This document shows, in pieces, positions 1 through 59,542 of a stretch of DNA of 59,542 nt. The notes under the pieces are model-generated. The model saw only the letters and a program-made list of their open reading frames with translations, was not told the DNA's origin and did not search any database. The DNA comes from Planctomycetota bacterium (GTDB taxonomy: Bacteria > Planctomycetota > Brocadiia > Brocadiales > Brocadiaceae). The translations under genes and the position numbers were made by a program. The stretch's first letter is position 1. Every line of letters begins with the position of its first letter. The stretch is from positions 1 to 59,542 of the forward strand of contig VGXV01000023.1 of assembly GCA_016873165.1 (NCBI GenBank), given 5' to 3'.

Positions 1-2
1 GC

Positions 3-119
3 ATCAAAATACAAAACGAAGCACGCAATCTCGTCGTTGACCTACCGACTCCTGACGGACATCTGGCAGAAATTCATACTCTCAAAGATCAACATTGGCG
101 CTCTTTCGCAATTTCTTAA
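3..119 (+). CDS. C-terminal fragment of an unidentified protein (cut by window edge)
   Basis: One frame is open from the first bases to a TAA at 117-119. It encodes about 38 residues of ordinary, mostly hydrophilic composition ending in WRSFAIS. I do not recognise the family. Its 3' end overlaps the 3' end of the truncated DUF5615 gene on the other strand, so either this frame or the last part of that one is accidental. The upstream sequence is outside the window, so coding status rests on the open frame and composition only. Confidence 0.3.
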   Translation: MKIQNEARNLVVDLPTPDGHLAEIHTLKDQHWRSFAIS

Positions 120-306
120 CCGGACAATGCTGGTCATGAGTAAAAATAACGGCCTTTATTTCTGATGCGTATCTGAAATGTTCTATGTCTGAAGCACCTA
201 TCATATCTTTTTCATGTGCAGAAACAGCTTTGATTCCACGTCTCTTTAATCCTGCGGCAATACGTATATCAACATTTTCATCAGTGTATATCTTTAATCT
301 TGCCAA
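82..306 (-). CDS. DUF5615 PIN-like protein (putative toxin), C-terminally truncated
   Basis: The 74-residue product starts with the family pattern KIYTDENVD, which supplies the first acidic residues of the PIN-like fold. It continues through a GASD segment to IFTHDQ, equivalent to the usual LVTRDKDF. Family members normally run to roughly 105-120 residues; here the sequence diverges right after the THDQ acidic motif and stops, so the C-terminal third is missing. The start overlaps the upstream DUF433 gene by 26 bases, the normal order for this toxin-antitoxin-like pair. The break falls where a convergent reading frame (3-119) begins, which suggests truncation by recombination. It may be inactive. 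Confidence 0.6.
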   Translation of the reverse strand: MARLKIYTDENVDIRIAAGLKRRGIKAVSAHEKDMIGASDIEHFRYASEIKAVIFTHDQHCPVKKLRKSANVDL

Positions 307-610
307 GTTTCTTCTCCAGTATGGAAGAATGTTTTTTCTTCATACCTTCTATATCCTGAAGTTCCGCTTTCCATGCACTATCGATATCTTCTTTGTGTTC
401 ATAGTAATATGAAAGAGCATCATGAACTTGTGGCAAATTTATCTGTGGCAGTGCGACTATTATATCCTCTGGAGACTGCCCCATAATTTCATATCGAATT
501 ACTATGTCCAGCACTCGTATTCCTGTACCTGAAATAACAGGCACGCCACCTCTTATTTTTTTATCCCTTGTAACATAGGGATGTTTTATTTGTTTTATTA
601 TTCCACTCAT
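281..610 (-). CDS. DUF433 family protein (putative antitoxin)
   Basis: This 109-residue protein contains the DUF433 signature in residues about 20-65: GGVPVISGTGIRV, then a helical stretch with SPEDI, then an ALSYYY helix. Known DUF433 proteins are small winged-helix-like DNA-binding candidates encoded just upstream of DUF5615 PIN-like proteins, as here. The family core is about 75 residues; this copy has a charged, Lys-rich C-terminal extension of about 35 residues that runs into the next gene. It is the first gene of the pair, so it probably represses its own promoter; that is inference. A GAGAG-type Shine-Dalgarno lies just upstream of the ATG. Confidence 0.8.
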   Translation of the reverse strand: MSGIIKQIKHPYVTRDKKIRGGVPVISGTGIRVLDIVIRYEIMGQSPEDIIVALPQINLPQVHDALSYYYEHKEDIDSAWKAELQDIEGMKKKHSSILEKKLGKIKDIH

Positions 611-646
611 TATATATTCTCTCCTTCACGTTACTTTTTAAGAGAT

Positions 647-840
647 TTAAAACGGTATATTCTCATCGGGCAGAAATTTTATGCTCATATCGCATATGCC
701 TCATATTCACATAGCTTCGCCGCATAATGAATAGCTGCTTTTACATCATCCGGGGTAAGTGACAACAAATCTATCCAAACGATCGTATCAGAATGATAGC
801 ATTCTGATACTAATGAGACAATCAAAATTATCCCATAGAA
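647..840 (-). pseudogene. Remnant of a second DUF433/DUF5615 pair
   Basis: Reading the minus strand from about 840, a frame encodes the typical C-terminal helix of DUF433 (LSLTPDDVKAAIHYAAKL) and stops with TGA at 687-685. An ATG at 688-686 overlaps that stop in an ATGA arrangement and begins MSIKFLPDEN, the typical N-terminus of a DUF5615 protein, but a TAA follows after 13 residues (649-647). The DUF433 N-terminal half is gone. So this is a decayed toxin-antitoxin-like pair lying just upstream of an intact DUF433 gene in the same orientation. The rest of the 611-936 gap shows nothing else. Confidence 0.6.
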
Positions 841-936
841 CAGTCAAAACAAAATACATCTATTTTCTTTAAAAGTACCCGCAAGATGGTATACTATTCC
901 CATGCAACACGGCAAATATATTAAGGATTACGGGCA

Positions 937-2280
937 ATGATACATCCCACAATAATCGACATTGACCATCTGAAGGCAGTCGTCAGCAAAAAATATTATT
1001 ATCTCGGCAAAAACAAGCAGCAGGAAATAGCACGCCTTATATTTGAGATTGCGAAACGGGAAAAGATTGGGTTTTCAGATGTTTTAGAGCAGATACCTTC
1101 TCCGCCCCACCGTTTTTCTTTTATTAAAAACTATTTGCTGGAGCGGCGTTATCCTTCATTTCAGCAAAAGGGGCTTAAAATAAGCCAGGCATTCTGTGAT
1201 GTCGATGTGAATCCCGCCTTCAAGGTGGATCTCACTAGAAAACCGCTCATAACGCCAAAACAGTTTTTTGTTGAAGAATCCGTTTTGTCTGCAGAAACCG
1301 TTCAACGAATACGTGACAAATTTCCTGACAGTGTTTTTACAACAATCAAGTCCTACCGTGAACACGTGAAAACCAGGGAATTTACTATAGTTGACTATAA
1401 TAAAAGACTTGAAAGTTTTTATCTTATCCGTGAAAAATTTGATTTTTACAAATACTGCCCCTGTTCAAATGATTCCTCGTCGTGCGGATATTTTGTGATG
1501 AATTTAGGAAGCGGATGTCCTTATGAATGTGCCTATTGCTTTCTTCAAAACTATGTTAATTCACCGGGTATCATGCTGCCTGTGAATATAGAAGATTTCT
1601 TTGACGTCTTCAGGAATTTAAAAAAGGACATGCGCCTTGGATCGGGAGAATTTACCGATTCCCTTGCATTCGACCACATCATGGAATATTCTCCCAAAAT
1701 CGTAAACTTCTTCCGGCACTATCCCAAAAGCACCTTCGAGTTTAAGACAAAGAGCAATAATGTACAACTGCTTACTTCATTGACCGGGGCAAAAAATGTC
1801 ATCATTTCCTGGTCATTAAATCCGCAGAAGTTAATTGATGCCGCAGAGTTTTTTACCGCCTCTCTTGATGAGAGATTAGAAGCCGCTCAAAAATGCATAG
1901 CGGCAGGATTTCGTGTGGCTTTCCACTTCGATCCGATTGTTTACTATGATGGATGGGAAGCGGATTACGAACTATTGGTCAATGCTGCTTTTGACAAGAT
2001 TGAAGCAGAAAATATTGCGTGGCTAAGCTTGGGCACACTGCGGGTATCCCCACAATTAAAGAAAATTATTGAAAACCGGTTCCCTGAAACTACCCTGCTT
2101 GATGAGGAATTTTTAACCGGTTTTGATGGAAAACTGAGGTACCCGGCAGAGGTACGATCATTCATTTACAACTCTATGACATCGTGGATACGGAAAAAGA
2201 GTAAAAATGTCCCCGTTTATTTATGTATGGAAGATAAAAAAATGCATCACAATACACAACTCTCCCTTACACTCCAATAA
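937..2280 (+). CDS. Radical SAM protein of the spore photoproduct lyase-like (SplB) family
   Basis: The 447-residue protein carries the radical SAM cluster motif C194-x3-C198-x2-C201 (GCPYECAYC) with the YCFLQ continuation typical of SPL-like enzymes. Genuine spore photoproduct lyase repairs a UV thymine dimer in spore DNA and is about 340 residues; this one has about 100 extra N-terminal residues. In the segment where Bacillus SPL has its hydrogen-donating cysteine (EAACTSD) this protein reads GEFTDSL, so that cysteine appears to be missing. No sporulation gene is nearby. Best called an SPL-family radical SAM enzyme acting on an unknown, perhaps nucleic acid, substrate. The ATG is preceded by AAGGATT. 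It stands alone, facing the GGDEF gene. Confidence 0.85.
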   Translation: MIHPTIIDIDHLKAVVSKKYYYLGKNKQQEIARLIFEIAKREKIGFSDVLEQIPSPPHRFSFIKNYLLERRYPSFQQKGLKISQAFCDVDVNPAFKVDLTRKPLITPKQFFVEESVLSAETVQRIRDKFPDSVFTTIKSYREHVKTREFTIVDYNKRLESFYLIREKFDFYKYCPCSNDSSSCGYFVMNLGSGCPYECAYCFLQNYVNSPGIMLPVNIEDFFDVFRNLKKDMRLGSGEFTDSLAFDHIMEYSPKIVNFFRHYPKSTFEFKTKSNNVQLLTSLTGAKNVIISWSLNPQKLIDAAEFFTASLDERLEAAQKCIAAGFRVAFHFDPIVYYDGWEADYELLVNAAFDKIEAENIAWLSLGTLRVSPQLKKIIENRFPETTLLDEEFLTGFDGKLRYPAEVRSFIYNSMTSWIRKKSKNVPVYLCMEDKKMHHNTQLSLTLQ

Positions 2281-2372
2281 ACAGTTTAATTAGACCTTTT
2301 TAACTATTTTAAGGAAATGAAAGATACATTTCGTGCCAGGAGAAACCGCCATAAAGAGATTTTGATGAATAA

Positions 2373-4631
2373 CTATGGCACTTCTACCCGGTTTCTCCCA
2401 TTTTTCTTGGCTTTGTATAATGCATCATCTGCTACATTTACCAGTGTTTCACCGGCACCATGTTCCGGAAACGAAGCAATTCCTATGCTTACGGTCAGTT
2501 TAAGCATTTGTCCGTGAACAATCGTATCAAAGCATGATGTCTCTATTGACTTACGAATCGATTCTGCTTTTTCTCTTGCATGTGCAATATCTGCTTCCGG
2601 CATAATAATTACAAATTCTTCACCACCATATCGCGCCAATACGTCTGAAGTTCTCAAAGAATTGTTTAAAATCTTCGAGACTTCCTGCAAAACCCGGTCA
2701 CCTGCCGTGTGGCCATACGTATCATTAATGCTCTTAAAGTGGTCTAAATCCAATAAAAGCAAGCATAAATGTTCATTGCGCCTCTTTGTTAATGCCAGTT
2801 GTTTCTTCAGCATTTCATCAAAAAATCTTCTGTTATAAATGCCGGTTAACGCATCGGTAATTGCCGTGCGTTTTGCAAAATTCATTAATCTGATTCTTTG
2901 TAACGCTGACATTGCAAGGCCAACATATGTTGCCAATAATTTCCGTACCTCTTCATTATGCCAATATTCTGTTTCTTTCTTTATTACAAACAATATTCCG
3001 ATCGTCGTCCCGCCGGTTATTAAGGGAAAGCATGCGTAACCGCCGCCCTCTTCAAATTTAAATGCCAGGCATTCACATGCATGTTCTTTTACAATATCGG
3101 CAACATAAAGCTCCTTGCCTGTCCTTATTACCCGGCACAATAAAGGATCAAGAAGCACTTCATTCTTTATTATTTTGTCTGATATTCCCGGTGGGTCAAT
3201 AATAACATCATTCAGTAAATGGTTGTCATTATCCAGCAGAAATATTGCAATCACATCCGGATTTAAAACTTCTTTTAAGGTTTTGGATAAATGTTTAAAT
3301 AACACATCTTCTTGTGTTTCCTCATTGAGAAACGTAGAGAAATCCATTAATCTTCTCAGATTTCTGAAATTATTGTCTCTTTCGACTTCAAGAGCTTTCT
3401 GATCAGTAATGTTTTCCTTAATAGCAATAAATTGTACTATTTCCCCCTTACGGTTTTTTACCGGTGAGATCGAGGTTGATTCCCAATAAAGTTCACCATT
3501 TTTCTTTTTATTACATAATTCACCACGCCATTCCTCTCCGGAGGAAACCGTCTTCCATAAATGCTTATACAATTCCGGAGGCGTGCTGCCGGATTTTAAA
3601 ATAGATGGATTTTTACCAATAACCTCATCATACTTATACCCGGTTAACTGGGTAAATCTTTGATTGACATACTCTATTTGCCCATTGGTATTCGTAATCA
3701 TCACGGACGCAGGGCCATATTCGACCGCCCTGTGCAGTTTATGAAGCTCTTCTTCTATAAACACATTTTCAGTAATATCCAGATTGGCAATAATAATATT
3801 CTGCGGTTCTTTTTCATCATTACAAATAATTTCAGCATACGACCGGATGACACGTTCAGTTTCATCGGGAAGAATTATCCTGTACTCGATATCAAGCGCT
3901 TTTCCTTCATGCAATGTTGTATAAAACGAATCTTTCACAAAATTACGATCATCTTCATGCACACACGCTATAAATTCTTCAATATTGCCGGGAGATTCTT
4001 CCCGGCTGAAACCGTACATGTGAAAAATACCTTCCGGAATACGCAGTTTTCTGTTTTCGACATCCCACTCCCAACTGCTTAACTGGGCAATTCTCTGGGC
4101 ATGGGCAAGGGTATCTTTACTTTTACGCAACTCGTCTTCCATAAGTTTGCGTTCGGTAATATCGGTAATTGTTGCCACATAGCCGGCGCTCTCTTTTATT
4201 TCCTTTGAATCAGAAAAAACTACATGAACTGCCACACATAATACCCACGTAATTTTCCCCTCATAGTGAACAAGGCGAAACTCCGATTTAAATGCCCGTT
4301 TATTTTTTACCGCATTTTCCCATTCTCTCAATACACGCGCCCTGTCATCATGATGCAGGGCATACACCCACCCATTCCCCAGTGATTCCTCCGCAGTGAA
4401 CCCTGTAACATTACACCACTGTTCATTAACGAATAAAAAATTCCCTTCGTGGTCTGTATAGAAAACTCCCACAGGCAGAACATTTGTTACCGTGCGGAAA
4501 CGTACTTCACTTTCCCTGAGTAATTCATTCTTTTGTTTATAATCAATCAATAAAGATCTTAATTCGTTGTTGTCTATGGGTAAAGATTCAACATTTTTCA
4601 TTGATTCCGTTTTCCTATGAGACTCGTTCAT
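2373..4631 (-). CDS. PAS-PAS-PAS-GAF diguanylate cyclase
   Basis: This 752-residue soluble protein has three PAS/PAC modules (about residues 35-165, 175-295 and 300-420), a GAF domain (about 430-585) and a C-terminal GGDEF domain. The catalytic domain has the DALTGIYNR entry motif and an intact active site ARYGGEEF, so it should make c-di-GMP from two GTP. I see no transmembrane segment or signal peptide, so it senses a cytoplasmic signal. No haem- or flavin-specific residue can be assigned by eye. It is monocistronic, convergent with the SPL-like gene and followed upstream by a long non-coding stretch. Other c-di-GMP parts in the window are two GAF-GGDEF proteins and a PilZ protein. Confidence 0.93.
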   Translation of the reverse strand: MNESHRKTESMKNVESLPIDNNELRSLLIDYKQKNELLRESEVRFRTVTNVLPVGVFYTDHEGNFLFVNEQWCNVTGFTAEESLGNGWVYALHHDDRARVLREWENAVKNKRAFKSEFRLVHYEGKITWVLCVAVHVVFSDSKEIKESAGYVATITDITERKLMEDELRKSKDTLAHAQRIAQLSSWEWDVENRKLRIPEGIFHMYGFSREESPGNIEEFIACVHEDDRNFVKDSFYTTLHEGKALDIEYRIILPDETERVIRSYAEIICNDEKEPQNIIIANLDITENVFIEEELHKLHRAVEYGPASVMITNTNGQIEYVNQRFTQLTGYKYDEVIGKNPSILKSGSTPPELYKHLWKTVSSGEEWRGELCNKKKNGELYWESTSISPVKNRKGEIVQFIAIKENITDQKALEVERDNNFRNLRRLMDFSTFLNEETQEDVLFKHLSKTLKEVLNPDVIAIFLLDNDNHLLNDVIIDPPGISDKIIKNEVLLDPLLCRVIRTGKELYVADIVKEHACECLAFKFEEGGGYACFPLITGGTTIGILFVIKKETEYWHNEEVRKLLATYVGLAMSALQRIRLMNFAKRTAITDALTGIYNRRFFDEMLKKQLALTKRRNEHLCLLLLDLDHFKSINDTYGHTAGDRVLQEVSKILNNSLRTSDVLARYGGEEFVIIMPEADIAHAREKAESIRKSIETSCFDTIVHGQMLKLTVSIGIASFPEHGAGETLVNVADDALYKAKKNGRNRVEVP

Positions 4632-4825
4632 TTATTACCTACACCACACGCATTTTTACCAAAGCTATTTCCTTTTCCTTTATTCATACAAACCTTAAAA
4701 ACGGCTCCGTTCAATCTTAAACTAAAGTACATTTTACATTTTTAAAAACCGCAATGTCAATGTATTACGCAGTGTATGTTTCCAAAATTTCACTTAATGA
4801 GGCCTTGCGTCTGCTTTTTTGATAT

Positions 4826-4849
4826 AGAACGAAGCAATCGCTTCGTTCT
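4826..4849. repeat. Perfect inverted repeat, possible hairpin
   Basis: Two 10-base arms (AGAACGAAGC and GCTTCGTTCT) flank a 4-base loop, inside the 638-base gap between the GGDEF gene and bacterioferritin. It lacks a clear T-run on either side, so it is not an obvious terminator. It could be a protein-binding palindrome or a decayed repeat element. Confidence 0.5.
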
Positions 4850-4953
4850 GCAACTTTGAAATTCCTTACCATAAATTTACTAAAAACACCTTATTTCCCT
4901 CCCCATCATTTTCATTGCACGTATCTATATCCCAAATATAATTCTCAGGAAAA

Positions 4954-5079
4954 TTGTTAGTTGAAATTACTCAGTATAGCGATGGGAAAAATGCTGAATT
5001 GCAGGTATCTGAACGCTTTGAAGAAGATGAAAGGAAAGCAGTTGAATCGGGAGAGAAAATAAATCTGCACAATAATTAA
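4954..5079 (+). pseudogene. Possible coding remnant in the gap before bacterioferritin
   Basis: A short frame from TTG 4954 to TAA 5077-5079 encodes about 41 residues with protein-like composition (LVEITQYSDGKNAELQ, then an acidic-basic helix). A stop lies just upstream and no Shine-Dalgarno is seen. The opposite-strand frame through the same DNA is implausibly rich in Ile, Phe and Leu and looks like its shadow. I do not recognise the fragment; it may be the tail of a lost gene. Nothing else is seen in 4632-5269 except the hairpin at 4826-4849. Confidence 0.25.
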
Positions 5080-5269
5080 CAGATAGATCGTGTCCGGTTC
5101 ATCTTTTAATAGAATCAAAAATATAGAGGCAATATCTTTTGCATAATATTCCTCGGGGAAAAACAAAATCATCCTGTGTTTTAATAATTAAAACCCGGAT
5201 ATTTTACTATTGTCTGCTCCTTTTGTTATCTGCCAATATGGAGCGCAGACAGGTTTCCTCCATATAGCG

Positions 5270-5740
5270 TCACATTAAATGCGAAACCACGTATGTATCG
5301 CCATATTTTTCAATATTGCTTACCATTGTCTGCAGATCGCTTAAATGTTCCTCTTCCGACTTGAGGATTTCTTCCAAAAGCATTCTGCTGCCATGATCTT
5401 TTTCATTAAAACAGGTGGTGATGCCTTCGTTCAATCTCGCAATAGCCTTAATTTCGATATCAATATTAAGTTTTAACATTTCAACAGGATCTACCTGTTT
5501 TTCTACAGGCAGTTCGTGTTTCTGGTTTTTGACTCTTGCGCCCAAAAATAAAATTCGCTCCGCCAGGATTTCCGCATGCTTCATTTCGTCAATTGCATCT
5601 TTCTCCAGAATTTCCGCAAGTTTCTTTAACCCCAAATCTTCACATTTTGTGTGCTGATCCATATATATGCCAACAGCGCCAATCTCCGCCGTATGTACCT
5701 CACATAGCATTTTATAAACTTTCTCGTTTACGTTCTTCAT
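5270..5740 (-). CDS. bfr: Bacterioferritin
   Basis: I use the ATG at 5740 because AGGAGATCA sits just before it, giving 156 residues, close to the 158 of E. coli Bfr. The product is a four-helix ferritin that forms 24-subunit iron-storage shells with haem between subunits. Visible ferroxidase ligands are the Glu in the first helix (HTAEIGAV), the ExxH of DEMKHAE, the Glu of IDIEIKAI and a second ExxH in SEEEHL. The Met inside DEMKHAE matches the axial haem ligand Met52 of E. coli Bfr, which separates it from non-haem ferritins. The gene is monocistronic with its own promoter. Iron storage fits an organism full of c-type cytochromes. Confidence 0.93.
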   Translation of the reverse strand: MKNVNEKVYKMLCEVHTAEIGAVGIYMDQHTKCEDLGLKKLAEILEKDAIDEMKHAEILAERILFLGARVKNQKHELPVEKQVDPVEMLKLNIDIEIKAIARLNEGITTCFNEKDHGSRMLLEEILKSEEEHLSDLQTMVSNIEKYGDTYVVSHLM

Positions 5741-5790
5741 TTGATCTCCTTTCTCATTAATTATAAAAACCCCATGTACAACCTGACTAA

Positions 5791-5819
5791 AATATATAAA
5801 AAGAATCAATAAAAATCAA
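5791..5819 (-). promoter_or_regulatory. Sigma-70-type promoter of bacterioferritin
   Basis: On the minus strand TTGATT (5819-5814) is followed after 17 bases by TATATT (5796-5791), about 50 bases before the bfr ATG. Just upstream (5830-5860) lies an AT-rich stretch of ATAAT-like hexamers that could bind Fur, but AT-richness alone could produce it. The -35 box also lies in a small inverted repeat (AAAAATCAA / TTGATTTTT) that could end der transcription. Confidence 0.5.
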
Positions 5820-5911
5820 ATTGATTTTTATATAATAATTATTATTTATAGATAATTTATACAAGATATTTCAGAAATCAGGTTTGTGCCGCTTCCTCGT
5901 GATTATACAAA

Positions 5912-7249
5912 CTAAGACGGTTCTGTGTCCTGTTTTGTCTTTGATCTTTCACGGAAATAAAATTTAAGGGGAATTTCTGAAAATGGCAGTTTGCTTCGGA
6001 GTTGATTGCCAAGATATCGTTCGTAATTACTATCAAAAAGCTTTGGATCGTTCACAAATATCACAAACGTAGGAGGGGCTACATTTATCTGTGTACTGTA
6101 ATACACTTTTGGAGTCTTTGACTTTCTTTGCGAAGGACGCTGCAGTGTCAATGCATCCTCCACTACTTTGTTTAATTCCGCAGTAGAAACCCGTGTGTTG
6201 GCCTGCTCATAGAGATCCATGGCAAGATGAATCATTTCAACCACGTGATCATTGTTTTTAGCGCTAATAAATGAAAGTGGGGCAAATGATAGACCCGGCA
6301 GGTTTTTAGCGATGTACGCATGGTATTTTTCCATTTCGATCCCCTTAACCAAATCCCATTTGTTAATAACAATCACACATGGTTTTCTTTCTGAGTCTAT
6401 ATATGCGCCCAATTTTTTATCTACCTCTGAGATTGCAAGAGTCGCATCAATCAGGAATAACACCACATCTGCCCTCCGGATAGATCTTTCCGCACGAGCC
6501 ATGCTGTAAAATTCAATGGAATCTTTTACCTGTTTTTTTTTACGCACACCGGCAGTATCTATCGCCAGGAATTGTTTATTATCCATTTCGAATTTTACGT
6601 CAATTGAATCTCTTGTTGTTCCAGGCACCTCGCTTACAATTACACGCTGCTCCCCGGCAAGAGTATTAATTAAAGTAGATTTTCCTGCATTTCGCTTCCC
6701 TACAATTGCCAGTTTCATGATAGCCTCGGAAGGGATATCGCTGGAATCCTGCGGAGGGAAAAAAGAAATGATTTTATCCAGTAAATCAGACCGTCCGTAT
6801 CCCTCTATTGCTGAAACCGGAAATGGTTTCCCGAAACCCAATTTATTAAATTCCCCCGTTAAATATTCAAATTTCGGAACATCTACCTTATTCGCAACAA
6901 GAATTATTTCCTTTTTTATATGTCGTAATCTTTCCGCAACGATTCTGTCCAGAGGCGTTATGCCTTCACGCACATCCACCACAAAAAGAACACTATCCGC
7001 GGCGGCAAGCGCAATTTCTATCTGCGCCTCAATATCTTTTGTAAGCCCATCAGAATCCATGACCCCCATGCCTCCCGTATCTACCAGCTCAAACACATAG
7101 TCTTTATGGCGTATTTCCGTTGATACACGGTCTCTGGTAACACCACAGGTGGGTTCAACAATAGATATCCTTCGTTTGGAAAAACAATTAAACAACGCTG
7201 ATTTTCCTACATTTGGTCTTCCAACAATCACTACTACAGGTAACGGCAT
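5912..7249 (-). CDS. der: Ribosome-associated GTPase Der (EngA)
   Basis: The 445-residue protein has two tandem GTPase domains followed by a KH-like domain, the arrangement unique to Der, which assists maturation of the 50S subunit. Domain 1 shows GRPNVGKSALFN near residue 10, DTGG and NKVD; domain 2 shows GKRNAGKSTLIN near residue 185, DTAG and NKWD. The C-terminal part (about 345-445) ends in a basic tail. Length and all G-motifs are normal. It begins with ATG and MPLPVVVIVG. It is separated by 275 non-coding bases from the membrane-protein group upstream, so it probably has its own promoter, though I could not assign one. Confidence 0.97.
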   Translation of the reverse strand: MPLPVVVIVGRPNVGKSALFNCFSKRRISIVEPTCGVTRDRVSTEIRHKDYVFELVDTGGMGVMDSDGLTKDIEAQIEIALAAADSVLFVVDVREGITPLDRIVAERLRHIKKEIILVANKVDVPKFEYLTGEFNKLGFGKPFPVSAIEGYGRSDLLDKIISFFPPQDSSDIPSEAIMKLAIVGKRNAGKSTLINTLAGEQRVIVSEVPGTTRDSIDVKFEMDNKQFLAIDTAGVRKKKQVKDSIEFYSMARAERSIRRADVVLFLIDATLAISEVDKKLGAYIDSERKPCVIVINKWDLVKGIEMEKYHAYIAKNLPGLSFAPLSFISAKNNDHVVEMIHLAMDLYEQANTRVSTAELNKVVEDALTLQRPSQRKSKTPKVYYSTQINVAPPTFVIFVNDPKLFDSNYERYLGNQLRSKLPFSEIPLKFYFRERSKTKQDTEPS

Positions 7250-7524
7250 ATTTAACTCAAATAGATTTACAATAATAAATTTAATATAAATACACTAAAA
7301 AAGATTATACTCTGTTGCTTTAAAATCACACAATAAATTGTTGTAATGTAAATCCAGAAAGATTTCCCTTAATGCGTGATGTTTTCCAGGAAATGAAAAT
7401 AAGCCCGATTCTTTATTTATGACGAGACACTATCAAATATTATGGAAGGAAATTCACTCAATACTATCAGTATGAAATGAAGCAGCAAGATATGCCTTAT
7501 TTTTATTCTGGACGAATATTTCCG

Positions 7525-8745
7525 TTATTCATTCTTTGTGTTTTCATCGGTAAATTGATTTCTCTCTCCATCATTACGTGTGCTTTCAGAAAACTCCTTT
7601 GAATCATTATTGCGGATACCGGATGTCAGTTGATCCTGTCCGTTATTTTCCAAATACACATCAGTAAAATTTGTACTGTCTATCTCTTTCCTCAACAAAA
7701 AGTAAATAACCGTTTTTGCCGAAAAAATATAATTGATAAAAAAATTCCACACTGCCAATTTTATAAAAAAGATGTAAACAATCAACATGCCCGCAAGAAA
7801 TTTTAAAGACCATCCGCCGAGAATGGAAACCGCTGCCTGTGTTTTATCAACAGGTTTCATGCAAAAACCGAGGCAGGCAATATTGCATCTCTGTAATATA
7901 TACGATTTAACCGCAAAAAATTTCTCACCCATCCCAAATCCTACGGTACAAAAAGACAAATGAATCACCAACCATGCCGAAAGAGCAACGATTGAAAGAC
8001 AAATAATGCCATATACTATATATATCCCACAATACATACAAAATTGTTTCGGCCTTGAAAGCACATAGCTGTATGCGCGACTCATCGCATCAAAGGCATC
8101 CGATCCCTCGGCGCTGATCGTCGGGTACATAAAACACATGCCCAATACTCCGATTATCCCAACAAATGCCATCATTAAGCCGGCAATAAAAGCAAAAGGA
8201 AATCCCAGCGCGACAACTAATTCTCCCAGTACAGGTATTCTTCCTATCAATCCCCCAATCACATTACATAACCCGAAGAAAAATACTCCTAAAAAAGGAA
8301 TCATAGGAGACCAAAAAAAAGACCAGAATTTTTTTCTGGCAAATTTAATTGCGTCTATTAACCGAACATTTTCATCTCTTGCATAATCAAGCGCAGTTAT
8401 TCTGGTAATTGCGCCACCCAATAACGACCATATCGCCAAAAGCCCCAAAACTACAACCATGAAAGCGAAAAACCCGCCCATGCTGAATGAAGTAGCAACC
8501 GATGAAAAATTTGATCCATGTATGGGACAATTCTCCCGCATTGAAGATAAAATAATCTTTATAAAAAAGAACGGCGACACATTTATTATTTTCAACGCAG
8601 AAAAAAATGACACCGCCATCACACACCACACCAAACTTATCAGAAGACCGGCATACCCAAGGAACATCTTCTTTGGATCGAATGCCATTTTAAAAGCAAT
8701 AAAGATATCACGCCAGCTATGTATATGTGTCTTTGTTTCAACCAT
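7525..8745 (-). CDS. Polytopic membrane protein of unknown function
   Basis: This 406-residue protein has about six to eight hydrophobic segments between residues 15 and 350, then a hydrophilic, Asn/Glu-rich tail of about 55 residues. Glycine-rich membrane stretches and a soluble loop with several Cys (around the KSYILQRCNIACLGFC region) are visible. I do not recognise a named family; it broadly resembles uncharacterised multi-pass proteins found in planctomycetes. Its ATG overlaps the end of yacG by 8 bases, so it is translated as the last gene of the fmdB-yacG group. It might be regulated or assembled with those zinc proteins, but nothing in the sequence shows a specific role. Confidence 0.75.
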   Translation of the reverse strand: MVETKTHIHSWRDIFIAFKMAFDPKKMFLGYAGLLISLVWCVMAVSFFSALKIINVSPFFFIKIILSSMRENCPIHGSNFSSVATSFSMGGFFAFMVVVLGLLAIWSLLGGAITRITALDYARDENVRLIDAIKFARKKFWSFFWSPMIPFLGVFFFGLCNVIGGLIGRIPVLGELVVALGFPFAFIAGLMMAFVGIIGVLGMCFMYPTISAEGSDAFDAMSRAYSYVLSRPKQFCMYCGIYIVYGIICLSIVALSAWLVIHLSFCTVGFGMGEKFFAVKSYILQRCNIACLGFCMKPVDKTQAAVSILGGWSLKFLAGMLIVYIFFIKLAVWNFFINYIFSAKTVIYFLLRKEIDSTNFTDVYLENNGQDQLTSGIRNNDSKEFSESTRNDGERNQFTDENTKNE

Positions 8746-8941
8746 TGATTCCTTCTCCCTTCTCCACTATGCTTTTTGCCCCATCACTACTTTCATCTTC
8801 CGCGATACAATATTTCTCATCCATCCATTTGCCGAAATCAATCAATTTACATCTGTTGCTGCAAAAAGGAAAATATGGCAAATCTTTGATCTCACGATAG
8901 AAAAGTATTTTTTTACAACAGGGGCAATTAACTTTCGGCAT
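8738..8941 (-). CDS. yacG: YacG-like zinc-binding protein (DNA gyrase inhibitor family)
   Basis: I use the ATG at 8941 (MPKVNCPCC), giving 67 residues, the usual YacG size; the longer in-frame start adds only a Lys/Arg-rich run that belongs to the overlapping fmdB gene. A Cys4 zinc site is visible: CPCC, then FCSNRC, followed by the family signature CKLIDFGKW. YacG in E. coli binds GyrB and inhibits gyrase; whether this one does is untested. It overlaps fmdB by 14 bases and the downstream membrane gene by 8 bases, so the three are translationally coupled. Confidence 0.85.
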   Translation of the reverse strand: MPKVNCPCCKKILFYREIKDLPYFPFCSNRCKLIDFGKWMDEKYCIAEDESSDGAKSIVEKGEGING

Positions 8942-9215
8942 GCGATTTTTCCGTCTTTTTCTCTGCTTTTGTATCTTTTGTTTCCGGCTTTGCAGTTTCC
9001 GACTCTTTTTTTGCCTTGGATTTATATTCATCACTTCGGTAATCCGTCTGATAAAATCCAGAACCTTTAAAAATTACTGCTCCGCCCGATCCGATAATTC
9101 TCTCAACGGAAAATCGTCCACAGGAAGGACACTCCTTCACCGGATCTGATTTTATTGATTGAAATACCTCGAATTCATGATTACATTCATTGCACCTGTA
9201 TTCGTATGTTGGCAT
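8928..9215 (-). CDS. FmdB-type zinc ribbon protein
   Basis: The first 40 residues match the FmdB/CxxC_CXXC_SSSS family: MPTYEYRCNECNHEFEV, then CPSCG, which form one zinc ribbon. The ATG start is fixed by this motif. The rest, about 50 residues, is a highly charged Lys/Glu/Thr tail of low complexity. The family was named for a gene beside formamidase but has no established general function; a role in regulation or as a small adaptor is possible. It leads a tightly overlapping three-gene group with yacG and a membrane protein, and its end lies inside yacG. Confidence 0.85.
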   Translation of the reverse strand: MPTYEYRCNECNHEFEVFQSIKSDPVKECPSCGRFSVERIIGSGGAVIFKGSGFYQTDYRSDEYKSKAKKESETAKPETKDTKAEKKTEKSHAES

Positions 9216-9334
9216 ATTTTTTTTACTTAAATTTTATTTCAGCATCAAAATGCCTTAATAAAATCAAGCTGTTCCTCCTCTCGATAAAAAACCGATCCAC
9301 ATCTTTCATACTACGTATCTATCATTAAAAATCA

Positions 9335-10453
9335 TTACGATATCTGTTTCATTTTTTCCATAAACTTCTTTTGCCGGGGAGAAATATTATCTTTTTCCAG
9401 TTCCGCAAATTCTTTTAATAACTCCTCCTGGCGCGAAGAAATCTTTGTCGGTATTTCAACCATTACCTGCACCAGTAAATTACCTTTGCCATACCGGTGT
9501 AAACTGGGAAACCCTTCTCCTTTAATGGGAATGATTTCATTATTCTGTATTCCTTTTGGCACTTTTACCTGAATAATGGTACCCGTCAAGGTGGGAACAT
9601 CAATTTTACACCCTAATACCGCCTGGGTAAAACTAATGGGCACTTCACATAGCACATCATTGCCATGCCTTTTAAAAATAGGATGAGGTATGACGTGGAC
9701 GTCACAATACAAATCACCCGAAGGGGCACCATCTTCGCCAGATTCACCTTGACCGGACAACCTGAGCCTCGTGCTGTCTTCCACTCCTGCCGGAATCTGT
9801 ATTGATATTGACGCTTTCTTGGGATACCGTTTTGTGCCACCGCATTTTTTACACGGTGATTCAATAATTTTTCCATTACCACGGCATTTCGGGCACGTTG
9901 TGCGCAGCGTAAAGAATCCTTGTGATTGCTGCACCTGCCCCCTTCCGCCACAATAAGGACAGGTAACCGGAGAAGTGCCTTCTTTAGCGCCAGTGCCGCG
10001 GCATGCATCACAAATTTCCTTTCGCATAAGTTCGATTTTTTTCTCTACACCGGTAGCAACCTCTTTAAACCCTATCTCGATATCACATTTTAAACTTGCC
10101 CCTCTTTTCCCGGCTTCTCCCCTGCCCCTGCCTCTTCCAAAAAATTCATCGAATATGCTGCCACCGCCAAAAATATCCCCAAATGCATCAAAAATATCCT
10201 CAAAGGAGCTATAACCCCGCGCACCGGCGCTTTTTAATCCTTCTTCGCCGTATTGATCATATAATTTCTTCTTTTCAGCATCACTCAGCACGCCGTAAGC
10301 TTCTGCCGCATCTTTAAACATTTGTTCAGCTTCTTTATTCCCGGGATTTCTATCGGGATGATATTTCATCGCCAGTTGCCGATACGCCTTTTTTATCTCA
10401 TCATTGGTCGCATTTCTGCTTACTCCCAATATCTGATAGTAATCTCGTCCCAT
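9335..10453 (-). CDS. dnaJ: Chaperone protein DnaJ
   Basis: A full-length type I DnaJ of 372 residues. The J-domain (1-70) has the HPD tripeptide in KYHPDRN, needed to stimulate DnaK ATPase. A Gly/Phe-rich linker follows (about 75-115). The zinc domain (about 135-215) has four CxxCxGxG-type repeats: [24 protein letters not shown] and CKKCGGTK, the last ending in Lys rather than Gly. The C-terminal substrate-binding domains complete it. It lies downstream of the groE block, separated by about 200 bases and a terminator, so it is probably transcribed separately. No dnaK or grpE is in the window. Confidence 0.97.
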
Positions 10454-10600
10454 AAGTATTCTATTCTTCGAAATTTATCTCTGGTTTATTTATAAAAAAA
10501 CTCTAAAAAATTATAGTACATAGCACAAAACAAAACAAGGGCGTTTTAAAAACCTGCTTTTTAATGATTTTTTATTTCATCTTAAAAAGCACATAAAAGC

Positions 10601-10627
10601 AAAAAGGCTACATTGAGCAGCCTTTTT
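10601..10627 (-). terminator. Rho-independent terminator after groEL
   Basis: A 9-base stem (AAAAAGGCT / AGCCTTTTT) with a 9-base loop lies 33 bases past the groEL stop codon on the minus strand and runs into a T-rich stretch. It separates the chaperonin genes from dnaJ. Confidence 0.75.
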
Positions 10628-10659
10628 ACTTTTAATAACAGGTAACTTGAACACTTATT

Positions 10660-12279
10660 TTAATGAATACTACCATTTATGGGTTTCTCTTCTTCATCCT
10701 CTTTATATTCAGTCAGCATAGTCTCGGTCGTCAATAGTAATCCGGCAATACTTGCCGAATTTTGCAAAGCAACCCTGGCTACTTTTACAGGGTCAACAAT
10801 ACCTGCCTCAAACATATCAACGTATTCACCGATATTGGCATTGTATCCCGTATTTGTGGAAAGACCTTTTATTTCTTCGACAACGACCGAACCATCTACT
10901 CCGGTGTTATTCGCAATCTGACGCACCGGAGCTTCCAGCACTTTTGCCACTAAGTTCATGCCAATCTTTTCATCTCCATCGGCGTTCTTAGCCGCCTCTT
11001 TCAATGCAGGTATTGTTCGTATGAAGGCTACCCCACCTCCCGGAACAATGCCTTCCTCAACAGCAGCCCTGGTAGCGTGCAATGCATCTTCCACTCGCGC
11101 CTTTTTCTCATTCATTTCCGCTTCTGTAGCAGCTCCAACGTGTATCACCGCAACCCCACCCGCTAATTTCGCAAGTCTTTCGCTGAGTTTTTCCTTGTCA
11201 TAATTTGACGTTGTCTGTTCAATCTGATATTTAATTTGTTTAATCCTGGCCTGAATATTCCCCTTTGTAGTCGCGCCCTCAATTATAGTAGTGTTATCCT
11301 TATCAATGGTTATTCTCTTTGCAACGCCAAGATCATCTATGCCAATATTCTCCAGCTTCAGTCCCAAGTCTTCCGTTATTGCCTTGCCATTCGTTAATAT
11401 CGCTATATCTTCCAGCATTGCTTTTCTGCGGTCACCAAACCCCGGGGCTTTAACAGCCGCACAACTTAACACACCACGCAACTTATTCACAACGAGAGTT
11501 GCCAGCGCTTCGCCTTCAATATCCTCAGATATAATCAAAAGCGGTTTTCCGCTTCCGGCAATCTTTTCCAATAAAGGAAGAAGTTCTCTCATATTGGATA
11601 TTTTCTTTTCGTGAATCAATATATAGGCATTTTCAAACACCACTTCCATATTTTGTGCATCAGTTATGAAATAAGGAGAGAGATATCCTTTGTCAAATTG
11701 CATACCTTCCACAATTTCCAAAGTAGTCTCTATTCCTTTCGCTTCTTCAACCGTAATAACGCCATCTTTCCCCACCTTATCCATAGCATCCGCCAGAAGA
11801 TTTCCAATGGAAGTGTCATTATTTGCGGAAATTGTGCCCACCTGAGCAATCTCTGCACGCCCTTTTATCGGCATACTTAACTGTTTCAGTTCTGCAACCA
11901 CAATCTCCACTGCCTTGTCAATGCCCCTTTTAAGAGCCATTGGGTTTGCGCCCGAAGTAACATACTTCAGGCCTTCATTAAAAATCGCCTCTGCCAGTAT
12001 CGTCGCAGTAGTGGTGCCATCCCCGGCAATATCACTGGTTTTAGACGCCACCTCACACACCATTTTTGCGCCCATATTTTCAAAGGGGTTTTTTAATTCA
12101 ACCTCTTTGGCAACAGTTACACCATCCTTAGTAACAGTAGGAGCGCCAAAACTTTTTTCAAGAATCACATTCCTTCCTGTCGGCCCCATTGTGACCCGAA
12201 CAGCGTCTGCTAATTGTTTTATCCCTTTCTGAAGCGACCCTCTGGCAATTTCATCATAAATTAACTGCTTTGCTGCCAT
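10660..12279 (-). CDS. groEL: Chaperonin GroEL paralogue without the GGM tail
   Basis: The 539-residue product covers the whole GroEL fold. Visible hallmarks are [14 protein letters not shown], the nucleotide-binding [10 protein letters not shown], and [12 protein letters not shown] in the lower equatorial half. It should form the 14-mer folding cage with GroES. Unlike its neighbour, its C-terminus ends in an acidic segment and PINGSIH, with no Gly-Gly-Met repeats; in E. coli that flexible tail projects into the cavity and aids folding. It is also clearly diverged from the second copy at 12709-14382. It lies 49 bases downstream of groES, so it shares the transcript. Two chaperonins in one operon suggests different clients or mixed rings; that is inference. 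Confidence 0.97.
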
Positions 12280-12328
12280 GTTATAACCTCCATGAAATTA
12301 TAATTTAATCATTCGCCATTGCTCAAGT

Positions 12329-12619
12329 TTAATTAACTTTCGCTAAAATGTCGCTTTCTCTCATAATCAAATATTCCTTCCCGTCAACCGCAACCTCTGT
12401 TCCTGCATATTTTCCGTATAGAACTAAGTCTCCAACCCTTACCAACAACTCCGCTCTCTTACCATTTTCCAGCAATTTCCCCTCACCTACTGCAATCACT
12501 TTTCCTTTTATTGGTTTTTCTTTTGCGGTTTCAGGTAAAACGATTCCCCCCTTTGTTTTTTGCTCAGCCTCCATGGGTTCAATAACCACCCTGTCATCCA
12601 ACGGTTTAATGTTTGCCAT
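12329..12619 (-). CDS. groES: Co-chaperonin GroES
   Basis: A normal 96-residue GroES: it starts [12 protein letters not shown], has the mobile loop (about residues 16-32, [14 protein letters not shown]) that docks onto GroEL, and the [14 protein letters not shown] barrel strand. It forms the heptameric lid of the folding cage. It is placed between two groEL genes on the same strand (groEL, groES, groEL), so a single GroES may serve both. A strong AAGGAGGT-type Shine-Dalgarno precedes the ATG. Confidence 0.97.
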
Positions 12620-12708
12620 AATCTTTTTATTTACCTCCTTGACGATAAATTAATTATAAGATATCTTTTTTTCAAAATAATTTATATGCACTTTTTCACG
12701 AACGCAGA

Positions 12709-14415
<1,707 letters not shown>

Positions 14416-14651
14416 TTATATTAATTTCAAAAATAATAATCGATAAAATATATTAATCCACAAACGATTAGCAAAATAAATGCCGTGTCATGATGTTAAT
14501 AATAATATACCATAACAAACATAAATATCGGAGGTTACATTTATTTTAACAACATAATTTTACCCTTTTAATATGCCATTGTGACAGAATAGAAAAATCA
14601 CCCTGTATCACAACTGTCAGTATGGCAGAGTTTTTCCCTCTAAAGATTTTT

Positions 14652-14792
14652 GTAACACTTTAGTTTTTTGAAAAAACATAATTTCTCAGCTATTTTGCAA
14701 CCCTGACAGGGTTTTAGAACCCTGTCAGGGTTAAACCGGGAAGCAGGATTTGCCTTATGTTATTACAATTTTTCAAAAAACTAAAGTGTTAC
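14652..14792. mobile_element. MITE-like element, family A, copy 1
   Basis: A 141-base non-coding element bounded by near-perfect inverted repeats of about 22 bases; the outer part reads GTAACACTTTAGTTTTTTG and its complement. Inside are two adjacent 15-base palindromes (AACCCTGACAGGGTT type). Flanks repeat as AAAGATTTTT on both sides, the probable target duplication. A close copy lies at 41676-41815. With no transposase inside it must be moved in trans. The remaining non-coding DNA in 14383-14997 holds the groEL leader and nothing else clear except a possible TTGACT box at 14880 upstream of birA. Confidence 0.85.
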
Positions 14793-14997
14793 AAAAGATT
14801 TTTATTCCCGAGAGTCAAAAAACTTGCTCAACAAAAAAGGGGTACAAAGATAAAATACGTTATTCTCTTTATTATCCTATTGACTTTCAAAATAAATTAT
14901 GACATATAGTGAAACGTATTGTCTGCTGACCGCACCGGTACTGTTTCACATGCTTTTCTATGAATTTTTGATTATACGCCTATAAATAGCATCTTCA

Positions 14998-15804
14998 ATG
15001 AAAATAAAAATCCCCGATCTCTTAAGGCCTGAAGAAATAATGAATGGCTTAAGAACAAAAATTGTCGGAAGTGAAATTATTTATTATGAAAAAACCACAT
15101 CGACAATGGATGTGGCAAGGGATCTTATACAAACAAACTTTAAAAATGGCACTACCATTTTTGCCGAAGAACAGACAAACGGAAGAGGTCGTTCAAACCA
15201 TGTATGGCTTTGCCCAAAATATAAGGGCTTGCTCCTCACTATTCTGCTCAAACATACAATCAAACCTGACAATTTGTGTCTGTTGATCGGCACAATCGCA
15301 GTTGCAATAACGGAAATGATCCGTGAATCCTTTCAATTACAGGCCGAAATCAAATGGCCAAACGATATATTAATTGATGGAAAAAAATTGGGAGGGATAC
15401 TGGTAACAATAGAAAAAAATCACGAAAAGCAACTGATTTTTTTAATTGGAATAGGAATTAACGTTAATTTAACCGAGCGTGATTTGCCCCAAAAAATGCA
15501 CATCCTTCCAACTTCAATTGCAATTGAAACGAAAGAGCACATTAACCGGACACTTCTCGCCAGAACACTGCTTCAATATATCGACAAGTGGTATTTAATT
15601 CTCAGAGATGAACACTTTAAATATATTACTGAAAAGTGGAAAAACTACTGTATTACCGTAGGAAAAGATATCATCGTTTCAGACTATGGAAAAGAATACT
15701 CCGGCAAGGTAATCGGAATATCGTATAACGGCGGCTTAATGTTAAAATTAAACAACGGGACCACAAAAATATTTCGCGGTGAACACACCACAATAAAAAG
15801 CTAA
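14998..15804 (+). CDS. birA: Biotin--[acetyl-CoA-carboxylase] ligase
   Basis: This 268-residue protein has the biotin ligase catalytic core: STMDVARD near residue 37, the biotinyl-AMP loop GRGRSNHVW near 62-70 and KWPNDILIDGKKLGGIL near 117-133, followed by the small SH3-like C-terminal domain (about 215-268). It attaches biotin to the biotin carboxyl carrier protein. There is no N-terminal winged helix, so it is a monofunctional ligase rather than the repressor form of E. coli BirA. It stands alone between the family A element and a convergent operon. Confidence 0.92.
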   Translation: MKIKIPDLLRPEEIMNGLRTKIVGSEIIYYEKTTSTMDVARDLIQTNFKNGTTIFAEEQTNGRGRSNHVWLCPKYKGLLLTILLKHTIKPDNLCLLIGTIAVAITEMIRESFQLQAEIKWPNDILIDGKKLGGILVTIEKNHEKQLIFLIGIGINVNLTERDLPQKMHILPTSIAIETKEHINRTLLARTLLQYIDKWYLILRDEHFKYITEKWKNYCITVGKDIIVSDYGKEYSGKVIGISYNGGLMLKLNNGTTKIFRGEHTTIKS

Positions 15805-15910
15805 AACATGAATCTATAAAGGGGGGGCATTAAACACACATTTCATACGTCATACACCATCCCCCACACATCGATTTGTTATATTCAAAAATTGCTCACA
15901 TTTTTCTGCA

Positions 15911-16519
15911 TTATCGTAAACGCAAAGCCCTCTCTAATGCATATATTTTCGCTTCAAGTCTGCTTGTACGTTTTGAGAAATCCGTATATACAAAATATCC
16001 CAAAATAAGCAACAATACCGTATATGCAACAATCAGATACGTGGAAAACTGAATCCTCGGTTCGGCACCCGGTAATTTAATCGTCCCTGACTGAATGCCC
16101 ATGTCTGTTTTTCCTGTTTCATGGGATGGAAAAGGCTGCTCTGCTTTCAGAACTCTGTTCGATGCATTCACTGGCACTGCAACACCCTGGTGCTGGCCGG
16201 CATTTGCAGTCTTTTTTGATATTTCTTCATACAAACGGCCAATTACCACTTTAGGTTTTGGCGGCGGTGGTGGTTCATTGCTGCCGGTAATAACATTAAA
16301 AACTCTTTCCGTTTGATTATCCCCTACAACGCTGATTTCACCCTCATCCTTCCGGGGAGGCAAAGATTGCTGCTCTACGGAATCCTGAACTTCCTGCTGA
16401 CTGTCTTTTGCAGCGGTTTTGTTTTCCTCTTTCACACCTTCAGGCAAAACCAACTTCTTTTCTCGTTCCACCTTCATCCAACCAAGCGGATCATGCCCGA
16501 GCACATTTTTCTTTTTCAT
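15911..16519 (-). CDS. Proline-rich single-pass membrane protein beside ParA
   Basis: A 202-residue protein that I do not recognise. It begins with a short conserved-looking stretch LGHDPLGWMK, continues with a charged, low-complexity region, has a run of five prolines (about residues 84-88), and ends with a single transmembrane helix (about 160-180) followed by a short basic tail with a coiled-coil look (RLEAKIYALERALRLR). It has no N-terminal signal, so the long N-terminal part should be cytoplasmic with the C-terminus across the membrane. It is 37 bases downstream of the ParA-type ATPase on the same strand and may be its membrane or cargo partner; that is inferred only from position. Confidence 0.65.
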   Translation of the reverse strand: MKKKNVLGHDPLGWMKVEREKKLVLPEGVKEENKTAAKDSQQEVQDSVEQQSLPPRKDEGEISVVGDNQTERVFNVITGSNEPPPPPKPKVVIGRLYEEISKKTANAGQHQGVAVPVNASNRVLKAEQPFPSHETGKTDMGIQSGTIKLPGAEPRIQFSTYLIVAYTVLLLILGYFVYTDFSKRTSRLEAKIYALERALRLR

Positions 16520-16556
16520 CGTTCTCCTCGAAATCTACAGATAATAACATGTCTTT

Positions 16557-17330
16557 TTAATGCTTATTATTGTTTTCCCTCTTTACCACCTCTTTTGCAA
16601 GAGACATGTAATCTTCCGAACCACTTGAATCGGGTGCATAGGAAATAACCGGTTGACCATGGCTGGGAGATTCTGAAAGTTTTATATTTTTTCTTACGAT
16701 CGTATCAAACACTTTTTCATCGAAGTACTCTTTAATTTTTTCCACAACCTCGTTGCAAAGACGCGCACGACTTGAATACATACAAAGAATCACACCGGTA
16801 ATCTCAAGATTATGATTCAAACGTTTTTTTACAATCTCATACGTATCCAGTAATTTTCTCACTCCCTGCAATGCAAAAAATTCAGTTTGTACGGGAATGA
16901 ACAATTCATTCACAAATGTCATAACATTAATTGTCAATAAACCAAGAGAAGGAGGACAATCAATAAGCACATAATCATATTCTTTTATCGAATCCCCCAA
17001 ATATTCTTTAAGTACGGTTTCTCTTCCAACAATACCAACCAATTCAATTTCAGCCCCGGAGAGATCTATTGTGGAGGGGATAATGTCAAGACCAATATTT
17101 GCCGTATGCATAATGACATCTGAAGGGCGACAGTTTCCCATAATAAGATGATACACGGAATTTTGCAAATTATGAATGTCCACTCCGAGATGTACGCTCA
17201 AATTAGCCTGGGGATCCATGTCGATAACAAGCACCTTTCTCCCTAATGCTGCAAGACACGCACCCATATTTGCCGTCGTAGTGGTTTTACCTACCCCCCC
17301 TTTCTGATTGAGCAATGCAATACTTCTCAT
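16557..17330 (-). CDS. ParA/Soj-type ATPase
   Basis: The 257-residue protein starts at the deviant Walker A motif KGGVGKTTT (residues 10-18), with the signature Lys that defines the ParA/MinD group, then DMDPQANLS (Walker A') and VLIDCPPSLG (Walker B). These ATPases dimerise on ATP and position chromosomes, plasmids or protein clusters. Size and sequence fit chromosomal Soj, but no ParB gene or parS palindrome (TGTTTCACGTGAAACA type) is nearby. Its downstream neighbour is the membrane protein at 15911-16519, so a role in positioning a membrane-bound or protein cargo is equally possible. Confidence 0.9.
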   Translation of the reverse strand: MRSIALLNQKGGVGKTTTTANMGACLAALGRKVLVIDMDPQANLSVHLGVDIHNLQNSVYHLIMGNCRPSDVIMHTANIGLDIIPSTIDLSGAEIELVGIVGRETVLKEYLGDSIKEYDYVLIDCPPSLGLLTINVMTFVNELFIPVQTEFFALQGVRKLLDTYEIVKKRLNHNLEITGVILCMYSSRARLCNEVVEKIKEYFDEKVFDTIVRKNIKLSESPSHGQPVISYAPDSSGSEDYMSLAKEVVKRENNNKH

Positions 17331-17629
17331 TTTGTATACCCTCCTTTTACAGGTTGGCTATGCAATTTACTTATTACTCCTACCATTTAAATTTTTTTGC
17401 GAAATGTAGCTGTTTATCACACATGTAACAGCAACCCCTGAATTGAGAATAAGTTAAGTATACAAAAATCATTCTATATTTGCAACTAAACTTTTTTGAT
17501 CAATGTTTGTTCCTTTCACTATTTCTTTTCAATGAAGGTACCTTTTATTTTGCTTGAAAATTGCGTATGTTTTATTTAACCTGTTATTTAGTATCGTTAA
17601 AACATTTTTTATCTTTAAAGCAAGGAAAC

Positions 17630-18367
17630 ATGAAAATTACTCGTCCAATATTATTTAGTCTGTTTTGCTTTTGTTCCGTTTTAGGATGCGGCAAGGATTC
17701 TCAATACACAAATGTAGGGATGCTTTATAATCCGAATGATTACGCAAGTGAAAATACTCACATCAGTATAAATAAAGCAAAACCAACCCAACAGCAGATC
17801 AATGAAAAGTTAAAGAATATGAGCAAAGACGACATCTTTCAATTTGCTCTTGCATGCGGAGACCAGGGAAACTATTCGGAAGCGCTCACCGCATATAATA
17901 AAATATTGGAAACCGATGCCCACTATCCAAGAATTTATTACTACCTTGGCCTGTTGTATCGGGATATGGGATTGCTGGACGAGGCAATATGCGCCTTCCA
18001 AACAGACCTTACCAAAAACCATGACTCTCCGGAAGCTCATTACAACCTTGCATATGCTTATCAACGAAAAGGATTATACAACGATGCGATAGGTGAATAT
18101 AAACAATCGTTAAACTTTATTCCTGCAAACAAAACACAACAAAAGGCAAATATTCATTATAATCTCGGAGACTCTTATTTTTCCATAGGGTCAATTGACG
18201 AATCTATTGATGAATACAAAAAGGCATTGGCAATTAAACCGGAAAATAAGATACTACATAAAAAACTCGGCATCGCATATAGCGCTAAAGGTTGGACAGA
18301 AAAGGCAAAAGATGAATTTTCAATTCACGATGGGTCTGAAATATCAACAAAAAAATCCGTAAATTAG
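17630..18367 (+). CDS. TPR-repeat lipoprotein
   Basis: I start at ATG 17630, which has AAGG six bases upstream and gives a clean lipoprotein signal: MKITRPILFSLF, then SVLGC, cleaved before Cys. The mature protein has about four tetratricopeptide repeats (residues about 70-235) with the usual pattern, for example YYYLGLLYRDMGLLDEAICAF and HYNLGDSYFSIGSIDESIDEY shortened here to their cores. It should sit on a membrane as a protein-protein scaffold. Two further TPR lipoproteins with the same plan are at 18668 and 44085. The next small gene follows within 12 bases. The 299-base gap upstream shows nothing I can name. Confidence 0.88.
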   Translation: MKITRPILFSLFCFCSVLGCGKDSQYTNVGMLYNPNDYASENTHISINKAKPTQQQINEKLKNMSKDDIFQFALACGDQGNYSEALTAYNKILETDAHYPRIYYYLGLLYRDMGLLDEAICAFQTDLTKNHDSPEAHYNLAYAYQRKGLYNDAIGEYKQSLNFIPANKTQQKANIHYNLGDSYFSIGSIDESIDEYKKALAIKPENKILHKKLGIAYSAKGWTEKAKDEFSIHDGSEISTKKSVN

Positions 18368-18379
18368 GAGTTGCTAAAG

Positions 18380-18577
18380 GTGAAAGAAATCAAAAGCAGA
18401 CTCGAACTATTAGAATTAGATTTAAAAAATTTAGAAAAGATAATAAAAAACGAAGGTTCTTACGGAACGCAGGAAGACTGGCTTCATGTTTTGCATAAAT
18501 CAAGAAAAATAGAAGAATTTGCAATCACTCAATTGGCAATCTTAAAACATATGGAAAGGCAAAATAATCCCGCCTGA
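18380..18577 (+). CDS. Small helical protein of unknown function
   Basis: GTG at 18380 is the likely start because TAGGAG lies 9 bases upstream; the upstream TTG (18371) abuts that sequence and has no room. The 65-residue product is charged and predicted helical (MKEIKSRLELLELDLKNLE type heptads), so it may be a short coiled coil. It has no cysteine or signal peptide. It is 12 bases past the TPR lipoprotein and likely co-transcribed. I know of no family. Confidence 0.6.
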   Translation: MKEIKSRLELLELDLKNLEKIIKNEGSYGTQEDWLHVLHKSRKIEEFAITQLAILKHMERQNNPA

Positions 18578-18667
18578 TTTGCATTTCTCTTTCCATAAAA
18601 TTACACTATTCGCTTAGCACGGTTGCGCCGTCACATTAGAAATGTAGTATGTATACACTCCGTTTTT

Positions 18668-19402
18668 TTAGTGTGCTGAAGGCGCTCCATGACCTTGAGG
18701 CATTTGGCTGCCTGCTTCAAACTTTTTAAATTCATTAAATTCTTCTTCCGCCTCTTTGCTCATACCTTTCAATAAATAAACAACACCGAGATAATTATGC
18801 GCGCTCCCCAGTTTCGGATTTAATTCAATCGCCTTCTTATGAGCCGCAACCGCTTCATCTAATCTTTTTTGCTTACAATACGTCAAACCAAGCTCGTTAT
18901 ATACTATAGCAAGGTTCGGATCGAACGATAATGCCTTCATTTGCATATCAATAGCATCCTCATATTGCAAATTCATCCGATACACTACCCCCAGACTAAA
19001 ATACAACATTGCATTGTATGGATCCATCTCAATCGCCCTTCTATACAAATGGCTGGCTTTATCAAATCTGCCCTGAGTATAATATGCCTTTCCAAGTTTT
19101 TCATATGCTGCCACCATTGCAGGATCCAACTCTATCGCTTTTTCCCACGCTGCAATTGACACGTCAAATTGTCCTTTTTTAATATTTTCTACTCCAAAAT
19201 TATAATACTGTTCCGCCGTCATATTTTCAGGAATTTTGATTTCAGTTTTTCCTTCCTGCGATTCTGTACCACTTTCAGGAATCATTCCTGTATCTTTTGA
19301 ACCGACAGTATCAGATGATTGCTGTTTGCCACATCCATATAAAAGAAAAAGAACCAGAATACAAAGAGCTATTTTATTCCATTTATTCATAATCGTCTTC
19401 AT
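18668..19402 (-). CDS. TPR-repeat lipoprotein
   Basis: This 244-residue protein has a lipoprotein signal (hydrophobic stretch ending LLYGC), a 30-residue Ser/Thr/Glu linker and about four tetratricopeptide repeats (residues about 65-215) with typical motifs such as NFGVENIKKGQFD and YNELGLTYCKQKRLDEA. It ends in a Gly/His/Pro tail. It is probably a membrane-tethered scaffold. It is convergent with the small helical gene and divergent from the radical SAM gene. Start choice is uncertain: the ATG four codons later has no better ribosome-binding site. Confidence 0.85.
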   Translation of the reverse strand: MKTIMNKWNKIALCILVLFLLYGCGKQQSSDTVGSKDTGMIPESGTESQEGKTEIKIPENMTAEQYYNFGVENIKKGQFDVSIAAWEKAIELDPAMVAAYEKLGKAYYTQGRFDKASHLYRRAIEMDPYNAMLYFSLGVVYRMNLQYEDAIDMQMKALSFDPNLAIVYNELGLTYCKQKRLDEAVAAHKKAIELNPKLGSAHNYLGVVYLLKGMSKEAEEEFNEFKKFEAGSQMPQGHGAPSAH

Positions 19403-19616
19403 TCCCTTTACTATCTCCGCATTAAAAATTACAGGTTATTCATAAAATAATATCGCAAAGTTTTTATTCTATCAGCAACTCCAAGGTATTCAAGGCAATT
19501 TACTACATTCATAAATATTTGTAAAAAAATATTCCTCTCTGATAATATAATTGTTTTTTAATAGTTTATCTTATATATTTTAATGAGAAATATTTCTTAT
19601 TAAACAGAGACTATCG

Positions 19617-21503
19617 ATGAAATATAAACCTTACGCCATTTCATGGAACACCACATATCGTTGTAATTTGCAATGCGATCATTGTTATCTTGACGCCAAT
19701 GCCTTAACCAAACAATCTCCCTACGAACTAAACACGGAAGAAGGCATTCGGCTTATCGGCCAAATGGCAGAACTCAACCCGAATCTTTTACTCATCCTTA
19801 CGGGCGGAGAACCTCTTTTAAGAAATGATATTTATGATTTATCCCATTATGCCTCAAAAAAGGGCATGATGGTTGTAGTGGGAACAAATGGGAATCTAAT
19901 CGATGATGATAAAGCAAAAAGGTTAAAATCATGCGGAGTCACCGGAGTAGGCATCAGTCTCGATTCTCTGCAACCAAAAAAACACGATGCCTTCAGAGGA
20001 TTAACCGGAACATGGGATGATACTCTTAACGGAATTGAGGCATGCCGCCGCCAGGGAATCGGATTCCAGATACAAACTACGGTTACCCGGGATAATATTA
20101 CAGAACTTTCCGATATCATTGATTTTTCTTACAAACTCGGCGCCAAGGTATTCAACGTGTTCTTTTTGGTATGTACCGGCAAAGGACAAGATTTAACGGA
20201 TATCACACCGGAACAGTACGATCAGACATTACACCGGCTTTATGCCATTCAGGAAAAATATAAGGGAAAGATGATGGTGGGGGCAAAATGTGCCCCGCAC
20301 TACCGGAGAATTGTCTATGAACATGACAATAATTCACCGCTGATAAGAACATACGCCGGTGGCTGTCCTGCCGGAACACATTACTGCAGAATAACCCCCG
20401 AAGGAAATGTTACCCCTTGTCCTTACATGCCAAATATCAGCGGAAACGTCAGGGAAAGAAGTTTCGTGGATATATGGAACAACAATGCTGAGTTTCAAAC
20501 ATTACGACATGCGGATTTAAACGGAAGATGCGGAATATGTGAATTCAAAGAAATTTGCAAGGGATGCCGGGCACGTGCCCTTGCGGCAACAAATAATCAA
20601 ATGGATGAGGACGCATGGTGCAACTATGTGCCGGGAAAGTTTGGCAATAAGACAATACAACTGAAACCGTCCGAAACCTTTGGTACGGAGGAGTGTTTTA
20701 CCATGACATGGAATTCAGATGCCCGTGCCATCCTGAAACAAATACCTTCCTTCGGAAGAGGAATGATTATAAAAAATGTCGAACGATTTGCCGTGCAAAA
20801 TAATTACCGGGAAATAACCATTGAGGTTATGAGAGCCGCACGGGAAGAAATGATGTCAAACAACAAAACGGCATTCCCGGGTACAACCAATACAAATTCC
20901 GTATCTGCTCATAGTGAAAATACCGGACAAACAACCGGTGAAATACCCTGGTCAGAAGAAGCGAAGAAACGCGTTTTAAACGCGCCTGATTTCGTGCGTC
21001 CCGGAATTTATAAACTTATGCAAAAAAAAGCGAAACAACACGGATACTCCGAAATTAACTCTCAGTTCCTTTCCGAGATACGAGACGAATCAATGATGCT
21101 CGCATCAAAACGTATCAAAAATATTGGTTTTGATGAACTCCGTATGGAAGCATGGGATGAGGCAAAGCAAAAATTTACCAATTCCCATAAAAAAGAAGTT
21201 GTCGATAAAATTAAGACGTTCCTCAATGAACGCACAATTAAAAATGACGGCATCATTACAAAATTCCAGGCCTATTTAAAAAACATTCCCAGCGGTAAAA
21301 AAACATCATTAACGGAACCTGTATGGACAGAAGACGCCAGAATCCGTCTGGAACGAATTCCGGTTTTCATTCGCGGTAAAGCAAAAAAATCAATTGAAGA
21401 TTTCGCCCTAAAAACGGGCTCAAAAGAAATTACAAACGAATTAATCGATAAACACATGAAAAACATTCCTTCTTTTATTAGAAAAAGATCTCAAAAGAAA
21501 TAA
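19617..21503 (+). CDS. Radical SAM/SPASM protein with PCP_red-like C-terminal repeats
   Basis: The N-terminal 350 residues form a radical SAM enzyme: cluster motif C16-x3-C20-x2-C23 in TYRCNLQCDHCYLDA, GGEP near residue 65, and a SPASM region with many Cys (about 255-345) for auxiliary clusters. It resembles the NirJ/AhbC/AhbD class that processes haem precursors. The C-terminal 280 residues hold three repeats beginning W(S/T/N)-x-(D/E)A and ending in an EIT-like helix (about 365-415, 445-500 and 570-625), which look like the PCP_red domain of protochlorophyllide reductase subunits. Such a domain is also seen on some haem-pathway SAM enzymes. A role in haem or d1-type cofactor synthesis is likely but not shown. 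Confidence 0.8.
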   Translation: MKYKPYAISWNTTYRCNLQCDHCYLDANALTKQSPYELNTEEGIRLIGQMAELNPNLLLILTGGEPLLRNDIYDLSHYASKKGMMVVVGTNGNLIDDDKAKRLKSCGVTGVGISLDSLQPKKHDAFRGLTGTWDDTLNGIEACRRQGIGFQIQTTVTRDNITELSDIIDFSYKLGAKVFNVFFLVCTGKGQDLTDITPEQYDQTLHRLYAIQEKYKGKMMVGAKCAPHYRRIVYEHDNNSPLIRTYAGGCPAGTHYCRITPEGNVTPCPYMPNISGNVRERSFVDIWNNNAEFQTLRHADLNGRCGICEFKEICKGCRARALAATNNQMDEDAWCNYVPGKFGNKTIQLKPSETFGTEECFTMTWNSDARAILKQIPSFGRGMIIKNVERFAVQNNYREITIEVMRAAREEMMSNNKTAFPGTTNTNSVSAHSENTGQTTGEIPWSEEAKKRVLNAPDFVRPGIYKLMQKKAKQHGYSEINSQFLSEIRDESMMLASKRIKNIGFDELRMEAWDEAKQKFTNSHKKEVVDKIKTFLNERTIKNDGIITKFQAYLKNIPSGKKTSLTEPVWTEDARIRLERIPVFIRGKAKKSIEDFALKTGSKEITNELIDKHMKNIPSFIRKRSQKK

Positions 21504-21575
21504 CCAATAAATAATTTCAGTTCCAGGTATGGTTTTACGATCTTGATTTTTCAGTATTATTTTCATACGTAGGAT

Positions 21576-23651
21576 ATGAGTAATTTATTACAACTGTTAT
21601 TGAAATTTTATCCGCATCTGAAAAATTACTATTTCATTTTTTCTAAAAATTTCCACATTTCTTCCTTCAACTCCATAAAGCAAAAAATTATTTTTTCTTC
21701 AATCCTTCTCTCCACTTTTCCCATTTTCATTACAATGGTGTATATTTATCCGAAGGAAGAAAATGCTTTACGTGACGCTTTAATTCAAAACCTCGACAGT
21801 ATTGGCCATAAACAGGCTGAACTTGTGGAAAAATGGATTGAAGAACGAAAAGCAGATGCATGGCTGATTGCAAAAAACCCTAATGTTCCGGGAGTAATCT
21901 ATAAATCTGAAAGCAGCGAAAACTTTTACCGTTTAATGGATTATCTGAAATATACAAAAGAAACCTATGGTTATAAGGAAATCTTTATTTGCGACAGAAA
22001 CGGCGACTTAAAAATTACCACCTCAACGGGAAAAGCTATCACGAATATCGCAGGATTTGAATTCTTTAAACAGGCAATAATCGGCTCTACCTATGTATCG
22101 CCAATCATCCCCTCGGTAATTCCCATAATAAATGAATACGGCAACCTGGAAAGAGGCATGCCAACACTGTTTATCACTACGCCGGTTATATATGAACGCA
22201 AGGTTATTGGCGTTGTCTGCATGAGAATCGATGTAATGGAAATAAATAAACTCATGAGAAGTGTTCGTCTTGGAAAAACCGGAGAAACATACCTTATAAA
22301 CAAAGAAGGTTTCATGATCTCCGAATCAAAGTTTTTAAGCTCCCTCAAAGATTTCGGGCTGGTAAAACAAAGAACGACGCTCGAATTACGATTAATCAAT
22401 CCCACTACCGGTAAATTTACCAAAAGTGTTGAGGAATGTATAAAAGGCGGCACCGGGTACGATGCAAACGGCTATCAGGATTACCGCGGTACAACCGTAC
22501 TTGGTTTCTGGCAATGGATACCCGACCTGGAATGGGGAATCATTGCGGAAATAGACAAGGATGAATGGTATGGCCCTGTCAAAAAATTACATAAGATAAT
22601 TATATCGATCGTGTCACTGCTGACGTTGGCCGTAATTTCCTTCGCATTCGTTTTCGGTAAAAAAATATCAGAACCTATAGTGTATCTTACCGATATAACT
22701 AAAAGTATTGCAGAAGGTGATTTTAGCAAACGTGTAAATATTATCACAAAAGACGAAATAGGTGAGCTATCAAACTCTTTTAACAAAATGGCGGATTCCG
22801 TCGAAGAAAAAACACACGCATTGGAAGAATACACCTTCAATCTGGAAAAAATTATTGAAGAACGCACAAAAGATCTCACGCAAATAAATAAAGAACTCGA
22901 AAAACAAAGCCATGATCTGGAAAAGGCATATAAAGAACTGCTCACCCTCGATCAAATGAAGGACAAAATGGTCCGGGATGTATCTCATGAATTAAAGTCT
23001 CCCGTTGCACAGGTACAGATGGCTATCGATTTATGGATGAAAGAAGTAAAAAAGGAAAACTGCGACCCTTCAAAAGAGGAGAAATTCGAACTGATCATCA
23101 ATAACAGTTTGCAAAGATTAAGGAAAACCATGGAAAGTATACTCGATTTGTCCGTGCTGGAGTCGGGACGCTTTGTCTTTAAAAAAGAAGTTATACACAT
23201 GGACGAAATTATCAATCAAACTATAATGGGTATGAAACTTCTGGCGGAAAAAAAAGGGTTGACACTGACATACCATCCATCAGAAAATTTACCGGCAACC
23301 GTTGGTGACAAAACCGAAATTATACGTGTACTTACCAATCTTATAGATAATGCAATAAAATATACGGAAAAAGGCACTATTAATATTTATGGGAAATACA
23401 AAGATTCTTATCTGGAAATATCCGTAGAAGACACCGGAATGGGCATTGGGTTGCCCAAAGAAGAATATTACAAACTGTTTGAACGATTTTATCAGGAACA
23501 CCCCACTATGTATGGTTCCGGTGTGGGACTTGCATTGTGCAAAAATATTGTCGAAGCTCACAAAGGAAATATCTGGGTTGAATGCGTAGGTGTTGGAAAA
23601 GGCACCTCTTTCAGATTCACCTTGCCGGTGGTACAGTTAGAAAATTCATAA
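21576..23651 (+). CDS. Membrane sensor histidine kinase (double Cache, HAMP)
   Basis: The 691-residue kinase has a first membrane helix near residues 35-60, an extracytoplasmic Cache-type sensor (about 60-330, with a typical MRIDVMEINKLM stretch), a second helix (about 335-355), a HAMP linker, a long coiled coil, then HisKA with the phosphorylated H471 in DVSHELKSP. The ATPase domain shows the N box (NLIDNAIKYTEKG), DTGMGIG and GSGVGLALC. Cache domains usually bind small metabolites. The receiver gene 33 bases downstream is its likely partner. Both are followed by two lipoprotein genes, so the unit may respond to an envelope signal. Confidence 0.93.
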   Translation: MSNLLQLLLKFYPHLKNYYFIFSKNFHISSFNSIKQKIIFSSILLSTFPIFITMVYIYPKEENALRDALIQNLDSIGHKQAELVEKWIEERKADAWLIAKNPNVPGVIYKSESSENFYRLMDYLKYTKETYGYKEIFICDRNGDLKITTSTGKAITNIAGFEFFKQAIIGSTYVSPIIPSVIPIINEYGNLERGMPTLFITTPVIYERKVIGVVCMRIDVMEINKLMRSVRLGKTGETYLINKEGFMISESKFLSSLKDFGLVKQRTTLELRLINPTTGKFTKSVEECIKGGTGYDANGYQDYRGTTVLGFWQWIPDLEWGIIAEIDKDEWYGPVKKLHKIIISIVSLLTLAVISFAFVFGKKISEPIVYLTDITKSIAEGDFSKRVNIITKDEIGELSNSFNKMADSVEEKTHALEEYTFNLEKIIEERTKDLTQINKELEKQSHDLEKAYKELLTLDQMKDKMVRDVSHELKSPVAQVQMAIDLWMKEVKKENCDPSKEEKFELIINNSLQRLRKTMESILDLSVLESGRFVFKKEVIHMDEIINQTIMGMKLLAEKKGLTLTYHPSENLPATVGDKTEIIRVLTNLIDNAIKYTEKGTINIYGKYKDSYLEISVEDTGMGIGLPKEEYYKLFERFYQEHPTMYGSGVGLALCKNIVEAHKGNIWVECVGVGKGTSFRFTLPVVQLENS

Positions 23652-23683
23652 ACCAGGCTATACTTTTTTAAAAGGAGCTATAC

Positions 23684-24049
23684 TTGAGTAAAAAAATACT
23701 TATCGTTGAAGATGAACAGGAGTTTTTCTTCTTTTACGAAATGATGCTTGAAGATACTGATTACACAATCGTTCACGCGCCCGATGGGAAACAGGCATTG
23801 GACATGATAAAAACAGAGAAACCGGATCTTATCATTCTCGACTTATTGCTTGATAAATTGCCCGGCGATGAATTTCTCAGGCAAATAAAATCCAATCCGC
23901 ATTACAAAGATATCCCCGTCATTGTTGCCAGCAGTTTTTCTCCCCATTCGAATAAAACAGTATTCGAAATAGACCCTGATTTGGCATATCTGGAAAAGCC
24001 ATTCACTCAGGAACGATTAATGGAGGTTATTAAAGAAAAAATAGATTAA
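23684..24049 (+). CDS. Single-domain response regulator
   Basis: A 121-residue receiver with no output domain. Acidic residues E9, D10 and E11, phosphorylation site D53 (LIILDLLL), Ser in the VIVASSF strand, and the conserved Lys in LEKPF are all present, so it should accept phosphate. The start is TTG with AAAGGAG spaced correctly. As a stand-alone receiver it would act by protein contact or as a phosphate relay for the histidine kinase just upstream. Confidence 0.9.
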   Translation: MSKKILIVEDEQEFFFFYEMMLEDTDYTIVHAPDGKQALDMIKTEKPDLIILDLLLDKLPGDEFLRQIKSNPHYKDIPVIVASSFSPHSNKTVFEIDPDLAYLEKPFTQERLMEVIKEKID

Positions 24050-24052
24050 TAC

Positions 24053-24943
24053 ATGAAAAACGCTCTCTTGCTTCTCCAACTCTGTCTTCTGTCTTTTGTC
24101 ATTTTTCCGGGTTGTCAGGCGACACAACAAACGAACACGGTACATCACTTTACCTATAACGATATAGAAATGTCCCTCCTTCAGGATATTACAGACAATC
24201 ACCTTGATATGCCTTTGGATCGCGCATGCCTTATCGCTTCAGGCGTACACAACAATAAAAAGATTCAATCATATCAAAAAAAAATAGACCTTCTTATTTC
24301 ACGCATTGCTAAAGAAACAAACATTAACACTATCGATAATCCCATAGAAAAAGCACAAATAATATTCGGCTGGTTAAAAGAAAATGCCAGTGAAGGAACA
24401 TATAACGATTGTTATGATTTTAAAGATACTCTTAATACTAAAGTGGGAAATTGCCTTTCTTATGCGATACGATTTACCATTCTCTGCCGCCATTATAGTA
24501 TTGACATAAAGAATATTTTAATTCCCGGCCATATTTATAATTCAGTTTCCGATACTACCACTCATGAACAATTATTTGAACACACCCACAGCGACGGAAT
24601 CGTAAAAAAGAAAGACCGGTATCATCCCAAAAAAAAGATTATGAAGGATATCGAACTTGTTGGCGAAATTTTTTTGTATAAGGCACGTAATTATAATATA
24701 AATGCGGATTATGACACATCTGTCAAATTTTGCGAACAGGCAATGATGTGTAACCCTGACGATAATCGCCCAATGATTCTATTGCTTGATAACTACATCA
24801 CCAAAAAGGAATATGAAGTCGCTTTTCTCCATCTGGACAAATTTTTGGAACAACATCCGACCGAAAGAAACTTTTTCAACAAGACGTACATGCTCTTAAA
24901 AAATTTATGCGATAAAAAAGACCGGAAACAATTAGTATATTAA
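24053..24943 (+). CDS. Lipoprotein with transglutaminase-like domain and TPR tail
   Basis: The 296-residue product has a lipoprotein signal ending FPGC near residue 20. The middle carries a transglutaminase-like cysteine-protease fold: the catalytic Cys is probably C134 (VGNCLSY), the His H160 (PGHIYN), and an acidic residue lies soon after. The last 80 residues look like TPR helices. The gene starts 3 bases after the response-regulator stop, so it belongs to that operon. Known relatives include proteins that cleave or cross-link envelope polypeptides; no substrate can be named from this sequence. Confidence 0.75.
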   Translation: MKNALLLLQLCLLSFVIFPGCQATQQTNTVHHFTYNDIEMSLLQDITDNHLDMPLDRACLIASGVHNNKKIQSYQKKIDLLISRIAKETNINTIDNPIEKAQIIFGWLKENASEGTYNDCYDFKDTLNTKVGNCLSYAIRFTILCRHYSIDIKNILIPGHIYNSVSDTTTHEQLFEHTHSDGIVKKKDRYHPKKKIMKDIELVGEIFLYKARNYNINADYDTSVKFCEQAMMCNPDDNRPMILLLDNYITKKEYEVAFLHLDKFLEQHPTERNFFNKTYMLLKNLCDKKDRKQLVY

Positions 24944-24954
24944 TATGCGAAAAA

Positions 24955-25284
24955 ATGACTAAAAATGCCCTTTTTCTCTTAAGCACCATCGCCTTTCTTA
25001 TAATTGCCGTGGTCTCCTGTTTAACCATAGACTTCTTATCCGCGCACAGGACAAATACCCGCAACGAGAAGGACTTTCAGAAACTCCTGTATGGTGTGGG
25101 TATAGGCGCAACGACAAAACCTTCCTGGTGTTATATCAATTTCGACCCAAGAATAGACTCAAGATGCACTTACATCGAATGGCCCATTCCGGGAGGTTAT
25201 TGTTACTGCCCCGACCATACCGGCACCGTTTCTTTTATCTCTGATACAATAGAAATGGGAGTAAAAATTGACATACTTAAATAG
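24955..25284 (+). CDS. Small Cys-containing lipoprotein or secreted protein
   Basis: This 109-residue protein begins with a strong hydrophobic signal ending VVSC, which fits a lipobox, though the preceding residue is valine-serine rather than the commonest Ala/Gly. The mature part has four more cysteines, including CYC close to the end, in a Gly/Pro/Tyr-rich short domain that I do not recognise. It lies 11 bases after the transglutaminase-like lipoprotein gene and is probably the last gene of the histidine-kinase operon. Confidence 0.6.
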   Translation: MTKNALFLLSTIAFLIIAVVSCLTIDFLSAHRTNTRNEKDFQKLLYGVGIGATTKPSWCYINFDPRIDSRCTYIEWPIPGGYCYCPDHTGTVSFISDTIEMGVKIDILK

Positions 25285-25595
25285 TAAACAGGCCACCCCT
25301 ACAGGGCTAAATTCATTAATTCATTTTCGTGCTACAAACAGAGCGCTCCTACGGAGCTTATAGGCAATGCGCTTTCAAAAAACTAAATTGTTACGAAAAT
25401 TCACATTTTATAAGCACTCTGAGTATACATTGATCTTGAAGGCGGAAAAATAGTTTCCCTGTTGAAATATCCGGAGATATTGGATTACAATAATCTTTTA
25501 ATTTTAGGAACAAAACATTTCAATGCAGGGGCTGAAAATCTTTCGCTCCTGCAAATTGAAATTCATACATTAAACTACAGGGTGCCATTTTTGCC
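25285..25595. other. Intergenic region with a solo element end
   Basis: The 311 bases contain a single copy of the family A terminal repeat variant at 25372-25394 (CAAAAAACTAAATTGTTAC), identical over 21 bases to the one at 43106-43130 but with no matching left end. A short CTCCTACGGAGCTT palindrome precedes it. No gene or terminator is evident. Confidence 0.5.
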
Positions 25596-26744
25596 TTGAG
25601 CAAACACATTAACTTACTTCTGCTTGCAAGTGAAAACTTATTACGACACAGGACAAAAACCATTGTAGTCTGCCTGTGCATAATAGCGATACTTTCGCCG
25701 TTTATCACCGCAATCTCGATTTCAGAAGGAATACGGGCACAATCCCTTGCCTCGGTCGGGGAAGGAGGCGATCTCTACCTAACCTTTGATGAGTTTGGCA
25801 GAAATGCCCCTGTCCCTCTGGAATATTTGGGGGAAATCAGGAATATTTTTGGGGTAAAAAAGGCCGTGCCGCGCATCATCGGCAGGGCCTATCTGCAAAA
25901 CAAATTGGCGGTAATCGTTGGAATCGATAAAGAATACGTTCCCGTTTCCGTATCATGTGTTTCAGGCAAAATATTTGAAAAGCCCGATGAAGTTGTTGTC
26001 GGCAGCGAATTAGCAAGACATTTTCGGTTAAACATTGGCGATCAATTAAGCATGCGCGGACAGCAGCGAAAGGTGTTTACCGTTGTTGGAATGTTTTCCG
26101 CAGATTCAGGTATTTGGAGTTCCTCCCTGATCTTTATGTCTTTCAAAGACGCCGGTGAATTATTCGGAAAACCGGAAGTTGCCACAGATATTCAAATATA
26201 CAGCATTCCCGGACATAACTCAGAAATAGCCACAGATTTATACAACATACTGATGAATAAACCCTACCGGTTGCAAGACAAACACATTATCGAACTCTTT
26301 GTAAAAAAGGGATTTTTACTGAAAGAAGGGGTTTTCACCGCATTATACGTTGTCGCCTTTGCCTTAGGAATCCCTGCAATTCTGGTAGCCTCTGGGTTCG
26401 GATTATCCGAAAGAAAAAAAGAAATCGGCATTATGAAAGCCACCGGATGGAATACACTGGAAGTGCTGGAACTTATCACTTTTGAACAATTACTGATCAG
26501 CCTCCTTGGGGCAGCAATAGCGCTGCTTTTGTCCATTCTATGGATCAAAGGATTCAACGGGGCATTTATCGGTCAATTCTTTATCGCGGAAACGACCCTT
26601 TTGCCAAAATTCAACATGCCCTCAAAATTTCTTCCCCTGCCGTTTTTGCTGAGTTTTTTCTTCGCCTTTCTCTTAACCATGGTAGGCAGCATCTATTCCT
26701 CATGGAGGGCTTCAACCGAATCGCCGGTTGTTGCAATGAAATAA
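25596..26744 (+). CDS. ABC transporter permease (MacB/FtsX type)
   Basis: A 382-residue permease with one N-terminal membrane helix (about 20-42), a MacB_PCD-like extracytoplasmic domain (about 43-250) and three C-terminal helices with FtsX-family features (GLSERKKEIGIMKATGW near residue 270). Such permeases act mechanically on envelope substrates rather than moving solutes through a channel. The start is TTG at 25596; no good Shine-Dalgarno is seen, so the start is uncertain. The stop overlaps the ATG of the ATPase gene (TAATG). Confidence 0.85.
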   Translation: MSKHINLLLLASENLLRHRTKTIVVCLCIIAILSPFITAISISEGIRAQSLASVGEGGDLYLTFDEFGRNAPVPLEYLGEIRNIFGVKKAVPRIIGRAYLQNKLAVIVGIDKEYVPVSVSCVSGKIFEKPDEVVVGSELARHFRLNIGDQLSMRGQQRKVFTVVGMFSADSGIWSSSLIFMSFKDAGELFGKPEVATDIQIYSIPGHNSEIATDLYNILMNKPYRLQDKHIIELFVKKGFLLKEGVFTALYVVAFALGIPAILVASGFGLSERKKEIGIMKATGWNTLEVLELITFEQLLISLLGAAIALLLSILWIKGFNGAFIGQFFIAETTLLPKFNMPSKFLPLPFLLSFFFAFLLTMVGSIYSSWRASTESPVVAMK

Positions 26745-27406
26745 TGATCAGGGCGGAAAGACTATGCAAGACGTATGGAGCCCATACAAAACATGAAATA
26801 CATGCCGTGAAGGAAATAAATCTCACCATCGCAAAAAATAGTTTTGTAGTATTGAAAGGGCCTTCGGGTTCGGGCAAAACAACGCTCCTGAACATTATCG
26901 GGACTTTAGACAGGCCGACAACCGGCAATGTATATATTGACGGAGAAGAAATCACCGCATTTTCGGATATCGCTCTTTCTGTATTGCGGCGTAAAAAGAT
27001 CGGTTTTATCTTTCAGGATTTTAACCTTATCCCCAGACTCTCCGGTTGGGAAAACGTTTCATACCCACTCATCCCAATGGGTATTCCTCTGAAGGAACGT
27101 TTCACAAGGGCACAATCACTTTTGAAAATAATGGATCTCGGAGACAGGATGACGCATACCCCGGAAGAGCTGAGCGGAGGCCAGCAACAGCGCGTAGCCA
27201 TTGCGCGGGCAATGGTAAACAATCCTGAGATCATTATAGCCGACGAACCGACATCCAATATCGATGAAGAAACGAGTATAAAGCTTCTGAACACCCTGAA
27301 CGAATTGAAACACAAAGGCGCTACTATTATCGTAGCCACCCATGACCCCCGTTTTAACAAAATCGCCGATGAAACATTTACCATGAAAGACGGCAGATTC
27401 CAATGA
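26744..27406 (+). CDS. ABC transporter ATP-binding protein (LolD/MacB type)
   Basis: I start at ATG 26744, which overlaps the permease stop; the longer frame upstream only shadows the permease gene. The 220-residue protein has Walker A GPSGSGKTT, Q-loop FQDFNLI, signature LSGGQQQR, Walker B IIIADEPTS and H-loop ATHD, so it is complete and active-looking. It pairs with the permease in the MacB/LolCDE family. A membrane protein follows with ATGA overlap. Confidence 0.93.
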   Translation: MIRAERLCKTYGAHTKHEIHAVKEINLTIAKNSFVVLKGPSGSGKTTLLNIIGTLDRPTTGNVYIDGEEITAFSDIALSVLRRKKIGFIFQDFNLIPRLSGWENVSYPLIPMGIPLKERFTRAQSLLKIMDLGDRMTHTPEELSGGQQQRVAIARAMVNNPEIIIADEPTSNIDEETSIKLLNTLNELKHKGATIIVATHDPRFNKIADETFTMKDGRFQ

Positions 27407-28428
27407 TTCTCAACATCTATACCATCATCATGTTGTTCATTGCCGTAGTTTCACTCTCTCTGGGAGGATTTCTCCTTTCAGCAACACTAAAAACAATACT
27501 ATCGTTCGGCACATCTGTGTCATCGGAATTAAAAACAAAATATGAACAAAAAGGGTATCTGATATTTCTCCTGGCATGCATAGTTATCTTCATACGAATG
27601 CTCGCATGGCCATGGTTTTACTTTATGCTTCAAAGCTTTGTAATAGAAATACCGGGGGCAATGTGCATATTTGGCGTAACCCAAATATTGCCCGTAACAG
27701 TCACTTTCCTGCAAATTATCAAGCCTATTTCGTTTTTCTTTATGGGAGGATGGATTTTTTGTTATTATGTGGATAAAGCGCACCCCACAACACCATTAAC
27801 CAGGAAAATACTGCTTTTTCTCCTTCCCCTATGCGGTTTACTCTTTATCGACAGCGGCGCTGATATTTATTACATACTGTTTATGAAACCGCTTATTTCC
27901 GTATCCTGCTGCGCCACCTTTTTTGACGTGCCACTACGCCCTTCCGCCATGATTCCACAGGCTGTCTTCGGAAAAAATTTTGATACCCCATTATTCATCC
28001 TTTATTATTCTATAAACATTATTCTTATCATCCTGTTGTTTCTAAAACTTTCGGAAAAAGGAAAATTGTTGATGCCTCTTTCGGACAAGATATTCCTTTA
28101 CATTCAGTCCGGAATCGGACTCATTGCCATTCCGGTGACAATACTGTCGTTTATCGAGATAATTGCGCCAAAACTCATGCAACTCCCCTTTCATCATTGT
28201 TTGTATTGCTTTATCGGAAATGGCATGGTGCCTGACGCGCCTCTCATATTGGGACTATTTATCATTGGCCTTTTCAGCATTGGCTGGATGAATATACTGT
28301 GCCTTATTTGCAAAAATTCCAAAACACCGCAGGTAACCGAAATATTCGTCGCACGAATAAACAGTTTATCGGCGTTTTGTTTACTGGCATCATTGATTAT
28401 GGTTACAATACATCTCGTTTTAACGTAA
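27403..28428 (+). CDS. Multi-pass membrane protein in the ABC operon
   Basis: A 341-residue protein with about eight hydrophobic helices, scattered His and Cys residues (for example the CCATFF stretch and HHCLYCF loop) and no ATPase or permease motif. It starts with an ATGA overlap to the ATPase gene, so it is translationally coupled. It may be a redox or metal-handling membrane partner of the transporter, but I know of no family. Confidence 0.7.
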   Translation: MILNIYTIIMLFIAVVSLSLGGFLLSATLKTILSFGTSVSSELKTKYEQKGYLIFLLACIVIFIRMLAWPWFYFMLQSFVIEIPGAMCIFGVTQILPVTVTFLQIIKPISFFFMGGWIFCYYVDKAHPTTPLTRKILLFLLPLCGLLFIDSGADIYYILFMKPLISVSCCATFFDVPLRPSAMIPQAVFGKNFDTPLFILYYSINIILIILLFLKLSEKGKLLMPLSDKIFLYIQSGIGLIAIPVTILSFIEIIAPKLMQLPFHHCLYCFIGNGMVPDAPLILGLFIIGLFSIGWMNILCLICKNSKTPQVTEIFVARINSLSAFCLLASLIMVTIHLVLT

Positions 28429-28443
28429 TAAAACGGAAAACTT

Positions 28444-28860
28444 ATGACAAAAAAATTCTGGATAGGACTGGTGATTTTTTTTATAATTGCAACACTTGGA
28501 GTATTTTACCAGAAATATGTAAAACCTCCCCGTTGCGATTATGATGGTTCACCTGTCCCCCCCATTTACGAAGTAGAAATAGTTCTCAAGGACAGCGCCA
28601 CTAAAAAATTTTGTTCCATCTACTGTGCCGTGCAATGGTTTAAAAACAATAAACATAATGTTGACCACGTCATTGTCACCGATGAAATACGCGGCAATAA
28701 AATAGATTCTTATATGGCACACTTTGTTGAAAGCGAACTTATTACCAATGAAACCAATGATAATCGCATCCATGCCTTTCAGCAAAGAGAATCAGCACAA
28801 ATCCACATGGATAAATTTAACGGAAGTATTGTGGATGACCCATTTGAACCGGATGAATGA
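28444..28860 (+). CDS. NosL-like metallochaperone family protein
   Basis: The 138-residue product has an N-terminal membrane anchor (about 7-25) and a soluble domain with CDYDG near residue 36, FCSIYCAVQWF near 60, and a C-terminal AFQQRESAQIHM segment. The spacing resembles NosL, a copper-binding accessory for nitrous oxide reductase, in which Cys/Met residues bind the metal. There is no Met in the NosL position that I can confirm, so ligand identity is open. It closes the ABC operon 15 bases after the membrane protein. A role in delivering a metal or haem to envelope enzymes is inferred. Confidence 0.55.
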   Translation: MTKKFWIGLVIFFIIATLGVFYQKYVKPPRCDYDGSPVPPIYEVEIVLKDSATKKFCSIYCAVQWFKNNKHNVDHVIVTDEIRGNKIDSYMAHFVESELITNETNDNRIHAFQQRESAQIHMDKFNGSIVDDPFEPDE

Positions 28861-28963
28861 TATATGCAATTTTATTCATACATGTTAATTAAAGCAAGTA
28901 TTCCTTCTTTGCTGTTTTCCCTTAGATGAACCATTTTCCTATATTCATAGAGAAAGAAAAAAT

Positions 28964-29365
28964 ATGATGCAAGGCAATGATTTTGATCAAAAACGAGAAC
29001 ATCCGCGAATAAACACCTGCATACCTGCCATAATCGGTGCATATTCCAGTTCGTTTAAAGGAATGATATTAAACCTGAGCTGCGGGGGAGCTCAGTGCGT
29101 GCTGGAAGAATTTCTTCCCCTGAAAACAAAAATATTAATAACGTTCAAATTGCCTATCAGCCAATTTGACTGTCCTCAGATACGATTAAAGGGGATTGTC
29201 GTTCGTATTGACCATTCCACAAAAACAAACGCATATGATAATTACAAATTTGCCGTTCAGTTCAGCGAAGTGCCTCCCAATGTAACAAAGCTCATAGATG
29301 ATTACATCACGGAAAAGAAAAAAACCGATGAAAATCAAATAAAAGACCTTATGAAAGATAAATAA
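28964..29365 (+). CDS. PilZ domain protein
   Basis: A 133-residue single PilZ domain. The c-di-GMP-binding elements are present: KREHPRI (basic switch motif near residue 10) and NLSCGGAQ (the (D/N)xSxxG motif near residue 43). It would bind c-di-GMP made by the GGDEF proteins in this window and act by protein contact. It has no membrane or output domain. It is convergent with the parC gene with only 36 bases between, too short for a clear terminator. Confidence 0.9.
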   Translation: MMQGNDFDQKREHPRINTCIPAIIGAYSSSFKGMILNLSCGGAQCVLEEFLPLKTKILITFKLPISQFDCPQIRLKGIVVRIDHSTKTNAYDNYKFAVQFSEVPPNVTKLIDDYITEKKKTDENQIKDLMKDK

Positions 29366-29401
29366 CACACTGTATGTGCTTATTCATTTTCATTACGGTT
29401 G

Positions 29402-32017
29402 TCAGAGCATCAGTTGCTTCTGCTCGTTATCAGGAAACAGCTTTAACTGATAATAATGTTTTTTTGCGGGAAACGCGGGAATTGATTCAGGTTTTTCAGG
29501 TTGTTGGTTTTCAGCTATCCTGACGTCAACTACCTCATAACTGCTTAATCGGTTGCCGCGGGCTTTCCATCCTTTAACATCGACAAGACCATTCAAAGAT
29601 ACCACTTCGTTTCGCTTTTCTTTTTTGCGGCCAAAAAGGCAGTGTATCTCCGCTTTTGGATCAGGTTCGGTAACAACGAGGGAAAGGATACTGCCCTCGC
29701 TATCCCCTATAAATCGGAAGATACGGCCAACAATGTCGGATTCCGGTTTAAAACGTTTAACGTAGTAATGTTTTGATTCTCCGTCAAAATGTACAGCGGT
29801 GATAATAGTTTCCGGATTGTATTTTTCAATAATGGATATCTTCTCCCCGTCATAATGATTCGTCAGCTCGAAGCTTGTTAATTCCAGTGTGCCGTCTTTA
29901 TTTAGCACCAGTATCTTGTCTTCCCCTTCAAATTTACCCAGATATTTGCCGCGGCTCTCGCTATTCAGTCTGGCAACAGTCTCGTCATACCATATGTCAT
30001 GCCCTCCAAGAGTAGATATTCCGGCTTTTTTATGGAATACTTTACGAACAGGATATTTTGTAATCCGGTTCCCCATAGAAGCACGCCCCTTTATGGCCAG
30101 TCCGGCAAAATCATAATCAAATGTCAGTTTACGGGCAGAACATTTTGGGCTCAGGGTTACTGTAACCTCTTCCGATTCGCTGTTCGGATTGGCGCTGAAA
30201 TAAAGAACTCTTGAGCCTTTATTTCCCTGTGACAAATCATAGGGTTTGTCGTACGTAACGGAAGTAACGGCAAAACGTTTTACATAAGCGGAACCATCTT
30301 TTCCGTCCTGATAGATCAAATGGTATGTCATCCGGGTATCGTTTTTGTTCCATACCTGAGCGTGGACAATATCCTTTCCGACAAATGCCTTTTCCGATAC
30401 CTTCGTAACCAGAAATGTACCGTCAGAGAGGAAAACAATGATATGATCTATGTCAGAACATTCACACACATATTCTTCTTTCTTCAAGCCATAGCCGATA
30501 AAACCATCTTTTCTGTTCATATAGAGTTTTTGATTGGCCATAGCTACCTGCGTAACCTGAATGGTTTCAAAATTACGGATTTGTGTTTTTCTCTCCCTGC
30601 CCTGTCCATATTTTTTTATTAAATTTTCAAAATAGGCAATGGCATAATTGGTAAGGTGTCTCAAGTCGTACTTTACTTGCTTGATTTCTCCTTCCAGTGC
30701 CTTGATGGCCTCGTCGGCCTTAAATGAATCGAAGCGTGATATTCGTTTAATTTTGATTTCGGTGAGCCTGACGATATCTTCCTCGGTTATTTCTCTTTGA
30801 AAGTTCTCCTTATACGGCTTCAATCCTTTGTCAATTGCGGCAATTATCTTTTCCCATGTTTCACATTCTTCGATGTCCCGATAAATGCGTTTTTCTATAA
30901 ATATCTTTTCCAGAGAGGAAAAATGCCACGATTCCTGCAGTTCTCCCAGTTTGATTTCCAGCTCACGTTTTAATAACCCGACGGTGTTTTTCGTGGATAT
31001 TTTCAGAATCTCATTCACACCGAGAAATTTTGGTTTCTCATCGATGATAACGCATGTGTTGGGCGACAGGGAAATTTCGCAATCAGTGAAAGCGTAGAGT
31101 GCGTCAATAGTAACATCGGGTGAAACGTTCGGGGCAAGTTCAATCAAAATCTCCACATCCTTCGCAGTATTATCCACCACCCTTTTTATCTTTATCTTGC
31201 CGTTTTCCCCCGCTTTTACTATGGAATCCATAACGCTTGCTGTGGTTGTCGTATAGGGAATACTGCGGATAACCAGTGTTTTTTTATCAAAAATCTCTAT
31301 TTTTGCCCGAACACTGATTCTCCCTCCCCGCAAGCCTTCATTATAACTATTGCAATCCACCATGCCTCCGGTGGGGAAATCAGGCAGGAGAGTTATTTCT
31401 TTTCCGCGAAGTATGTCAATTGAAGCTTCCAGTAATTCGATAAAATTATGCGGCATGATCCTGGTGGCAAGGCCAACGGCAATTCCTTCCGCTCCCTGCG
31501 CCAGCAGCAAAGGAAACTTTACCGGCAACAGCACCGGTTCCTTTTTTCTACCATCATACGAAAGCTGCCACTCGGTAATTTGATTATTAAACGCCACTTC
31601 AAGGGCAAACTTTGATAAACGCGCTTCGATATATCGGGGCGCTGCAGCAGAGTCACCCGTGCGAATATCTCCCCAGTTCCCCTGCGTATCGAACAGAAGG
31701 TCTTTTTGTCCCAAATTCACCAGCGCTTCACCAATGGCCGCATCGCCATGAGGATGGTACTGCATGGTCTGTCCGATAACATTAGCCGCTTTATTAAAAC
31801 GACCGTCATCCATTTGCTTCATGGAATGCAAAATGCGGCGCTGAACGGGCTTTAATCCGTCAAGCAGGGCAGGAACCGCCCTTTCCAGAATTACATACGA
31901 CGCGTATTCCAGAAACCAGTTGCTGTACATTTCCGAAACATGCAGGGCTTCGTGAATGGCATTATTTTCATTTGAGGAATTTTTCAAATCACTCGTCTTT
32001 TTATTCTTTGCTGGCAT
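29402..32017 (-). CDS. parC: DNA topoisomerase IV subunit A
   Basis: The 871-residue protein is a GyrA/ParC-type subunit: catalytic Tyr129 in APRYIEARLS, HPHGD near 89 and the WHD and tower regions follow. The C-terminal part (about 520-870) is a beta-pinwheel-like DNA-wrapping domain. It has no GyrA-box that I can find, which supports ParC rather than GyrA. It is longer than the E. coli ParC (about 750), like the ParC group in Bacteroidetes. It pairs with parE four bases upstream on the same strand, so the two are one operon. Together they decatenate daughter chromosomes. Confidence 0.92.
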   Translation of the reverse strand: MPAKNKKTSDLKNSSNENNAIHEALHVSEMYSNWFLEYASYVILERAVPALLDGLKPVQRRILHSMKQMDDGRFNKAANVIGQTMQYHPHGDAAIGEALVNLGQKDLLFDTQGNWGDIRTGDSAAAPRYIEARLSKFALEVAFNNQITEWQLSYDGRKKEPVLLPVKFPLLLAQGAEGIAVGLATRIMPHNFIELLEASIDILRGKEITLLPDFPTGGMVDCNSYNEGLRGGRISVRAKIEIFDKKTLVIRSIPYTTTTASVMDSIVKAGENGKIKIKRVVDNTAKDVEILIELAPNVSPDVTIDALYAFTDCEISLSPNTCVIIDEKPKFLGVNEILKISTKNTVGLLKRELEIKLGELQESWHFSSLEKIFIEKRIYRDIEECETWEKIIAAIDKGLKPYKENFQREITEEDIVRLTEIKIKRISRFDSFKADEAIKALEGEIKQVKYDLRHLTNYAIAYFENLIKKYGQGRERKTQIRNFETIQVTQVAMANQKLYMNRKDGFIGYGLKKEEYVCECSDIDHIIVFLSDGTFLVTKVSEKAFVGKDIVHAQVWNKNDTRMTYHLIYQDGKDGSAYVKRFAVTSVTYDKPYDLSQGNKGSRVLYFSANPNSESEEVTVTLSPKCSARKLTFDYDFAGLAIKGRASMGNRITKYPVRKVFHKKAGISTLGGHDIWYDETVARLNSESRGKYLGKFEGEDKILVLNKDGTLELTSFELTNHYDGEKISIIEKYNPETIITAVHFDGESKHYYVKRFKPESDIVGRIFRFIGDSEGSILSLVVTEPDPKAEIHCLFGRKKEKRNEVVSLNGLVDVKGWKARGNRLSSYEVVDVRIAENQQPEKPESIPAFPAKKHYYQLKLFPDNEQKQLML

Positions 32018-32021
32018 ATTC

Positions 32022-33863
32022 TCACGCTACATCCTTCTCAACATACAGGTTTTCAATAATAAATGTCTGACGGTCGGGGGTGTTTTTCCCCATATAGTAA
32101 TTAAGCATCTGCGCAATCGAATCCTTTTGCCCGAGCACCAAAGGCTGAAGACGTATGTTTTCACCGATAAATTGTCCGAATTCGTTGGGCGATATCTCGC
32201 CCAATCCTTTAAAACGGGTTATTTCCGGATTTTTGCCTATTTTCTCAATTGCCGCAAGCTTCTCATCCTCGTTGTAACAATAAATCGTCTCTGTTTTGTT
32301 GCGAACACGGAAAAGCGGTGTTTCCAGTATATGAACATGCCCGTTCTTGACAAGGTCGGAAAAAAACTGCAAAAAGAACGTCATCAGCAGCAGGCGGATG
32401 TGCATTCCGTCCACATCTGCATCAGTGGCTATCACCACATTATTGTAGCGCAGGTTTTCTATGCCGTCTTCTATATTCAGGGCATGCTGCAACAGGTTGA
32501 ATTCTTCATTCTCGTAAACTACCTTTTTCGTCAATCCGAAACAATTAAGAGGTTTTCCCCTCAGACTGAATACCGCCTGTGTCTCCACATTGCGCGCCAT
32601 TGTAATGGAACCGCTTGCCGAGTCTCCTTCCGTAATAAAGATAGTGCTTTCGTACCGCTGTTCATTATTTTCCGCGTTATAGTGCACACGGCAATCCCGT
32701 AATTTTTTATTGTGGATATTGGCCTTCTTTGCCCTCTGGCTCGCCAGTTTCTTTATACCGGCAATCTCTTTGCGTTCCCTCTCGGATTGCAAAATACGCT
32801 TCAGGAGTTTGTCGGAGGTATCTGCATGTTTATGGAGATAATCGTCCAGTTCTTTTTTAACATAATCATTAACAAATGCACGAATAGTGATGCCGTCAGG
32901 ACTGATATTCAGCGAACCGAGTTTTGTTTTGGTCTGAGATTCAAATACCGGCTCCTGCACACGCACGCTGATGGCTCCAACGATAGAAGCCCGAATGTCG
33001 GAAGCGTCAAAATCCTTCTTATAAAACTCACGAACCGTCTTAACCACCGCTTCACGGAAAGCGGCAAGGTGCGTGCCTCCCTGGGTGGTGTGTTGTCCGT
33101 TAACAAAAGAATAGTACTCTTCACCATACTGATCGGCATGGGTAAAGGCAAATTCAATATCCTTACCACGGAAGTGAATGATCGGATATCGTATAGTCTC
33201 CGGGTCTGTTTTACGGGTTAACAAATCCAAAAGGCCATTTTCCGAATGAATTTTCTGGCCGTTGAAGTCAATCGTCAGTCCTGCATTCAAATAAGCATAA
33301 TTCCAGATTTGATTCTCAAGGAAATCAGGAATAAAACGAAAGTTTTTGAATATCGTCTCGTCGGGGAAAAATCGGATTAATGTCCCGTTCCGATGGCTGG
33401 TCTTCTCTAACGGAAAATCTTTCTTCATCTCTCCTCTGGAGAATTCAATGGATTTCATCATGCCGTCACGGACTGATTGCACCATGAAATAACTTGATAA
33501 CGCATTCACCGCTTTCGTACCAATGCCATTTAAGCCGACTGATTTCTGGAATGCTTCTGAATCATATTTGCCACCGGTGTTAATTCTGGCAACACAATCA
33601 AATACTTTCCCCAGAGGAATGCCGCGTCCATAATCACGCACATCAACCTGATGTTCGCTGATTTTAATTTCGATCGTCTTTCCGAAACCCATAACATGTT
33701 CATCGATAGAGTTATCAACCACCTCCTTCACCAGCACATAGATGCCATCGTCCATAGACAATCCGTCACCAAGTTTTCCGATATACATCCCTGGTCGAAG
33801 ACGAATATGTTCTTTCCAGTCCAGCGATTTGATGTGTTCTTCCGTATAAGAAACCTTACCCAT
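32022..33863 (-). CDS. parE: DNA topoisomerase IV subunit B
   Basis: A 613-residue GHKL ATPase and TOPRIM protein. ATP-binding motifs are VVDNSIDEH near residue 48, DYGRGIP near 78 and [10 protein letters not shown] near 108; the TOPRIM acidic residues lie in [10 protein letters not shown] and [12 protein letters not shown]. Size (about 610-650) and sequence fit ParE rather than GyrB (about 800). It is followed by parC after four bases. The 415-base gap upstream contains no gene. Confidence 0.93.
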
Positions 33864-34278
33864 AATACATCCTTTAAAAAAATTTATTTTTTACGTTTTT
33901 ATCCTACATAAAGACATAAATGCCTGTGCGCTGCAAAATAAAAAAATAGTTTATCATTTTTATACAAAATTAGAATAATTTCAAATTTTATTTGTATTCA
34001 GCATAAAACATTACCGTCCGGTATTGATTCGATCTTATACTTTGTTTGATAATGAGCAACAGTTCGGTAGTTTAATAGGTAACACTAAATAAGTCACAGT
34101 AAAATTTTATAAAATAAATTGCCGCACTATCCACTTGCAATTTCACTGATTTTTGCTCTAATACCGTATATTCGCCAAAAGAAAGACTATCATAAGAAGC
34201 GTCCTTAAAATGTTCGTCCGATTATAAAGTATAGTTCAAAATATTTTATAATGTGAACACTATTCTGAAATTTTAAAT
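33864..34278. other. Intergenic region between divergent parE and cytochrome operon
   Basis: These 415 AT-rich bases hold the divergent control regions of parE and the tetraheme operon. A TATAAT at about 34246 would suit a -10 box for the plus-strand operon, but no matching -35 box lies 16-18 bases upstream. No palindrome, terminator or RNA motif is clear. Confidence 0.4.
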
Positions 34279-34896
34279 ATGGTATCTATTACGTTATTAA
34301 TACCTGAAATTTACAGAAAAACCACGCTGAAAGTAAATATTTTATGCATCTTCTTTTGCTTATTCTGTACATGTCCCGCTATTTCTTTTGCTTTTGATCA
34401 CATCAAAACCCCGGGTGGAGAGAATAATGTTGTTGATTATACCCCTGTTCAGGGATATCTCCGTCCTCTGAAACTACGCCGCGACACACTTTTCGAATAC
34501 ACCTGCAATGAATGCCATCGCGTGTTTGACTCTGATGGAAATAAAAAGCACACAATCTTTGAACACACCGATGTAAAACTACATCACGGAAAAACGACCA
34601 TCTGTCTTAGCTGCCATCATAAAACAAACCGAAATGTCTATGTGACGAACGACGGGCAGGAAATACCTTCTGACAAACCGGAAGAACTTTGTTCCCAATG
34701 TCATGGAACAACTTATCGTGACTGGAAAGTTGGAACACACGGGCGCGCTAACGGTTACTGGAACAGCAAGGAAAAGGGGTGGTATTTGCTGACGTGCATC
34801 GAATGCCACAATCCGCATAATCCTGCATTCCCGAAGCTTGTGCCCATGTCTGGACCTGTAAATACCGGCAGGCATGTGAAAAAGGGGACACATTAA
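34279..34896 (+). CDS. Periplasmic tetraheme cytochrome c
   Basis: The 205-residue protein has an N-terminal secretion signal (about residues 18-41, ending ISFAF) and four haem-binding CxxCH motifs: CNECH, CLSCH, CSQCH and CIECH. Extra His residues (for example HTIFEH and HHGK) could be distal ligands. I start at ATG 34279; a later start would cut the basic part of the signal. It is the first gene of a four-gene operon with an Fe-S protein, NrfD and an octaheme cytochrome. By position it resembles NrfB, the electron carrier of the Nrf system, though NrfB has five haems. It probably passes electrons between the Fe-S protein and the octaheme enzyme. Confidence 0.88.
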   Translation: MVSITLLIPEIYRKTTLKVNILCIFFCLFCTCPAISFAFDHIKTPGGENNVVDYTPVQGYLRPLKLRRDTLFEYTCNECHRVFDSDGNKKHTIFEHTDVKLHHGKTTICLSCHHKTNRNVYVTNDGQEIPSDKPEELCSQCHGTTYRDWKVGTHGRANGYWNSKEKGWYLLTCIECHNPHNPAFPKLVPMSGPVNTGRHVKKGTH

Positions 34897-35886
34897 ATGT
34901 CTGATAAAACTACAGGAAATACCACTGGCACAGATAATTTTCCGCAGGAAAATAATGAATCCGTGAAACGGGAGATGTTTAAGCCTTTAAGCAGAAGAAG
35001 CTTTATGAAGGCTGGCGCGCTGGGGGCTCTGATGATCGGGGGAACCGCTACCGCTTTGCTGCCGCTTCGGAACTTTAAGAACGATACGTCTCTGGAGAAT
35101 TTTTTTCAACAGCACTACGAACGCCTAACACCAGAAAGAATGGAAAGGATACTGAAACGCATTGAAAGGGAAATTAAAGAACGCCACGGAGTAGACGCAA
35201 ATGTGCAAGACCCAAAACCCATTGCCGATGTTCAATTTGCCTATGCATTAAATATAAGCCGGTGCATCGGATGCAGACGCTGCGTGCATGCCTGCGTGGA
35301 GGAAAACAACCAGTCGCGCAACCCAGAAATACAGTATATCCGTGTTCTTGAAATGCCGGCAGGCACCTTTGACGTTGAAAAATCCGATCACTACTATTCT
35401 CATGAAACTGTGCCTGCTGAGGGAAAATATTACATGCCGGTTCAATGCCAGCAGTGCGAAAACCCGTCCTGCGTAAAAGCGTGTCCGGTAAGCGCCACGT
35501 GGAAAGATAAGGACGGCATCGTTGTCATAGATTACGACTGGTGTATCGGATGCCGTTATTGCGAGGCGGCATGCCCTTACTGGGCGCGTCGTTTCAATTT
35601 TGCAGAACCAAATATACCTAAAGAGCAAATTAATCCCGATATGGCATACCTCGGCAACCGGATCCGCAAAAAGGGAACTATGGAAAAGTGTACATTCTGT
35701 CTGGGAAGAACCCGCAAAGGTCTTCTTCCGAAATGCGCAGAGGCTTGCCCGGCCGGCGCAAGGCAGTTTGGCAATTTATTAGACCCGGAAAGTGTTATCA
35801 GGCATATTTTAAGGGAGAAACGGGTCTACGTGCTTAAAGAAGAAATGGGAACACGCCCTAAATTTTATTACTGGTTTGATACATGA
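34897..35886 (+). CDS. Tat-exported four-cluster iron-sulfur protein (NrfC/HybA-like)
   Basis: A 329-residue protein with a twin-arginine signal near residue 34 (SRRSFMKAG followed by a hydrophobic stretch), so it is exported folded with its clusters. It has four [4Fe-4S] motifs: CIGCRRCVHAC, CQQCENPSCVKACP, CIGCRYCEAACPY and CTFCLGR with CAEACP. This is the NrfC/DmsB/HybA electron-wire family. It starts directly after the tetraheme gene and overlaps the NrfD gene by 4 bases. It would carry electrons between the NrfD quinone site and the cytochromes. Confidence 0.93.
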   Translation: MSDKTTGNTTGTDNFPQENNESVKREMFKPLSRRSFMKAGALGALMIGGTATALLPLRNFKNDTSLENFFQQHYERLTPERMERILKRIEREIKERHGVDANVQDPKPIADVQFAYALNISRCIGCRRCVHACVEENNQSRNPEIQYIRVLEMPAGTFDVEKSDHYYSHETVPAEGKYYMPVQCQQCENPSCVKACPVSATWKDKDGIVVIDYDWCIGCRYCEAACPYWARRFNFAEPNIPKEQINPDMAYLGNRIRKKGTMEKCTFCLGRTRKGLLPKCAEACPAGARQFGNLLDPESVIRHILREKRVYVLKEEMGTRPKFYYWFDT

Positions 35887-37148
35887 AAAATAATTATAAA
35901 TCCGTTCAAAATGAAGCCGTCCCCGAATTCATCCGCAACTACGGATTGTTCCTCTTTCAGGCAATCAGACTAAGTTTTCGCGGCAGTACGGCCTTTTATG
36001 CATGGATGATATTCCTGTCTTTACTTTCCTTTTTCGGGCTTAGGGCTTACTGTAATCAGTTTGTGGAAGGACTTATTACCACCGGAATGACAGATCAGGT
36101 CTCATGGGGAATTTATATTGCCAACTTTACTTTCCTGGTTGGCATGGCCGCCGCAGCCGTTATGCTCGTAATACCTGCATATCTCTATAAGGATGAAGAA
36201 ATGCACACTATTGTTATCTTTGGAGAGTTGTTTGCAGTTGCCGTAATGGTTATGTGTATCCTATTCGTCACGGTTGACCTGGGACGCCCAGGACGTTTCT
36301 GGCATTTGATTCCTGGCATCGGGCGTTTTAACATTCCTGTGTCAATGCTGAGTTGGGATGTTGTGGCTTTACTTGGATATCTTGCGATAAATGCACACGT
36401 ATGCGGCTACCTGCTATATATGAAATATCTTGGGAAAAAGCCAAATAAGCTACTTTACATGCCATTCGTTTTTCTTTCCATCGCATGGGCTATTTCCATC
36501 CATACCGTAACTGCTTTTTTGTACGTGGGTCTTGCCGGACGTCCTTTCTGGAATTCTGCCATTGTAGCCCCGCGTTTTATCGGGTCGGCATTCACTGCAG
36601 GGCCTGCGCTGATGATCATCGCCTTTCAGATAATCCGCATGACAACGGGCTATCACATAGGCGACCGTCCCTTCCGCTTGCTCAGGCAGATTATGACAAT
36701 TTCGTTATTAACAACCCTTTTTCTGCTTGGATGCGAAGTTTTTAAAGAATTTTACAGCCAGTCTCTGCATAATTCGAGCGCCCGTTACCTGTTTTTCGGA
36801 TTGCATGGACATTATGCGCTTGTGCCGTGGATATGGACAGCCATTACATTTGAGATTGCTGCAATTATAATACTCCTGAGCGGTTATTCCAGGAAACCCG
36901 GCAGTTTTGTTTGGTTAAACATGGCGTGCATCCTGGCAACAGTGGGCATCTGGATAGAAAAAGGGCCCGGTTTGATTATCCCTGGTTTTTTACCAACGCC
37001 GCTGGGAGAAATCGTGGAATATATCCCAACGTACAATGAGACTATGGTCTGTGTCGGTATATGGGCGATTGGGGCGCTTATTTTCAGTTGGATGCTGCGC
37101 CTTGCAATACCTATTTTATCAGGTATTTTTCGCAAGAAAAACGAATAG
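35883..37148 (+). CDS. NrfD/PsrC-type membrane subunit
   Basis: A 421-residue integral membrane protein with about ten helices and the NrfD/PsrC family pattern in the second half, including a conserved acidic/aromatic region around the fourth helix. These subunits bind quinol or quinone at the outer membrane face and have no haem or Fe-S of their own; electrons leave through an NrfC-type partner, which is encoded immediately upstream (ATGA overlap). Good Shine-Dalgarno signals are absent because of the overlap. It is the membrane anchor of the four-gene redox module. Confidence 0.92.
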   Translation: MKNNYKSVQNEAVPEFIRNYGLFLFQAIRLSFRGSTAFYAWMIFLSLLSFFGLRAYCNQFVEGLITTGMTDQVSWGIYIANFTFLVGMAAAAVMLVIPAYLYKDEEMHTIVIFGELFAVAVMVMCILFVTVDLGRPGRFWHLIPGIGRFNIPVSMLSWDVVALLGYLAINAHVCGYLLYMKYLGKKPNKLLYMPFVFLSIAWAISIHTVTAFLYVGLAGRPFWNSAIVAPRFIGSAFTAGPALMIIAFQIIRMTTGYHIGDRPFRLLRQIMTISLLTTLFLLGCEVFKEFYSQSLHNSSARYLFFGLHGHYALVPWIWTAITFEIAAIIILLSGYSRKPGSFVWLNMACILATVGIWIEKGPGLIIPGFLPTPLGEIVEYIPTYNETMVCVGIWAIGALIFSWMLRLAIPILSGIFRKKNE

Positions 37149-37189
37149 AATATACAAATCTTTCGCATTTAATGGAGGTATCATAAATT

Positions 37190-38668
37190 ATGAATCATTT
37201 ACTACGTTTCTTAGCAGCTATATCCGTCGTCGTTCTGCTGTATTGCACGGCTCAGGAAGCGGGAACCTTTTCACCGGCAACCATTACTCCTGAGTCAGCA
37301 GAGTGCATTCGGTGTCATAAAGACACATCCAAAACCCTTTATCAGCAATGGGGAGCCAGCAAGCATTACATGGCAAACATCGGATGCTACGAGTGTCATG
37401 TTGCAGAAGAAGGAGACGTTGATGCATTCCGGCATGACGTCAAACTGGCGGATGGAACAACTTATATAGGAAAACTTATCTCTGTTATCGTCAGTCCCCG
37501 CGACTGCGGCAAATGCCATGAACGTGAAGTAAAGGAGTTTTCGGAATCGCACCATGCCTATGCGGGAAACATACTGGGGTCACTGGATAATACTCTCGCT
37601 GAGGTAGTTGAAGGAAACCGTGGTTTTGTCACACCGGGATTTCCTGAAGGAGTATCTGCCGCAGCGGTAAATGGTTGCTGGCAATGCCACGGCAGCGAGG
37701 TAAAGGTGCTCCCCGGAGGCAAGCTTGACCCCGCAACATGGCCGAATACCGGCATCGGAAGAATCAATCCGGACGGCTCACGCGGTTCCTGTTCGGCCTG
37801 TCATTCGCGCCATATATTCTCATCAAAACAGGCGCGCCGTCCTGAAAACTGCGGCAAATGCCACATGGGACCCGATCATCCCCAGCTTGAGATATACGAG
37901 GAATCGAAACATGGCATAGCTTTCCATGCCAATATCGACAAGATGAACCTTGACAATCCCAAATGGATACTAGGAGATGATTACAATGCCGCCCCAACCT
38001 GTGCAACCTGCCACATCTCCGCTACGCCGAACCAGCCGGTAAACCATGATGTAGGAATGCGTATCTCATGGAATAACAGACCTGCAATATCTGTGCGCCC
38101 GGAACTGTCTGACGAGAAAATGGGGCTTCCCGGGGCAAAAGTAAACTGGCATACCAGGAGAGAAAATATGCAGGATGTCTGCCGCAATTGTCATAATCAG
38201 CAGTTTATTGACGCATTTTACCTGCAATATGACGCCCTGATTAATTTGTACCATGAAAAATTTGCAGCTCCTGGCAAAGAACTTATGGCGCTGGCTGCCC
38301 CGCTTCTCAAACCGGTGGAATTTGCCAATAAAATTGATTTCACGTGGTTCGAACTCTGGCACCACGAAGGCAGGCGCGCAAGGCATGCCGCAGCCATGAG
38401 CGGACCAGACTGGACACACTGGCACGGAACGTATGACCTCGCCAAAAACTTTTACTCTCATTTCATCCCTGAGCTTGAAGAACTAATAGAAAAGGGGAAA
38501 ATTTCCGGCGATGAAATACAACAGAAGGCAGCAAAAATAACGGAAGAACGCCTCAATGAAATCCTGAACAGCGAGAACCACAGATGGTATCTGAATAAAA
38601 TGAATCCGGAAGAAAAAGAAAAAAGAAAAGCCCGCCAAGAGGAATTCAAGGCGCGTTATACGAAGTAG
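37190..38668 (+). CDS. Octaheme cytochrome c of the HAO family
   Basis: The 492-residue protein has a secretion signal (about 1-24) and eight CxxCH motifs in HAO order: CIRCH, CYECH, CGKCH, CWQCH, CSACH, CGKCH, CATCH and CRNCH. The family motif WHHEGRRARHAAAMSGPD confirms HAO relationship. HAO proteins oxidise hydroxylamine or hydrazine through a P460 haem crosslinked to a Tyr from a neighbouring subunit; from memory, that Tyr lies in a PDYxxWHG motif, and this protein has PDWTHWHG. If so it cannot form P460 and may reduce nitrite or NO instead, as reported for Tyr-lacking HAO-like enzymes. GGAGG precedes the ATG. It ends the NrfC/NrfD operon. Confidence 0.93.
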   Translation: MNHLLRFLAAISVVVLLYCTAQEAGTFSPATITPESAECIRCHKDTSKTLYQQWGASKHYMANIGCYECHVAEEGDVDAFRHDVKLADGTTYIGKLISVIVSPRDCGKCHEREVKEFSESHHAYAGNILGSLDNTLAEVVEGNRGFVTPGFPEGVSAAAVNGCWQCHGSEVKVLPGGKLDPATWPNTGIGRINPDGSRGSCSACHSRHIFSSKQARRPENCGKCHMGPDHPQLEIYEESKHGIAFHANIDKMNLDNPKWILGDDYNAAPTCATCHISATPNQPVNHDVGMRISWNNRPAISVRPELSDEKMGLPGAKVNWHTRRENMQDVCRNCHNQQFIDAFYLQYDALINLYHEKFAAPGKELMALAAPLLKPVEFANKIDFTWFELWHHEGRRARHAAAMSGPDWTHWHGTYDLAKNFYSHFIPELEELIEKGKISGDEIQQKAAKITEERLNEILNSENHRWYLNKMNPEEKEKRKARQEEFKARYTK

Positions 38669-38726
38669 CGCCGTTCGCGATATAGTTAAAAGCATCTGGT
38701 TTTCGAAAGTTTTATACTATAATATG

Positions 38727-38795
38727 CTTCGACTCCGCTCAGCATGACATGTTTTTCATAGATGACTTTTATTGTCACCCTGAGCGGAGTCGAAG
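38727..38795. repeat. Inverted repeat sharing the family B core
   Basis: Two 16-base arms, CTTCGACTCCGCTCAG and its complement, enclose about 37 bases. The same arms form the core of the family B elements at 49451 and 53827, but the outer terminal repeats are missing here. It lies between two convergent genes (octaheme cytochrome and nnrE) and could also act as a bidirectional transcription block. Confidence 0.7.
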
Positions 38796-38891
38796 GGTAT
38801 TTCTATTTGTAAAAGGAAGACTCTGTTTAATGTTTCGAAAACCATATTTGTTTTGCTATATATACTCAATATGAACATATTGAGTATATTA

Positions 38892-39566
38892 TTATAACAA
38901 TAATTCACTCGGAATACTTATGTCGGTAACAACAACCTCTCCCGTATGATGTGGCCCTTCAGCGACATAAAATCCTTTTTTAGCGGCTGCAAACGTTACT
39001 GTTTTTTTCGCCTTGATCGCAGCCCCCAAAACCTTGCCTGTGTTGCTATCCAACCCGGACGGTATATCTACCGATATGATTGTTTTCTTCAGGGAATTAA
39101 CCCCACAAATCAATGTCCTGAACGGTTCGCGTACTTCACCGGACAATCCTGTCCCGAACAGTGCATCAACAAGAATTGCATAGTTCTTTAAATTATCCAG
39201 CGCATCATTTACCGCTTGAATATCAATATATTCCTTTACCGTTATTTTCATATTCAGAAGAACCTTCAGATTTATGCCGGCATCGTCGCCTTTTAAAATA
39301 TCCTCTTTTTTAGCAAAAAGAAAGACTTCTACCGGAACACCTTTATTATGGAGGTGTCTTGCGATAACAAACCCATCCCCTCCGTTATTGCCCTTGCCGC
39401 ACAAAACGGCTATTTTTTCATTCTCCGGTTTATTGATCTCTTTCAATACTTCCTCAGCCACATTTCTTCCTGCATTTTCCATAAGAATAATGCCGGGAAT
39501 CTGATAATCTTCAGTCGCCTTGCGGTCAAGTTCTCTCATTTCTTCGCATGTTAACGATTTCTTCAT
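38892..39566 (-). CDS. nnrE: NAD(P)H-hydrate epimerase
   Basis: A 224-residue YjeF N-terminal domain protein. It shows the start region MRELDRKATEDYQIPGIILMENAGRN in shortened form, the nucleotide motif GKGNNGGDGFVIARHL near residue 60, the DALFGTGL loop near 137 and DIPSGLDSNTG near 170. It converts the R-epimer of hydrated NAD(P)H for repair. It lacks the fused dehydratase domain found in E. coli. It lies directly after pyruvate kinase (2-base gap) and is co-transcribed with it. Confidence 0.92.
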   Translation of the reverse strand: MKKSLTCEEMRELDRKATEDYQIPGIILMENAGRNVAEEVLKEINKPENEKIAVLCGKGNNGGDGFVIARHLHNKGVPVEVFLFAKKEDILKGDDAGINLKVLLNMKITVKEYIDIQAVNDALDNLKNYAILVDALFGTGLSGEVREPFRTLICGVNSLKKTIISVDIPSGLDSNTGKVLGAAIKAKKTVTFAAAKKGFYVAEGPHHTGEVVVTDISIPSELLL

Positions 39567-39567
39567 C

Positions 39568-40989
39568 TTAACACACTCTCAACAAATTCGTTGATCCCGG
39601 CTGCCCGACAGGCACGCCGCCGGTAATTGCAATAGTTTCATTTTCGCCAATATAGCCTGCCTGTTTTGCCGCTTCAATGCCCTTTTTCATCATATCGTCG
39701 GTATTTTCCATAGCTTCAGTAAGTACCGGAATAACTCCCCATACCAGAGCAAGACTTCTGTATGTGTCTACCGACGGCGTTACCGCGAGGATTTTCTGCC
39801 GTGGCCGATATTTTGAAATAAAACGCGCAGTACTTCCCGATTGGGTACAGGTAATAATTGTGTTCATATTCAGTTTATTTGCAACCTGGCACGTTGCAAT
39901 GCTTATGGCATCAGGAACGGTAGTGGTATGGCTTTCCGGCATGCGGAATTTTTCATACATATTGATATGCGGCAAACCGGGCTCAGTTTCTTCCGCAATT
40001 TTCGTCAACATGCGAACCGCCTCAACCGGATAACGTCCTTTTGCCGTTTCTTCCGAGAGCATTACGGCGTCGCTGCCGTCAAATATCGCATTTGCAACAT
40101 CGGTAACCTCTGCCCGCGTCGGGCGATAATTATTCACCATAGAACCAAGCATCTGCGTTGCGGTGATCACCGGTTTGGAGTATTTGTTAGCAAGCTTTAT
40201 GATCATTTTCTGCACAGAAGGCACCCTTTCAAGCGGTATTTCAACCCCTAAATCTCCCCTTGCAACCATAATTGCATCGGCGGCATTCACAATTTTTTCG
40301 ATATTATCCACCGCTTCGTGCTTCTCAATTTTTGCGATAATCGGTATTGTTTTTCCTCTTTTCCGGATAAGGTCACGCAATCCCGCTATATCTTCCGCCG
40401 TTTTTACGAAAGACATCGCTACATAATCAACCCCATGCTCTATCCCGAATTCCAGATCCCTTTTGTCCTTTTCCGTGAGTGGAGATATCGGCAAGGTTCG
40501 TGAGGGGATATTTATTCCCTTTTTGGAAGTTAAAACTCCTCCCACAATCACTTTGCAATAAACATTTTCTTCATCCTTCTGTATAATTTCCAATTCTATA
40601 TCGCCGTCGCTTAACAAAATTGTATCACCAACCAAAACATTCAACGGCAAATCAGCATATGTCGTGGACACAACACGGTCATTTCCATCAATATCCCTGT
40701 TTGTGAGGATAAACGTATCGTTTGCCTTTAAGAAAACCGTTTCGGCAGAAAGTGTCCCGATTCTCATCTTTGGCCCGGATAAATCCTGTAATATTGCAAC
40801 GGGCACCATTAATTTTTCAGCAATAGCACGAATATGGGAAATAGACTCCTCGTGCATGGATAATTCGCCGTGAGAAAAATTGAGACGCGCCACATTCATC
40901 CCGGCACATATCAATTGTTCAATCATGGCAGGAGAATTACTTGCAGGACCTATGGTACAAACGATTTTTGTTTTTCGATACTTGTTCAT
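39568..40989 (-). CDS. pyk: Pyruvate kinase
   Basis: The protein starts at ATG 40989 (MNKYRKTKIVCTIGPAS), the usual N-terminus; an upstream TTG would add seven residues. The 473-residue product has the family core: NFSHG, the active-site signature IIAKIEKHEAVDNI near 220, the metal-binding VARGDLGVEIP, and the ITATQMLGSM motif. The C-terminal domain (about 350-473) is present. It makes pyruvate and ATP from phosphoenolpyruvate and ADP. It is the first gene of a two-gene unit with nnrE, reading away from the zinc-ribbon gene. Confidence 0.95.
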   Translation of the reverse strand: MNKYRKTKIVCTIGPASNSPAMIEQLICAGMNVARLNFSHGELSMHEESISHIRAIAEKLMVPVAILQDLSGPKMRIGTLSAETVFLKANDTFILTNRDIDGNDRVVSTTYADLPLNVLVGDTILLSDGDIELEIIQKDEENVYCKVIVGGVLTSKKGINIPSRTLPISPLTEKDKRDLEFGIEHGVDYVAMSFVKTAEDIAGLRDLIRKRGKTIPIIAKIEKHEAVDNIEKIVNAADAIMVARGDLGVEIPLERVPSVQKMIIKLANKYSKPVITATQMLGSMVNNYRPTRAEVTDVANAIFDGSDAVMLSEETAKGRYPVEAVRMLTKIAEETEPGLPHINMYEKFRMPESHTTTVPDAISIATCQVANKLNMNTIITCTQSGSTARFISKYRPRQKILAVTPSVDTYRSLALVWGVIPVLTEAMENTDDMMKKGIEAAKQAGYIGENETIAITGGVPVGQPGSTNLLRVC

Positions 40990-41190
40990 TGTTTGTGATT
41001 CTATCTGCAATTATCGGTTATCCGCCTTAATCTGCATCATATTACAGAATTTCGGCTATAAGTAATAATCTTCAAGACAATACGGTAAGGAAATTTGATG
41101 TTTGATAATATAATAGTTACGAATCAATGTCAATGCATTCGTGTATGAAACAGGGTAACATTTTTTACCGGCTTACTCCTTAGAAAATTC

Positions 41191-41219
41191 TTGACCTGTG
41201 AAACAAATTAACATAAAAT
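41191..41219 (+). promoter_or_regulatory. Sigma-70-type promoter of the zinc-ribbon gene
   Basis: TTGACC (41191-41196), a 17-base spacer and TAAAAT (41214-41219) make a near-consensus promoter about 60 bases before the ATG of the zinc-ribbon gene at 41280. It is one of the best matches in the window and points away from the pyruvate kinase gene. Confidence 0.65.
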
Positions 41220-41279
41220 TTCGTTTTAAATAACGATAAGTAGTAAATAATTATTATCAATTGACAAAGGAGATACGAA

Positions 41280-41612
41280 ATGGGAAAGGTTAAATGTCCC
41301 GGCAGTATACGAAACGCAACACCTACGCCAATCGACCGGAAATGTCATAATTGCGGCTGTGATGTTGAAATGTGGAGCGATGAGGAAAAGGCGGATTGTC
41401 CGAAATGCGGGACTACCATATTTAAAGACAAGGTGCCCACATGCGTTGAATGGTGCAATTCTGCGGAAGAGTGCATGGGCAATATCCTTGATGTAAAAAA
41501 AATCAAAGAAGAAGCGAGAAAAAGAGCGGAAAAAGACGGAGATCCCAGATTCTTTAATAAGGTTACAGAAATGATTAAAAAGAAGAGAGAAGAGAAAGGA
41601 TGTACCTCGTAA
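41280..41612 (+). CDS. Small zinc-ribbon protein
   Basis: The 110-residue protein has CHNCGCD near residue 22 and CPKCG near 40, which make a zinc ribbon, plus a further Cys-rich patch CVEWCNSAEEC near 55. The C-terminal 50 residues are a charged helix ending KKKREEKGCTS. AAAGGAG lies close upstream. The gene has its own strong promoter and terminator, so it is a free-standing transcript. The family is known mainly as uncharacterised in anaerobes; I cannot give a function. Confidence 0.75.
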   Translation: MGKVKCPGSIRNATPTPIDRKCHNCGCDVEMWSDEEKADCPKCGTTIFKDKVPTCVEWCNSAEECMGNILDVKKIKEEARKRAEKDGDPRFFNKVTEMIKKKREEKGCTS

Positions 41613-41626
41613 AAGCATGAAGCTTC

Positions 41627-41675
41627 AAAAAAGCAGATATTTGTATAGTCAGGCTATAGAAATATCTGCTTTTTT
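41627..41675 (+). terminator. Strong Rho-independent terminator
   Basis: A 16-base stem (AAAAAAGCAGATATTT and its complement) closes a 17-base loop and ends in six T residues, 15 bases past the zinc-ribbon stop codon. A family A element begins at the very next base, and its target duplication GCTTTTTT is the end of this terminator. Confidence 0.85.
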
Positions 41676-41815
41676 GTATCACTTTAGTTTTTTGAAAAAA
41701 TATGATTTCCAGCTATTTTGCAACCCTGACAGGGTTCTGAAACCCTGTCAGGGTTAAACCGGTAAGCAAGATTTACCTTATGTTGTCACAGTTTTTCAAA
41801 AAACTAAAGTGATAC
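41676..41815. mobile_element. MITE-like element, family A, copy 2
   Basis: A 140-base element closely matching the copy at 14652-14792, including paired 15-base palindromes of the AACCCTGACAGGGTT type and terminal repeats (here GTATCACTTTAG and CTAAAGTGATAC). It is flanked by an exact 8-base duplication, GCTTTTTT (41668-41675 and 41816-41823). It contains no frame. The terminal repeats differ from copy 1 by one base at the same place on both sides, which keeps them pairing: evidence that pairing is selected or recently re-copied. Confidence 0.88.
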
Positions 41816-41903
41816 GCTTTTTTTGTTCTCTTCGATTACTTTCTTTCGTTATTTCATCTCCTTTTTGACATTATTTTATTAATACATTCATCTTCTTTTA
41901 TCA

Positions 41904-42917
41904 TTGTCCATAAAACATATACTCATCATTCGACCCTGTGCGATTGGCGACCTCATTATCACATTGCCCACCCTGCATGCTTTACGCGAACACTTTCCCA
42001 ACTCATCTATTGAAATCATGGGGTATCCGTCGTACCTGGAACTCGTTCATGGCCGTTTTTATGCCGATGCTATTAGCAGGTTTGACCATCCGGATATTTC
42101 GATATTATTCAGAAAAGATGCGCAGATACCCAACTCGTTAACAAAGAAATTATTGAAATTTGATCTCGTCATCGCGTTTATTTCAGATAAGGATAAAACC
42201 TTCACGCAAAATCTTTACAACTCAGGCGCAAAAAAAGTTCTGTGCCATGAGCCCTTCCCTGAAGGCTCTGGGTCAATTCATATAATCGATCATCTTCTGA
42301 ATTCTCTGAAATTATTGGAAATACCATATTCAAACTCCACACCATACATTTATTTGACCAAAGAAGACCTGATGGAAGGAGAAAATTTTTTACGCATCAA
42401 TGAACGTAATACAGGACAAAAAATGATTGCTATTCATCCGGGAAGCGGCAGTACTCATAAATGCTGGTCATTAGCAAATTATTTCTCAATAATTCAATGG
42501 TTAACAGAACATCCTGACGCACAGATTTTCATCATAACCGGACCGGCAGACACCGTTATTCATCACCATATCAGCAAATTATCATACAATAACATTTGCG
42601 TAATCAACAATCAACCCCTGCCAAAACTTACCGCGGTACTACAACGGTGCGATCTTTTTATCGGAAATGATTCCGGCATTACCCATCTAGCAGCGGCAGT
42701 GGGAATTCCAACCATTGCAATATTCGGCCCCACCGACCCTGACGTATGGGGGCCGAAGGGAAAATCGGTTAAAATATGCCACCACTCAACACCTTGCAGC
42801 CCCTGTTCGGATGAAGAGAGAAAAACTTGTTTTCCCAAAACGTGTTTGGATTCTATTACCACAAAGAGTATAAGAGAAGAAATATCAAGGTTTCTCTCCG
42901 TAGAAAAACTCGGATAA
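41904..42917 (+). CDS. Family 9 glycosyltransferase (heptosyltransferase-like)
   Basis: The 337-residue protein has the GT9 N-terminal pattern LIIRPCAIGDLIITLP (GDxxxxxP) and the C-terminal nucleotide-sugar pocket FIGNDSGITHLAAA with FGPTDPDVWGP. Relatives transfer ADP-heptose onto lipopolysaccharide core; the exact sugar cannot be read from sequence. The start is TTG 41904 with MSIKHILI; no good Shine-Dalgarno is seen. It stands alone. Confidence 0.9.
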   Translation: MSIKHILIIRPCAIGDLIITLPTLHALREHFPNSSIEIMGYPSYLELVHGRFYADAISRFDHPDISILFRKDAQIPNSLTKKLLKFDLVIAFISDKDKTFTQNLYNSGAKKVLCHEPFPEGSGSIHIIDHLLNSLKLLEIPYSNSTPYIYLTKEDLMEGENFLRINERNTGQKMIAIHPGSGSTHKCWSLANYFSIIQWLTEHPDAQIFIITGPADTVIHHHISKLSYNNICVINNQPLPKLTAVLQRCDLFIGNDSGITHLAAAVGIPTIAIFGPTDPDVWGPKGKSVKICHHSTPCSPCSDEERKTCFPKTCLDSITTKSIREEISRFLSVEKLG

Positions 42918-43351
42918 ACATTTATTTCTAACTCCTGAGCTAAAGTAACGCTTTGTTTGTCTGATTTTTTATGAAATATTTCAAAAGAATGTAAAGTGCC
43001 TTATTGTGTAAAATAACTATCATTTAAGATTTAAGATGCGACCCTCTTCGGAGCTCAATGGCAAGGCACGCCTTGCCATTACAAATCATATCCATTATAG
43101 GCGGATTTTTTCAAAAAACTAAATTGTTACGATTTGTTTGACTATAATCAACCTTGTTTTCTCATTGCGGATGAAAGAGACCCTTTAGAATCATTACAGA
43201 AAAAATCGGTCACCGTGCTTCTTATTCCATCGGGAGCATTCCCAAATTTTTGCAAATCCATCATTCTTGTTCCCATGGAGAGACAGGTTTCATACCTGCC
43301 TCTCCATGTGAACACAATTGTGAAGAAATCGCATGCTTTCGTGGCAGAAAA
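42918..43351. other. Repeat-rich intergenic region
   Basis: The 434 bases hold a solo family A end variant at 43106-43130 (same as 25372-25394), one half of a family B terminal repeat at 43231-43256 (GGGAGCATTCCC), and a hairpin at 43275-43307 with 14-base arms (ATGGAGAGACAGGT, one mismatch). A similar hairpin motif is inside the element at 53884-54183. A frame at 43134-43355 is made of these repeats and is not taken as a gene. Confidence 0.6.
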
Positions 43352-43750
43352 TTAACGATCGAGGGAAATAACCCGCAGTTTTGCCTTTTGTCCGGCAATG
43401 GAAAAGATAATGCTTGTGGTTCCGGGGGAGACGCCATGTATGGTAAAAAATGCCTTTCCGGTTGCGTCGGTAATGGTTTCCGGGGTAACGGTTGCAATGT
43501 GAGGTGCAGCGCTAAGAGCCTTGATCTTTAACCCGAAAAGAGGGCCGCTATCTTTATCCAACAGTGTAACGCAGACATTATTTTCTGAACCCGAATGAAG
43601 GGTTATTTTGAACGGGCGCACAATGATGGTAAGTTCCTCTTCATCGCGCGGTATTTGAGCGCAGGAATTGAGGAAAAGGAAACTGCTCAATATAATGAGC
43701 AGAGACAATAATGTTAGTTTCCGATGATTCACGGATTTGACTTTCCTCAT
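43352..43750 (-). CDS. Lipoprotein with a single Ig-like domain
   Basis: A 132-residue protein with a lipoprotein signal ending FLNSC near residue 30 and a mature part of beta character. The VTPETITDATGKAFFTIHGVSPGTTSI stretch, in shortened form, resembles a bacterial Ig-like (Big-1) fold. It is last in a three-gene unit with the small membrane protein and TPR lipoprotein upstream. It probably acts at the outer face of a membrane as a binding or structural protein. Confidence 0.7.
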   Translation of the reverse strand: MRKVKSVNHRKLTLLSLLIILSSFLFLNSCAQIPRDEEELTIIVRPFKITLHSGSENNVCVTLLDKDSGPLFGLKIKALSAAPHIATVTPETITDATGKAFFTIHGVSPGTTSIIFSIAGQKAKLRVISLDR

Positions 43751-43779
43751 AAAATCAACAGGATGTTTTATTTCATGTA

Positions 43780-44088
43780 TTACTTTTCCTTGCCTTCATC
43801 CTTTTCTTCCTGCTCCATCTTGTCCAGACGCAATATGAGCCAGATCGATGCGCCTATTGCAAATGGCAGCAATATATATTGGATAATTTCGAGTTTTGAC
43901 CGGGGAGTTGGAGTTATTTCAGGAAGTGGAGGAGGTTGTTGTTGTGCAGAGATGGGTTCCCCTGTTTGATTACTTTCCTGTGTCGCTTGGGCGTAAAGGG
44001 AAACAACAGATGACAGACTGCTTGTTAAGAGAAAAAAGCAAATTAAAAACAATAATTTTTTCATAAGGGAATTTTTTAATAATCTCAT
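43780..44088 (-). CDS. Small membrane protein with Pro-rich linker
   Basis: The 102-residue protein starts with ATGA overlap to the TPR gene (44088), which favours this start over the ATG eight codons later. It has a cleavable-looking signal (about 10-33), a Gln/Pro-rich linker, one membrane helix (about 70-88) and an acidic-basic tail. It is a probable single-pass protein. No family is recognised; its coupling to a TPR lipoprotein suggests a membrane complex. Confidence 0.65.
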   Translation of the reverse strand: MRLLKNSLMKKLLFLICFFLLTSSLSSVVSLYAQATQESNQTGEPISAQQQPPPLPEITPTPRSKLEIIQYILLPFAIGASIWLILRLDKMEQEEKDEGKEK

Positions 44089-45143
44089 TTCGAAAATACG
44101 AGTTTCTTATAAATATCGAATTCTTTTTTCGCCTCTTCGTTTTTGCCGAGTTTATTATACGAATTTCCCAGCAATAGGTGTGCGCCGGCATTTGCAGGAT
44201 TTAATTTGATCATTTTTTTGCAAATTTCCACCGATTCATCATAGAGGCCTTTTTTATTATAGGCAAATCCAAGATTATAGAGTGCATCAATATTTTCCGG
44301 AGCAATATCTAAAACTTTTTTAAACGCTTCAATGGCTTCATCGAATCTCTCTGCATTATTATATACGACTCCAATGTTATAATGACTTGAGATATGATTC
44401 GGATTAATGGCAAGCGCCTTATGGTATGCCTTTATTGCTTTATCGGTCTCGTTTCTTTTGCCGTAAATACAGCCCATGTTATAGTAGACAGTGGCATTGT
44501 TTTGATCCAGAGCGACATATTTTTCAAATGCCTGAATAGCATCGTCAGTCATGTGTTTTTTATAGCAAAGGGTTCCCATCTCAAGGAGAGTCTTGGCGTC
44601 ATCGGGGTCCAATTCGACCATTTTTTTATAGTTTGCAATTACTTCGCTTGTTTTGCCTGAATTGCTGTATATCAAAGCGAGCATTTTAAATGCTTTTTTC
44701 ATTGCAGGGTCTAAATCTATTGCCAGATTAAATGCTTCTATCGATTCCTCTATCAGTCCCTGGTTAAAGAGTTCATATCCTTTATCGTAATACTCTATCG
44801 CTGTAAGGGGTTTTTCCCGGACAGTTTGTTCTGATTGTTGTTTTTGATCAATGATAACCTGCTGTTCCGTTGGAGTCGGCTCCACCGTTGTCTTTGGCGC
44901 TTGATTGTCAACAATGTTTTTTGCGTCTTCAACGGGTTTTACACTTGTTGCAACCGCATAGGGAACAGGAGTGGCGGCAACTGTTTTTAGTCGTTCTATT
45001 TCAATTATTTCAGTAGTTACCGGGCTTTCTTTTTTACCGCATCCCACATTGGCAATGACCATGCAGCAGGCAAAAAAAATCGTACAATTGCAGATTGATT
45101 TTAATCCCAAAAGAAATTCAAAATAATGATATGGTTTCTTCAT
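44085..45143 (-). CDS. TPR-repeat lipoprotein
   Basis: The 352-residue protein has a lipoprotein signal ending NVGC near residue 35, a Thr/Pro/Gln-rich linker (about 40-115) and about six tetratricopeptide repeats (about 120-350), such as NMGCIYGKRNETDKAI and YNLGFAYNKKGLYDES. It should be a membrane-anchored scaffold. It leads a coupled three-gene unit with a small membrane protein and an Ig-like lipoprotein, and has the same plan as the two TPR lipoproteins near 18-19 kb. Confidence 0.88.
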   Translation of the reverse strand: MKKPYHYFEFLLGLKSICNCTIFFACCMVIANVGCGKKESPVTTEIIEIERLKTVAATPVPYAVATSVKPVEDAKNIVDNQAPKTTVEPTPTEQQVIIDQKQQSEQTVREKPLTAIEYYDKGYELFNQGLIEESIEAFNLAIDLDPAMKKAFKMLALIYSNSGKTSEVIANYKKMVELDPDDAKTLLEMGTLCYKKHMTDDAIQAFEKYVALDQNNATVYYNMGCIYGKRNETDKAIKAYHKALAINPNHISSHYNIGVVYNNAERFDEAIEAFKKVLDIAPENIDALYNLGFAYNKKGLYDESVEICKKMIKLNPANAGAHLLLGNSYNKLGKNEEAKKEFDIYKKLVFSK

Positions 45144-45365
45144 TTTGTTTTCTCCGAATTCCTTTTTAAATATAATGTTAGCAACTTAATGGCATTGTAG
45201 TATGACAAGTTGAATTGTCAAGAAAATTAACTCTTACTTGAAAGCTATTTTTATTTTGTTATTTGGAAATTACGTGTTATAAGAATATTTACGTTATCAA
45301 TAGTGCTTAATATTAACGGAGAAAAATTAAAAAATACAGTCAATAATCAGGTTTTTCCACAACAT

Positions 45366-46493
45366 ATGGATGAAAATAAAACAAAGCAACAACTTATTGA
45401 AGAAATAAAGGTATTGCGTCAAAAATTGCATGAGTATGAGGCTCGGCTATTAAAAGCAGAAGATGCCGTTGCATGGGAGGCAAAAGTTAACGCAACATTG
45501 GTGGAGTTGTCAAAGGCTTTAATAAAGCCGGACAATTCAATTGAAAATTTGTCGATGCTTGTTCTGGGGTATGCAAAATATCTGACAAACAGTCCTGTTG
45601 GGTATGCCGGATACGTTGACAAACAAACGAACAGTTTTGTTTCTCCTGCGATAACCAGTGAGGTTTCAGAAATATTCGATATACCAAAAGGAAACATTGA
45701 GTTTAATGATTTTCGTGGACCATGGGGATGGGTGCTGGAAAATAAAAAATCTCTTGTAATGAATGAGCCGTCAGATGGTTCGGGTGCAAATGTGTTATTA
45801 AGAAAGAGTGTACCATTGAAACGGTTTTTGTCCGTGCCGGCCATGCTCGGCAAGATAATTGTCGGGCAGATAACCGTGGGAAATGCTGCAAATGCATATT
45901 CCGAAAAGGATATTCAGTTGTTGGAACGCATTGCGGTGCTCTATTCCATTGCTATCCAGCACCTGTGGACGGAAGAAGTAATTACGCACATGGCATATTT
46001 TGATGAAATCACCAATCTGCCAAACAGACGATTATTTAATGATCGCCTCTTTGTAGCCATTTCAAACGCAAACCGATACCGGAACAGACTTGCAGTAATG
46101 TTTCTCGACCTGGATGGATTTAAAAATGTTAATGATACGCTTGGCCATCAAATGGGAGACCAGTTACTTGTAGAAATTGCTTATCGATTGAGCCATACTG
46201 TCCGGCAGTCTGATACTGTTGCGAGAATGGGCGGCGATGAATTTACTGTTTTGTTGACACAAGCAGAGCATGAAAAAGATATAATCAATGTGGCAAATAA
46301 AATACTGAAAGCGGTAAGACAGCCGATAATGATCGATGGCAACGAAATAAACATTACCATCAGTATCGGAATTGCACAATACCCTGATAATGGTAAAGAC
46401 GTGAATGCACTATTGAAAAGCGCGGACATCGCCTTATATCGTGCAAAAGAATTGGGTAAAAATAATTATCAATTTTCATCTAATAGAGAATAG
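45366..46493 (+). CDS. GAF-GGDEF diguanylate cyclase
   Basis: I start at ATG 45366 because MDENKTKQQLIEEI is the usual N-terminus of this protein class; a GTG 21 codons upstream is possible. The 375-residue product has a coiled-coil start, a GAF domain (about 45-200) and a GGDEF domain with DEITNLPNR and the intact ARMGGDEF site. It has no membrane segment. It should make c-di-GMP in response to a small ligand. Its 3' end overlaps the frame of the next gene, whose own start lies 35 bases on. Confidence 0.9.
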   Translation: MDENKTKQQLIEEIKVLRQKLHEYEARLLKAEDAVAWEAKVNATLVELSKALIKPDNSIENLSMLVLGYAKYLTNSPVGYAGYVDKQTNSFVSPAITSEVSEIFDIPKGNIEFNDFRGPWGWVLENKKSLVMNEPSDGSGANVLLRKSVPLKRFLSVPAMLGKIIVGQITVGNAANAYSEKDIQLLERIAVLYSIAIQHLWTEEVITHMAYFDEITNLPNRRLFNDRLFVAISNANRYRNRLAVMFLDLDGFKNVNDTLGHQMGDQLLVEIAYRLSHTVRQSDTVARMGGDEFTVLLTQAEHEKDIINVANKILKAVRQPIMIDGNEINITISIGIAQYPDNGKDVNALLKSADIALYRAKELGKNNYQFSSNRE

Positions 46494-46527
46494 TCCGTCA
46501 GAGTCTGTTATTCCTGGTGCATCTCCT

Positions 46528-48027
46528 ATGAAAAAAATATTTGGTTGTGTGCTATTTGCATCTTCTCTTTTTCTATTTCCTATAAAAACACATGCTATCG
46601 GCAAATTACAGCAGGATTTACCGTATGCCGTCAGTGAACAAACACAGATTTGTATATTATGCCATAGAAATGTGACGCCGGGCATCGTAGAAGATTGGAA
46701 AACAAGCAGGCATTCGAAAGTAACCCCTGAAATCGCTCTTAAAAAACCATTATTGGAAAGAAGAGTTTCGAGCGAGACGATACCGGAAGATATTGGTTCG
46801 GTTGTCGTTGGATGTTATGAATGCCACAGCCAAAATAGTTCTCTCCACAAAGACAATTTTGAACATTTCGGATTTCACATCAATGTAGTTGTGTCTCCAA
46901 ACGATTGCAAAACATGCCATGCAAAAGAAGCGGCGCAATTTTCCGGCAGCAAAAAAGCATATGCGTTAGACAATCTGAGGGAAAATCAAATCTATAGCCA
47001 ATTTGTTGATGCCGTTCCGTCAATAAAAGAAGTAAGAGATAGCACTATCCATTATTCAAATGCATCTGAAAAATCGAAACTGGAAACATGCTATGCATGC
47101 CATGGCGCCGAAATAACAGTGGACGGTATGAGAAAAATTAAAACCAATTTCGGAAATATTGAAGTTCCCAATCTTAAAAACTGGCCCAATCAGGGGGTAG
47201 GGAGGATTAATCCTGATGGGAGTCGTGGTGCATGTACTTCATGCCATCCAAGGCATAGTTTCTCTATCGAAATAGCAAGAAAACCCTATACCTGTTCCCA
47301 GTGTCATCTTGAACAGGATATACCTGCTTACGAAGTATATAATGAGAGCAAACACGGAAACATATTTCTTTCAAAACAGGATACATGGAATTGGAATAAT
47401 GTGCCGTGGAGGGTTGGCATGGATTTTCAAGCGCCCACCTGCGCAACATGTCATAATAGTTTGCTGGTAAACCCTGAAGGCAAGGAAATTGTGTCCCGGA
47501 CGCATGATTTTGGTTCGCGGTTATGGGTAAGAATATTTGGGCTTATTTATTCTCATCCTCAGCCGAAAAGCGGGAAAACGTACGAAATAAAAAATAAAGA
47601 TGGGCTGCCTTTGCCTGCGACATATATGAATGAAGTGGCCGCAGAATATTTGATCGATGAGGAAGAACAATTGGTACGAAAAAATGAGATGAAAAAGGTT
47701 TGCAATAGCTGTCACAATAATGATTGGGTTTCCGGTCACTTTGAAAAATTCGATTCAACATTATCAGAGACAGATACGATGGTTTTAAATGCTACAACTC
47801 TTATGAAAAACATGTGGGACAAGGGGTTTGCCGATGCATCAAATCCTTTTGATGAATTAATTGAAATGTTGTGGGTAAAACAATGGTTTATTTATGCAAA
47901 TTCAATCCGGTTTGCCTCTGCAATGATCGGACCCGATCGCGCTACGTTTAAAAACGGGTGGTGGCAGTTAACGGAGAATTTCCACAAAATACATGAATTT
48001 GCAAAAAAATGCGAATATGAACATTGA
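46528..48027 (+). CDS. Diverged octaheme cytochrome c of the HAO family
   Basis: The ATG at 46528 gives a clean signal (MKKIFGCVLFASSLF, cleaved near THA) and 499 residues; the longer frame upstream runs into the GGDEF gene. Eight CxxCH motifs are present in HAO order: CILCH, CYECH, CKTCH, CYACH, CTSCH, CSQCH, CATCH and CNSCH. The GVGRINPDGSRG region matches the other HAO protein. The crosslinking-Tyr region is changed more strongly: where the other has PDWTHWHG this has GPDRATFKNG. No redox partner gene is next to it; two GAF-GGDEF genes flank it. Its reaction is unknown, and an electron-transfer role is possible. Confidence 0.88.
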   Translation: MKKIFGCVLFASSLFLFPIKTHAIGKLQQDLPYAVSEQTQICILCHRNVTPGIVEDWKTSRHSKVTPEIALKKPLLERRVSSETIPEDIGSVVVGCYECHSQNSSLHKDNFEHFGFHINVVVSPNDCKTCHAKEAAQFSGSKKAYALDNLRENQIYSQFVDAVPSIKEVRDSTIHYSNASEKSKLETCYACHGAEITVDGMRKIKTNFGNIEVPNLKNWPNQGVGRINPDGSRGACTSCHPRHSFSIEIARKPYTCSQCHLEQDIPAYEVYNESKHGNIFLSKQDTWNWNNVPWRVGMDFQAPTCATCHNSLLVNPEGKEIVSRTHDFGSRLWVRIFGLIYSHPQPKSGKTYEIKNKDGLPLPATYMNEVAAEYLIDEEEQLVRKNEMKKVCNSCHNNDWVSGHFEKFDSTLSETDTMVLNATTLMKNMWDKGFADASNPFDELIEMLWVKQWFIYANSIRFASAMIGPDRATFKNGWWQLTENFHKIHEFAKKCEYEH

Positions 48028-48253
48028 TAGATATACCCTGCATGCCGGATTATCAGTGTCTGTATTCATATAAATGAGTTCCGCGGAACAATCCATCACA
48101 AAAAATTGCTTGTTTTGTGATACACGTCATATAACCATAGTTGAAAATATGATATAAATAAAAACGATTGATGTCAGTCAATTATTTTTATCGCGTATTT
48201 TGACTACAGCAGTATTGTATTTTACAAGAACATTCATGCATTTCCCGTTAACC

Positions 48254-49411
48254 ATGAAAAGTAATGAAGTCATAAATCAAACAGCAATAGAAGAAAAATA
48301 TGTCCAGGACTTGTCTGAGGTTTTCTGCAAGATCGGAAAAGCTCTCACCTCTTCATTGGACCCCAAGGAGGTATTCAGACGCGTTATGATTACCATAGGG
48401 GAATATTTTGCGCCTCAGTACTGGTCGTTGCTCCTTATTGAAGAAAGAACGGAGAGACTGAAGTTTGAAATTGTGATGGGAGTGAATGCCGGTAAACTGG
48501 AAGGCGTTTTTCTGAAAAAAGGAGAAGGGCTTGCCGGGTGGGTTTGCCAGAACAATCAATCGGTTATTGTGGAAGATGTGCGGAATGACCCTCGCTTCTG
48601 CACAAGAATTGACAGCATATTGGGGTTTACTACAAAATCGGTGATATGTGTGCCTCTGTTAAATGGAAATAACCATGTGATGGGCGCTATTGAACTGATA
48701 AACAAGGTTATGCCTGAATCAAGTATTTCTGATACCTCTAAGCGTAATCATCAAACAAAAGGTTTTACAATAAAGGACATGGTAATTTTATCCTCTATCG
48801 GCACCTTTGCAGGAGTTGCAATAGAGAATGCCTTTCTTCATCAGACGGTAAAAGAAATGGCGATGATTGACTCCCTTACCGGTTTGAACAATCGTCATTA
48901 TTTTAACGAGGAATTCCGTCTTGAAGTTGAACGTGTTAAACGGTATCAAAGGCCTGTTTGCATACTGATGATGGATGTTGACGGATTAAAAACCATTAAT
49001 GATACCCATGGGCATCTTATGGGTGACAAAGCGCTTTGTGCAATCGCGAACATCCTGAAAACAGCAGTGCGTGAATCCGATATTCTCGCAAGATTTGGCG
49101 GGGATGAATTTATCATGCTTATTCCGATGGCGGATAAGTCTGTCGGGATTGAGCTATCAAACCGGATTCAACATTTAATTGATCAATGGAACAAACAATC
49201 ATTGATTCCCGGAATGAAATTGGGATTGAGTATCGGTGTATATTCCGGCGATCATAAGGAAATAGATGATATTCTGAAATTTGCCGATCTGGAACTGTAT
49301 GAAACAAAAAATCTCAGAAAAAAAGCCGAAGACATTATTTCTGATGCCCAAATACGCCAGTATCTCTGGGAGAACATTTCTCAGGGAAAGAAGAATAAAC
49401 ATCAGTTGTGA
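48254..49411 (+). CDS. GAF-GGDEF diguanylate cyclase
   Basis: I take MKSNEVINQ (48254) as the start; upstream TTG (48200) and ATG (48236) are possible, and none has a good ribosome-binding site. The roughly 385-residue protein has a GAF domain (about 35-190; GEGLAGWVCQNNQ and VCVPLL-type motifs) and a GGDEF domain with DSLTGLNNR and the intact ARFGGDEF site. No membrane helix is seen. It is the third c-di-GMP synthase in the window and is followed by a family B element. Confidence 0.9.
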   Translation: MKSNEVINQTAIEEKYVQDLSEVFCKIGKALTSSLDPKEVFRRVMITIGEYFAPQYWSLLLIEERTERLKFEIVMGVNAGKLEGVFLKKGEGLAGWVCQNNQSVIVEDVRNDPRFCTRIDSILGFTTKSVICVPLLNGNNHVMGAIELINKVMPESSISDTSKRNHQTKGFTIKDMVILSSIGTFAGVAIENAFLHQTVKEMAMIDSLTGLNNRHYFNEEFRLEVERVKRYQRPVCILMMDVDGLKTINDTHGHLMGDKALCAIANILKTAVRESDILARFGGDEFIMLIPMADKSVGIELSNRIQHLIDQWNKQSLIPGMKLGLSIGVYSGDHKEIDDILKFADLELYETKNLRKKAEDIISDAQIRQYLWENISQGKKNKHQL

Positions 49412-49450
49412 AGAAATGTTGCCTGTTATTAAAGACACGACGGGCAAAGG

Positions 49451-49622
49451 GGGAGCATTCCCGATTTTTTGTAACTCATCATTTATAGTATGCTTCGACT
49501 CCGCTCAGCATGACCCGAACTGTCACCCTGAGCGGAGTCGAAGGGTTGAGTTTCTCAGTGACATGAGGAACTTTTCATATTCGGCAGAATTGTTTTATTT
49601 ACAAAAAATCGGGAATGCTCCC
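49451..49622. mobile_element. MITE-like element, family B, copy 1
   Basis: A 172-base element with inverted ends (GGGAGCATTCCCGATTTTTT and complement) and an inner palindrome made of CTTCGACTCCGCTCAG arms. It has an exact 8-base duplication, GGCAAAGG, at 49443-49450 and 49623-49630. It contains no gene. The copy at 53827-54307 is the same element in the opposite sense, interrupted by another insertion. Confidence 0.9.
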
Positions 49623-49695
49623 GGCAAAGGAAACCTTTAGAGCGCCGGCTGTTGGTAAAATTACCGGAAGAACTATTTTATTAAAGGAGGGTTAT

Positions 49696-49731
49696 ATGAT
49701 TTTATGTTTTACAACCGTGATAGGTTTGTGA
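49696..49731 (+). other. Very short frame with a strong ribosome-binding site
   Basis: AAAGGAGGG lies five bases before an ATG at 49696 that begins MILCFTTVIGL and stops after 11 codons (49729-49731). This may be the start of a lost gene or a short leader peptide. Nothing in the following 140 bases looks like an attenuator. Confidence 0.25.
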
Positions 49732-49875
49732 TATCATACTCCGCAGTAATTGAGATCAGGTAATTCAGCACAAGAATATTGTTTATGAAGCATTTATTAC
49801 GTATCCTCTCTCTGCTTCCCCCAAAACCCTCGTATCAATCAGTATTAATTCATTTAACGCCTATTCTATGATTGT

Positions 49876-52014
49876 ATGGTAAACACAACAAGCGTTTCCG
49901 TTATTCGTTGCGAAGACTATGACAAGAAAAAGATTTCCTCTGCCCTTGACCAGACTTTCGGATTTTTCGGTGGCCTTGATAATATTATAAAAAAAGGCTC
50001 CAAAGTACTTCTGAAACCGAATTTTCTGAAAGAGAGTTCTCCCGAAGATTGTACGGTTACTCATCCTTGTGTTATTGAAGCAATAGCAGAAAAACTATTG
50101 GAATTTGGTGCAATACCTGTTATTGGAGACAGTCCTGCTTTTGGGGCGGTATCAAAGATTGCCAGGCGTTTGAATCTTGATGCGTTTGCGGAGAAACACG
50201 GGATCGATATTATTGAGCTTGATAACGTACGCAGAGTAAAAGCAACATGCGGGGAAAAAACCTTTCACTTAACGGTTTCCGGGAAAGCGTTGGATGTCGA
50301 TGCGGTTATCAATATTCCCAAACTCAAGGCGCATGTGCAATTGTTATATACGGCTGCGGTGAAGAATATGTATGGTTGTGTAAGCGGCAAGAGAAAGGTG
50401 TGGAGACATTTCCGGTCAAACAACGACCTGAGATGGTATACGGAGATGTTGCTGGCGAATTATCATAGAATAAATCCGTCATTTACTATTGTAGACGCAG
50501 TCATGGCAATGGAAGAGCGCGGTCCTTCGGGAGGAATTCCCAGAAAAGTGTCATTGTTAATTGGCGGCAGGGATTGCATTGCCATTGACCGTGTGATTGC
50601 GGAGATTATTGGGATACCGCCATCCGAGGTTCCTATTTTACGAACGGCAAAATTACATAATATGGGGGAGCAAGATTTGAACAGAATAGAAATTTATGGA
50701 GAATCATTGTCTGCCGCAAAGGTTGAAAACTTCAGGCTTCCGAAATTAACGCCGATAGGGTTTAATATTTTTAGGGTGGTAAAAAGCCTTTTTAAACACT
50801 TATGGATGAAAAATTTCGGGAAAACAGCAGCAATTCTTTTTTTATTTATGATAATGTTGCCTTTAAATGCTTTTTCAGAGGAAGAAAAAGTGACCAGATT
50901 ACAGCATTTTCCGCAAAAAGTGGAGGTTGGTGATATTGTTCATGTGCCGACAGGAATAACAATGCACCTTTCTGATTTGTCAAAATTTTTTGATTCCGCA
51001 AGCATTCTCTATGTGGGGGAAATTCATGCCTTGAAGACCACTCATGATGCCCAATTAAAGGTTTTAAAGGCATGTTATGAAAAATACGGGGAAAATATAG
51101 CTATTGGCATGGAAATGTTTACAAAGCCCTATCAGCCATTTTTAGACCAATGGGTTGCCGGAGAAATTGATGAAGGAAAATTTCTGGAATATACGGATTG
51201 GGATAAGCAATGGGGCTTCGATTATTATCTGTATAAAGATATATTGGACTTTGCGCGGGAAAAGAAGATCAGCGTGCGCGCATTAAATGCGCCAAAGGAA
51301 ATGGTCAAAATGGTGAGCGAAAAAGGGCTTGAATCTTTAACACCCGAGGAAAAGACCGGACTCCCCGAAATTGATACCACAGGTTTTTTTCACCGTGTTT
51401 ATTTACAGGAAGTTATTGGCGGGCATATGCACGGAAAGGAAAATCTTGAAAAATACAACAATGTTCAATGTCTGTGGGAAGAATATATGGCGCAATCCAT
51501 CGTGGACTATTTATCCTCCTGGGAAGGCAAAGGGAAGAAAATGTTAGTTTTTGTGGGAAACGGCCACATAATCTATGATATTGGAATCCCATCCAGGGTG
51601 TTCAGGCGGACGTTCCTGCCGTATTACACTTTCTACCCGACTATGATCAATGAAGGAATACCGGCCAGGGAGCATCATATGTTTCTCTCTTCTATTCCAT
51701 TAGAACCGGCAGACTTTGTATGGGTTGTTTCAACTACCACCGCCCAGTCGCAAAAAATCTATCTGGGTGTTCATTTGGAAAACCGGGAAGACAAGAAATT
51801 AGTTATACAAAAATTGAGAGAGAACAGCCCTGCTGAGAAGGCCAGTCTTATGCCGGGCGATATTATTTTGTCGGTTGATGGCAAGGCAATGAATTCTGTC
51901 GGTGAATTGGTGCATTACCTCCAAACAAAGCGCTTTGGAGATACGTGTACCGTTAATATTGATCGCGATGGCACGAAAATCACGTATGCGGTCATATTAT
52001 TTGAAATGAAGTAG
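49876..52014 (+). CDS. DUF362-ChaN-PDZ fusion protein
   Basis: The 712-residue protein joins three parts. Residues 1-300 are a DUF362 domain (LLKPNFL, the THPCVIEA segment and NIPKLKAH), a family often with Fe-S clusters but here lacking the usual ferredoxin CxxCxxC tail. Residues about 311-337 look like a complete signal peptide or membrane helix (MKNFGKTAAILFLFMIM then NAFS). Residues about 350-590 form a ChaN-like domain (YVGEIHALKTTHD, IGMEMF, VGNGHI), a family known for haem or iron handling at the outer face. Residues about 615-712 are a PDZ domain (PGDIILSVDGKAM). The helix should place DUF362 on the opposite side of the membrane from ChaN-PDZ. Confidence 0.85.
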   Translation: MVNTTSVSVIRCEDYDKKKISSALDQTFGFFGGLDNIIKKGSKVLLKPNFLKESSPEDCTVTHPCVIEAIAEKLLEFGAIPVIGDSPAFGAVSKIARRLNLDAFAEKHGIDIIELDNVRRVKATCGEKTFHLTVSGKALDVDAVINIPKLKAHVQLLYTAAVKNMYGCVSGKRKVWRHFRSNNDLRWYTEMLLANYHRINPSFTIVDAVMAMEERGPSGGIPRKVSLLIGGRDCIAIDRVIAEIIGIPPSEVPILRTAKLHNMGEQDLNRIEIYGESLSAAKVENFRLPKLTPIGFNIFRVVKSLFKHLWMKNFGKTAAILFLFMIMLPLNAFSEEEKVTRLQHFPQKVEVGDIVHVPTGITMHLSDLSKFFDSASILYVGEIHALKTTHDAQLKVLKACYEKYGENIAIGMEMFTKPYQPFLDQWVAGEIDEGKFLEYTDWDKQWGFDYYLYKDILDFAREKKISVRALNAPKEMVKMVSEKGLESLTPEEKTGLPEIDTTGFFHRVYLQEVIGGHMHGKENLEKYNNVQCLWEEYMAQSIVDYLSSWEGKGKKMLVFVGNGHIIYDIGIPSRVFRRTFLPYYTFYPTMINEGIPAREHHMFLSSIPLEPADFVWVVSTTTAQSQKIYLGVHLENREDKKLVIQKLRENSPAEKASLMPGDIILSVDGKAMNSVGELVHYLQTKRFGDTCTVNIDRDGTKITYAVILFEMK

Positions 52015-52038
52015 AGAATGCAATATTATTAAAACCTT

Positions 52039-52851
52039 CTAAGATAAAATACTTTGAATTTCCGCATCCAATCCCTTTCTCCATTCCAGATATTTTTTCG
52101 GAAAAGGTTTTTTGTTTTTCAGCATATTGAACAAATAATTAATCCGCGACTCTACCATTAATTGAGCCAGTTTTGTGTTATCATGCACATATTTTCCTAT
52201 CAAATTCAGTATCTTTTCTTTATTTTTGTAAAATGTTTCTACCAATTCCACAACATGAGATATGTCATGGGAAACTCTTTTTGTAAAAAAGTCAATTATT
52301 GTGTCCGGAAATGCAAGGATATCCTCATCTTTATCAATAATAAGACATGCGTTATTGTCAATAGCATGTATTTTGCCATCGCCGGTAAATAATGTGTTTC
52401 CCAGATGTCTGTCGCTGTTTCCGATGATAAAATCAAAGATCATCAACCGTTCGTAATCCTTTTTTTCATGAGGGGTCATTTTGTCTATTTGATATCCGTC
52501 TTTTGCGTTTTTGACCCATTCCTGGATGGAGCCATTATACCGGATATCGCCAATGGTATCGTCAATTACCATAGTTTTTGGCACCAATCCGAGCCCGACA
52601 ACTTTATCAATCTGATACACCATAGCCTCCCGAATGGGAGTATCGGGGTTTTCTGCCATCCAGTAATGTCTGATATCGCATTTAAACATCACGCAACTTC
52701 CGTCTTTAAAAGTGATTTTTTCAGGCCCACGGGGACCTCCCATCCATCGCTCATATTCCACACTTTGTATTTCTTTATCTTTTATGCTTCCGTAAATATC
52801 ATGTTCGGGGTTGTTATCAAAGGGAATACCGGTATGTTTGTGAGAGTCCAT
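52039..52851 (-). CDS. PI3/4-kinase-like (HipA/FAM20-type) protein kinase
   Basis: A 270-residue protein with the catalytic pattern GNSDRHLGN near residue 165 (the DRHxxN loop), and IDNNACL near 190 as the metal-binding acidic site. The N-terminal half has the VMFK segment as the likely ATP-binding Lys. This is the PI3/4-kinase-like branch that includes HipA and FAM20C, which phosphorylate proteins or occasionally other substrates. No lipid-kinase-specific region is present, so a protein kinase is likelier. It is 5 bases after a metallophosphoesterase gene, so the pair may share a target. Confidence 0.7.
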   Translation of the reverse strand: MDSHKHTGIPFDNNPEHDIYGSIKDKEIQSVEYERWMGGPRGPEKITFKDGSCVMFKCDIRHYWMAENPDTPIREAMVYQIDKVVGLGLVPKTMVIDDTIGDIRYNGSIQEWVKNAKDGYQIDKMTPHEKKDYERLMIFDFIIGNSDRHLGNTLFTGDGKIHAIDNNACLIIDKDEDILAFPDTIIDFFTKRVSHDISHVVELVETFYKNKEKILNLIGKYVHDNTKLAQLMVESRINYLFNMLKNKKPFPKKYLEWRKGLDAEIQSILS

Positions 52852-52856
52852 ATATT

Positions 52857-53576
52857 TTAACCTCCTAACCGTAATGCGTTTTCCTTTGGCAATCCTGCCT
52901 TATAGATTTTTTCCATTGCGGAATGAATATTGTACTTGACCCGCCTGATCTGCACGGTCTTTTGCCCGGAATCGTAAATAGCGTACGATGCCCGCAAATC
53001 CCAATCGCGTGGCTGTCCGACACTTCCCACGTTGATAAGCGCCTTTTGAACATTATTTAAATCAAAGATATGTCCTTTCTCCAGCCGGATAGCGCCATCA
53101 ATGAGGAATAGCGCTGATGGCACATGGGTATGTCCGTAAAAACAAAGCGGTGTATGTAATTTATCAAAACTTAATTGAGCGTCTGAAAGACATGTGATGT
53201 AGTTAAAGAATTCCGGCCTGTTCAGAGAAGCATGCACAAGGGTAATGTTGCCGCATTCCTCAACCAGCGGCATATTCCCCAGAAAATCTTTATAACTTTT
53301 TGAAAGCTGCTTTGACGTCCATAGAGCGGCTTCTTTTGCTGCCTTATTGAAGTAACTCAGGGGAAATTTTCCTACCACGGCATAATCGTGATTGCCTGCG
53401 ACAATTTTACATTGTAATTGTTGTATTAAATCAATGCACAAATCAGGTTCGGCGGCATAACCGACAATATCACCCACACAGTATATTTCATCGACACATT
53501 CCTTCCGTATTTCATCCGCAACGGCAGCCAGCGCCTCATAATTGCTGTGTATGTCGCCTATTATCGCGTAAATCAA
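52857..53576 (-). CDS. Metallophosphoesterase (YfcE-like)
   Basis: The 239-residue protein has the dimetal phosphoesterase motifs GDIHSN (residues 7-12), GDIVGY near 36, GNHD near 66, and the FYGHTHVPS motif near 143. All metal ligands are visible, so it should be active on a phosphomonoester or phosphodiester; the family includes cyclic-nucleotide and protein phosphatases. It is the first gene of a two-gene unit with the PI3/4-kinase-like protein. No signal peptide is present. Confidence 0.85.
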   Translation of the reverse strand: MIYAIIGDIHSNYEALAAVADEIRKECVDEIYCVGDIVGYAAEPDLCIDLIQQLQCKIVAGNHDYAVVGKFPLSYFNKAAKEAALWTSKQLSKSYKDFLGNMPLVEECGNITLVHASLNRPEFFNYITCLSDAQLSFDKLHTPLCFYGHTHVPSALFLIDGAIRLEKGHIFDLNNVQKALINVGSVGQPRDWDLRASYAIYDSGQKTVQIRRVKYNIHSAMEKIYKAGLPKENALRLGG

Positions 53577-53826
53577 TACTCAGCCCCCTTTATTATAATT
53601 TCAATAAGCTTCTTTCGGTGGTATCCATTTGCCATCCGCAAAAGCAACATAAATGGTTCTAACAGAGATACAACAAATAGTAAGTGTAAACTTCGTACAA
53701 TCAATAAAAAATATTTTAACACAGGCTATTGGCGAAAGGCAATTGAATCATTGTGGGGAAAAAGCTTGATGGGAGATGGGAAGAAAACCCGTATTCTCGC
53801 TCCCGGTCTCCTGTTTGACTATACAA

Positions 53827-54307
53827 CGGGAGCATTCCCGATTTTTTGTAAATAAAACAATTCTGCCGAATATGAAAAGTTCCGGAACACTTTAGTTTTT
53901 TGAAAAATTGCCCATATCTTAACCCCATGCTTCAGCATGGGGTTAATGGAAAAACAATGATGGGCTTCAGCCCTGAGGTAAACTTAGCCCAATATCTTTC
54001 ACTGTATTAGGTTGTAGAGACAAGTTTCAAACCTGTCTCTACTAAAGCCAGTGTATTTATTGTTGATATCTCCGCACTAAAGTGCGGAGTTAATGGATGC
54101 GAAATTTGCTCCATGCGCCAATATTAGAGGTGCATTATAAAACAAGGAAAATCGAAGTCTTTTTCAAAAAGCTAAAGTGTTACAAAGTTCCTCATCTCAC
54201 AGAGAAACTTAACCCTTCGACTCCGCTCAGGATGACAGTTCGAGTCATGCTGAGCGGAGTCGAAGCATACTATAAATGATGAGTTACAAAAAATCGGGAA
54301 TGCTCCC
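53827..54307. mobile_element. MITE-like element, family B, copy 2, interrupted
   Basis: The family B element is present in the opposite orientation from copy 1, with 8-base duplications CTATACAA (53819-53826 and 54308-54315). Its own sequence is about 173 bases once the 300-base family A insertion and its 8-base duplication are removed, matching the 172 bases of copy 1. No gene is in 53577-54838 other than these elements; a minus-strand frame at 54526-54750 has no homology I know. Confidence 0.88.
53884..54183. mobile_element. MITE-like element, family A type, nested in family B
   Basis: A 300-base insertion bounded by the family A terminal repeats (GGAACACTTTAG and CTAAAGTGTTAC) that splits the family B element. 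An 8-base duplication AAAGTTCC flanks it (53876-53883 and 54184-54191). Its interior differs from the short copies: it carries several hairpins, including an AACCCCATGCTTCAGCATGG type palindrome and an AGAGACA(A/G)GTTTCA hairpin also seen at 43275. It shows the family A ends can carry different cargo. Confidence 0.88.
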
Positions 54308-54701
54308 CTATACAAGTTATTCCGGAAAAATCGTATCCCGTGTTTCAGGAAGTGTTCCATGCATGACTTAATATGGTCAGATACAGATACGATTAATGCA
54401 TAACACATAACATACTACTAATTAATGTGTTAGAGAAATAGCCTTAAGCCCCCTTTCTTAAATTTTGTGAAAATATAAAGCATTTGATCATAAAAAAAGC
54501 GGGTATTATCGAAAAAAGTATCTGTTTAAAACGATGGTATTCGGTGCAAAATATCATTTTTGCAAAAATCAGACATTTTGCCGTTCATCTTTTTAATTGT
54601 ATCTATGTTATCGTAAATATATAAGTTACAACGAAACGTGATACGCTTCTTTCCTATAACATCCCCCCAAATGGATGCCCCCATTTTTTTCTGACCTGCA
54701 A

Positions 54702-54750
54702 AAAAGTGTGTCATGACACACTTTTCGTGTGACACACAAGTGTGCCACAA
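54702..54750. promoter_or_regulatory. Palindrome and repeated half-sites upstream of a sigma-54 promoter
   Basis: A perfect 24-base palindrome spans 54702-54725, with outer arms AAAAGTGT and ACACTTTT around GTCATGAC. It is followed by a looser repeat of the same TGTGACACAC and GTGTG words. It lies about 150 bases upstream of a sigma-54-type promoter, the usual distance for an activator binding site. The similar AAAAAGTGT / ACACTTTTT repeat at 57033-57064 supports one binding protein, most simply the activator encoded next door. Confidence 0.6.
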
Positions 54751-54861
54751 AATTCACCTGGCCCCGTTTTCAAAATATTGAATTTTCTTAAGTGCCGGTA
54801 TTTACAAGACTTAATTTTTTTGACACATTTCTAAAACCATGAAGATGCATGTTTTTTTACA

Positions 54862-54877
54862 TGGCACAATATTTGTG
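54862..54877 (+). promoter_or_regulatory. Probable sigma-54 promoter
   Basis: TGGCAC at 54862-54867, five bases, then TTGTG, gives the GG at -24 and G at -12 with correct 10-base spacing (the second element has GT where the consensus has GC). It lies about 133 bases before the GTG start of a sigma-54 activator gene, so the activator may control itself. Confidence 0.55.
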
Positions 54878-55009
54878 TATATTGATAACGGCTGCTATTT
54901 AATAGCGGTAAATTTCAGGATGAGGTTTCTTCTCGTTTATTTCTGTCAGGGGTCTAAATCATATAACGTTTGTGCTGAACGTAGAAAAAAGAAAAAGGGG
55001 AAAAGTAAC

Positions 55010-56356
55010 GTGATCAGGAAGCAACCGAAAATATTAATTGCAGAGGATAAAGATGTATCAGGCGGAGTCATAAAAAATTACCTGCACAACAATGGTTTTG
55101 CCGTGCTTGAAACTCCGTATAAATCCGTTTTCCATACGTACATTAAGGAAAATAATATCGATCTTGTATTATTTGAATTTTCTTGTAGCACAACGAATAA
55201 CGTGTTAACCATTGTAAAAAGAATACGCACGTTGGACAAGTCTCTCCCTATTATTATGGTTACAGAAGATAGTTCTGCGGAAAATATTATTGCCGCTCTT
55301 AGAATAGGAATCGATGATTATTTTAAACACCCTGTTAAAAAAGAAGATATCATAGAAAGTATTGAACGTTGCCTGTCAAACAAAGATGCAAAAAAATCAT
55401 CATCTCGCCCCGCGCACCAGGAAGCAGCCAATAAACAAAAACTGATCGGAATAAGCGCCGCAATGGAATCCGTCAGAATGAACATCAAACAGATGTCCAA
55501 AACCGATGCAAATGTGCTTATTACGGGAGAGACTGGCACCGGCAAAGAACTTGTCGCTAATCTTATTCACAAAAATAGCTCCAGGGCGGGAAAGCCATTT
55601 GTTTGTATTAACTGTACTGCCATACCCGATCATCTTCTGGAAAGTGAACTTTTCGGGTATGAAAAGGGTTCTTTTACGGGAGCGGATGCCTTGAACGCGG
55701 GGAAACTGCAAGTGGCTGATGGCGGCACTGTTTTCCTTGATGAAATCGGCGATATGAGCCTTTATCATCAGGCAAAGATACTGAGGACAATTGAGAGCAA
55801 AGAAATACAGCGTGTCGGCGGAAGACATACGATTCCGCTGAACATCAAGATTATTGCCGCGACCAACCAGGATCTGGAACAGATGGTTGCGGAGGGAAAA
55901 TTCAGAAAAGATTTATTCTATCGGCTCAACGTCTCGAATATAAACCTTCCTTCATTAAGAGAACGGAAAGAGGACATACCTGACCTGCTTCACTATTTTA
56001 TCGGCACGTTAAACAACAAATATCAAAAAGAGATAGTGGGTTTTACCGCGGATACCGTGAAGGATTTGATGCATTATAACTGGCCTGGCAACGTTCGCGA
56101 GATGAAGAATATCCTTGAATCATCCTTTATGAATTTTCAGACAAAGTGGGTTACCTTAACGGACTTGCCTGAAAATTTTCGAACGAAGGTCATACAATCC
56201 AGAATCCTTCATTACAGTGAAAAAGATCAGTTATTAAACGCGCTCGTTACCACAGACTGGAATAAAAGCAAGGCAGCAAAGCAGCTTAACTGGTCAAGAA
56301 TGACCGTGCATCGGAAAGTAGTAAAATACCAATTACACAAGATGCAAAATCCATGA
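55010..56356 (+). CDS. Sigma-54-dependent activator with a degenerate receiver
   Basis: GTG 55010 is chosen as start: GGGG lies about nine bases upstream and [13 protein letters not shown] is a normal receiver start. The 448-residue protein has a receiver (1-125), an AAA+ domain (about 140-370; GETGTGKE Walker A, GSFTGAD sigma-54 contact loop, DEIGD Walker B) and a C-terminal Fis-like helix-turn-helix ([19 protein letters not shown]). In the receiver, the phospho-accepting Asp is replaced: LVLFEFS has Glu where LLD is usual, so normal phosphorylation is unlikely. No kinase gene adjoins it. Its binding site may be the nearby palindromes. Confidence 0.92.
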
Positions 56357-56479
56357 TCTACAAACCACGATTCGCGATGCACGATGTTTAGTCCATTTTC
56401 CCATCGCGCAAAGCCGCCAAGCCACAAAGATTCATTTCGTAATATTTTTTCCCATTCTTCGCGACGCAGAACCCGCACG

Positions 56480-56720
56480 TAATTAACTTCGTACCTTGCA
56501 TCTTGCATCCCGTATCCAGTTTTTTGCATCCTTCATCATGAATCATGAATCATGAATCGTGCATCCTGCATCCGTCTTGTGTATCGTGTATCGCATATCC
56601 CGTATCCCGTATCCTGCATCGCGAATCTTGTTTCGTGCATCATGCATCGTGCATCGTGTACTCCCAACTCCCCAACTCTTTAACTCTTCAACTCCCCAAC
56701 TCTTAAATCCCAACTCTTCC
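56480..56720. repeat. Degenerate short tandem repeat tract
   Basis: About 240 bases consist of loosely repeated words: GCATC and GTATC steps every seven to ten bases (for example TGCATCCTGCATCC), then CCCAACTCTT words toward the end. It is not exact enough for a CRISPR or a clean satellite. It has no long frame and no transposon ends. The flanking DNA from 56357 to 56480 contains nothing I can name. Confidence 0.6.
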
Positions 56721-56752
56721 CCGACTGTCCCCTTTTCAAAAAATGTCACACA

Positions 56753-56784
56753 TGTTACACCCCTGTTACACTTTTCTGTTACAC
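56753..56784. repeat. Three direct copies of TGTTACAC
   Basis: TGTTACAC occurs at 56753-56760, 56764-56771 and 56777-56784, and again in the palindrome at 57052. These may be additional binding sites for the regulator that recognises the palindromes at 54702 and 57033. Confidence 0.45.
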
Positions 56785-57032
56785 TTTATTTACCATACAA
56801 AAAACATCATTTTTTTCATTCAAATTTTTTCTTATACACATCTGATTACTAAAAATTTTCATATCAGCATTTAACCTATTTCAAATGTAGTAAGCAGTCA
56901 TAACTAAAGCCATTATGAAAATAAGAATAATGGGAAAATAGTTCAAAATCCCACTTAATAAAGGGGGATGCAGGGGGTTGTTTCAATAAAATTAAACACA
57001 CATCAATAACACTCTTTTAACTTCCAACCTTA

Positions 57033-57064
57033 AAAAAGTGTAACACCCCCCTGTTACACTTTTT
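57033..57064. promoter_or_regulatory. Palindrome upstream of the DUF3467 gene
   Basis: Two perfect 13-base arms, AAAAAGTGTAACA and its complement, flank six C residues. The AAAAGTGT/ACACTTTT outer parts equal those of the palindrome before the sigma-54 activator. A sigma-54-like promoter lies about 100 bases downstream, so it may be the activator's other target. It also has a run of T at one end, so a terminator for the activator gene is the rival reading, though it is 680 bases beyond that gene. Confidence 0.55.
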
Positions 57065-57153
57065 GATAAAACAAAAAAACACAAAAAATCCATAATTTGC
57101 CAGACCCAGTAAAATAGCAGGTTACAAGGCAGTAATACATTTAACCCTCTCAT

Positions 57154-57169
57154 TGGTATTCCCTTTGCT
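57154..57169 (+). promoter_or_regulatory. Probable sigma-54 promoter of the DUF3467 gene
   Basis: TGGTAT, five bases, then TTGCT gives GG and GC at exactly 10 bases apart, as sigma-54 needs; the first element has TAT where CAC is usual. It lies about 92 bases before the DUF3467 start codon and about 100 bases after the palindrome. Confidence 0.5.
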
Positions 57170-57259
57170 CCACTAAGGGAACTGTTAAAAACCATTATCT
57201 GTGAAATCAGTGGAATCTGTGGTTTCTCATGTATTTAAGCAGATACATTAAAACGCTTT

Positions 57260-57511
57260 ATGAAAAACAATTCAAATGTTGAACATAAGAAAAACAAACC
57301 CCTCGAAGGTCAATATGCAAATTGCTTCCAAATCGGGCAAAATGAATTTGAATTTGTGCTCGACTTTGGGCAATCGTACGATGAGGACGGAAAGGAAACC
57401 TTTCATACAAGAATCATCTGCAATCCTTACTCTGCGAATATCCTGTTAAAGTTGCTGCAAAAATCGGTTAAGGAGCATGAGGAGATGTTTGGGGACATAG
57501 AGGACGACTAA
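57260..57511 (+). CDS. DUF3467 family protein
   Basis: The 83-residue product matches DUF3467: YANCFQIGQNEFEFVLDFGQ near residues 19-38 and the NPYSANILLKLL helix near 58. The family is widespread in bacteria with no known function, often near other small metabolic genes. It is preceded by a candidate sigma-54 promoter and palindrome. The 161 bases that follow hold no feature. Confidence 0.75.
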   Translation: MKNNSNVEHKKNKPLEGQYANCFQIGQNEFEFVLDFGQSYDEDGKETFHTRIICNPYSANILLKLLQKSVKEHEEMFGDIEDD

Positions 57512-57672
57512 GAATTATTCTTAAAATGTAGTGGAGTAAATAGGCGCAATATTACGAAATAAGTAAAAGTTGGTTTTATTGAACAATAAAATATCCTTAA
57601 CAGGTAAAAGCATAATTTTTTTGTTAATCGGTAACTGTTCCAACTTTTCAGAAAAAGTGGAGAATAAATTTT

Positions 57673-58428
57673 ATGGCAGATAATAAATTTCCAGTTGTTG
57701 TTGTTCATGGAGTTGGCTCTGGGAAAAATAAAGATCGGGCTGGGTTTTCACGAGAGCTTTCCAACAATGTACACGAAGTAGCAAGACCTGTTATTCGTGT
57801 AGGTCCTTATGAAAATATAAAGAATACCTCTGAGATAGATCAAAACGATGGTATTTTTTGGCAGGAAGCTCTCTGGGAATCCGTTAATGATTTGACAGAT
57901 GAAGCATTTAAAGCTTTTGCGAGAGCACAGTTTCTTAATACTCCCGCAGCATGGCTTTCTTCTACGCTCTTTGATATTGTTTCAGATGTGCCTCTTTACT
58001 TAGGTCCAAATGGTGTAGAAATAAGAAAAGTAGTGAAAGAGGTTATTTTGAAGCATCCGCATTGTGTACTTGTAGGTCATAGTTTGGGTTCCGTTATTTC
58101 TGCTGATATTTTAAGAGAAGCACAACACACAGATAATTTTTCTACAATGCTCGTATCTGCCTTTATTACTATTGGAAGCCCATTAAATCTATTAAAAATG
58201 AGGAATCACATGGATAATCCATTTCCATTTAAATGGCATAATTTTTACTATCCAAAAGATCCAATTGCCGTAGATGGTGACTTGAATGAATCCGAATTTC
58301 CTGGGGTAAAAAATCATACTTTAAGTGCGGGAGAAACTTTTGCGGTATCACATACTTCTTATTGGTCATCTACTGTTTTAGCCTTTACTGTTTATTCAAT
58401 GTCTCATGGGGAGGAAAGAATTATATGA
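57673..58428 (+). CDS. Alpha/beta hydrolase (lipase-like)
   Basis: A 251-residue hydrolase with VVHGVGSGK near residue 10 (oxyanion loop), the nucleophile Ser in GHSLGS near 137, an acidic residue in YPKDPIAVDGD near 200, and a His near 220-226 (VKNHTL or VSHTSY). There is no signal peptide. The substrate is probably a lipid or small ester. The local DNA is AT-rich. The gene overlaps the next lipoprotein gene by 4 bases (ATGA), and a further lipoprotein follows. Confidence 0.8.
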   Translation: MADNKFPVVVVHGVGSGKNKDRAGFSRELSNNVHEVARPVIRVGPYENIKNTSEIDQNDGIFWQEALWESVNDLTDEAFKAFARAQFLNTPAAWLSSTLFDIVSDVPLYLGPNGVEIRKVVKEVILKHPHCVLVGHSLGSVISADILREAQHTDNFSTMLVSAFITIGSPLNLLKMRNHMDNPFPFKWHNFYYPKDPIAVDGDLNESEFPGVKNHTLSAGETFAVSHTSYWSSTVLAFTVYSMSHGEERII

Positions 58429-58808
58429 AATTATATAGCATAAAATATTTGATCAAAACAGTAATTACTCCGGTTTTTTTAATATTTTGTTTAACTTCTT
58501 GTGTTGTCGTTGGTGATGGCGTAGTGAAAGCTGTTGAGAGTTACTATGTTACCTCAAAGAAAGATGTGCTTGTGGTATCAGGTGAAACAGCATCGCATCC
58601 TGTTTATGGCGTTTTCGATATCGACAATCCTGTAGTACTTGAAAAAAAATATGAAAATGAAAATGGGGCTACGATCGAATTTAAAAATGATGAAACTGTG
58701 TATTATGCTGTGATTAAGCAAGCTGGTAAAGAGAGTGAATTTCAGTTCCTCAACTATGGATCCCAAAATAAGAAGAAGGTAGTGGGTATATGTTGGAAAG
58801 CTGAGTGA
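58425..58808 (+). CDS. Small lipoprotein coupled to the hydrolase
   Basis: I start at ATG 58425, which overlaps the hydrolase stop and has GAGGAAAG ten bases upstream. The 127-residue product has a lipoprotein signal ending LTSC near residue 26. The mature part is rich in Val, Lys and Glu and looks beta-rich; it has no motif I know. Coupling to an esterase suggests a partner or inhibitor. Confidence 0.65.
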   Translation: MKLYSIKYLIKTVITPVFLIFCLTSCVVVGDGVVKAVESYYVTSKKDVLVVSGETASHPVYGVFDIDNPVVLEKKYENENGATIEFKNDETVYYAVIKQAGKESEFQFLNYGSQNKKKVVGICWKAE

Positions 58809-59024
58809 TAAGTAAATATTTATGTTTAATAGTTCTTTAAATTGTCAAAATTAGAAAAATATAACTATTGATCAAACAAATCAAATACTTAAGAATTTTA
58901 AATATTGGAAGATAAATGGAATTCACAAGGAAAGAAGATTTTCTGAAACATGTATAATATTTTTTTTCAAAGTAAATTAAATTTAGTACAGAAACTTTAA
59001 GAAATTTTGTTTTAGGAGAGAAAA

Positions 59025-59542
59025 ATGGAGAAAAAAAATATATTAAAATATGCATTTTGTTTTACCATTTTCTGGTTATTCATAGTAGGGTGTACTCCAG
59101 AAAAGGCAAAAGCACTTAGAACAGCTGCCGTTCAATTCAAGATAGAATCATTAGAAGGTATTAAAGAGATAGAAAAATTGTTGACTGAAGAGGTTGAAGC
59201 GCCCCCGAGAACCAATTCTCAGATTAACGAGGAATTTGTAAATAATTTTTTACAATTGGCACAGAATACTTCAATTACTTCAGAAATCATTGAAATGGCT
59301 ATTGATCCGTATAAACTTAATATTGATAAGGAATTATTGAAAAAGAGAGATGTGTTTATCAACAATTTAAAAAAACAATACACCACCTTTGCTGCAATTT
59401 TCGAAGATATTGAATCTGGAAGTTTTTTTGCTGGAAAAGCCGTGGAGAAATCAAAATCAATTACAGAGAAACTAACTATTCAGATGAGTGCTTTTGCTAA
59501 ATCAATCAGTGATCATCCTCCGATACGATTGCAATATAGGTC
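59025..59542 (+). CDS. Lipoprotein, N-terminal part (runs off the window)
   Basis: ATG 59025 has AGGAGAG upstream and starts MEKKNILKYAFCF, with a lipobox ending IVGC near residue 23. The frame stays open to the end of the window, giving 172 residues. The mature part is helical, charged and repeats short Ile/Glu stretches. I do not recognise it. It follows the hydrolase and small lipoprotein by about 216 bases and probably belongs with them. Confidence 0.7.
   Translation, partial: MEKKNILKYAFCFTIFWLFIVGCTPEKAKALRTAAVQFKIESLEGIKEIEKLLTEEVEAPPRTNSQINEEFVNNFLQLAQNTSITSEIIEMAIDPYKLNIDKELLKKRDVFINNLKKQYTTFAAIFEDIESGSFFAGKAVEKSKSITEKLTIQMSAFAKSISDHPPIRLQYR

Follow-up and report, generated by a model that had tools for sequence, protein, structure and literature searches.

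Positions 34279 to 38668 of the anammox contig VGXV01000023.1, which was analyzed here as a stretch of 59,542 nucleotides (the window), are occupied by a nearly gapless cassette of four open reading frames on the same strand. The first gene, TET (34279..34896, + strand), encodes a tetraheme c-type cytochrome of 205 aa with four CXXCH motifs, and its stop codon abuts the start codon of the second (TAA followed directly by ATG). This second gene, FES (34897..35886, +), encodes a DsrO-like, Tat-exported Fe-S protein of 329 aa with an RRSFMK motif and 16 Cys in four cluster motifs, and overlaps by 4 nt (ATGA) with NRFD (35883..37148, +), the gene for a quinone-reactive membrane subunit of 421 aa that belongs to the NrfD superfamily. 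After a gap of 41 nt containing a GGAGG-like ribosome-binding site, the cassette ends with OCC (37190..38668, +), which encodes an HAO-family octaheme cytochrome c of 492 aa with eight CXXCH motifs, the presumed catalytic subunit. The four adjacent genes described in an earlier sequence-only reading were thus all found at these positions and on one strand.

Judged by its sequence, OCC is a member of the HAO family of octaheme cytochromes c, with phmmer matches to 4qo5 (3.6e-44), 6h5l (8.5e-19) and 1fgj (1.9e-15). A predicted structure of modest quality, built without hemes (pLDDT 64, pTM 0.54) and used as support only, aligned with the same three proteins: 4qo5 (Z 9.3, rmsd 18.1, 280 aligned), 1fgj (Z 8.7, rmsd 4.9, 211 aligned) and 6h5l (Z 7.9, rmsd 17.1, 248 aligned). 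All eight heme motifs of OCC are CXXCH, which separates it from the ONR-type octaheme nitrite reductases with their CXXCK catalytic heme motif; ONR-type structures appeared at noise level only in structure searches with the OCC model, which was not counted as an exclusion. The Asp229-His230 pair, which is of the HAO type, is invariant in 32 orthologs. Likewise invariant in these orthologs is His410, which occupies the position where HDH and HAO have their cross-linking Tyr. This alignment column was placed by multiple alignment in a divergent region, and its placement is supported by the published statement that His at the key site corresponds to the reductive and Tyr to the oxidative state (PMC12758564). 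The HDH and HAO paralogs of the same genome keep the cross-linking Tyr. With His410 in place of this C-terminal Tyr, OCC lacks a hallmark of oxidative HAO and HDH and resembles the reductive forms.

The small cytochrome TET carries a Sec-type signal peptide with a cleavage-like site between SFA and F, as recognized by eye. In an alignment of 34 sequences it has eight invariant His in total, four of which (H96, H103, H154 and H180) lie beyond the CXXCH motifs, as many as four bis-His hemes would require. We propose that TET is the electron carrier between FES and OCC. Comparison of TET with the NrfB chain 2ozy gave an E value of 0.19 only, with nothing shared beyond the heme motifs, and no match to the NCBIfam DsrJ profile was obtained. 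Moreover, the TET profile reached an hhalign probability of only 5.9 against a genuine DsrJ from L210, which served as a single-sequence target, and a TET model (pLDDT 73.6) had no PDB match at E<=0.001. The best NCBIfam profile for FES was DsrO (NF045797), with 171 bits and thus below the cut-off of 200, while NrfC (TIGR03149) gave 107 bits against a cut-off of 377.6. NRFD, for which a simple hydropathy scan predicted 10 TM helices and which is the sole copy of such a membrane subunit in the genome, matches PF03916 (E 1e-35) and lies above the cut-off of the DsrP equivalog (NF045798; 396.1 bits vs 350). The sequence-only reading was corrected on this one point, the family assignment of the Fe-S and membrane subunits. 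Since NRFD exceeds the DsrP cut-off and FES is nearest to DsrO, the FES/NRFD pair is DsrOP-like rather than NrfCD-like.

The cassette nevertheless differs from both systems that its parts recall. It shares with DsrJOP of DsrMKJOP a DsrP-type membrane subunit and a DsrO-like ferredoxin adjoining a small multiheme cytochrome, but this cytochrome has four hemes, in contrast to the triheme DsrJ, to which it has no detectable kinship. Together with the DsrO score below cut-off and with genome G418, which has a genuine DsrJOP set of its own in addition to the cassette, this led us to reject an assignment to DsrMKJOP. NrfABCD of the E. coli type likewise combines a quinol-oxidising NrfD-type subunit, a four-cluster Fe-S protein, a small multiheme carrier and a multiheme nitrite reductase. 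However, its pentaheme NrfA stands against the octaheme HAO-type OCC and its pentaheme NrfB against the tetraheme TET, and the Fe-S and membrane subunits of the cassette are nearest to DsrO and DsrP; NrfA, NrfB and NrfC could not be recognized among the cassette proteins, and an identity with NrfABCD was rejected. The earlier proposal of a quinone-linked module with an HAO-type catalyst is supported by other evidence (see below), whereas its description as an Nrf arrangement with replaced subunits holds as a functional analogy only.

A scan of public genomes returned at least 380 relatives, of which the best 80 loci were kept; the counts given below refer to these 80 loci and do not represent prevalence. 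All four genes were found on the same strand within 3.9-5.1 kb in 45 of the 80 independently fetched octaheme loci, and the linkage is therefore well beyond chance. The order TET-FES-NRFD-OCC was present in 34 of them and OCC-TET-FES-NRFD in 11, and a partial cassette, mostly ended by contig edges, occurred in seven further loci. The carriers of the octaheme among the matches listed are labelled as Planctomycetota, Hydrogenedentota, Verrucomicrobiota, Myxococcota and Bdellovibrionota, as well as Latescibacterota, Aminicenantes, Pseudomonadota, Desulfobacterota and others. The cassette itself occurs in genomes of Planctomycetota, Verrucomicrobiota, Hydrogenedentota, Myxococcota and Desulfobacterota. 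In a quickly built OCC tree, which gave long-branch warnings for the paralogs of the host genome, the gene arrangements are clustered (0 of 500 shuffles were as low), and the four anammox sequences form one group adjoining a sequence from Desulfobacteraceae.

The same neighborhoods bear on the question of whether the four proteins act together at all, since TET-FES-NRFD might serve various partners as a general quinone module, the octaheme protein being no more than a neighbor. Related triplets flank other cytochromes instead: in Desulfobacterota, triplets at 50-56% NRFD identity are mostly located beside other genes, including those for 16-heme or 8-/11-heme cytochromes, while triplets with 65-80% NRFD identity mostly accompany OCC. 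In addition, nine of the best 80 octaheme loci had none of TET, FES or NRFD despite at least 4 kb of sequence on both sides, suggesting that the octaheme protein can work without them. On the other hand, the linkage of all four genes in 45 of these loci and in two gene orders, and the gain or loss of the cassette as one self-contained 5-kb block (see below), make the absence of any single complex improbable. The triplet looks like a reusable quinone module with OCC as its partner in this version, and since it also occurs beside other multiheme proteins, its presence by itself is not enough to predict the substrate.

Evidence on the substrate comes from the surrounding genes. A gene of the napA cluster was found near the octaheme gene in 13 of the best 80 loci, 12 of which had a full or partial cassette, and both representatives of this cluster that were scanned passed the NapA cut-off of NF010055 (2 of 2). 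The host of the cassette analyzed here has no NapA over cut-off, and the nap argument is therefore borrowed from other organisms. The linkage to napA also speaks against a sulfur compound (sulfite, tetrathionate or polysulfide) as the true substrate, in which case OCC would resemble MccA and the DsrOP-like module would serve as its quinol donor. The octaheme of MccACD belongs to a different family from OCC, and a tetraheme subunit of the TET kind is missing from that system. MccACD does provide a precedent, as it combines an octaheme cytochrome with an NrfC/NrfD-type module for sulfite reduction (PMC8076601); furthermore, NRFD is DsrP-like, sulfur bacteria are among the carriers, and sulfur metabolism has been raised both for a locus described in 2017 (PMC5276818) and for an HAO-family protein of Desulfobacterota (PMC9213671). 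Against this stand, besides napA, the HAO-type Asp-His pair kept in OCC, the life on nitrite of the anammox host, and the many carriers that are not typical sulfur reducers (Phycisphaerae, Verrucomicrobiota), so that a sulfur substrate seems unlikely.

Instead, our results favor a role of the cassette as a self-contained quinol:nitrite oxidoreductase that most likely converts nitrite to ammonium, possibly to NO, a reading to which we assign a probability of about 60%. Quinol would be oxidised at the DsrP-type NRFD, and its electrons would travel via the exported FES with its four Fe-S clusters and then the bis-His TET to heme 4 of OCC, where they would reduce nitrite. These reactions may take place on the periplasmic side of the membrane or on that of the anammoxosome lumen. 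The sequences directly show what the subunits are, their export signals and cofactor motifs, the linkage of the four genes across phyla and of napA, the lack of the cross-link Tyr and the empty site described below, whereas the physical complex, the electron path, the substrate and product, and the direction of the reaction are inferred. The four-gene linkage, the napA neighbors and the chemistry of the family together support a quinone-linked module with an octaheme terminal catalyst. Since the nitrite/ammonium couple has a potential well above that of menaquinone, the oxidation of quinol is energetically downhill, whereas an oxidation of hydroxylamine with menaquinone as acceptor is not favored.

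The family chemistry referred to is that of BOGUAY_0691, an octaheme cytochrome from orange Beggiatoa (Beggiatoaceae of Guaymas) that was grouped with Thiomargarita homologs and shown to reduce nitrite and to oxidise hydroxylamine and hydrazine in vitro, the nitrite activity of the recombinant protein being low (PMC6449678). We placed it in the same octaheme clade as OCC by way of the Thiomargarita nelsonii homolog L143, which is 63% identical to OCC and whose N-terminus, MSRKLWA, is close to the MIRKLWA of the published BOGUAY_0691 primer (PMC6449678); the two are thus tied by family via L143 and not by direct sequence. In contrast to the cassette, the sampled relatives of BOGUAY_0691 (Thiomargarita and other gammaproteobacteria) have no TET-FES-NRFD nearby. 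Its activities in both directions would also be compatible with a quinone-reducing oxidase, in which OCC oxidises hydroxylamine (or hydrazine) and electrons enter the quinone pool. NrfD-type subunits can work either way, with Qrc and Hyd-2 reducing quinone (PMC8076601), and both compounds are handled by anammox bacteria. However, the Tyr of the oxidative enzymes is replaced by His410 in 32 of 32 orthologs, napA is linked to the cassette, most carriers are not known as metabolisers of ammonia or hydrazine, and HDH and HAO are already encoded in the host genome, which makes an oxidase very unlikely. The sequence-only reading had left the choice between reductase and oxidase open; His410, the napA linkage and the in vitro nitrite reduction by a family member now favor the reductase.

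A locus of a similar kind has been described before. Thermosulfurimonas dismutans and Dissulfuribacter thermophilus form ammonium from nitrate without NrfA and possess a four-gene hao-nrfD locus, part of an 11-gene cluster with napMADGH, for which nitrite reduction or sulfur metabolism was proposed (PMC5276818). This locus (TDIS_0606-0609 and DBT_2326-2329) comprises an HAO-like multiheme cytochrome, an NrfD-family membrane protein, a 4Fe-4S protein of the periplasm and a cytochrome c attached to the membrane, and was matched to the cassette by gene kinds and clustering as described. Its hosts are ammonifying sulfur bacteria, whereas the cassette resides in an anammox bacterium without NapA over cut-off. 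Since this locus was published in 2017 and no biochemistry of OCC or of any assembled four-subunit complex was found in the open-access literature searched, the cassette represents a described but uncharacterized kind. As far as this literature shows, what the present analysis adds is how broadly the kind occurs across phyla, that its Fe-S and membrane subunits are DsrOP-like, that its genes come in two orders, that anammox bacteria can carry it, and that relatives have an empty site, as described below.

The host genome encodes HDH, which matches 6hif over nearly its full length, together with paralogs of HAO, and is therefore that of an anammox bacterium. It contains about nine HAO-like genes, including OCC, and a profile search of the genome for NrfA (TIGR03152) found none. 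The closest paralog of OCC in this genome (C17:9611-11302), which is about 50% identical over its length, stands alone with no triplet beside it and is not a second cassette. The reductive HAO-like proteins of anammox bacteria (Kustc0457/0458, PDB 6h5l; HAOr) resemble OCC in their HAO fold and the missing cross-link Tyr, but OCC is only about 24% identical to the matching paralog of its own genome (L005), and no NrfD-type module of the cassette kind exists elsewhere in this genome. A search for the same gene set in other Brocadiales, as suggested in the sequence-only reading, did recover it, but only in 4 of 62 genomes, namely the host, one other Brocadiaceae and two Scalindua. Such rarity rules the cassette out as the core anammox nitrite reductase. 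The possibility that OCC turns nitrite into NO for hydrazine synthase rather than into ammonium, as proposed for HAOr-type enzymes, would agree with the missing Tyr, a feature shared with the 6h5l-type reductive proteins, and with the requirement of anammox for NO. Nevertheless, with 4 of 62 Brocadiales genomes carrying the cassette and most carriers not being anammox bacteria, it cannot be a general anammox NO source, and we consider such a function rather doubtful.

In the host, the cassette is an accessory unit, probably acquired laterally. Two genomes of the same genus lack it and have an empty site instead. In G030 the sequence up to window position 33875 runs directly into that from 38889 onward, and in G031 the two flanks are separated by 175 bp of unrelated DNA. 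The 5.0-kb block missing from both (33876..38888) comprises little more than the four genes, with additional stretches of about 0.4 kb on the upstream and 0.2 kb on the downstream side. Insertion in the host lineage is a simpler reading than loss in the relatives; the GC content of the block, 0.442 compared to values of up to 0.430 in other 5-kb stretches sampled in the window, is only a mild sign.

Taken further, the cassette may represent a widespread, horizontally mobile respiratory complex: a DsrP/DsrO-type quinol module would drive an HAO-family octaheme through a dedicated tetraheme cytochrome, and the octaheme would form ammonium from nitrite with no need of NrfA. Many phyla, and some anammox bacteria among them, would then share an alternative type of ammonifying respiration; we put this broader view forward tentatively, at somewhat less than even odds. 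Canonical nitrite reductases were reported to be missing in Phycisphaerae in a survey (PMC11266412), and if the cassette is a quinol:nitrite reductase, it would fill this gap and constitute a second modular route of nitrite reduction beside Nrf. For anammox, it is a candidate for the conversion of nitrite to ammonium in a genome without NrfA, and it shows that close relatives can differ by the gain or loss of a complete respiratory module as one 5-kb unit. In addition, OCC can be discarded as the nitrite reductase common to anammox bacteria, which narrows the search for that enzyme.

The window holds a second octaheme HAO-like gene (46441-48027), located 8 kb downstream of the cassette, whose product shows a local identity of 42% to the cassette octaheme cytochrome and was grouped, by pattern, with PDB 4qo5. 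Since Ile replaces His in the Asp-His pair of this protein (QDIP vs PDHP) and a Phe lies near the cross-link Tyr column, its sequence suggests that the chemistry of this octaheme protein may be different from that of HAO. An inverted repeat with arms CTTCGACTCCGCTCAG occurs in three copies in the window, one within the 5-kb block directly downstream of the cassette octaheme gene (38727-38795) and the others at 49493-49543 and 54215-54265, giving six exact arm matches where shuffled sequences led to an expectation of 0.

In G025, the other Brocadiaceae genome carrying the cassette, the Fe-S and NrfD-type genes are 8 kb apart (L042:2358-10394), with several small unrelated genes lying in between, and because this stretch parts the two genes the cassette may be split in this genome. 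An uncharacterised protein of about 150 amino acids is encoded near the octaheme gene in 22 loci, mostly directly downstream (for example L145:9474-9938 and L079:9471-9914, plus 20 further loci), and searches of Pfam and NCBIfam returned no match for it.

In two Desulfobacterota loci (L195 and L196), a triplet resembling the tetraheme, Fe-S and NrfD-type genes of the cassette is linked to a 741-aa 16-heme cytochrome with an NrfH/NapC-like N-terminal part, and the own genome encodes, near position 48792 of contig C17 (locus L011 in G000), a 403-aa cytochrome that has 11 CXXC[HK] motifs and contains an HAO-like segment. In two order-level relatives (L045 in G001 and L046 in G002) the octaheme protein is approximately 53% identical and the triplet is replaced by other neighbors: one is a conserved membrane protein with 6 helices, the other is 152 aa long, and in L046 a tetraheme protein of the NapB-like cluster is present as well. 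These neighbors possibly represent another electron-donor module.
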